Source: an uncultured Alphaproteobacteria bacterium (GTDB lineage: Bacteria > Pseudomonadota > Alphaproteobacteria > Bin95). Taken from it: a DNA stretch of 33,533 nt. Below the pieces are notes generated by a model, which did no database searches, was not told the origin of the DNA, and saw only the letters and a list, made by a program, of their open reading frames with translations. The stretch is from positions 1-33,533 of the forward strand of contig CALAHN010000148.1 in NCBI GenBank assembly GCA_937891825.1. The letters run 5' to 3'. This document shows, in pieces, positions 1 through 33,533 of the stretch (within the stretch, counting starts at the first letter, position 1; each line of letters starts with the position of its first letter). The translations under genes were made by a program, and so were the position numbers.

Positions 1-434
1 TAGCGCATGAAGCTGGCATAAGCCGGCAGCCGCTCGGCCGTCGTGCCGCCCAGCAATTGCCAGATCGGCAATCCCGCCGCCTTGCCCGCGATATCCCATA
101 GCGCGATGTCGACGCCGGAGATTGCGAACAGCGTCTGGCCATAGCGCCCGAAATTGTGGTTGAGCTTCTGCAGGTCCAGCATCAGCGGGCCGATGGCGCG
201 CGCATCCTTGCCGATGAGGAACGGCTTGATCTGGGTCTCCAGGGCCGCGCGGGCGGACGGGATCGCATTGTGGCCGAAGATTTCGCCATAGCCGACGATG
301 CCGTTGTCGGTTTCGATCTCGACGATCAGCGTCTGCATATCCGCCCAGGCGCGGCCTCCGAAGCCGGTTGAAGCGGGGCCGCGATGGTCGAACGGCACTG
401 CGATCCAGTGGGTGTCGACACGAACGATCTTCAT
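1..434 (-). CDS. Enolase-superfamily (mandelate racemase/muconate lactonizing) enzyme, N-terminal part
   Basis: Only about 144 N-terminal codons are present; the gene runs off the left edge. The translation begins MKIVRVDTHWIAVPF and contains TLIVEIETDNGIVGYGE, then GVDIALWDIAGKAAGLPIWQLLGG near its end. These are the capping-domain hallmarks of the mandelate racemase/muconate lactonizing enzyme group, which abstracts a proton alpha to a carboxylate in sugar acids or lactones. The metal-binding barrel lies outside the window, so the substrate cannot be inferred. The ATG overlaps the CobW gene's stop codon (ATGA), so it is translationally coupled as the last visible gene of a minus-strand operon. 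Confidence 0.85.
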   Translation of the reverse strand, partial: MKIVRVDTHWIAVPFDHRGPASTGFGGRAWADMQTLIVEIETDNGIVGYGEIFGHNAIPSARAALETQIKPFLIGKDARAIGPLMLDLQKLNHNFGRYGQTLFAISGVDIALWDIAGKAAGLPIWQLLGGTTAERLPAYASFMR

Positions 435-1513
435 GCCCGGACCTCCTGGCCCCAACTGTCCAGCATCGTCTTGATGACCTGCTCCGGCACATCCTTGGCG
501 ATGAAGACGAGGCGCGAGCGGCGATCGTCGGATGGCCAGGCCTCCAGGATCGCTGGCGGATGGAAGACGTGCTGAACGCCGTGCACGGCGACCGGCTGGT
601 CGATCCCGTCGACGTTCAGAATGCCCTTGATCCGCAGCATGTCCGGCCCGCGCGCGTCGATCAGCGACTGCAGGAAGCCGACCCAGCTTTCCCAGGGCAT
701 CGCTGTCTCGCGGTACAGGCAGAACGCATGGATGCCATCATGGTGGTCGTGGTGGTGATGCCCGTGGCCGTGATGATGGTCGTCGCCGTGATCATGAGCG
801 TGATGATCGTGCCCATCGTCCGGCTTGGCGTCGGCGTAGGCTTCCTCGTTCAGCCAGCGCTGCACGTCGGCGGATTTGGTATCGGGATCGTAGAGGCCGG
901 CGCCGAACAGGCGGCTCGGCTCGATCTCGCCGTTCAGGACGCGGAACCGGTCGGCGCCGGGATTGATCGCGTTCAGGCGCTCATCCAGCGCGGAGACGTC
1001 TTCCGGTTTCGCGATATCGGTCTTGGTGACGAGCAGGCGGTCGGCGATGGCGGCCTGGCGCACGCTTTCCTCGTGATTGTCCAGGGTCTGGCCGCCGGTC
1101 GCGGCGTCGACGGTGGCGATCACGGAATCCAAGTGGAAACAGCGGCCGATCAGCGGGTCGGCGATCAGCGTGTGCACAATCGGGGCCGGATCGGCAAGGC
1201 CGGTGGTTTCGATCACCACCCGGTCGAATTCCGGGATTTCGCCGCGGGCGCGGCGGCCGAACAGGTCATGCAGGGTTTCGACGAGATCGGTCCGGAGCGT
1301 GCAGCAGAGGCAGCCGGACTCCATCAGGATCGGCGCGTCGTTCGACATCTCGACCAACTCGTGGTCAAGGCCGACTTCGCCGAATTCGTTGATGATGACG
1401 GCGGCTTTATCCATGCCCGGATGGCGCAGCAGTTTCGACAGGAGCGTCGTCTTGCCCGAACCCAGAAAGCCCGTGATCACGGTGATCGGGATGGTTGCTT
1501 CGATTTCGGACAT
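431..1513 (-). CDS. CobW/COG0523-family GTPase, probable metal chaperone
   Basis: The 360-residue protein has a Walker A motif GFLGSGKT at residues 15-22, the metal-binding GCLCC motif at 67-71, ETTG at 102-105 and the guanine-specificity motif TKTD at 163-166. A linker at about 234-259 is extremely rich in His and Asp, followed by the CobW C-terminal domain. COG0523 GTPases bind zinc or another metal through the CxCC motif and deliver it to client enzymes. Its place in an operon with an enolase-superfamily and other metal-dependent enzymes suggests it serves metalloenzymes of this pathway, which is inference. AAAGGA lies about 11 nt before the ATG. The cobalamin-specific function (CobW) is not supported by the neighbours. 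Confidence 0.9.
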   Translation of the reverse strand: MSEIEATIPITVITGFLGSGKTTLLSKLLRHPGMDKAAVIINEFGEVGLDHELVEMSNDAPILMESGCLCCTLRTDLVETLHDLFGRRARGEIPEFDRVVIETTGLADPAPIVHTLIADPLIGRCFHLDSVIATVDAATGGQTLDNHEESVRQAAIADRLLVTKTDIAKPEDVSALDERLNAINPGADRFRVLNGEIEPSRLFGAGLYDPDTKSADVQRWLNEEAYADAKPDDGHDHHAHDHGDDHHHGHGHHHHDHHDGIHAFCLYRETAMPWESWVGFLQSLIDARGPDMLRIKGILNVDGIDQPVAVHGVQHVFHPPAILEAWPSDDRRSRLVFIAKDVPEQVIKTMLDSWGQEVRA

Positions 1514-1560
1514 AAGCGGTCTCAGTCCTTTCGGGAAATTCTGGAAAGATCCGGATGGAT

Positions 1561-1803
1561 CTAGTTGAAGGCCTTGAAGGTAATCAGCGTGAAGGTGTCC
1601 TTGACGCCCGGCAGCGTCTGGAGGCGTTCGGTCACGAACCGGCCGATATCGGCGTCATCCTCCAGGTAGCATTTGACCAGCAGATCATACTCGCCGGACG
1701 TCGAATAGACTTCCGAGGCTTCGTCGACCTGCTGCACGGCCGCGTCGGCGACCGCATAGGCCTTGCCGAGTTCGCATTTGATGTTGACGTATATGGCGCG
1801 CAT
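1561..1803 (-). CDS. Stand-alone AsnC/Lrp ligand-binding (RAM) domain protein
   Basis: This 80-residue protein (MRAIYVNIKCELGKAY..., then TSGEYDLLVKCYLED...) matches the C-terminal effector-binding domain of Lrp/AsnC regulators. There is no room for the N-terminal helix-turn-helix. Such single-domain proteins oligomerise through the ferredoxin-like RAM fold and may bind amino acids or other small ligands. AGGAG sits 9 nt before the ATG, so the short length is real and not a truncated start. It lies between the MaoC and CobW genes on the same strand with gaps of 77 and 47 nt. Confidence 0.85.
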   Translation of the reverse strand: MRAIYVNIKCELGKAYAVADAAVQQVDEASEVYSTSGEYDLLVKCYLEDDADIGRFVTERLQTLPGVKDTFTLITFKAFN

Positions 1804-1880
1804 CTCTGGAAGCTCCTGGGCTGGCGGTGGCGCATCATAAACCTAAGCGCGGCGGGCGGGCGAGCCTCCGCCGCCATGGT

Positions 1881-2336
1881 CTATGTCGTTGGCGTTGGCC
1901 GCTTCGCCATCACATAGTTCAAACCGGCGGTCAGGACGACTTCATCCGCCTGATTGAGGGCTTCGAGCGTGATCTTCATGTGGCCGGTCGTGCGCGACGG
2001 CGTCAGACCCGTGATCGTCGCCCGGGCGCGGAGGGTGTCGCCCGGCCGCACCGCCTTCACCCAGCGCAGGTCGTCGATGCCCCGGCCGCCGGTATTGTGG
2101 CCGAAGATGCCGCATTGGTAGAGCATACGGAAGGCCACGAGCAGCGTATGGAAGCCGCTCGCGATGACGCCGCCATAGATCGAACCGGCGGCATGCTCCG
2201 CATCCAGATGGAACGGCTGCGGGTCCCACATCAGCGCGAACTCGGCGACGGCGCCTTCAGTCAGGGTCAGCCCTGCGGTCTCGAAGCTTTCGCCGACCTC
2301 GAATTCCTCGAACCATTTTGGCGCGTAGCGGGTCAT
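1881..2336 (-). CDS. MaoC-family hotdog dehydratase
   Basis: The 151-residue single-hotdog protein contains the MaoC hydratase signature WDPQPFHLDAEHA around residues 37-49, with the Asp and His of the usual D-x4-H catalytic dyad, followed by GGVIASGFHTL and VRPGDTLRARATI. Family members hydrate or dehydrate enoyl-CoA esters or related unsaturated acids. Its ATG overlaps the stop of the upstream dehydrogenase by 4 nt, so the two are probably made together. The substrate is unknown; the dehydrogenase and lyase neighbours suggest a carboxylic acid catabolic route. Confidence 0.88.
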   Translation of the reverse strand: MTRYAPKWFEEFEVGESFETAGLTLTEGAVAEFALMWDPQPFHLDAEHAAGSIYGGVIASGFHTLLVAFRMLYQCGIFGHNTGGRGIDDLRWVKAVRPGDTLRARATITGLTPSRTTGHMKITLEALNQADEVVLTAGLNYVMAKRPTPTT

Positions 2337-3400
2337 GCTTCCTTGATCGCCTCGGCAATGGCGTCGCCCACGGTCACGGTGCCGGCGTTGCCGCCCATGT
2401 CGCGCGTGCGGGGGCCGCCTTCGGTCAACACGATCTCGATCGCCTTTTCGATGGCGCGGGCGGCGTCCTTGTGGCCGAGATGCTCAAGCATTAGCGCGCC
2501 GGACCAGATCTGGCCGATCGGGTTGGCGATGCCCTGGCCCGCGATATCGGGGGCGGAGCCGTGCACCGGCTCGAACATCGAGGGATGCTCGCGCTCGGGG
2601 TTGATGTTCGAGGACGGCGCGATCCCGATCGAGCCAGCGACCGCCGGCCCAAGGTCCGAAAGAATGTCGCCGAAGAGGTTGGAGCCGACGACGACATCGA
2701 ACCAGTCCGGGTGCTGCACGAAATGGGCGGTCAGAATGTCGATATGGTATTTGTCGGTCTTGATATCGGGGTATTCGGCGGCCACCGCCGCGAAGCGCTC
2801 GTCCCAATAGGGCATGGTGTGGATGATGCCGTTCGACTTCGTCGCCGAGGTCACTTTCTTGCGGCCTTCACGGCGCGCCAGTTCGAACGCGAAGCGGATG
2901 ATGCGGTCGCAGCCCCGGCGCGTCATCACCGTCTGCTGCATGACGACTTCATGGGGCGTGCCGTCATAGAGCCGCCCGCCGATCGAGGAATACTCGCCCT
3001 CGCAGTTTTCACGGACGACGTAGAAATCGATTTCCTCCGGCGTGCGTCCGGCCAGCGGCGACTTCGTGCCGGGAAACATGCGGCAGGGGCGAAGGTTCGC
3101 ATATTGCTCGAACTCGCGGCGGATCGGGATCAGCATGTCCCAGAGTGAAATATGGTCGGGCACGGTCGGCCAGCCGACGGCCCCCAGGAAGATCGCATCG
3201 ACCGGGCGCAGCATCTCGATGCCGTCGGCCGGCATCAGCTTGCCGGTCGCCGCATAGGATTCGCAGGACCAGTCATATTCGTCATAGGCGAATTCGATGC
3301 CGAAGCGCCGGCCGGCGGCCTCCAGCACCTTCACGCCTTCGGGCACGACTTCCTTGCCGATGCCGTCTCCGGGCAAAAGTGCGATGCGATGCTTGGCCAT
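2333..3400 (-). CDS. Tartrate/D-malate-type dehydrogenase (isopropylmalate dehydrogenase family)
   Basis: The 355-residue protein starts with the family's LLPGDGIGKEVVPEG and carries YANLRPCRMFPG, NCEGEYSSIGG, TSATKSNG and NLFGDILSDLGPAVAGSIG, followed by HGSAPDIAGQGIANP. These are typical of NAD- and divalent-metal-dependent beta-hydroxyacid oxidative decarboxylases. The LRPCRMFPG loop and the APSSNINPE segment resemble tartrate dehydrogenases more than LeuB. Likely reactions are oxidation or decarboxylation of tartrate, D-malate or a related 2-hydroxy diacid. GGGAAG precedes the ATG. The gene overlaps MaoC by 4 nt and is 61 nt downstream of the lyase. Confidence 0.88.
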   Translation of the reverse strand: MAKHRIALLPGDGIGKEVVPEGVKVLEAAGRRFGIEFAYDEYDWSCESYAATGKLMPADGIEMLRPVDAIFLGAVGWPTVPDHISLWDMLIPIRREFEQYANLRPCRMFPGTKSPLAGRTPEEIDFYVVRENCEGEYSSIGGRLYDGTPHEVVMQQTVMTRRGCDRIIRFAFELARREGRKKVTSATKSNGIIHTMPYWDERFAAVAAEYPDIKTDKYHIDILTAHFVQHPDWFDVVVGSNLFGDILSDLGPAVAGSIGIAPSSNINPEREHPSMFEPVHGSAPDIAGQGIANPIGQIWSGALMLEHLGHKDAARAIEKAIEIVLTEGGPRTRDMGGNAGTVTVGDAIAEAIKEA

Positions 3401-3461
3401 GAATGCTTCCCTGACGTTCCGTGTTTGCGGCTTTTTGCAGTCTATACCGAAGGCCGGCCCG

Positions 3462-4808
3462 TCAGGAAACGGCCGCGAGCACCCGGTCGATCATGGCGTC
3501 GTTGGCGCCCAGATAGTTCAGGGGATCGAGCAAGCCATCGAGATCGCCGGGCGTCAGCGCCGCGGCGATCCGGGGGTCCGTCAGCAGCGCGTCCTTGAGA
3601 TGGCTCTTGTCGGCGATGGCTTTCCGGCAGGCGTCATAGACGATGTCGTGGGCGGTCTGGCGGCCAAGGGCGGGAGCCAGACCCATCATCACGGCTTCCG
3701 CCATGATCAGGCCCTGGCTGGCGTCGAGGTTCCGGCGCATCCGGTCGGTGTGCACTTCAAGGCCCGCCAGCATGAAGTTCGCCTGGGCGAGCGCGCCCGA
3801 GGTCAGCACGAAAGCTTCCGGCACGGCCGCCCATTCCAGGTGCCAGGGTCCGGTGGCGCGCTCGAAATCCGCTTCCATCGCGTCGAGCGCCGCGCCGGCA
3901 TGCTGCCGGACGAGCTTGGCGCAGCCCCGGATCACCTCGCAGGAAATCGGATTGCGCTTCTGCGGCATGGTCGAACTGGCGCCGCGTCCCGACACGAACG
4001 GCTCGAAGACTTCCGCGACCTCGGTCGTCATCATCAGCATGACGTCGGTCGCGATCTTGGAAAGCGCGCCGGTCAGGAGCGCGAGGCAGCAGATCGTCTC
4101 GGCGACGCTGTCCCGCGCGACGTGCCAGGGCGCCAGGGGCTGGCCGAGGCCAAGCTCGACCATCAGCGCATCCGAAACCGCCAGGCCGTCGGGGCCGAGG
4201 GAGGCGAGGGTGCCGGACGCGCCCGCGAACTCGCCGACCAGAACCCGCGGACGCAATTCGTCGAGGCGCTCGCGCATGCGCAGCAACGGCGCCAGCCAGA
4301 TCGCCGCCTTCAGGCCGAAGGTGACCGGCAGGGCGTGCTGCAGGTGGGTGCGGCCGGCCATGGGGGTGGCCCGGTGCGCCTCCGCCAGCGCCGCCAGGGT
4401 CCGGGTCAGCGTCGCAAGCTCCTGCTCGATCAGGTCGAGGCCGGCCCTGATCTGCAGCGCCATGCCAGTGTCCATGATGTCCTGGGTGGTCGCGCCCCAA
4501 TGGGCCCATTCGCCCAGATTGTCGTCGCAGGCGGCGCCCAGCCCCTTGACGACCGCGATGATCGGATAGCCGACGATTTCGGTCTCGGCCGCGACAGCGG
4601 CCTCATTCAGAAGCTCAACCCGCGCCTTGGCGGTGATTTCCCTGGCGGCCGCCTCCGGGATGATGCCAAGCCGCGCCTGGACCCGGGCGAGCGCTGCCTC
4701 GACATCCAGATAGCGTTGCAGCGTGGCGCGCTCGTCGAATACGGTCCGCATGGCCGCTGTGCCGAACATATCGCGGAAGAGAACGCTGTCGATTACCGAA
4801 ACGGGCAT
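3462..4808 (-). CDS. PcaB-like lyase (3-carboxy-cis,cis-muconate cycloisomerase / fumarase-aspartase superfamily)
   Basis: The 448-residue protein has the three conserved regions of the class II fumarase/argininosuccinase superfamily: WGATTQDIMDTG, AGRTHLQHALPVTFG, and the signature loop SSTMPQKRNPISCE. TMPQKRNP and the overall length place it near 3-carboxymuconate cycloisomerase and adenylosuccinate lyase-like proteins. No other protocatechuate (pca) genes are nearby, so a true beta-ketoadipate role is doubtful; a lyase acting on another dicarboxylate intermediate is as likely. It is the first gene of the minus-strand run and lies opposite the HAD gene across a 107-nt divergent gap. Confidence 0.85.
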   Translation of the reverse strand: MPVSVIDSVLFRDMFGTAAMRTVFDERATLQRYLDVEAALARVQARLGIIPEAAAREITAKARVELLNEAAVAAETEIVGYPIIAVVKGLGAACDDNLGEWAHWGATTQDIMDTGMALQIRAGLDLIEQELATLTRTLAALAEAHRATPMAGRTHLQHALPVTFGLKAAIWLAPLLRMRERLDELRPRVLVGEFAGASGTLASLGPDGLAVSDALMVELGLGQPLAPWHVARDSVAETICCLALLTGALSKIATDVMLMMTTEVAEVFEPFVSGRGASSTMPQKRNPISCEVIRGCAKLVRQHAGAALDAMEADFERATGPWHLEWAAVPEAFVLTSGALAQANFMLAGLEVHTDRMRRNLDASQGLIMAEAVMMGLAPALGRQTAHDIVYDACRKAIADKSHLKDALLTDPRIAAALTPGDLDGLLDPLNYLGANDAMIDRVLAAVS

Positions 4809-4915
4809 GGCGTATGGTCTTTCTTAGGGCTTGCCGAAGGTGCGCTTATCCGCCTACCACACTCCCCGGCGGGCGCGAATACGGGTTCGCCACGGGCTAA
4901 GGGATGGAATGCGCT

Positions 4916-5632
4916 ATGAGCCTCGATGCAGTAAAAGCTTTGACCTTCGATGTTTTCGGCACGGTCGTCGACTGGCGCGGCTCGATCGCCCGTGAGGCGG
5001 AATCCGTTCTGGCGCCCAAGGGCTATGCGCTTGACTGGGCGGCGTTCGCCGACGCCTGGCGCGCGCGCTATCAACCGGCGATGCAGGAAATCCGATCCGG
5101 CGCCCGGCCGTTCGCGAAGCTCGACATTCTGCATCGCGAAAACCTCGATGCGACCTTGCCGGAGTTCGGCGTCTCCGGCCTGACCGAGGCTGAACTGGAG
5201 CATCTCAACCGCGCCTGGCACCGGCTGACGCCCTGGCCGGACGCGCCGGAAGGCCTCAGGCGCCTGAAGCAGAAATACATCATTGCGACCCAGTCCAACG
5301 GCAATGTCGCGCTGATGGTGAATATGGCGAAAGCCGGCGGCTTGCCCTGGGACGTCATTCTGGGCGCGGAAGTCTGCGGCGCCTACAAGCCGATGCCGCA
5401 GGCCTATCTGCGCGCCGCGGAATTGCTCGATCTGCCGCCGGAGCAGTGCATGATGACCGCCGCCCACAACGACGACCTGAAAGCCGCCGCGCGCACGGGC
5501 TTTCGAACGGCGTTCGTCGCGCGGCCGACCGAGAAGGGGCCGAACCAGACGATCGATCTCGTGGCCGATCCCTCGATCGACATCGCGGCTTCGAGCTTTA
5601 TCGAGCTTGCCGACAAGCTGGGCTGTCCCTGA
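4916..5632 (+). CDS. Haloacid dehalogenase type II-like HAD hydrolase
   Basis: The 238-residue protein has HAD motif I as ALTFDVFGTVVDW (nucleophile Asp12), motif II ATQSNGN, the motif III Lys in GAYKPMPQAY, and motif IV around MMTAAHNDDLKAA. This is the arrangement of L-2-haloacid dehalogenases, which hydrolyse 2-haloacids; many homologues act on unknown phosphate or halide substrates. The start at MSLDAV is preferred over an ATG 12 nt upstream because homology begins there. Its stop overlaps the following GNAT start (TGATG), giving a coupled trio with GNAT and HTH genes. Confidence 0.88.
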   Translation: MSLDAVKALTFDVFGTVVDWRGSIAREAESVLAPKGYALDWAAFADAWRARYQPAMQEIRSGARPFAKLDILHRENLDATLPEFGVSGLTEAELEHLNRAWHRLTPWPDAPEGLRRLKQKYIIATQSNGNVALMVNMAKAGGLPWDVILGAEVCGAYKPMPQAYLRAAELLDLPPEQCMMTAAHNDDLKAAARTGFRTAFVARPTEKGPNQTIDLVADPSIDIAASSFIELADKLGCP

Positions 5633-6072
5633 TGCGGATGCGCGAGGCGACGGCGGCCGACCAGGCCGCGTGCGTCCGTCTCTGGCGGGCGGCGGGGCTT
5701 GTCGTGGACTACAATCCGCCGGACGAAGATTTTCTGCGCGCGCTGGCCCAGCCGCAATCGGCGGTGCTGATGGGCGAGATCGACGGCGAGCTGGCGGCAA
5801 GCTGCATGGTCGGCGACGATGGCCATCGCGGTTGGGTCTATTACGTGTCCGTCGACCCGGCCCGGCGCGACCAGGGCCTTGGCCGGGCGATCATGGAAGC
5901 GGCGGAGGCGTGGTTTCTGAAGCGCGGCGTCCGCAAGGCGCTGCTGATGGTGCGCCCCAACAACGCCAAGGTGAAAAGCTTCTACGACAGCCTGGACTGG
6001 ACGGAGGAGCCGCGCGCGATGTTCGCCAAATGGATGCTGCCGAAATACCCCAACCGCGAGGAGGCGTCCTGA
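5632..6072 (+). CDS. GNAT acetyltransferase (YpeA-like)
   Basis: The 146-residue protein begins MRMREATAADQAACVRLW and has the GNAT core VYYVSVDPARRDQGLGRAIM, with the acetyl-CoA pyrophosphate loop RRDQGLG, and the final NNAKVKSFYDSLDW segment. It resembles small YpeA-type N-acetyltransferases; the acceptor is unknown. Its start overlaps the stop of the HAD gene and its stop overlaps the next start, both as TGATG, so the three genes are translationally coupled. Confidence 0.88.
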   Translation: MRMREATAADQAACVRLWRAAGLVVDYNPPDEDFLRALAQPQSAVLMGEIDGELAASCMVGDDGHRGWVYYVSVDPARRDQGLGRAIMEAAEAWFLKRGVRKALLMVRPNNAKVKSFYDSLDWTEEPRAMFAKWMLPKYPNREEAS

Positions 6073-6521
6073 TGGCCGACCCGTTGCACGTTCAGTTTCT
6101 CGCTGGCTCCGATGGGTGCCCGGCCTTCGCCGTGCTGCCGGTCGCGGACTATTACAGGCTGCTGGAAGGCGCAGGGCTTCCGCCGCCGGCGCCGACCGAG
6201 CGCGCGGCCTATCGGTCGTTCGAACCGCCGCCGCCGCCCCATGGCTTTGGCGCGGAGTTCGAGATGCCTGCCCCGCCGCCGCAGCCCCCCCGGCTGCCGG
6301 TTCCGGAGACGGTCAAAGTGCGTGTCGAGGACGGCGAAAACCCCATTCTGGTCTGGCGCGAGGAGCGCGGTTTGACGCGGGAGGCCCTCGCCGGGTTCAT
6401 CGGCTTCCAGGAAGATGATATCGAAGCCTTCGAAACCGGGGCAGTGACGCCGTCGGTCGAGATCTGCCAGATGCTGGCGATGGCGCTCGACGTCGATTTC
6501 GAAGATGTGATTCCAATTTAA
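6072..6521 (+). CDS. HTH (Xre-type) DNA-binding protein with antitoxin-like N-terminus
   Basis: The 149-residue protein has three parts. Residues 1-40 contain CPAFAVLPVADYYRLLEGAG, similar in style to Phd/YefM-like segments. A Pro-rich linker follows at about 40-85. A C-terminal Xre/Cro-type helix-turn-helix holds VWREERGLTREALAGFIG and the recognition-helix region DDIEAFETGAVTPSVEICQML, ending VDFEDVIPI. No toxin-like partner is adjacent, so a toxin-antitoxin role is unsupported; an autoregulator of the HAD-GNAT operon is possible. It overlaps the GNAT stop by TGATG. Confidence 0.8.
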   Translation: MADPLHVQFLAGSDGCPAFAVLPVADYYRLLEGAGLPPPAPTERAAYRSFEPPPPPHGFGAEFEMPAPPPQPPRLPVPETVKVRVEDGENPILVWREERGLTREALAGFIGFQEDDIEAFETGAVTPSVEICQMLAMALDVDFEDVIPI

Positions 6522-6530
6522 GGCGGATCG

Positions 6531-7220
6531 ATGCTTGTAGGCGCGCACCAACCGAATTTCCTGCCGTGGGCCGGGTATTTCGGCAAAATTCTCGCATGCG
6601 ATGCGTTCGTGATCATGGACGACGCGCAGATTCCGCGCGGCCGCAGCTATGCCTCCCGCACAAAGATCCGTCAGGGCGCCGAGGAGCGCTGGCTCAGCCT
6701 GCCGATCTTCAAGAACGACGGCCAGACATATCGGGACGCCAAGGTCGCCGACCTCAAGATGTACGGTCAGCATCTGAAGGTCTTCAGCCACACTTATGGC
6801 AAGGCGCCGTTCTATGACGAGACGATGGCGCTCCTGCAGCCGATCTACGAGCGTCAGCCGGAATTTCTGATCGACTTCAATCTGGCGGTCATCGAAGCGG
6901 TCCTGAAGGCGGTCGGCCACAATGCCGAGCTGGCGATGAGCAGCGATCTGGGCAGCGCGCTCGCCAGCAGCGAATGGCTCTCGGCCTTGACGAAGCATGC
7001 CGGCGGCGACGCCTACCTCTCCGGCCCGGGCGGCGCGAGCTATATCGATCCGGCGGTCTTCGAGGCCGCTGGGGTTCGGCTGCAATTCGGCAAATATACG
7101 CCCGTTTCCTATGCGGTGCCGAAGTTCGACTTTATGCCGGGCCTCAGCATCGTCGATGCGCTGTTCGTCGCCGGCGCGGACGCCATGGGCGACGTGCTGC
7201 GCTACGACCTCATAGACTGA
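6531..7220 (+). CDS. WbqC-family protein
   Basis: The 229-residue protein begins with the family hallmark GAHQPNFLPWAGYFGKI and continues CDAFVIMDDAQIPRGRSYASRTKI and WLSLPI. It ends in the conserved LSIVDALFVAGADAMGDVL region. WbqC-like proteins are found in O-antigen and other surface-polysaccharide clusters; the biochemical reaction is not established. AAGGCGGA lies just upstream of the ATG, 9 nt after the HTH gene. A glycosyltransferase gene follows shortly downstream, consistent with a glycan role. The 3' end overlaps the convergent GNAT gene by 11 nt. Confidence 0.88.
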   Translation: MLVGAHQPNFLPWAGYFGKILACDAFVIMDDAQIPRGRSYASRTKIRQGAEERWLSLPIFKNDGQTYRDAKVADLKMYGQHLKVFSHTYGKAPFYDETMALLQPIYERQPEFLIDFNLAVIEAVLKAVGHNAELAMSSDLGSALASSEWLSALTKHAGGDAYLSGPGGASYIDPAVFEAAGVRLQFGKYTPVSYAVPKFDFMPGLSIVDALFVAGADAMGDVLRYDLID

Positions 7221-7668
7221 ACTCGAACGCCCGGACGCCCGCCGCGCCGGACGGCTTTTCCTGGAAGCCGTAGCGCAGATAGAAACTGGCGGCGCGCGGG
7301 TTCTCGGCCATGACCTTCAGCGTGACCCTGGCGCATCCGGCGGCGCGGGCGCTCGCGACCAGATCGTCGACCAGAAGCCGCCCAAGCGATGGCGCGCCGC
7401 CGGATCGATAGTCCGGTTTCACCACGATATGATGCAGGTGCAGGGAGTCCTGCTTTCGGGATATGATGGCATAGGCGACGGGCGGGCCATCGGGCGCGGC
7501 GACATAGCGGCTGTGGCGCCATTTCTCCGGCAGCGGATACAGAAGATTGTCCGTCGTCCAATCGTCCCAGGCAAGGTCGTCGGAAAAGCCCAGCAAGGTC
7601 GCCGCATGCGCTTTCGCGAAAGCTTCGGTCAGCGTATGGACTTGAAAGGTCGAAACTGGCTGGGCCAT
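7210..7668 (-). CDS. GNAT acetyltransferase
   Basis: The 152-residue protein starts MAQPVSTFQVHTLTEAF and carries the GNAT fold hallmarks LHLHHIVVKPDYRSGG (beta4), a loop before LGRLLVDDLVASARAAGC (alpha3), VTLKVMAENPRAASFYLRYG and a final FEFSL strand. The acceptor is unknown. The ATG at 7668 is preferred over a TTG at 7722 because a good minus-strand promoter lies at 7719-7747, which would place the TTG upstream of the transcription start. It converges on the WbqC gene with an 11-nt overlap. Confidence 0.82.
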   Translation of the reverse strand: MAQPVSTFQVHTLTEAFAKAHAATLLGFSDDLAWDDWTTDNLLYPLPEKWRHSRYVAAPDGPPVAYAIISRKQDSLHLHHIVVKPDYRSGGAPSLGRLLVDDLVASARAAGCARVTLKVMAENPRAASFYLRYGFQEKPSGAAGVRAFEFSL

Positions 7669-7718
7669 ATACGGTGGGTCCAAAGGGGCGACGATGGCGG
7701 CAAAGTAGCGCTTGTCAC

Positions 7719-7747
7719 ACAATATGACGCTAGTTGCTGTTGATCAA
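7719..7747 (-). promoter_or_regulatory. Promoter for the GNAT gene at 7210-7668
   Basis: Read on the minus strand, a -35 TTGATC (7747-7742) and a -10 TATTGT (7724-7719) are separated by exactly 17 nt. Transcription would start near 7712, leaving a leader of about 44 nt before the ATG. The element overlaps the upstream candidate starts of the divergent glycosyltransferase gene. Confidence 0.45.
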
Positions 7748-7825
7748 AGCGCCTCGGGCGCGAGAGTAACAGGGCAGGAGCGCGCCGCCGCCGGCGGCGG
7801 CCGTTCAGGGCCGCGGGAGAAGCAG

Positions 7826-9661
7826 TTGAGCACGACAGGCGAAACCGCCGAAGCGCCCGAGTTTTCGGTGCTCATGGCGCCGATGAACTTCGCCATGATG
7901 CCGATCACGCTGGTCAATGAGTTGAAGCGGCGCGGCTATCGGGCGAAGCATATTTGGTATTCGAACCGGGATGCGATGCCCTTTGGCTTCGAATCGGACG
8001 AGGTCGTGCGCCTCCGCGACTTCCGCGACCGGCATGACATGCAGACCCAAACCCTCAAGCGGCTGCTCGACGAAGATTGGGACGTGTTTCATTTCTGGAA
8101 CAAATCCCTGTTCTTCGCGCCGCGCTACGGCGATATGACCGGGCTTGACCTGCCGTTCATTCGCGCGCGCGGCAAAAGCATCGTCTGGCGCTTCACCGGC
8201 GCGGACCTTCGCCTCGCGAGCGCGGACATGGCGATCAATCCGCATAGCGCCTATCGGTACGGCCTGGAACATCCGTTCGACGAAGACGAGCAACGGGCAT
8301 TTCTGGAATTCCTGCAATGTCACGTCGATCAGTTCATCGTTCCAGACGCCGAGCTTGGCCTGCACATGCCGGAAGCGAAGATCATTCCCCGCGCCCTGGA
8401 GTTGAGCGAGTGGTCCCATACCGGCTTCAACCCCGACCGCCGCGACAAGCCGCTGATCCTGCATGCGCCCTCCCGCGGGGCCGTGAAGGGCAGCAGCTTC
8501 GTCCAGAAGGCGATCGAGGAGTTGCATGACGAGGGCCTGTCGTTCGAGCATCGCTACCTGGAAGGCGTCAGCCACGACGAGATCAAGCGCCAGTTCGCGA
8601 ACGCCGATATCATTGTCGATCAACTGCACACGGGCATGGGCGTCACGACCCTGGAAGCCTGGGCATGCGGCAAGGCGGTCGTCACGAACATGCGGGAAGA
8701 GGTGTTCGGCACGTTCTATGGCGGCGGCATGCTGCCGGCGGCTGAAGCCAATCCGGACACGATCAAGGACGTGCTGCGGAAGCTCGTCAAGGATGCCGAT
8801 TGGCGCCAGGCTCTGGGCGAGGCCGGGCGCGCCGCGGTCGAGCGCTACCATGACGTCAACAAGATCGTCGACGACCACATCGATGTCTACCGGGAGTGCT
8901 TGAGCGGCCAGCGGCCGCGGTCGAAATCGACGGCGGATATCGGATATATCTTCAACGACATCCATGCGAAGTCGGTTGAGACGGTCGAACTGCGCAAGCA
9001 ACTGTATTCGCTCGAGTTCCGGTTTGAGCGCCTGCAGGCAAGCGCGAACGAAGCCCGGGCGGCGCACCGGGCGGAGGTTCTGGATTTGCAGCGGCTGCAA
9101 TCCCGGGCCGGCAGGGGCGGGCGATCCGACGGGCTCGCGGACGCCCGGTCATCGACCCAGGAGACCCGCGCGCTCAGGACGGAGAAATCGCGGCTCGAAC
9201 AATTGATCCGTGACGAGCGCCGCGAGAATCAGGTCTATATCGACGATATCGAAAAGCGGCTGGAGCAACTCTTCGTCGAGAAACGCCAGCTTGAAGCCGA
9301 TAACACGTCCCATGTGGAGACGATCCGCGCCGCCGCCAAGCATGGCGGCGGCGCGGCGTCTGCGGCGCATATCGAAATTCTGCAGACCCAGGTGCGCCGG
9401 ATGCGCAGCGAGCTGGCGCGGGTCGATGACGAACTGGCGCGCACCCATGACAAGGCCTCCCAGGCGGCGCTCTACCAGGAGCGGATGCTCAGGGAACGGC
9501 AAATGGCGACCGAGAAGATCGAAAAGCTGGAGCGGCGGCTCCGGCGCTTTCGGATCATCGAAGACCGCTTCCGCGATATCCGCCGGATCGGCGGCTGGTA
9601 CGTCCGGATGTATATGAAGCTACGGACATCGTCTGCGGGCAAACTGTTGCGCTTGCCGTGA
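7826..9661 (+). CDS. GT-B glycosyltransferase with C-terminal coiled coil
   Basis: From the TTG start this is a 611-residue protein. The first ~370 residues look like a GT-B glycosyltransferase: FSVLMAPMNFAMMPITLVNE at the start, then ILHAPSRGAVKGSSFV, a DIIVDQLHTGMGVTTLEAW segment with the conserved nucleotide-sugar-binding Glu, and CGKAVVTNMR. The last ~200 residues are charged heptad-like coiled coil, then a basic tail. Longer starts exist (ATG 7724, TTG 7712), but codons before 7790 are unlike the genome and overlap the divergent promoter; GGGAG sits 6 nt before TTG 7826. A role in surface glycans fits the WbqC neighbour. Confidence 0.82.
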   Translation: MSTTGETAEAPEFSVLMAPMNFAMMPITLVNELKRRGYRAKHIWYSNRDAMPFGFESDEVVRLRDFRDRHDMQTQTLKRLLDEDWDVFHFWNKSLFFAPRYGDMTGLDLPFIRARGKSIVWRFTGADLRLASADMAINPHSAYRYGLEHPFDEDEQRAFLEFLQCHVDQFIVPDAELGLHMPEAKIIPRALELSEWSHTGFNPDRRDKPLILHAPSRGAVKGSSFVQKAIEELHDEGLSFEHRYLEGVSHDEIKRQFANADIIVDQLHTGMGVTTLEAWACGKAVVTNMREEVFGTFYGGGMLPAAEANPDTIKDVLRKLVKDADWRQALGEAGRAAVERYHDVNKIVDDHIDVYRECLSGQRPRSKSTADIGYIFNDIHAKSVETVELRKQLYSLEFRFERLQASANEARAAHRAEVLDLQRLQSRAGRGGRSDGLADARSSTQETRALRTEKSRLEQLIRDERRENQVYIDDIEKRLEQLFVEKRQLEADNTSHVETIRAAAKHGGGAASAAHIEILQTQVRRMRSELARVDDELARTHDKASQAALYQERMLRERQMATEKIEKLERRLRRFRIIEDRFRDIRRIGGWYVRMYMKLRTSSAGKLLRLP

Positions 9662-9710
9662 CGGCAGGGCGCTGTCCGGTCCAAGCGGTTCGAATTCTCT
9701 GGGGATTGCT

Positions 9711-10700
9711 ATGCTCGGTAGACCACGGCGCCTCAGGGGCAGCCCGATGACGGCCGCCGCCGCCCATGGGGGCGAAGACCGTCCCGGACTGGCCATCGGC
9801 CTCGTCCTGCTCGCCATGCTGGTCTTCACCTGCATGGACGGCCTCTCAAAGCAATTGACGATCCAGGGCATGCAGCCGCAGACGGTCACGATGCTGCGCT
9901 ATTTCCTGGTGTTGGCCATGCTTCTGCCGATCGTCCTGATGACGTGGCGGTCGCGGCCGTTGCACACATCCCAGCCCGGCCTGCATATCCTGCGCGGCGT
10001 TCTGCTGATCTGTTCGGCCAATTTGTTCGTGTTCGCGGTCCAGGCTCTGCCGCTGGAGACCGCGACGGCGATCGGCTTCGTTTCGCCGCTGTTCGTGACC
10101 ATCCTCTCGGTGATTTTCCTGAAGGAGCATGTCGGCGTTCGGCGCTGGGGGGCGATCGCCATCGGCTTTGCCGGGGTTCTGCTGATCTTGCGGCCCGGCT
10201 CAAGCGCATTCGAGGCCGCGATGCTGTTCCCGGTGCTTTCGTCCTTGTGCTGGGCTTCGGGATTGATCATCACACGGGCGATGCGCGGGCGGGAAAAGCC
10301 GTTTACGGTGGTGCTGTGGACGACGGCGGTCGGCTTCATCGTGATCGCGCCGTTCGGCCTGGCGGTCTGGCAGACGCCGACTCTGCTGCAGGTCGGGCTG
10401 CTGTTCCTGATCGCGCTTTGCCATATCGCCGGGCAATTGCTGACCATCCGGGGCTATATGATGGCCTCCGCATCGCTGCTGGCGCCGTTCTCCTACACAA
10501 CCATCATCTGGGCGATGTTGATCGGGCTGCTCGCCTTCAACTCGTTCCCCGATCTGCCGACGATCGCCGGAACCCTGGTGCTGCTGCTCGCCGGCCTCTA
10601 TGTCTGGCACCGGGAACGGGTCCGGACCGTGCCGCCGACGACGCCCGGCGCCTCGATCGCCGTTGTCGCGGCGTCGGCGAAGCAGGACGACCCCAGGTGA
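9711..10700 (+). CDS. EamA/DMT-superfamily permease (first of a coupled pair)
   Basis: The 329-residue protein has about ten hydrophobic segments in two EamA repeats, for example GLAIGLVLLAMLVFTCMDGL, then LETATAIGFVSPLFVTILSV and FLKEHVGVRRWGAIAIGFAG, the family's end-of-repeat signature. DMT exporters of this type move metabolites such as amino acids or nucleosides; the substrate is unknown. ATG 9747 has a better Shine-Dalgarno (AGGGG, 7 nt) and may be the true start. The last codons overlap the GTG of the next permease. Confidence 0.88.
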   Translation: MLGRPRRLRGSPMTAAAAHGGEDRPGLAIGLVLLAMLVFTCMDGLSKQLTIQGMQPQTVTMLRYFLVLAMLLPIVLMTWRSRPLHTSQPGLHILRGVLLICSANLFVFAVQALPLETATAIGFVSPLFVTILSVIFLKEHVGVRRWGAIAIGFAGVLLILRPGSSAFEAAMLFPVLSSLCWASGLIITRAMRGREKPFTVVLWTTAVGFIVIAPFGLAVWQTPTLLQVGLLFLIALCHIAGQLLTIRGYMMASASLLAPFSYTTIIWAMLIGLLAFNSFPDLPTIAGTLVLLLAGLYVWHRERVRTVPPTTPGASIAVVAASAKQDDPR

Positions 10701-11623
10701 CGGCAGGCGTGCCGGGCGCGCCGGGCGCCGCAGGGGGAGCGGGCGCTACGGTTCACCGGGTCGGATTGGCGATCGGGCTGGTCTGCCTGTCGTCGCTGAC
10801 ATTCGCTGTCCTGTTCGCGGGCGTTAAGTATCTGGATGGGCGCTATTCGCCCGTCCAGGTGCTGTTCCTGCGCTACTCCATCGGATTCGCCGTCAGCTTG
10901 CCGTTGATTATGCGCCTGGGTCGCGGCGTCTGGCGGACGACGCGGCCGGCGGCGCACGGCGTGCGCGCGCTCTATGGCCTGATCTCGACGCTGCTGATGT
11001 TCTATGCGGTGACGCAGATGCCGCTGGCGACCGCGACGGCGATCAGCTTCTCGATGCCGCTGTTTCTGACCATGCTGTCGATGCCCATGCTCGGCGAAAC
11101 GGTCGGGTGGCGGCGCGCGACCGCGACCGCTGTCGGTTTCGCCGGCGTCGTGATCGTGGTCAATCCGGGCGGCGATATCAGCTGGGCGGCGCTGATGGCC
11201 CTGGTCAGCGCGCTCTTCTATGCCCTTGCGGTGATCGCCGTGCGCCAGCTTTCGAACAGCGAACCGGCGGCGCGCATCTACATCTACTACTGTCTCGCCA
11301 ACATTGTTTTCTGCGGCGCGGCATTGCCCTGGTTTTGGGTCGCGCCGACGCCCGCGGATTGGGCTGTGTTCGCCGGCATCGGCACTCTGGGCGCGGGCGC
11401 GCAGTATTGCTTTTTGATTGCCTATCGGAACGCGCCTGCCTCGATCATCGCGCCGTTCGATTATCTGCAGATATTCTTCGCCCTGGCGATCGGCTATCTG
11501 GTCTGGAGCGAATTGCCGCGCGCCCAGTCCGCTATCGGCGGCGCGATCATCGTCGCATCGGGCTTGTATATCTGGCGCCGCGAGACCCGCCTCGCCGCCG
11601 CCCGCCGCAAGGCGCCAGCCTGA
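10697..11623 (+). CDS. EamA/DMT-superfamily permease (second of a coupled pair)
   Basis: The 308-residue protein starts with GTG in a GTGA overlap with the previous stop. After a Gly/Ala-rich leader it has about ten transmembrane segments in two EamA repeats, with LATATAISFSMPLFLTMLSM and GWRRATATAVGFAGVVIVV in the first and IIAPFDYLQIFFALAIGYLV in the second. Its substrate is unknown. It is clearly paralogous to its partner but diverged, so this is an old duplication. A strong hairpin follows 8 nt after the stop. Confidence 0.87.
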   Translation: MTAGVPGAPGAAGGAGATVHRVGLAIGLVCLSSLTFAVLFAGVKYLDGRYSPVQVLFLRYSIGFAVSLPLIMRLGRGVWRTTRPAAHGVRALYGLISTLLMFYAVTQMPLATATAISFSMPLFLTMLSMPMLGETVGWRRATATAVGFAGVVIVVNPGGDISWAALMALVSALFYALAVIAVRQLSNSEPAARIYIYYCLANIVFCGAALPWFWVAPTPADWAVFAGIGTLGAGAQYCFLIAYRNAPASIIAPFDYLQIFFALAIGYLVWSELPRAQSAIGGAIIVASGLYIWRRETRLAAARRKAPA

Positions 11624-11631
11624 GCAAGCGA

Positions 11632-11663
11632 AAGGCCCGGCCGCAATCAAGGGGCCGGGCCTT
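11632..11663. terminator. Hairpin terminator between the permease pair and tRNA-Asn
   Basis: An 11-bp perfect stem (AAGGCCCGGCC at 11632-11642 with GGCCGGGCCTT at 11653-11663) encloses a 10-nt loop. Only short T runs flank it, TTT on the minus-strand side. It can serve the permease operon and, from the other strand, tRNA-Asn. Confidence 0.6.
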
Positions 11664-11670
11664 CAAAAAT

Positions 11671-11745
11671 TGGCTCCGCGGGTAGGATTCGAACCTACGA
11701 CCGATCGGTTAACAGCCGATTGCTCTACCACTGAGCTACCGCGGA
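11671..11745 (-). tRNA. tRNA-Asn (GTT), CCA encoded
   Basis: On the minus strand the 75-nt gene starts TCCGCGGTAGCTCAGTGGTA and ends with CCGCGGAGCCA. The acceptor stem TCCGCGG/CCGCGGA is perfect, the anticodon loop is CTGTTAA with anticodon GTT at 11711-11713, and the T arm is GTAGGTTCGAATCCTAC. CCA is encoded. Confidence 0.97.
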
Positions 11746-11855
11746 TCGGCGGGCGTTATAGCAAGGGTCGCCCTATCTGACGAGACCCATTTTGCCGCCG
11801 CCTCATAAAACGTTTACGCGACAGTCTGTAAACCGTCGCCTAACGCCTTGCTCAA

Positions 11856-11929
11856 TGGAGGTGCGGAGCGGAATCGAACCGCTGTACGAGGCTTTGCAGG
11901 CCTCTGCATAACCACTCTGCCACCGCACC
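11856..11929 (-). tRNA. tRNA-Cys (GCA), CCA encoded
   Basis: On the minus strand the 74-nt gene starts GGTGCGGTGGCAGAGTGG and ends CCGCACCTCCA. The acceptor stem GGTGCGG/CCGCACC is perfect. The anticodon loop CTGCAAA gives anticodon GCA, and the T arm contains the GTTCGAT core. A good promoter lies just upstream. Confidence 0.97.
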
Positions 11930-11949
11930 GGAACCACTGAGCGGCCGCA

Positions 11950-11978
11950 GTGATAGAAGCGGCGCGCATTCTGGTCAA
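11950..11978 (-). promoter_or_regulatory. Promoter for tRNA-Cys
   Basis: On the minus strand, -35 TTGACC (11978-11973) and -10 TATCAC (11955-11950) are separated by 17 nt, about 20 nt before the tRNA-Cys gene. It may also drive tRNA-Asn, 110 nt further downstream. Confidence 0.6.
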
Positions 11979-12082
11979 GACAGGGGGCATGGCGGTTTGG
12001 TATACAAGGGTTTCGGCGGGACGTGATCGGCTGTAGTGTCCGGCGTTCCGGATTGGATTTTCTTGAAAGCGGGTTGGCGAAT

Positions 12083-12748
12083 ATGGCCGATTTCGACGTA
12101 GCGCGCGATAAGATGGTCGAGAATCAATTGCGCGCCAATAAGGTTACGGATCCACGGCTGACGGATGCGATGCGTCTGATCGCGCGGGAGGACTTCGTGC
12201 CCGCGGCGCGGCGCGGCGTCGCCTACGCCGATGAGGACCTGCGCCTCAAGGGGGATCGCTGGCTGATGGAGCCGATGCTGTTCGCCCGGCTGGCGCAATT
12301 GGCGGAAATCGGGCCGAACGACCTGATCCTCGATGTCGGCGCCGGCATGGGCTATGGCGCGGCCGTGCTGGCCCAGCTTGGCGCCGCCGTCGTGGCGCTC
12401 GAGGAAGACGCGGAACTGGCCGACGCCGCGATCGCCGCCGTCGCCGGACTTGCGGGCGACGGCGCCGACAATATCTTTGTGGTCAAGGGACCGTTGCCGG
12501 CCGGCTGGTCGGGCCAAGCGCCCTATGACGTGATCGTCTGCGAGGGCGCGCTTGAAGTGCGGCCGGACGGGCTCTTGGAGCAGTTGGCCGAGGGCGGCCG
12601 TCTGGTCGCGATGCAGACTGGGCCGAACGGCGTGCAGCGCGGCACAGTCTATGTGAAGCGCGGCGACCGGGCGGCGGTCCGCGCGGTATTCGACGGTTCG
12701 ACGCCGGTGCTGCCGGGCTTCGCGCGCGCCGCCGCATTCGTATTTTGA
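12083..12748 (+). CDS. PCMT-like (protein-L-isoaspartate O-methyltransferase family) protein
   Basis: The 221-residue protein shows the PCMT architecture: MVENQLRANKVTDPRLTDAM, REDFVPAARRGVAYADEDL, then the SAM-binding motif I LILDVGAGMGYGAAVLA and YDVIVCEGALEV. The conserved GQTISQP-type substrate-binding motif is replaced by DRWLMEPMLF, so true isoaspartate repair is doubtful. It is followed 22 nt later by a tolC-type gene. The ATG at 12083 is chosen because family homology starts there; upstream in-frame codons give no family sequence. Confidence 0.85.
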   Translation: MADFDVARDKMVENQLRANKVTDPRLTDAMRLIAREDFVPAARRGVAYADEDLRLKGDRWLMEPMLFARLAQLAEIGPNDLILDVGAGMGYGAAVLAQLGAAVVALEEDAELADAAIAAVAGLAGDGADNIFVVKGPLPAGWSGQAPYDVIVCEGALEVRPDGLLEQLAEGGRLVAMQTGPNGVQRGTVYVKRGDRAAVRAVFDGSTPVLPGFARAAAFVF

Positions 12749-12770
12749 TTTTCTGGGAGCGCTTCACATC

Positions 12771-14150
12771 ATGAACGATCGTCCGATGGCGCGTATAAGA
12801 CGTGCGCTGCTCGCCTCTGCCGGGCTGGCGTTGCTCCTGGGCGCCAACCATGCAAGCGCCGAAAGCCTGGCGGACGCCTGGGCGAAGGCCTATGGCTCCA
12901 ACCCGCAGATCGCGGCGGAACGCGCCCGGCTGCGCACGATCGACGAAGGCGTGCCGCAGGCGAAGTCCGGCTGGCGGCCGACGGTCACTCTCGAGGGCCA
13001 GACCGGCGTGCAATACATCGAGCAGGAAACCGCCTTCGCCAATACGGACGATACGATCTATCCATCCTCGATCACCGGCAGCGTCTCCCAGCCATTGTAT
13101 CGCGGCGGCCGGACGACGGCCGACACGGCCCGCGCCGAGGCCGAAGTCCGCGCTGGCCGCGCCGCGCTTGGCAATGTCGTGCAGCAGGTGTTGCTTGCGG
13201 CTGGAACCGCCTACATGGACGTGCTGCGCGATGAGGCGGTCGTCAATCTGAACGAGAATAACGTTCGCGTGCTGGAGCGGCAGTTGCAGGCGACCAACGA
13301 CCGGTTCAGCGTCGGCGAAGTCACGCGGACCGACGTCGCCCAGGCGGAATCCCGCCTGGCTCGCTCCAAGGCCGATCTGAAAACTGCAGAGGGCGACCTG
13401 GAGACATCCCGCGCCGCCTATACCCGGCAAGTTGGCGAACCGCCGGCCAGCCTGTCGGCGCCCAGCGCGATCATGGGCGTGCCCGAGACGCTCGACGCCG
13501 CCGTCACCCGCGCCGCCGTCAACAACCCGGTCGTGCGCCAGGCCATGGAGCTGCACCAGTCCTCGCGCCACACGGTGGACCTGATTACAGGCGAGCTTTA
13601 TCCCCAGGTCGCGTTGAACGGCACCTTGCAGCAGTCGTTCGATACCAGCGCGAATGTCCAGGAAACCCGCGCGGCCCAGGCGACCGTCGACCTGACGGTG
13701 CCGCTGTATCAATCCGGCTCGGTCTATGCCCGGGTGCGGGGCGCGAAGAACGCCGAATCTCAGCGCTTGCAGCAAATCGAGGATGCCCGTCGCCAGGCGA
13801 TCGAACAGGCGACCCAGGCCTGGGAGCAGACCGTGGCGAACCGCTCCCGGATCGTGTCGCTGGAAAGCGAAATCCGGGCCAATGAAATCGCGCTGGAAGG
13901 CGTGCAGCAGGAAGCGCTGGTCGGCACGCGCACCGTGCTCGACATTCTGGACGCGGAGCAGGACCTGCTCGATTCGCGGGTCAATCTGGTGCGCGCCCGG
14001 CGCGATGAGTTTGTGGCTGTTTTCGGATTGCTGACGGCGGTCGGCGATCTGAACCCGCAGGCCATGGACCTCAACGTCGAGGTTTACGATCCGACGCGCT
14101 ATTATAACGCGGTCAAGGATCAGTGGTTCGGGACGACGCCGCAACAGTGA
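12771..14150 (+). CDS. tolC: TolC-family outer membrane channel protein
   Basis: The 459-residue protein has a Sec signal peptide (basic MARIRR, hydrophobic ALLASAGLALLLGAN, cleavage after ASA near residue 30). Two TolC repeats follow: the first includes GSVSQPLYRGGRTTADTARA and ERQLQATNDRFSVGEVTRTD, the second includes DLTVPLYQSGSVYARVRGAK and LEGVQQEALVGTRTVLDILD. Such trimers form the outer-membrane exit duct for type I secretion and RND efflux. No ABC transporter or adaptor is adjacent, so it is probably a shared housekeeping TolC. It lies between the PCMT-like and popZ genes. Confidence 0.92.
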   Translation: MNDRPMARIRRALLASAGLALLLGANHASAESLADAWAKAYGSNPQIAAERARLRTIDEGVPQAKSGWRPTVTLEGQTGVQYIEQETAFANTDDTIYPSSITGSVSQPLYRGGRTTADTARAEAEVRAGRAALGNVVQQVLLAAGTAYMDVLRDEAVVNLNENNVRVLERQLQATNDRFSVGEVTRTDVAQAESRLARSKADLKTAEGDLETSRAAYTRQVGEPPASLSAPSAIMGVPETLDAAVTRAAVNNPVVRQAMELHQSSRHTVDLITGELYPQVALNGTLQQSFDTSANVQETRAAQATVDLTVPLYQSGSVYARVRGAKNAESQRLQQIEDARRQAIEQATQAWEQTVANRSRIVSLESEIRANEIALEGVQQEALVGTRTVLDILDAEQDLLDSRVNLVRARRDEFVAVFGLLTAVGDLNPQAMDLNVEVYDPTRYYNAVKDQWFGTTPQQ

Positions 14151-14323
14151 CGAACGCCGCGGCGCCAGCTTGCAGGCGCTGTTGCGGAGACGATGTCGAC
14201 GCGAGAGGGCCGGAAAGCGTCCGGGGACGATAGTCGTGCGGGCGCGCGCAAGGCCGCTTTCGGCGACGACGACGAAATCGAAATTCGCCAGGAACCGAGC
14301 GAAGGCGCCGGGGAGTCAGTAGA

Positions 14324-15124
14324 ATGCCAGAAGCCAAGCAAGACGACAGCGGGCAGTCGATGGACGAAATCCTTGCGTCCATTCGCAAGATAATCTCCGA
14401 GGACGAAGACGAGCCGGAAACCGCGGCCGCCGAGCCGCTGGCCGAACGAAAAGGCCGGCCGAATAGCCCGGCTGAGGCTGAGGCCGACCCTTCGGCCGCT
14501 GCGTCGGTCGCGGCTGCGGTCGCTGCGGCTGAGAACGAAGAGGACGATGACGATATCCTGGACCTTGGCGAACCCTTGCCCGATGAGCCCTTTGCGGCGC
14601 TGCCGGATGAGCCGGCAGAGGCGGAATCGGACGATGTTTTTATCGAAGATGAAGTCGAAGACGTAGACGACGAGGCGAGCGTTCCGATTGCGGCGGAGGA
14701 CTATGATGCGGAGCCAGATGCAGAAGATTTCAAAACTCATGAAGCAGAAGTCGACGATGAGCCGGAAATCGACGATGAACCGGAAATCGCCGATGCGCCC
14801 GAACCGGTCATGGCTGCCATGACGCCCCCGCCGCCGCCCCAGCAGCCCGAGCCGCCGCCGGTCCAGCAGCCGTCCATCGGCGCCGAGGGCCTGATGTCGC
14901 CAGCCGCGGCCGCGCTGTCCGCGACGGCGCTCGCCGCCCTCAAGGGCCGGATCTCCGGCGCCATGCCGATCGGCGCCCAGGGCGGCACGGTCGAAGGTCT
15001 GGTTCAGGAATTGCTCCGCCCGATGCTGAAGCAGTGGCTGGACGTGCATCTGCCCAGCATGGTCGAAACCCTGGTCAGGGAAGAAATCCAGCGGATCGAG
15101 CGGCAGGCCGACCAGAACCGGTGA
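14324..15124 (+). CDS. popZ: PopZ-like polar organising protein (DUF2497)
   Basis: The 266-residue protein has the PopZ layout: an N-terminal conserved helix with SMDEILASIRKIISEDEDE at about 12-30, a long Asp/Glu/Pro-rich disordered linker at about 30-185, and the C-terminal oligomerisation region LRPMLKQWLDVHLPSMVETL followed by VREEIQRIERQ. PopZ forms a pole-localised condensate that recruits ParB and signalling proteins in alphaproteobacteria. GGGGAG precedes the ATG. At 266 residues it is longer than Caulobacter PopZ (about 177), mostly through the acidic linker. The gene is directly upstream of valS. Confidence 0.92.
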   Translation: MPEAKQDDSGQSMDEILASIRKIISEDEDEPETAAAEPLAERKGRPNSPAEAEADPSAAASVAAAVAAAENEEDDDDILDLGEPLPDEPFAALPDEPAEAESDDVFIEDEVEDVDDEASVPIAAEDYDAEPDAEDFKTHEAEVDDEPEIDDEPEIADAPEPVMAAMTPPPPPQQPEPPPVQQPSIGAEGLMSPAAAALSATALAALKGRISGAMPIGAQGGTVEGLVQELLRPMLKQWLDVHLPSMVETLVREEIQRIERQADQNR

Positions 15125-15235
15125 CGCGCCGCCAGCCACGACGCCGGCCTTTGGCGACGCCGCCAGAGGACGCGTTGAATTTAGAAGATTGGAGACCCCG
15201 CCCTGCGCGGCGGGCGCCCCGTCAGGACTGAAGCC

Positions 15236-17893
15236 ATGACCCTGCCCAAGACCTATGACCCCGCGGCGGCGGAGGCGGCCCGCTATGCAGACTGGGAAGC
15301 GTCCGGCGCGTTTTCCGCCGATCCGGCGAAGAATGCCTATCCCTATGTCATCATGATGCCGCCGCCGAACGTCACCGGCAGCTTGCACATGGGCCATGGG
15401 CTGACGTTCACCCTGCAGGACATTCTGATCCGCTATGCCCGCATGCAGGGCAAGGACACGCTCTGGCAGCCGGGCACGGACCATGCCGGCATCGCGACCC
15501 AGATGGTCGTCGAGCGGATGCTGGAAGGGGAAGGCGTCAATCGCCGCGACATCGGCCGCGACAAGTTCCTGGAACGGGTGTGGGCCTGGAAAGACGAGTC
15601 CGGCGGCGCCATCCTGAAGCAGCTCCGCCGCCTGGGCGCTTCTGCCGACTGGCCGCGCGAGCGCTTCACCATGGACGCGGGCCTGTCGGACGCGGTTCGC
15701 AAGGTCTTCATCGACCTGTACGATCAGGGCCTGATCTACAAGGATCAGCGCCTGGTCAACTGGGACCCGAAGCTGGAGACGGCGATCTCCGATCTTGAGG
15801 TGCAGCCCCAGGAAGTGAACGGCCATCTCTGGCATTTCCGCTACCCGATCGAGGGCGCCGCGGACGAATTCATCGTGGTCGCGACGACCCGGCCGGAGAC
15901 CATGCTGGGCGATACCGGCGTCGCGGTGAACCCCGAGGACGAGCGCTACCGCCATCTGGTCGGCAAGCACTGCATCCTGCCGCTGGTCGGCCGCCGCATT
16001 CCCATCGTCGCCGACGATTACGCCGACCCCGAGGCAGGGTCGGGCGCGGTAAAGATGACGCCGGCCCACGATTTCAACGATTTCGAGGTCGGCCGCCGCC
16101 ACAATCTCGAGACGATCAACATCCTCGACCGGCGCGGCTTCATCAACGAGAACGCGCCTGAGAAATATCAGGGGATGGACCGGTTCGCGGCGCGCAAGGT
16201 CGTGGTCGATGATATGGAGGCGCTTGGCCTGCTAGAGAAGGTCGCGCCCCATGTCCACATGGTCCCATATGGCGACCGGGGCGGCGTGCCGATCGAGCCC
16301 TACCTGACCGAGCAGTGGTATGTCGACGCCGAGACCCTGGCGCGGCCGGCGATCGAAGCGGTCGAGACCGGCCGCACCAAATTCGTGCCGGAGAACTGGT
16401 CCAAGACCTATTTCGAGTGGATGCGGAACATCCAGCCCTGGTGCATTTCGCGCCAGTTGTGGTGGGGCCACCGGATTCCGGCCTGGTATGGACCCGACGG
16501 GACGATCTTCGTCGCCGAGGACGCGGCCGCCGCCCAGGCGAAGGCCGACGCCCATTATGGCGCGGTCAAGCCGCTGGAGCAGGATCCGGACGTGCTCGAC
16601 ACCTGGTTCTCCTCCGCCCTCTGGCCGTTCTCGACCATCGGCTGGCCGGAGGAAACGCCGGAGCTCGCCAAGTATTATCCGGGCGACGTGCTGGTCACCG
16701 GGTTCGATATCATTTTCTTCTGGGTCGCCCGGATGATGATGATGGGCCTGCACTTCATGAAGGATGTGCCGTTCCGGACGGTCTATATCCACGCCCTGGT
16801 CCGGGACGAGAAGGGCCAGAAGATGTCCAAATCAAAGGGGAACGTCATCGATCCCCTGGAGCTGATCGACGAGTTTGGCGCCGACGCCGTGCGCTTCACG
16901 CTCGCCGCCATGGCGGCCCAGGGCCGGGACATCAAGCTTTCGGCCTCCCGCGTCGAGGGTTACCGGAATTTCGCGACCAAGCTCTGGAACGCGGCGCGCT
17001 TCACGGAATTCCACGACTGCGCCGTCGACCCGGATTTCGACCCCGCCGCCTGCACGGTGACGTTGAACCGCTGGATCGTCGCGAAGACGGCCGCGCTCCG
17101 GGATGACATGACCAGGGCCCTGGACGACTATCGCTTCAACGAGGCGGCGGGACTGCTGTATCAGTTCGCCTGGGGGACGTTCTGCGACTGGCAGCTTGAG
17201 TTCGCGAAGCCGATCCTGTCCGGCAAGGACCGGGCGGCCGCGGCTGAAACCCGCGCCGCCATCGCCTGGACTCTGGCCCGGCTGATGCGGCTGCTGCACC
17301 CGATCATGCCGTACCTGACGGAGGAAATCGCGGCCGAGCGGAACCTGAACGGCGGCGCGCTTCTGATTGGCGCCGAATGGCCGCCGCACGAGCCGCATCT
17401 GGCCGCGCCCGAGGCGGAGGCGGAGATCGATTGGGCGATCCGTTTCGTGACTAACGTCCGCGCCGTCCGCGCCGAATGCAACGTGCCGCCGGGCGCCCGC
17501 ATCAACGCGACGCTGGCCGGCGCGTCCGAGGCGACGCTGGCCCGGCTCGCCCGGAATGACGAACCGGTGAAGCGCCTGACCCGGTTGACGGCGATCCAGC
17601 CGATGGCCGGAGCCGCCGCGCCCAAGGGGGCGGTGCAGGTGATCGTCGATGAGGCGACGGTGTTCCTGCCGCTCGGCGACGTCATCGACGTCGGCGAGGA
17701 GACAGCGCGGCTGGAGAAGGAGATCGCCAAGGTCGCGAAGGAGATCGACGGCATCGACAAGCGCCTGGGCAATCCGAAGTTCACCGCTCGGGCGCCGGAG
17801 GAAGTGGTCGAAGAGAACCGGGAGCGTCGCGCCGCTTTCGTGCAGCAGCAGGACAAGCTGACGGCCGCGCTCGCCCGCCTCCGCGCCGCCTGA
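15236..17893 (+). CDS. valS: Valyl-tRNA synthetase
   Basis: The 885-residue class I aminoacyl-tRNA synthetase has PPPNVTGSLHMGHGLTFTLQ with the HIGH-type HMGH at residues 51-54, TTRPETMLGDTGVAVNPED in the editing domain, the valine-type FDIIFFWVARMMMMG segment, and KMSKS at 529-533. The last ~60 residues form the ValS-specific coiled coil (TARLEKEIAKVAKEIDGI). It charges tRNA-Val and is essential. AGGA lies 7-8 nt before the ATG. A possible terminator follows the stop. Confidence 0.97.
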   Translation: MTLPKTYDPAAAEAARYADWEASGAFSADPAKNAYPYVIMMPPPNVTGSLHMGHGLTFTLQDILIRYARMQGKDTLWQPGTDHAGIATQMVVERMLEGEGVNRRDIGRDKFLERVWAWKDESGGAILKQLRRLGASADWPRERFTMDAGLSDAVRKVFIDLYDQGLIYKDQRLVNWDPKLETAISDLEVQPQEVNGHLWHFRYPIEGAADEFIVVATTRPETMLGDTGVAVNPEDERYRHLVGKHCILPLVGRRIPIVADDYADPEAGSGAVKMTPAHDFNDFEVGRRHNLETINILDRRGFINENAPEKYQGMDRFAARKVVVDDMEALGLLEKVAPHVHMVPYGDRGGVPIEPYLTEQWYVDAETLARPAIEAVETGRTKFVPENWSKTYFEWMRNIQPWCISRQLWWGHRIPAWYGPDGTIFVAEDAAAAQAKADAHYGAVKPLEQDPDVLDTWFSSALWPFSTIGWPEETPELAKYYPGDVLVTGFDIIFFWVARMMMMGLHFMKDVPFRTVYIHALVRDEKGQKMSKSKGNVIDPLELIDEFGADAVRFTLAAMAAQGRDIKLSASRVEGYRNFATKLWNAARFTEFHDCAVDPDFDPAACTVTLNRWIVAKTAALRDDMTRALDDYRFNEAAGLLYQFAWGTFCDWQLEFAKPILSGKDRAAAAETRAAIAWTLARLMRLLHPIMPYLTEEIAAERNLNGGALLIGAEWPPHEPHLAAPEAEAEIDWAIRFVTNVRAVRAECNVPPGARINATLAGASEATLARLARNDEPVKRLTRLTAIQPMAGAAAPKGAVQVIVDEATVFLPLGDVIDVGEETARLEKEIAKVAKEIDGIDKRLGNPKFTARAPEEVVEENRERRAAFVQQQDKLTAALARLRAA

Positions 17894-17899
17894 CCGGGG

Positions 17900-17937
17900 C
17901 CGCGCCGCCTGTCCGCGGCTGCGCCAGCGCGGTTTTT
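17900..17937 (+). terminator. Possible rho-independent terminator of valS
   Basis: CCGCGC (17900-17905) can pair with GCGCGG (17927-17932), directly followed by TTTTT (17933-17937). The loop is long and can form an inner GC-rich hairpin. Confidence 0.5.
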
Positions 17938-18000
17938 ACCGGTTCTTCACCATACAGCCCGTTCTTTCAGGGGGAATTCTCCTTGAAAGGCCCGTGGCGC

Positions 18001-19158
18001 ATGCAATTGGACCAACAGGACGAGCAGACGACCGCGCTGGTCAGGACCTATGACGCCGCCGCCAGGCTGAAGCGGCAGGGCCGGATCGAGGACGCGGCGG
18101 CGGGCTTTCGCGCCCTGCTCGACGGGGCCGCGCGGGTGAAGGGGTTTGACGGCCATCGGCTCGCCGCGGTCGCCATCCAGCAATTGGCGGACCTGAAATC
18201 CGGCCGCCTGACCGATCCGGAACTGGCGCAGGCGGAAGCTATCGCCGCCGCTCTGCCTGAGGGCGAGGAAGCTGGGTGGGCGGTGCGCTTCGGCCTCGGC
18301 CTCGCCGTATCCAGGCAGGATCCGGCCGCCGCCATGGCCTGGTATGATGCGGCGAACGCCATGAAGCGCCAGACGGTCGCCTACGATGCCGACGCCATGG
18401 ACCGTGTCTTCGAAACCCTGGCCCGCGTCTTCGACCCCGCCCTGATCGCCCGGCTGGCGCCCGGCAGCGCCGGTTCGCCGAAGCCGGTCTTCATCGTCGG
18501 CATGCCGCGTTCCGGCACAACTCTGGTCGAGCAGATCCTGGCGAGCGCGCCCGGCATTCATGCGGCCGGCGAGTTGACCGCCATATCCGACCTTTGCCGC
18601 AACATTCATAGCGTCGAGGGCGACTGGCCCGCCGGCGCGGACCGCCTGACCCCGGCGCGCGCCCGGGCCCTCGCCAATGCGTACCTGATCCATCTCCACA
18701 AGCTCGCGCCCAGGGCCGAGCGCGTCGTCGACAAGATGCCGGCGAACGCCCAGAACGTCGGCTTGCTGATGGCGCTTTTTCCGAACGCCGCAATCCTGCA
18801 TGTGCAGCGGGACCCGCTGGACACCTGCTTTGGGATCTACCGGCAATTGTTCGCAGGCGGCGTCGACTATGCCTATGACCAGACCGAAATCGGCCGCTAT
18901 CACCAGGGCCTGATGCGCCTGATGGACCATTGGAAGGCCGCGTTCCCCGGCCGGATCGTCGATGTCTCCTATCCTGGCCTGATCGCCGATTTCGAGGTCG
19001 AGGCCCGCCGCATCGTCGCCGCGACCGGCATGCCCTGGTCCGACGCCTGCCTGGAATTCCACAAGACCGAGCGCGAGATAGATACCGCGAGCGCCGTGCA
19101 GGCGAGGCGCCCCTTGTTCAAATCCGGCATCGGCGCGGCCGACCGCTTCCGGCCCTAA
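18001..19158 (+). CDS. Sulfotransferase-family protein
   Basis: From ATG 18001 this is 385 residues. The first ~150 residues are helical and Ala-rich, like the TPR-type N-termini of this family. The catalytic half begins PVFIVGMPRSGTTLVEQILA, with the PAPS 5'-phosphosulfate loop PRSGTT at 169-174. A later AAILHVQRDPLDTCFGIYRQ segment carries the 3'-phosphate-binding Arg, and YPGLIADFEVEARRI completes the family pattern. It should transfer sulfate from PAPS to an unknown acceptor. A TTG at 17983 with AGGGGG upstream is an alternative start, adding six residues. Confidence 0.82.
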   Translation: MQLDQQDEQTTALVRTYDAAARLKRQGRIEDAAAGFRALLDGAARVKGFDGHRLAAVAIQQLADLKSGRLTDPELAQAEAIAAALPEGEEAGWAVRFGLGLAVSRQDPAAAMAWYDAANAMKRQTVAYDADAMDRVFETLARVFDPALIARLAPGSAGSPKPVFIVGMPRSGTTLVEQILASAPGIHAAGELTAISDLCRNIHSVEGDWPAGADRLTPARARALANAYLIHLHKLAPRAERVVDKMPANAQNVGLLMALFPNAAILHVQRDPLDTCFGIYRQLFAGGVDYAYDQTEIGRYHQGLMRLMDHWKAAFPGRIVDVSYPGLIADFEVEARRIVAATGMPWSDACLEFHKTEREIDTASAVQARRPLFKSGIGAADRFRP

Positions 19159-19236
19159 CTCGGCGCGTTGGAGGCAGCGCTCGCCGCCTGAGCGCGCTAT
19201 CATCGCCGGAACGCAACATCACTGCGAGGCGATGCC

Positions 19237-20283
19237 ATGTCCCAGCCCGACCTGACGACCCCGACCGCATTCGGCCGCATCCACACGCCCGACCCCGCCT
19301 GGCTCGCCCTGGCGGAGCCGGAGGCGCCGCTGGAGCCGGATCTCGAGATCATCGACACGCACCATCACCTCTGGGACCGGCCGGGCGACCGCTATCTTCT
19401 GGACGCCTTCCTGGCGGACCTGGATTGCGGCCATAACATCGTCGCGACCGTCTTCGAGGAATGCCACGCCATGTACCGGGCGGACGGCCCGAAGCCCATG
19501 CGCGTCGTCGGCGAGACGGAATTCGTCGCCGGCATCGCCGCGATGAGCGCGAGCGGCCGCTACGGCCCGACCCGCGTTGCGGCCGGCATCGTGGGCGCCG
19601 CGGACCTGAGCCTCGGCGAGGCGGTCGAGCCGGTGCTGCTCGCCCAGATCGCGGCCGGCGGCGGCCGGTTCCGCGGCGTTCGTCATTCCGCCGCATGGGA
19701 CGCCGACCCGATCATCGGCAATGGCGCCAAGGCGCCCGGCCTTTACCTGGACGCCCAGTTCGGCCGCGGCCTGGACCGGTTGGCGGCGCTTGGCCTGTCG
19801 CTCGACGCCTGGGCCTTCCACACCCAGTTGGACGAGGTGACGGCGCTTGCGACTGCCCATCCCGATGCGCCGATCGTGCTTTGCCATTGCGGCGGCCCCC
19901 TCGGCTACGGCCCCTATGGCGGCCGCCCGGCGGAGGTCCACGCCGCCTGGTTGCCGCGCATCGTCGAACTGGCGAAGCGCCCGAATGTTTCGGTCAAACT
20001 CGGCGGCATGATGATGCGTCTCGCCGCCTTCAACTACGGCCAGGCCCCCACGCCGGCTACATCGGAAGCCCTGGCCGCCCTCTGGCGCCCCTATATCGAA
20101 CCCTGCATCGAGTATTTCGGCCCCGACCGCTGCATGGTCGAAAGCAATTTCCCCGTCGAAAAAATGGGCATCCCCTACGGCCCCCTCTGGAACGCCTTTA
20201 AGCGCATAACGGCCGGCGCTTCGGATACGGAAAAGTCAGCCATCTACAGCGGCACGGCGCGGCGGGTTTATCGGCTGGCGTGA
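19237..20283 (+). CDS. Amidohydrolase-family (COG3618-like) metal-dependent hydrolase
   Basis: The 348-residue TIM-barrel protein has DLEIIDTHHHLWDRPGDRYL near residues 44-63 (the metal-binding H-x-H pair), FRGVRHSAAWD, IVLCHCGGPLGYGPYGG with a later barrel His, and the terminal FGPDRCMVESNFPVEKMG with a conserved strand-8 acidic region. COG3618 proteins include 2-pyrone-4,6-dicarboxylate lactonase and other lactone hydrolases, so lactone or amide hydrolysis is likely but the substrate is unknown. The 3' end is only 2 nt from the convergent isochorismatase-like gene. Confidence 0.85.
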   Translation: MSQPDLTTPTAFGRIHTPDPAWLALAEPEAPLEPDLEIIDTHHHLWDRPGDRYLLDAFLADLDCGHNIVATVFEECHAMYRADGPKPMRVVGETEFVAGIAAMSASGRYGPTRVAAGIVGAADLSLGEAVEPVLLAQIAAGGGRFRGVRHSAAWDADPIIGNGAKAPGLYLDAQFGRGLDRLAALGLSLDAWAFHTQLDEVTALATAHPDAPIVLCHCGGPLGYGPYGGRPAEVHAAWLPRIVELAKRPNVSVKLGGMMMRLAAFNYGQAPTPATSEALAALWRPYIEPCIEYFGPDRCMVESNFPVEKMGIPYGPLWNAFKRITAGASDTEKSAIYSGTARRVYRLA

Positions 20284-20285
20284 GC

Positions 20286-20924
20286 CTACCCCACATTCGA
20301 CCCCACCGCCGCCCGCGCCTTCGCAAGCGCTTCGGCGCCGGGCATACAGTCCGCGTATTTTTGGCCCATGTCGAACAGGTTCGCTGCGTGGGGGCCAAGG
20401 GCGCGGTCGCCGCAGCAGTCTTCGGCGACGATGGTGCGCAAGGCGTAGGAGCAACTGTCGATGACGCTGGCGCGGACACAGCCCGAGGTCGTCGCCCCCG
20501 TCACGATCAGCGTATCGACCGAACGGGAGGCCAGCCAGCTCATCAGGGCCGTGCCGAAGAAGGCCGAGGGGCCGATCTTGTTGACGATCAGCTCGCCTGG
20601 CCTGGGCGCCAGGTCCGGCGCGATCTGGCTGATCGCCGCATCCTCGGCGAGGCCGTAGAGGCCCGGCACCTTCATGGCGAACGTGCCGCCGTTCTGCGCC
20701 TCCGCGTCGAAGACGGCGCGGGAGTAGGCCACGGGGGCGCCGATCTCCCGCATGCCCGCCAGCAACGGAACCGTCGCCGCCACGGCTTCGGCGACATTGC
20801 CGCCGCCGAAGACCGCCGGGTCGACGAAGCCGACCTGGAAATCGACAATCAGCAGGGCCGGACGCCGCCCGAACCCGACGGAATTCCCGAAGTTCTGGCG
20901 GGCGTAGACGGCGTCATCGGTCAT
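20286..20924 (-). CDS. Isochorismatase-family cysteine hydrolase (N-carbamoylsarcosine amidase-like)
   Basis: The 212-residue protein has the catalytic triad of cysteine hydrolases: Asp28 in LLIVDFQVGFVDP, Lys116 in ELIVNKIGPSAF, and Cys149 in TGATTSGCVRASVIDS. The SGCVRASVIDSCSYALRTIV pattern and the N-terminal extension fit N-carbamoylsarcosine/maleamate-type amidohydrolases better than true isochorismatase. It is the last gene of a three-gene operon, 16 nt after the DUF35 gene, with GAGGGG about 10 nt before the ATG. Confidence 0.87.
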   Translation of the reverse strand: MTDDAVYARQNFGNSVGFGRRPALLIVDFQVGFVDPAVFGGGNVAEAVAATVPLLAGMREIGAPVAYSRAVFDAEAQNGGTFAMKVPGLYGLAEDAAISQIAPDLAPRPGELIVNKIGPSAFFGTALMSWLASRSVDTLIVTGATTSGCVRASVIDSCSYALRTIVAEDCCGDRALGPHAANLFDMGQKYADCMPGAEALAKARAAVGSNVG

Positions 20925-20940
20925 TGGCTCGGCCCCTCGC

Positions 20941-21462
20941 TTATTCCTGGGGATAGCGCCAGGGGGCGGCTGGCTGTTCGGCGGTCTCGTCGATGGTCCA
21001 GTGGGGGAGGGCGAAGCCCTCGGTCACGTCGACGAAGACCATCCGCACCCGTGTGCCGATGCCGACTGTCCGGACCACGTCCGGCGGGGCGAAGCTGCCG
21101 TCGGCCATGACAAGGTTGCCCGCCACCCGCAGCGCCTCATGCTCCGAGGGCTGGCCCTTCTGCGTGTCGAGGTCGACCAGCAGCATCATGTAGGGCGTGT
21201 GGCCCTTGAACGCGGGCTGGATGGCATGATGCACCTCCGCGTAGGAATGCACCGCGCCCTTGCCCTCGACCGGGACCCAGTCGTAGTCGCGGTCCGTCGT
21301 CCAGGGGCAGGCGGTGGTCGGCGGATAGCGTAACAGGCCGCTTGCCTTGCCCTTCTGCAGCCGGAACTCGCCCTTGGCGCAATAGTCGAAGAAGGCGCGG
21401 TTTTCCTTGTCCACGTCCTCGATGGTGAGGGCCATGCCCATGTAATCGCCAACGATCGGCAT
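20941..21462 (-). CDS. DUF35 OB-fold acyl-CoA-associated protein (partner of thiolase-like protein)
   Basis: The 173-residue protein has the DUF35 OB-fold pattern: LRYPPTTACPWTTDRDYDWVPVEGKGAVHSY, then AFKGHTPYMMLLVDLDTQ and GIGTRVRMVFVDVTEGFALP, as written in separate blocks along residues ~45-160. The N-terminal rubredoxin-like zinc ribbon is degenerate, with one Cys in DYC and one in ACPW instead of four. DUF35 proteins form complexes with thiolase-like or HMG-CoA-synthase-like enzymes such as Ltp2. GGGAGG lies just upstream and the thiolase-like gene is 14 nt away, which supports such a complex. Confidence 0.82.
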   Translation of the reverse strand: MPIVGDYMGMALTIEDVDKENRAFFDYCAKGEFRLQKGKASGLLRYPPTTACPWTTDRDYDWVPVEGKGAVHSYAEVHHAIQPAFKGHTPYMMLLVDLDTQKGQPSEHEALRVAGNLVMADGSFAPPDVVRTVGIGTRVRMVFVDVTEGFALPHWTIDETAEQPAAPWRYPQE

Positions 21463-21476
21463 TGTCTTGCCCTCCC

Positions 21477-22745
21477 TTATCTGGCGTCTTTGGCCATGAC
21501 CATCGCCGAGCCCGTGCCCGGCATGGCCCAGCCGAGATTGGCCGTGAGCTCCACGTCCTTGACCTGTCGGCAGCCGCCTTCGCTGTAGTCGTGGGTGTGC
21601 TGGCGCTTGCCGTCCGGCCCGATGGGGCAGCTATCGTCGACCTCGCCGCGGATCTGGCGGACGTTCTCGATCACCATGTTCATGCCATGGGTGTAGCCCT
21701 CGCAGAGATGGCCGCCGGAGGTGTTGTTCGGCCTTGCCCCGCCAAGCTCGATGACGCCGGAGGAGACATAGTCCCCGCCATCGCCTTTCTTGCAGAAGCC
21801 GTAGTCTTCCAGTTGCAGCATGGTCGTGAAGGTGAAGGCGTCGTAGGAGCCGGTGACGTCGATATCCTCCGGCCCGACGCCGGCGTTCGGCCAGAGGATC
21901 TTCCTGGCGTAATGCCCGGCGACGGTGGAGATCGGCCCGTGCTGGTAGTGCATGTCGGAGCGCGGCTTGCAGCAGCGGCCGACGACGGACTGGATCACCG
22001 CCGGGGCCTGCTTGCAGTCCCGCGCGCGGTCCAGGCTGGTGACGATGATGCAGGTGGCGTTGTCGGTCTCGACGCAGCAGTCCAGCAGATGCAGCGGCTT
22101 GCAGATAATGCGGGAGTTGATCACATCCTCCACCGTCATGCGCTGCTTGTAATAGGCCTTGGGGTTGTTGGAGGCATGCTTGGAGTGGGCGACCTTCACA
22201 TGGGCGACCTGCTCCGGCGTCGTGCCGTAATCGTACATGTGGCGCAGGAACGTCGGCGCGAACATCTGCCCCGCCGACTGCCAGCCATAGGCGCGGTGGT
22301 GGATCTGGTCGCCGACGATGGGCACGGCCGAACGCGCGCCGGTGCCGCCGATGCGCACCTGGCTGTAGCCGTTCATGGCCCGGTAGATCGCGACCGTCTT
22401 GCACATGCCGGCCTCGATCACGCCGATGGCGATGCCGATCAGCGCCTCGATCGAGGAGCCGCCGCCATGCACGTCCATGTAGAAGTTCAGGCGGATGCCA
22501 AGGTCGCCTGCGACCCAGGGGGCATGGACGGAATCGTTGCCGGAATAGCTCAACATGCCGTCGATATCGCCGGCTCCGAGGCCGGAGTCCGCCATGGCGT
22601 TCTTGATCGCCCAGGTCGCCAGATTACGGGTGGATTCCTCCGATCCGCGCCGGTAGGTCGTCTCGCCGACGCCTGCGATCGCATATTTGCCGCGCAGAAA
22701 CTTCGGCGAATCTGCGTCGAATTCGGTGACGCTATCCAATGACAT
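21477..22745 (-). CDS. Thiolase-like (SCPx/Ltp-type) protein, probable lipid-transfer or aldolase-like enzyme
   Basis: The 422-residue protein starts MSLDSVTEF, preceded by GAGGGAGAG; the in-frame extension upstream has no family similarity. AIAGVGETTYRRGS, VTGSYDAFTFTTMLQLEDYG (residues ~298-316) and NNTSGGHLCEGYTHGMNM (~341-357) are SCPx-like signatures. At the position of the thiolase nucleophilic Cys it has GGGSS (94-98), so ordinary condensation through an acyl-Cys is unlikely. Tyr301 and Tyr351 are candidates for repurposed catalysis. It is unusually rich in Cys. It heads an operon with DUF35 and isochorismatase-like genes. Confidence 0.85.
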   Translation of the reverse strand: MSLDSVTEFDADSPKFLRGKYAIAGVGETTYRRGSEESTRNLATWAIKNAMADSGLGAGDIDGMLSYSGNDSVHAPWVAGDLGIRLNFYMDVHGGGSSIEALIGIAIGVIEAGMCKTVAIYRAMNGYSQVRIGGTGARSAVPIVGDQIHHRAYGWQSAGQMFAPTFLRHMYDYGTTPEQVAHVKVAHSKHASNNPKAYYKQRMTVEDVINSRIICKPLHLLDCCVETDNATCIIVTSLDRARDCKQAPAVIQSVVGRCCKPRSDMHYQHGPISTVAGHYARKILWPNAGVGPEDIDVTGSYDAFTFTTMLQLEDYGFCKKGDGGDYVSSGVIELGGARPNNTSGGHLCEGYTHGMNMVIENVRQIRGEVDDSCPIGPDGKRQHTHDYSEGGCRQVKDVELTANLGWAMPGTGSAMVMAKDAR

Positions 22746-22924
22746 GCTCTCTCTCCCTCTCGTCCTTTTCGAAATTAAGGCATGGACCGGGCGCGACGGG
22801 AAGGGGCGGCAAACTGGTCTGGACAAGCAGAAATTTCGCTTGCCGCCAACCGGCGCCGGCGACACAGTTCGACGGCGCGATAAAAGAAATCGGGCGAAGC
22901 AGGCCTGCATTGGGGGGATAGGCG

Positions 22925-23746
22925 ATGATCGGAACATGGATGACATGCGGACGCGCCATTCTGGCGGCGGCGGCGCTCGGCCTCGTTGCTTTGGGCGCGC
23001 CACAGGCTTCGGCCGACGTTCTGGCGCCGGCGGTGAAGCGGCTGGGCGCGGCCAGTCCGACCCATGTCCTGTTCGTCGGCAACAGCTATTTCTACTACAA
23101 TGACAGCTTGCACAATCACGTTCGGCGCATGGTCGCGGCGGCTGGGCTCCAGACCGAGAAAGCGATGAAGTACAAATCCGCCACCATCGGCGGGGCGGCG
23201 CTCTTCGACCATCCGCTCGACCATTATCTCGAACCCGGCAAGCTGCGGGTCAAGGGGCCGTTTCAGGTCGTGGTGCTTCAGGGCGGCAGCGCTGCGCCCC
23301 TGTCCGACGAACGGCGCGGCAAGTTCAGTGAAACCGTTCGGGACTTCGCCGGGAAAATCATGGCGGCCGGCGGCGAGGTCGCGCTCTACATGACCCATGG
23401 CTATGTGCCGCCGCACAAGAAGGCCCGGGCCGATATGATCCGTGATATCGAGACGCTCTATGTCGAGGCAGGCAACGCCGTCGGCGGTCTCGTCATCCCC
23501 GTCGGCCTGGCTTTCGAGGAAGCCTATCGCCGGCGCCCGGAGATCGTGCTGCACCAGAGCCATGACGGCTCCCACCCTAGCTTGCTCGGCACATATCTGG
23601 CGGCGTCGGTGGTGTTTTATAGCCTCTACGGGCAGACGCCGGTCGGCAACGCCTACGACTATTTTGGCAAAGTCCCGGCGGAGGACGTCCGCTTCCTGCA
23701 GGAGGTCGCCGCCGATACGGTCGAGGCGTTCTACGCCCGGCAGTAG
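22925..23746 (+). CDS. Secreted SGNH-like hydrolase (DUF4886-like)
   Basis: The 273-residue protein has a signal peptide with cleavage after ASA at residue 30. HVLFVGNSYFYYND carries block I with Ser54 in GNS, VVVLQGGS resembles block III, and DGSHPSLLGTYLAA carries the D-x2-H pair (Asp214, His217). This is the SGNH esterase/acetylhydrolase layout, and it probably acts in the periplasm on a sugar or glycan ester. Substrate unknown. The start has GGGGGGA 8 nt upstream. It is followed by a convergent permease gene. Confidence 0.72.
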   Translation: MIGTWMTCGRAILAAAALGLVALGAPQASADVLAPAVKRLGAASPTHVLFVGNSYFYYNDSLHNHVRRMVAAAGLQTEKAMKYKSATIGGAALFDHPLDHYLEPGKLRVKGPFQVVVLQGGSAAPLSDERRGKFSETVRDFAGKIMAAGGEVALYMTHGYVPPHKKARADMIRDIETLYVEAGNAVGGLVIPVGLAFEEAYRRRPEIVLHQSHDGSHPSLLGTYLAASVVFYSLYGQTPVGNAYDYFGKVPAEDVRFLQEVAADTVEAFYARQ

Positions 23747-23758
23747 GAGTCGCGGCCG

Positions 23759-24700
23759 CTATTCGGCCGTGGCCGCCGCTGCTTTCGCGGCTGCCGCCGC
23801 TTTCGCCAACTGCGCCTCGCGCCGAGCGATGTAGAAGGTCGAGGCGAAGATCACGAGGCCGCCGGTGATCGTCCAGAAGGTCGGCAGTTCGGCGAAGATC
23901 AGGAACGCCATCGCCGCGGAGATCGGCAGGCGGGCGAAATCGAACGGCAGCACCACCGACACATCGGCCGACCGGAACGCCCGGGTGATGCAGAGATGCC
24001 CAAGCGTGCCCGCCAGCGCCAGACAGGCGAGCCAGAAGAAGCCTTCCAGGCTAGGCCACGTCCAGAAGAACAGGGCCGGGATGAGGGAGAGCGGCGTCAG
24101 CAGCAGCACCAGATATGTTACGATCGCTTCCGGCTCCTCTGTCCGGGTCAGGGATTTCAGGACGAGCTTGTTGATCGCCGCGATGACGGCGTTCGCCAGC
24201 GCCAGCAGCACGCCAAGCTCCAACGTCGAAAGCCCGGCGAACCCGCCGTTGTCGCCAAGCACGACGATCATCGCGCCCAGGAAGCCGATGATGACGGCGG
24301 TCCAGCGGCGAAGTCGCACCTTCTCGCCCAGCACAAGGGCGGCGCCGATGGTCGCGAAGATCGGCGCACTGAAGGAAAGCGCCGTCGCCTGGGCGATCGG
24401 GATCAACGTGACCGCCCAGAACCCGGTCGTCATGCCGAACAGGCCAAGCACGGAGCGCAGGCACAGCATGCCAAGCCGCTTGGTGCGCAAGGCGCCCAGG
24501 CCGGCGCTCATCAGCCATGGCAGCATCCAGACCAGCGCGATCGCGTTCCGGAAGAAGACGATCACCGTCGGGTGAAGCTCGAAGCTCGCCTGGCGGATGA
24601 AGATCGCCATGCCGGAGAAGAAAAATGCCGCGAGCAGCGCGTAGACAGTGGCGCGGAGGATCGGCGGCAGCTTGTCGATCAGTACGGTCGCGCGGGTCAT
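23759..24700 (-). CDS. EamA/DMT-superfamily permease (second of a coupled minus-strand pair)
   Basis: The 313-residue protein has about ten transmembrane segments in two EamA repeats, including IAQATALSFSAPIFATIGAA and GEKVRLRRWTAVIIGFLGAM in the first and VSVVLPFDFARLPISAAMAF in the second. The C-terminus ends in an Ala/Lys-rich cytoplasmic tail. Its start overlaps the stop of the upstream permease by ATGA (24697-24700). Substrate unknown. It resembles its partner in the PFDFAR/PLDFARFP region, so the pair arose by duplication. Confidence 0.88.
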   Translation of the reverse strand: MTRATVLIDKLPPILRATVYALLAAFFFSGMAIFIRQASFELHPTVIVFFRNAIALVWMLPWLMSAGLGALRTKRLGMLCLRSVLGLFGMTTGFWAVTLIPIAQATALSFSAPIFATIGAALVLGEKVRLRRWTAVIIGFLGAMIVVLGDNGGFAGLSTLELGVLLALANAVIAAINKLVLKSLTRTEEPEAIVTYLVLLLTPLSLIPALFFWTWPSLEGFFWLACLALAGTLGHLCITRAFRSADVSVVLPFDFARLPISAAMAFLIFAELPTFWTITGGLVIFASTFYIARREAQLAKAAAAAKAAAATAE

Positions 24701-25833
24701 GCCAGCCGGCTCGTGCGGCGCCGGGGCCGCACCCCGGCCAGGCCGTCGGCCGTGGCGGTCGCGTAAAGGTAACTCGGCCCCGGCCCCCAGTGCCCGCCGA
24801 CGTCGCTAAGGCGCGACCTGAATGGCCCTGGCCCGGCATAGGCGGAAATGTCCAGACTTTCCGCCAGGCTCGGCGCCGAATCGGCGGGCGCCGCGGCGAG
24901 GATCGGCGTTGAAAGCGCGGATGTGGCGGCCTGCGCTTTTACTTCGGCGCGCCGGACTTGCGCCTCGCGGTGCGAGATATAAACGCCGGCCGCGAACACA
25001 ATGAAGGCGCCGAGCGCCGTCCACGGGCTCAACACCTCGTTCAGCAGCAGATATGCCCCGACAGCGCTGATGGGAAAGCGCGCGAAGTCCAGGGGCTGCA
25101 GCGCCGACACCTCCTGCATCGAGAAAGCGCGGACGTGCAGGCTATGGGCCGCCATCGCAAGCACGCCCAGCATCGCCATCCAGAACCAGCCTTCAAGCGT
25201 CGGATTTTCCCAGACAAACAACATCGGAACAAACGCGATCAGCGACATGGCGACCGCCTGATAGACCAGGATCGTGTCGACATGCTCGACGGACGTCAGC
25301 CGCCGGATCACGATGAGCGTCGCGCCCCAGGTCGCGGAGGAGAGCAACACCAGATAGACGGCGGAATTGATTTCCTGAAATCCCGGCCGCACCACAAGCG
25401 CCGCGCCCAGGATGCCGATGCCGATAGCAGTCCACCGCCTGAGCCGCATCTTCTCGCCAAGCAGCAGGGCCGCCAGCAGCGTCGCCCAGATCGGGCCGGT
25501 GAAGCCGATCGCTGTAAGATCCGTGATCGCCATCAACGGCACGGCGTAGAACCAGGCCATCATCGAGGCGCCGTTCAGCGCGCCGCGCAGCGTCAGCATG
25601 CCCGGATTGCGCGGGATCAAGGCCCTGGGACCGGTCCGGATCAGCACCAGCGGCAGGAATATCCCGAGGGCGATGAAGTTTCGGAAGAACGCGATCTGAA
25701 AGGGGTGCAGACCGGTTTCAGCGGCGAGCTTCACAAAGATCGAATTGAACGCAAAAAAGCAGGCCGCGCCCAACATGAAGAGGGACGCTGCGACCGGGCG
25801 GATTTCGCGCGAGTGGGGAACGGGCACAGCCAT
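24697..25833 (-). CDS. EamA/DMT-superfamily permease (first of a coupled minus-strand pair)
   Basis: The 378-residue protein has two EamA repeats (MAITDLTAIGFTGPIWATLL, GEKMRLRRWTAIGIGILGAA, then ALQPLDFARFPISAVGAYLL). A C-terminal extension of about 90 residues follows the last membrane segment. It is low in hydrophobicity and rich in Ala, Pro and Gly, which is unusual for the family. The ATG lies 132 nt from the divergent acetoacetyl-CoA synthetase start. The gene overlaps its downstream partner by 4 nt. Substrate unknown. Confidence 0.88.
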   Translation of the reverse strand: MAVPVPHSREIRPVAASLFMLGAACFFAFNSIFVKLAAETGLHPFQIAFFRNFIALGIFLPLVLIRTGPRALIPRNPGMLTLRGALNGASMMAWFYAVPLMAITDLTAIGFTGPIWATLLAALLLGEKMRLRRWTAIGIGILGAALVVRPGFQEINSAVYLVLLSSATWGATLIVIRRLTSVEHVDTILVYQAVAMSLIAFVPMLFVWENPTLEGWFWMAMLGVLAMAAHSLHVRAFSMQEVSALQPLDFARFPISAVGAYLLLNEVLSPWTALGAFIVFAAGVYISHREAQVRRAEVKAQAATSALSTPILAAAPADSAPSLAESLDISAYAGPGPFRSRLSDVGGHWGPGPSYLYATATADGLAGVRPRRRTSRLA

Positions 25834-25965
25834 TGTTTCCGACGCAGAATAGCGGAGGCCGCGCGGGACGCCACAGCGTTTTGTGCGCCGCCGCTATGCG
25901 ACCAGCGCGGGCCTGCGGTAGGATCGCCAGCGCCGCCCCTGACGCCCTGGAAGGATATGATTTCG

Positions 25966-27921
25966 ATGTCGAGCCCGATGTGGACCCCGCCGCCCGCCCG
26001 CGTCGCGGCGAGCAATATGCGCGCCTTCATGGCATGGCAGGCGGCGGAGCGCGGACGCGCATTCCCGGACTACCGCGCGCTGCACGCTTGGTCGGTCGCG
26101 GACCTGGAGGGTTTCTGGTCGGATTTCTGGGACTGGTCGGGCGTCATCGCGGAAACCAAGGGCGCGCGTATCCTCATTGACGGCGACAAGATGCCGGGCG
26201 CGCGCTTCTTCCCCGACGCCAAGCTGAACTTCGCCGAAAACCTGCTCCGCCATTGCGGCCCCGGCCCCGCGATCATGTTCCGCCGGGAAGACGGCCTTGA
26301 GCGCATCATGTCCGGCGACGAACTCAAGGCGTTAGTCGCGCGGATCGCCAAGGCGCTGCTCGCCATGGGGATTGAGCCTGGCGACCGGGTCGCGGGCTTT
26401 CTTCCGAATATCCCGGAGGCCATCGCCTGCATGGCGGGCGCGGCCAGCATCGGCGCCGTCTGGACGTCCTGCTCGCCGGACTTCGGCGTTCAGGGCGTGC
26501 TCGACCGGTTCGGGCAAATCGCGCCGAAGGTCATGATTTCGGTCGATGGATATGTTTATGCCGGCAAGCGCCTGGATATCCGCGATAAAGTGAGCGCCGT
26601 CGCCGACGGGCTGCCGGGCCTCGAAAAATTGGTGATCGTGCCGTTCCTCCAGGATACGCCCGACCTTGCCGATATGCCCGGAGCGATCGCGCTGGAAGAC
26701 TGGCTCGCCCCCCACGCCGCCGGTCCGATCCCGTTCAAGCGGCTACCCTTCGATCACCCGCTCTATATCCTCTATTCGTCGGGCACGACCGGCGCGCCGA
26801 AATGCATCATCCACCGGGCGGGAGGCATTCTGCTTCAACACCTTAAAGAGTATTCTCTGCATGCGGACATCAAGCCCGGCGACCGGCATTTCTATTTCAC
26901 GACCCTCGGGTGGATGATGTGGAACTGGCTGGTCAGCGGCCTGACGGTCGGCGCGACATTGATGCTCTATGACGGCTCGCCCTTCCATCCCGACGGCAAT
27001 GTGCTTTGGGATTATGCGGATGAAAGAAAGTTCAATATTTTCGGGACTTCCGCGAAATTCATCGAAGGTTGCCTGAAGGGCGGGATCGATCCTCAGACGA
27101 CACATGATCTTTCGGAATTAAAAATAATTCTCTCAACCGGTTCGGTGCTGGTTCCTGAAGGATTCGATTATGTTTACGCCCATGTGAAGCAGGATGTGGC
27201 GCTCGCCTCGATTTCCGGCGGCACGGACCTCTGCGCCTGCTTCGTCGCGGGCGAGCCGACGGCGCCAGTCTACCGGGGCGAGATCCAGGCCCCGGCGCTA
27301 GCCATGGACGTCGCCACGCTGCGCGATGACGGGACGCGGTCCGCCGTCGGCGAAAAGGGCGAGCTCTGCTGCATGCGGCCGTTCCCCTCGATGCCGCTCG
27401 GCTTCTGGGCCGACCCCGACGGCGCCAAATATTTCGACGCCTACTATTCGACATATCCGAACGTCTGGCGGCATGGCGACTATGCGGCCTTCACGCCCCA
27501 TGGCGGCATGATCATCTACGGCCGGTCCGATGCGACCCTCAACCCAGGGGGCGTCCGCATCGGCACGGCGGAGATCTATCGCCAGGTGGAACAGCTTGAG
27601 GAAGTCGTCGAGAGCATTGTCATCGGCCAGGAATTCGACGGCGACACGCGGGTCGTGCTCTTCGTCAAGCTCCGGCCGGGCCTGACCCTGGACGACGACC
27701 TGGTCCAACGCTTGCGCCGCCGCATCCGCGATCACGCTTCGCCGCGCCACATTCCGGCGAAGGTGCTGCAGGTCGCTGATATTCCACGCACGCGATCCGG
27801 CAAGATCGTCGAACTGGCGGTCCGCGATATCGTCCACGGCCGCCCGATCAAGAACAGGGAAGCGCTCGACAATCCCCAGGCGCTGGAGCACTTCCGCGAC
27901 CGACCGGAGCTCGCTGGCTGA
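25966..27921 (+). CDS. aacS: Acetoacetyl-CoA synthetase
   Basis: The 651-residue ANL-superfamily ligase has PDAKLNFAENLLR at about residue 83, the adenylate loop YSSGTTGAPK at 270-279, the hinge segment GRSDATLNPGGVRIGTAEIY, and the catalytic lysine Lys613 in TRSGKIVELAVRDI. The C-terminal ligase domain and length match acetoacetate-CoA ligases, which convert acetoacetate, ATP and CoA into acetoacetyl-CoA for ketone-body or PHB use. ATG 25966 is preferred, with GGAAGGA 10 nt upstream; ATG 25957 and 25978 are alternatives. It is monocistronic by spacing. Confidence 0.92.
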   Translation: MSSPMWTPPPARVAASNMRAFMAWQAAERGRAFPDYRALHAWSVADLEGFWSDFWDWSGVIAETKGARILIDGDKMPGARFFPDAKLNFAENLLRHCGPGPAIMFRREDGLERIMSGDELKALVARIAKALLAMGIEPGDRVAGFLPNIPEAIACMAGAASIGAVWTSCSPDFGVQGVLDRFGQIAPKVMISVDGYVYAGKRLDIRDKVSAVADGLPGLEKLVIVPFLQDTPDLADMPGAIALEDWLAPHAAGPIPFKRLPFDHPLYILYSSGTTGAPKCIIHRAGGILLQHLKEYSLHADIKPGDRHFYFTTLGWMMWNWLVSGLTVGATLMLYDGSPFHPDGNVLWDYADERKFNIFGTSAKFIEGCLKGGIDPQTTHDLSELKIILSTGSVLVPEGFDYVYAHVKQDVALASISGGTDLCACFVAGEPTAPVYRGEIQAPALAMDVATLRDDGTRSAVGEKGELCCMRPFPSMPLGFWADPDGAKYFDAYYSTYPNVWRHGDYAAFTPHGGMIIYGRSDATLNPGGVRIGTAEIYRQVEQLEEVVESIVIGQEFDGDTRVVLFVKLRPGLTLDDDLVQRLRRRIRDHASPRHIPAKVLQVADIPRTRSGKIVELAVRDIVHGRPIKNREALDNPQALEHFRDRPELAG

Positions 27922-28054
27922 GCGCTGCGCCTCGCCCAGCGGCAGGATCGCGCCTATGCGGCGCTGCCCCGGCTTGCGTCATTCTTTCCGCGTTCGGCCC
28001 GTTCGATTGCTGTAGGATGCGGCCGATGTTCCCGCCCGCCCAGAGTGCCGCCCC

Positions 28055-28975
28055 ATGAAGCCGCCACAACCGTCCGGCCGCGTCGAAGGCGCCACGGTCA
28101 TGGGCATCATGCTGATGCTGTCGGCGATCGCGCTCTTTACCTGCCTCAATGGCACGGTGAAATGGCTGACCCAAACCCATGACCCCTTGATGGTCGCCTG
28201 GGCGCGGAATGCCGGCGCCCTGGCTTTCATGCTGGCGGCGTTCCTGCCGAAGCATGGGCTGAAGCTGCTGCGCCCGAACATGCCCGCCGCCCAGGTGGCG
28301 CGCGGGATTTATCTGCTCGGGTCGACCTTGCTGTATTTCTTCGGCCTCTCCTATCTCGACATGGCGTCGGGCGCGGCGATCCAGTTGACCGGCCCCTTGA
28401 TGGTGACGGCGCTTTCGGTGCCGCTCCTGGGGGAAAAGGTCGGCTGGCGCCGGGCGCTCGCCGTCGGCGTCGGGTTTGCGGGCGCGATGATCATCATCCG
28501 GCCCGGGATCGATATGCGCTGGGCGGCGCTCTTGTTCGTCGCGAGCGCCTTTTGTTCGACCTTCTATCAGATCACGACCCGCCATCTCGCGAGCTATGAC
28601 AGCGCGGCGACGGCGGCGACGGTCGCCGCGGCCGTCGGCCTGGTCGCGCTGACGCCGATCGTGCCGTTTTTCTGGGAGACGCCCGAGGATTCGCTGACGG
28701 TCGCCCTGTTCCTCGGGCTTGGCGTGTTCGCCGGGTTCGGGCATTTCCTGCTGACCAGCGCCTATCGCTATGCCGGGGCGTCGACGCTTGCGCCTTTCAG
28801 TTATGCCCATCTGCTTGGCGCGGCGGTCGTGGGGTTCATTCTGTTCGGCGACTTCCCTGATCTCTGGACCTGGGTCGGCGCCGCAATCATCGTCGCGGCC
28901 GGATTGTACGTGGCGCATCGGGAAAGAATGGCCGGGCGCGCGAAGGCCGTTCCCGCGGCGCACAAAAGGCACTAA
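28055..28975 (+). CDS. EamA/DMT-superfamily permease (fifth in the window)
   Basis: The 306-residue protein has two EamA repeats with about ten transmembrane segments, including MASGAAIQLTGPLMVTALSV and GEKVGWRRALAVGVGFAGAM in the first and GASTLAPFSYAHLLGAAVVG in the second. It resembles the permease at 9711 in its APFSY region. Substrate unknown. The stop lies 10 nt before the N-formylglutamate amidohydrolase family gene, so the two may be co-transcribed. No clear Shine-Dalgarno precedes the ATG. Confidence 0.88.
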   Translation: MKPPQPSGRVEGATVMGIMLMLSAIALFTCLNGTVKWLTQTHDPLMVAWARNAGALAFMLAAFLPKHGLKLLRPNMPAAQVARGIYLLGSTLLYFFGLSYLDMASGAAIQLTGPLMVTALSVPLLGEKVGWRRALAVGVGFAGAMIIIRPGIDMRWAALLFVASAFCSTFYQITTRHLASYDSAATAATVAAAVGLVALTPIVPFFWETPEDSLTVALFLGLGVFAGFGHFLLTSAYRYAGASTLAPFSYAHLLGAAVVGFILFGDFPDLWTWVGAAIIVAAGLYVAHRERMAGRAKAVPAAHKRH

Positions 28976-28985
28976 CCTTGTTTCC

Positions 28986-29897
28986 ATGACGATGTATGCC
29001 AGCTTGCCAGAACGCAGCGACGCCCGCCGGGTCGTGATCGACGTCGAGAGCGCTTGCTCCGTGCTTGGGGGCGACACGCAGCGGACGGCGATGGTCGTGG
29101 CCTCGCCCCATTCCGGCGATCGCTACCCGATCGATCTGCTGGCCGCGAGCAAACTCGACGCCGCCGCTCTCCGCCGGTCGGAGGACGCCCATGTGGATGT
29201 GCTGTTCGGCGGGGCTGTCGATATCGGCGCGCCGCTCCTGCATGCGCATTTCCCGCGCGCTTATGTCGACGTCAACCGGGAAGCCTACGAACTCGATCCC
29301 TTGATGTTCGACGCGCCATTGCCGCCCTATGCCAAGACGCGCAGTCCAAGGGTCGCGGCCGGCTTGGGCTCGATTCCCCGCGTCGTCGCCGCCGGCGTGG
29401 AAATCTACGACCGGCGCCTCAGCTTCGCGGAAGCCGCGGCCCGGCTGGAGCATTGCTACCGGCCCTATCACACGGCGCTCCGCCGGCTCGTGAAAGGCAC
29501 GCGGTCGACCTTCGGCGTCTGCCTGCTGGTCGATGCGCACTCCATGCCCTCCGCCGGGTTGAGCTGCAGGGACGACCCGTCCTTCGGTCAGATCGATTTC
29601 GTGCTGGGCGACAATCATGGCCACGCGGCCGACCGGATCTATCTGGACGCCGCCAAGACCTGGCTCGAGGGGCGGGGCTACGCCGTCGCGGTCAACGATC
29701 CCTATCCCGGCGGCTTTGTCACCAAGACCTATGGCGCGCCATCGGACGGCGTGCACGCGCTGCAAATCGAGGTCAATCGCGCGCTTTACATGGATGAAAT
29801 GACCTATGCCCGCGTCCCGTATTTCGAGACGCTGCGTCAGGACATGACGGATCTCCTGGGGCATCTGGCGAAAAGCATTCCGGCAAACGCCGCCTGA
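28986..29897 (+). CDS. N-formylglutamate amidohydrolase family protein
   Basis: The 303-residue protein has the FGase pattern: MVVASPHSGDRYP with HSG at residues 42-44, RSEDAHVDVLFGGA, YVDVNREAYELDP, LLVDAHSMPS (DAHSMPS at 183-189), and NDPYPGGFVTKTYG with a final ALQIEVNRALYM. Members hydrolyse N-formyl-L-glutamate in histidine degradation, though many act on other N-acyl amino acids. No hut genes are nearby, so the physiological substrate is open. It lies 10 nt after an EamA permease. Confidence 0.9.
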   Translation: MTMYASLPERSDARRVVIDVESACSVLGGDTQRTAMVVASPHSGDRYPIDLLAASKLDAAALRRSEDAHVDVLFGGAVDIGAPLLHAHFPRAYVDVNREAYELDPLMFDAPLPPYAKTRSPRVAAGLGSIPRVVAAGVEIYDRRLSFAEAAARLEHCYRPYHTALRRLVKGTRSTFGVCLLVDAHSMPSAGLSCRDDPSFGQIDFVLGDNHGHAADRIYLDAAKTWLEGRGYAVAVNDPYPGGFVTKTYGAPSDGVHALQIEVNRALYMDEMTYARVPYFETLRQDMTDLLGHLAKSIPANAA

Positions 29898-29966
29898 ACG
29901 GCGACCTCCCGGTCAGCCGGACAGGCCATGCGCTCCCGCTTTTCTCGAGCGTCCCGAACTTTGGGC

Positions 29967-29996
29967 AAAAAAAGGGGCCGCGTTTGCACGCGGCCC
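29967..29996 (-). terminator. Rho-independent terminator of the sRNA
   Basis: On the minus strand an 8-bp perfect stem GGGCCGCG/CGCGGCCC (29996-29989 and 29982-29975) with loop TGCAAA is followed by C and seven T residues (29973-29967). It may also end regB-regA read-through. Confidence 0.85.
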
Positions 29997-30049
29997 AAGT
30001 TCAGGGAGGAAACGCCCAAGATGGGCACGAAACGGCGAACCGTTCCGTC
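29967..30049 (-). ncRNA. ar8/MmgR-type small RNA candidate
   Basis: Read on the minus strand, an ~83-nt transcript is predicted with three stem-loops. A 9-bp stem with a TTCG loop at 30048-30027 (one G-U pair) is followed directly by GCCCA-TCT-TGGGC at 30026-30014. The unpaired motif TTTCCTCCCT (30012-30003) comes next, then a terminator hairpin GGGCCGCG/CGCGGCCC (29996-29975) plus T7. The CCTCCC core is anti-Shine-Dalgarno-like. TTTCCTCCCT is, as I recall, the conserved core of the alphaproteobacterial ar8 family (MmgR in Sinorhizobium, which limits PHB). A promoter is present. Family assignment is from memory, not a search. Confidence 0.72.
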
Positions 30050-30054
30050 CTCTT

Positions 30055-30083
30055 TATATGATATGGTGCAGCGCAAAAATCAA
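30055..30083 (-). promoter_or_regulatory. Promoter of the sRNA
   Basis: On the minus strand, -35 TTGATT (30083-30078, preceded by C as in many alphaproteobacterial promoters) and -10 CATATA (30060-30055) are separated by 17 nt. Transcription would start near 30049, just before the first stem-loop. Confidence 0.55.
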
Positions 30084-30171
30084 GAGGCTTTTTCCGCCGA
30101 TCCAGAATAAATTTCAGTGAAATCAGGCGCGTAAAATGCTGCGGCGCAAAATGCCGCAGGTCCGGACCGCA

Positions 30172-30729
30172 TTATTCCCTTGGCGCGTGCTTCGCCAGGA
30201 TGCGTTGCAGCGTGCGCCGGTGCATGCGGAGTCGCCGGGCAGTTTCCGAAACATTGCGGTCGCATTGCTCGTAAACCCGTTGAATATGCTCCCAGCGGAC
30301 GCGGTCGGCGGACATCGGCATGTCGGGCGGCGGCGGCGAGCCGTCTTCGGACGCGAGCAAGGCGGCTTCGATCTGATCGGCGTCCGCCGGCTTCGGCAGA
30401 TAGTCGATCGCGCCAGCCTTCACCGCGGCGACGGCCGTCGCGATATTGCCATAGCCGGTCAGGATGATCGCGCGGACGTCCGGCCGCTCCGCCTGGAGGG
30501 CTGCGACGACGTCGAGGCCGCTGCCGTCGCCAAGGCGCAGGTCGACCACCGCATACGCTGGTTTCAGATGCGCCATTTGCAGGCCCTGGGCGGCGCTTTC
30601 GGCCGTGTGCACTTCATAGCCGCGTCGTTCCATGGCGCGGGCCAGCCGTTTCAGAAACGGCAGATCGTCCTCGACGATCAGGAGCGTCTTCCCCGGTTCC
30701 GGCGTGACGCCATTATTATCGATCGACAT
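30172..30729 (-). CDS. regA: Redox response regulator RegA/ActR
   Basis: The 185-residue protein has a receiver domain with acidic pocket ED/D (residues 20-22) in TLLIVEDDLPFLKRL, phosphoacceptor Asp63 in VVDLRLGDGS, TGYGNIATAV with the switch Thr, and Lys113 in YLPKPADADQ. A Pro-rich linker precedes a Fis-type helix-turn-helix, NVSETARRLRMHRRTLQRIL. The size, the linker and Asp63 match RegA/PrrA/ActR, which control photosynthesis, respiration, nitrogen and carbon fixation genes by redox. It overlaps regB by 14 nt, with GGGGAG as its ribosome-binding site inside regB. Confidence 0.95.
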   Translation of the reverse strand: MSIDNNGVTPEPGKTLLIVEDDLPFLKRLARAMERRGYEVHTAESAAQGLQMAHLKPAYAVVDLRLGDGSGLDVVAALQAERPDVRAIILTGYGNIATAVAAVKAGAIDYLPKPADADQIEAALLASEDGSPPPPDMPMSADRVRWEHIQRVYEQCDRNVSETARRLRMHRRTLQRILAKHAPRE

Positions 30730-32044
30730 TGCTCTCTAACTCCCCGCCCTGAACTTCCAGCGCCGATCGCGTCCAGGACGCGACGACTTCGGCGCCGGCG
30801 CCGGACCGATTGGCGAATGTAAGCCGTGCGCCAGTATTCTCCAACAAGGTCCGCGCGATAAACAGACCCAGGCCCATATGGCCGCTTTGATTGCGCCGTG
30901 TCGAGATATAAGGCTCGCCGATCCGCTGCAGCGTGTCGATCGGAAACCCCGGCCCGTCGTCGACGACGGTAATGCTGACATTCCGGGCGCTCCACGCGAC
31001 GGTGACAGTCACGCGCGTAGCCGCAAATTGCAAGGCGTTGGACAGAATATTGACCAGGCCGTTGACCAGTTCCGGGGTGCGCGCGATCCGGGGCTCCGCG
31101 CCGGCGTCGCCGGAAACCGGGCGGCGCAGCACTTGGAATTCGACATTCGCCTGCTCCCGTCCGAGGGCGATGTCCTCGATCAGGGCGGAAATGGCGATCG
31201 GGTAGAACCGCACGCCGGAATCGTCGCTGGGGCGGGCGGCCAGTTCCGCCAGGATCGCCCGGCAGCGCTCCGCCTGGGAGACCAGCAGGGCCGCGTCCTC
31301 CGCTGCTTCCGTATCCGGCGGCAGGTCGCGGGAAAGCTCCTTCGCGACGAGCGAGATGGTCGCGAGCGGCGTCCCAAGCTCATGGGCGGCGGCGGCGGCG
31401 AGCGCGCCGACGGCCGAGACCTGCTGCTCCCGTCGAAGCGTCGCCTCCACGGCCGCAAGGGCGTTCTGCATGCGCCGCTGCTCCGCCGCGACCCGCCCGA
31501 CATAGCCCGCCACAAAGACGATCCCGATGATCGTCGCGGCCCAACTCGCGAGGGCATAGACCGGCGGCATCGCCGGCGCGGGGCCCGGCAGCGGCATGTG
31601 CGCCAGCGCCAGGAGCGTGACGAGCGCAGCAACGAAGAGGCCGAGCAGCACGGTCTGCCGGCCGGGCAGCAATGAGGCCGAGACCGTCACCGGGGCCAGA
31701 ATCAGCACCGCGAAGGGATTGAACAGGCCGCCCGTCATGCCCAGCAGGAAGGTCAGTTGCGCCGCATCGAACCCCAGCAGGAACATGGCTTCCGGCTGCT
31801 GCATGTGCCGGGCGCCCGCATAGCGCGACCGCAGCAGCAGGTTGAGCAGGGCCGAAGCCGCGATCGCCGTCAGGCAAGCAGCGAGCGGGGTGCGGTATTC
31901 GAAGCCGAAATGCACCACCAGCACCGTGGCGAGTTGTCCGCAGATGCCGATCCAGCGGATCGCGATCAGCGTCGCGGCGCGGATATGGCGCGGGCTGCCG
32001 CCGGGCGTGTCCCCGAAGATATCGAGCTTGAAGGTATCGAGCAT
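30716..32044 (-). CDS. regB: Redox sensor histidine kinase RegB/ActS
   Basis: The 442-residue kinase has six predicted transmembrane segments, then HisKA with H221 in AHELGTPLATISLVAKEL, and an HATPase_c domain (VNILSNALQFA, VDDGPGFP, GLGLFIARTLLE). The quinone-binding GGLFNPF motif is at 105-111, and Cys261 in QAERCRAILAEL sits 40 residues after the H-box His, where R. capsulatus RegB has redox-active Cys265. It phosphorylates RegA when the quinone pool is reduced. It lies 99 nt downstream of a lipoprotein gene on the same strand. Confidence 0.95.
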   Translation of the reverse strand: MLDTFKLDIFGDTPGGSPRHIRAATLIAIRWIGICGQLATVLVVHFGFEYRTPLAACLTAIAASALLNLLLRSRYAGARHMQQPEAMFLLGFDAAQLTFLLGMTGGLFNPFAVLILAPVTVSASLLPGRQTVLLGLFVAALVTLLALAHMPLPGPAPAMPPVYALASWAATIIGIVFVAGYVGRVAAEQRRMQNALAAVEATLRREQQVSAVGALAAAAAHELGTPLATISLVAKELSRDLPPDTEAAEDAALLVSQAERCRAILAELAARPSDDSGVRFYPIAISALIEDIALGREQANVEFQVLRRPVSGDAGAEPRIARTPELVNGLVNILSNALQFAATRVTVTVAWSARNVSITVVDDGPGFPIDTLQRIGEPYISTRRNQSGHMGLGLFIARTLLENTGARLTFANRSGAGAEVVASWTRSALEVQGGELESNVDR

Positions 32045-32143
32045 GGCATGTGTCCCAAGCCGCAGTCAGCCTCGGCATCGGCGGCTATCAGACAGGGCGC
32101 TGCGCCTTGAGGGAAGGGCGCGGCGGCCGAATTCGCGCAATCG

Positions 32144-33217
32144 CTATCGGACGTAGATGCGCACTTCGTCGACCTGGGCGTCGGGCGCGAGCCGTTCGGA
32201 GGCGAACAGCCGGTCGCGGGGCACGCCCATGTCGAGCAGCGTGCGGATTACCCGGTCGGCCTGCCGGCGCGCCGAAAGGGGGCTGCCGGCGGCGAGCGGG
32301 GCGGCCGCCTCGATCTCGAAGCTGGACGCCGGGCGCCGCTCGAGCGCGGCGCTGATCGCGGCATAAAGCGGCTGTTCGTATTCCACGGTCGGCCGATCGA
32401 AGCGGATCACCACCAGCGGGCGGTCCGCCGGGGTCTGTCCGGCCAGGGAGCGGCTTGGCGCGGCGGCGTCGAAGACCGGCCGCCCGGCCGTAACCCCCAG
32501 ATTGCCGCCATAGACTTCGCCATTCTTCACGGCGAGGCCAAGCGTCGTCAGGTTCCGGCGTTCCCGGCCGACATAGGCGGTCTGGCGGTTCACGTCGGTA
32601 TTGATCTCGGAGAGCAGGCGATCGATCAGGATGACGGTCCGGTTGACCTCGTCCTCCAGAACGGCCAGTTGCCGGTGGTCCTCGTCGACCGCGCCGGAGA
32701 GATTATAGGCGGCGCGCACCGCTTCCAGCAGGTATCCGGCGAGCGCGGCGTCGGTCGAGACCTGGCCCGCAAGCTCCGCGAGCCGCGCCAGATCCTGGTC
32801 GATGCGGCCAAGCTGGCCCTGGGCCTCGCCCAACTGGCTGGTCAGAATGGGGTTGCCCTTGGTCGTGCCGACCTGCAGGCGGGCGTTGATGCCGGCGACG
32901 AGCGCGTGATAGCGCTCGGCATGCTGGGCGGTCGCGACCTGGGTTTCGCGCAATTGCTGGCTATGGGCGACAAGGCCGCGCTGCATGGTGTCGAGGTCGC
33001 CGCGCAATTGCAGCACCTTGGCGCCGACGAAGGTCCCGGTCGGCGCGCCGGCCTCGACGGGCCGCGGGGCGAGGGGGGCGCTTGCCGGCAAGCTCGTCGC
33101 GTAGCGTTGCGGCGGGGTCATGGGCGCGGCCGGAGGCGCGGTCATGGTTTGCGGCTGCGCGCACGCAGCCAGTCCCAGCAGCGCCGCTGCCAAGCCAAAT
33201 CCGCTCCGCCACTGCAT
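32144..33217 (-). CDS. OmpA-like lipoprotein with periplasmic coiled coil
   Basis: The 357-residue protein has a lipoprotein signal with lipobox LAAC and lipidated Cys19. A Pro-rich segment follows, then a long helical coiled-coil region at about residues 75-215 (RGDLDTMQRGLVAHSQQLRE and later heptads). The C-terminal OmpA-like domain has PLVVIRFDRPTVEYEQPLY and LSARRQADRVIRTLLDMGV. The usual TD-x-G peptidoglycan motif is not clear, so binding may be lost. ATG 33217 has GAGG about 9 nt upstream; a TTG at 33232 is less likely. It is an envelope protein of unknown role. Confidence 0.78.
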   Translation of the reverse strand: MQWRSGFGLAAALLGLAACAQPQTMTAPPAAPMTPPQRYATSLPASAPLAPRPVEAGAPTGTFVGAKVLQLRGDLDTMQRGLVAHSQQLRETQVATAQHAERYHALVAGINARLQVGTTKGNPILTSQLGEAQGQLGRIDQDLARLAELAGQVSTDAALAGYLLEAVRAAYNLSGAVDEDHRQLAVLEDEVNRTVILIDRLLSEINTDVNRQTAYVGRERRNLTTLGLAVKNGEVYGGNLGVTAGRPVFDAAAPSRSLAGQTPADRPLVVIRFDRPTVEYEQPLYAAISAALERRPASSFEIEAAAPLAAGSPLSARRQADRVIRTLLDMGVPRDRLFASERLAPDAQVDEVRIYVR

Positions 33218-33258
33218 GCCGTCTTGCCTCAACTCATTATCCCAACGCCAAACGTTCC

Positions 33259-33277
33259 GGCCTGCGCGCCGCAGGCC
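33259..33277. other. Perfect hairpin in the lipoprotein 5' leader
   Basis: GGCCTGCG and CGCAGGCC (8-bp perfect arms, 3-nt loop CGC) lie between the lipoprotein promoter and start codon. There is no T run, so it is not a simple terminator; it may stabilise or regulate the leader RNA. Confidence 0.45.
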
Positions 33278-33293
33278 CCGGTCAGCCGCTGCG

Positions 33294-33322
33294 ATATAAA
33301 AGCAAAACGGCTTCAGTTACAA
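33294..33322 (-). promoter_or_regulatory. Promoter for the OmpA-like lipoprotein gene
   Basis: On the minus strand, -35 TTGTAA (33322-33317) and -10 TTATAT (33299-33294) are separated by 17 nt, giving a start near 33287 and a leader of about 70 nt. Confidence 0.45.
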
Positions 33323-33446
33323 TCGTCAGGGCAATTAGGGCGCCATGAAGGCCGCGTCGTTTCAGCCCACCTATTTCCCTGTTGCCAAGCCCCCCGCCAA
33401 TCGAGTAGCTTCCGCGCTCCGTCGGCGACCGAAGCCGACCGGCCGC

Positions 33447-33523
33447 GCGCCCGTAGCTCAACTGGATAGAGCACCTGACTACGGATCAGGAGGTTAGGGG
33501 TTCGAATCCTCTCGGGCGCGCCA
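33447..33523 (+). tRNA. tRNA-Arg (ACG), CCA encoded
   Basis: The 77-nt gene begins GCGCCCGTAGCTCAACTGG and ends CGGGCGCGCCA. The acceptor stem GCGCCCG/CGGGCGC is perfect, the anticodon loop CTACGGA gives ACG (A34 is expected to be deaminated to inosine), and the T arm has the GGTTCGAATCC core. CCA is encoded. Confidence 0.97.
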
Positions 33524-33533
33524 TTTAAATCAA

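Follow-up and report, generated by a model that had tools for sequence, protein, structure and literature searches.

The window, a stretch of 33,533 nucleotides from an uncultured Alphaproteobacteria bacterium, carries a small RNA (sRNA) gene on its minus strand at about positions 29967-30051. The gene is confirmed, and the evidence supports its product as a member of the αR8/MmgR family. The initial annotation had held that protein-only annotation would miss the gene, and it is indeed an unannotated copy of a known family, which restrains carbon storage in related bacteria. We consider it rather probable that the gene specifies a PhaR-repressed, Hfq-dependent αR8 RNA which blocks ribosome-binding sites through a conserved 10-mer, limiting storage and uptake.

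Each of the elements that had been named on the minus strand is present. The transcript is predicted to be about 81-85 nt long with its start near 30051-30047, a position taken only from the promoter-like hexamers. It opens with a 5′ hairpin of nine pairs and a UUCG loop (30027-30048), recognised from the fold and lying outside the Rfam consensus. This is followed by a second hairpin, GCCC-AUCUU-GGGC (30014-30026), which the model match and covariation identify as helix 1 of the Rfam model, and by the exact 10-mer UUUCCUCCCU (30003-30012), the family's defining anti-Shine-Dalgarno seed (PMC12559287); read from 30012 to 30003 the motif is TTTCCTCCCT. The gene ends in an intrinsic terminator (29967-29996), in which a 9-bp stem (29996-29975) precedes a C and seven Ts running to 29967. 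Folding of 29967-30083 gives a z-score of -4.45 relative to dinucleotide shuffles, none of 200 shuffles being as good. The 10-mer, initially described as unpaired, is largely free in the predicted fold for transcription starts from about 30051 onwards; starts at 30052-30054 would leave it partly masked, because a 5′ GAGG pairs with the CCUC of the motif, whose predicted unpaired probability is then only 0.03-0.13. A plus-strand open reading frame of 60 amino acids does lie across the sRNA (29928-30110), and nothing was found to support it, in agreement with its earlier description as spurious.

A covariance-model search had been proposed as a check on the family call. When the whole window was compared with 4227 families, RF00519 (named suhB in Rfam, described as mmgR) gave 65.3 bits (E = 1.7e-11) against a gathering cut-off of 41, the match spanning the full model (1-77) at 29960-30033 on the minus strand. 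Our own model, R1, which was built from 16 relatives with the window sequence among them, scores the RNA at 81 bits. RF00519 is above its cut-off in all five genomes of the host genus (the host and four mates), and in other genera of the host's family the RNA is absent or represented by a weak match only. Weak αR8-like matches occur about 1 kb apart at one locus of the sister genus G012 (L031, 1495-1578 and 2469-2535; 29.0 and 19.5 bits with R1); no N-formylglutamate amidohydrolase (FGase) gene was found nearby, and these are possibly diverged relatives.

Both the seed and the structure are conserved. The sequence UUUCCUCCC is unchanged in 16 of 16 members of the seed alignment. Among 64 matches, 96.0% of the cells in the two model helices are paired and 109 are double-changed, counts that lean towards the model because the alignment was fitted to it; shuffles yielded 29.4 double-changed cells (0 of 500 reaching 109), and controls with slid partners yielded at most 43, with pairing down to 41-55%. 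The terminator stem covaries in the same 64 matches. Covariation in three stems had been proposed as a check and is borne out for the two model helices; the 5′ hairpin, outside the model, is instead kept in genus mates with quite different sequences. At the position of this hairpin the mean folding z-score over 61 loci is -1.55, compared with -0.14 in control stretches, and a clean hairpin is not seen in every locus.

In most alphaproteobacteria a single αR8 copy adjoins an FGase gene (PMC12559287). Such a gene lies directly downstream of the window sRNA, in convergent orientation on the plus strand (28992-29897; PF05013, E 2e-69), and had been left out of the initial annotation. We collected 80 FGase loci from named genomes by protein similarity, which with the window makes 81 sources. 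An αR8 match was found in 60 of the 80 loci and in the window, that is, in 61 of 81 sources; three of the 60 (L054-L056) come from genus mates that also figure in the genus survey. FGase and αR8 lie on opposite strands and converge in every one of the 61 bearing loci, at a distance of no more than 200 nt in 33 and no more than 800 nt in 51. FGase is the diagnostic neighbour of αR8 genes, usual though not universal.

The putative promoter consists of a -35-like hexamer TTGATT (30078-30083) and, 17 nt away, a -10-like hexamer CATATA (30055-30060), both read from the sequence. The hexamers and the 17-nt spacing that had been claimed are there, and they are a weak match, the weakest element of the gene, resting on position only because the consensus scan does not call them. 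The spacer between them holds a candidate PhaR/AniA-type operator, GATTTTTGCGCTGCACCATAT (30061-30081), also written TGCGCTGCA, which fits 20 of the 21 bases of the published S. meliloti consensus (PMC12542648). A second, distal PhaR-type box, GCATTTTGCGCCGCAGCATTT (30134-30154), also written TGCGCCGCA, lies 73 bp upstream of the first and likewise fits at 20 of 21; just six sites of the 33.5-kb window reach 20/21. The initial coordinates, 29967-30083, take in the sRNA and its proximal promoter, leaving out this distal box. The spacing of 73 bp is equal to about seven helical turns; looping between the boxes is possible. A pair of boxes, separated by 71 bp, is present in two genus mates as well (L014, L018).

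Of 60 homologues, 50 have a box of the form YGCRNYGCR in the 120 nt upstream and 10 have none. The expected number of homologues with a box is 8.0 when stretches are drawn at random from the same loci and 7.6 when the sequence is resampled. Many of the boxes are concentrated some 33-39 nt ahead of the model start. A 2018 paper on mmgR transcription reportedly already mentioned the dyad in other alphaproteobacteria, for which reason we do not claim conservation of the operator as new. Operator-like boxes are both present at the window gene and enriched upstream of αR8 genes, and PhaR probably controls the window RNA.

This arrangement resembles that of MmgR in Sinorhizobium meliloti, where a PhaR dyad lies between the -35 and -10 elements (PMC8401924) and PhaR represses mmgR and binds its promoter in EMSA (PMC12542648). 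The two RNAs have the Rfam family, the 10-mer, the second hairpin and the terminator in common. They differ in length, the window RNA being predicted at about 81-85 nt and MmgR measuring 77 nt, and unlike S. meliloti MmgR the window RNA stands beside regBA and has the second, distal box. Also present in the genome are phaC, hfq, a phasin gene preceded by two boxes, and phaR, which has a box some 50 nt ahead of its start; every part needed for an MmgR-type feedback is thus present. Carbon-storage control had first been suggested from the proximity of regA and acetoacetyl-CoA synthetase. The idea itself is favoured, on the different basis of the PhaR-type boxes, the FGase linkage and phaR, phaC, the phasin gene and hfq; the boxes and circuit genes support a putative storage role better than does proximity to acetoacetyl-CoA synthetase.

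From MmgR and SisA, the αR8 member of Caulobacter crescentus, we infer that the window RNA is repressed by PhaR, binds Hfq, represses targets and affects storage. The sRNA would be transcribed from its own promoter, with PhaR (AniA) bound as a repressor to TGCN3GCA boxes, of which one sits between -35 and -10. As polyhydroxybutyrate granules form they would draw PhaR away, and the sRNA would then be made. Held by Hfq, its single-stranded UUUCCUCCCU may pair with mRNAs at purine-rich Shine-Dalgarno regions, and this pairing would lower translation of the targets and limit carbon storage and uptake. Phasin and storage effects have been shown only in S. meliloti (MmgR), where MmgR is inferred to act on phasins by such pairing (PMC8401924).

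The window RNA might alternatively work mainly as SisA does, that is, as a near-constitutive, broad repressor of nutrient-uptake and metabolic mRNAs that controls storage only incidentally or not at all. SisA has the same 10-mer and is likewise found downstream of FGase (PMC12559287); it represses a broad set of targets through this seed, a mechanism that compensatory mutations established (PMC12559287). In Caulobacter there are four siblings and the sponge CrfA, whereas the window genome has one clear αR8 copy. The target predictions, made with crude gene calling on a sample of about 220 kb of the genome plus the window, singled out neither phasin nor any other mRNA among the sampled starts. 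As a partner for the seed, the start region of the phasin gene is average (rank 75 among 197 sampled starts), which favours the SisA-like alternative and leaves the phasin mRNA unsupported as a demonstrable direct target. Against this alternative, the genome contains only two Plug-domain (TonB-receptor) genes, neither of whose start regions pairs well with the seed, and expression is tied to the storage regulator by the PhaR-type boxes, which lie in the spacer here and ahead of most homologues. We regard a mainly SisA-like role as possible though somewhat doubtful. The sole exact 9-base seed match to a Shine-Dalgarno sequence at a convincing start in the sample belongs to a DUF2459 gene (L047), which was dropped as a target because the match is absent in two genus mates.

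The upstream neighbour of the sRNA is regA, encoding an ActR/PrrA/RegA redox response regulator (30172-30729, minus strand; NF033791 above cut-off). With the sRNA following regA after about 120 nt on the same strand, the RNA could be a processed or read-through 3′ end of the regBA transcript, tied to redox control. The promoter-like hexamers of the sRNA and its conserved boxes speak against such an origin, as does the finding that RegA or RegB stands beside the RNA in only three of 61 loci, namely the window and two genus mates; we consider it very improbable. The stress that the initial annotation had laid on regA and acetoacetyl-CoA synthetase concerned genes that are both real; the regBA adjacency is lineage-specific, and we rejected it as a functional clue because it is confined to those three loci of one genus.

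SorX (RF02784) and BjrC1505 (RF02356) are alphaproteobacterial sRNAs which, like the window RNA, have CCUCCCU upstream of the terminator, and these families score on similar sequence, two other places in the genome matching them; membership of the window RNA in either is already contradicted, and is the least credible of these alternatives, since at gathering thresholds it matches RF00519 alone, SorX giving no match in the window, and since its 10-mer is complete and FGase is its neighbour. A genome-wide search with RF00519 returned one match above the cut-off and two weaker ones of 32 and 30 bits. The weaker two lack the full 10-mer and an FGase neighbour and fit BjrC1505 or SorX equally well or better, though below those cut-offs too, and were not judged clear αR8 copies.

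A SorX-like sRNA in the same genome (contig C89, 173624-173691; L003, 1499-1566, plus strand) scores 40.9 bits with RF02784 against a cut-off of 46.6 and carries CCUCCCUGUU upstream of its terminator. A BjrC1505-like sRNA on contig C43 (L002, 1509-1632, minus strand) scores 39.2 bits with RF02356 against a cut-off of 50 and carries GCCUCCCUG. A tandem RNA at the seed match C43:28414, close to one of the two weaker RF00519 hits, was considered and rejected; the match lies beyond the terminator of the RNA at that hit, and an Rfam scan of L040 found no second RNA there. In three Azospirillum FGase loci (L073, 99-165; L082, 52-118; L085, 42-108) the main match is accompanied, at a distance of about 3.3 kb, by another, weaker αR8-like match.

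The family and its mechanism are already published, and what is new is one unannotated member in a little-known alphaproteobacterial lineage. Mapping this sRNA aids annotation and the study of polymer storage in that lineage, and changes no principle. We see an even chance that the PhaR operator built into the promoter is ancestral and class-wide for FGase-linked αR8 genes, with granule feedback as the original role and the conserved 5′ hairpin as a shared feature. The control by PhaR that has been shown for the αR8 RNA of S. meliloti may, on these findings, extend far beyond that species.
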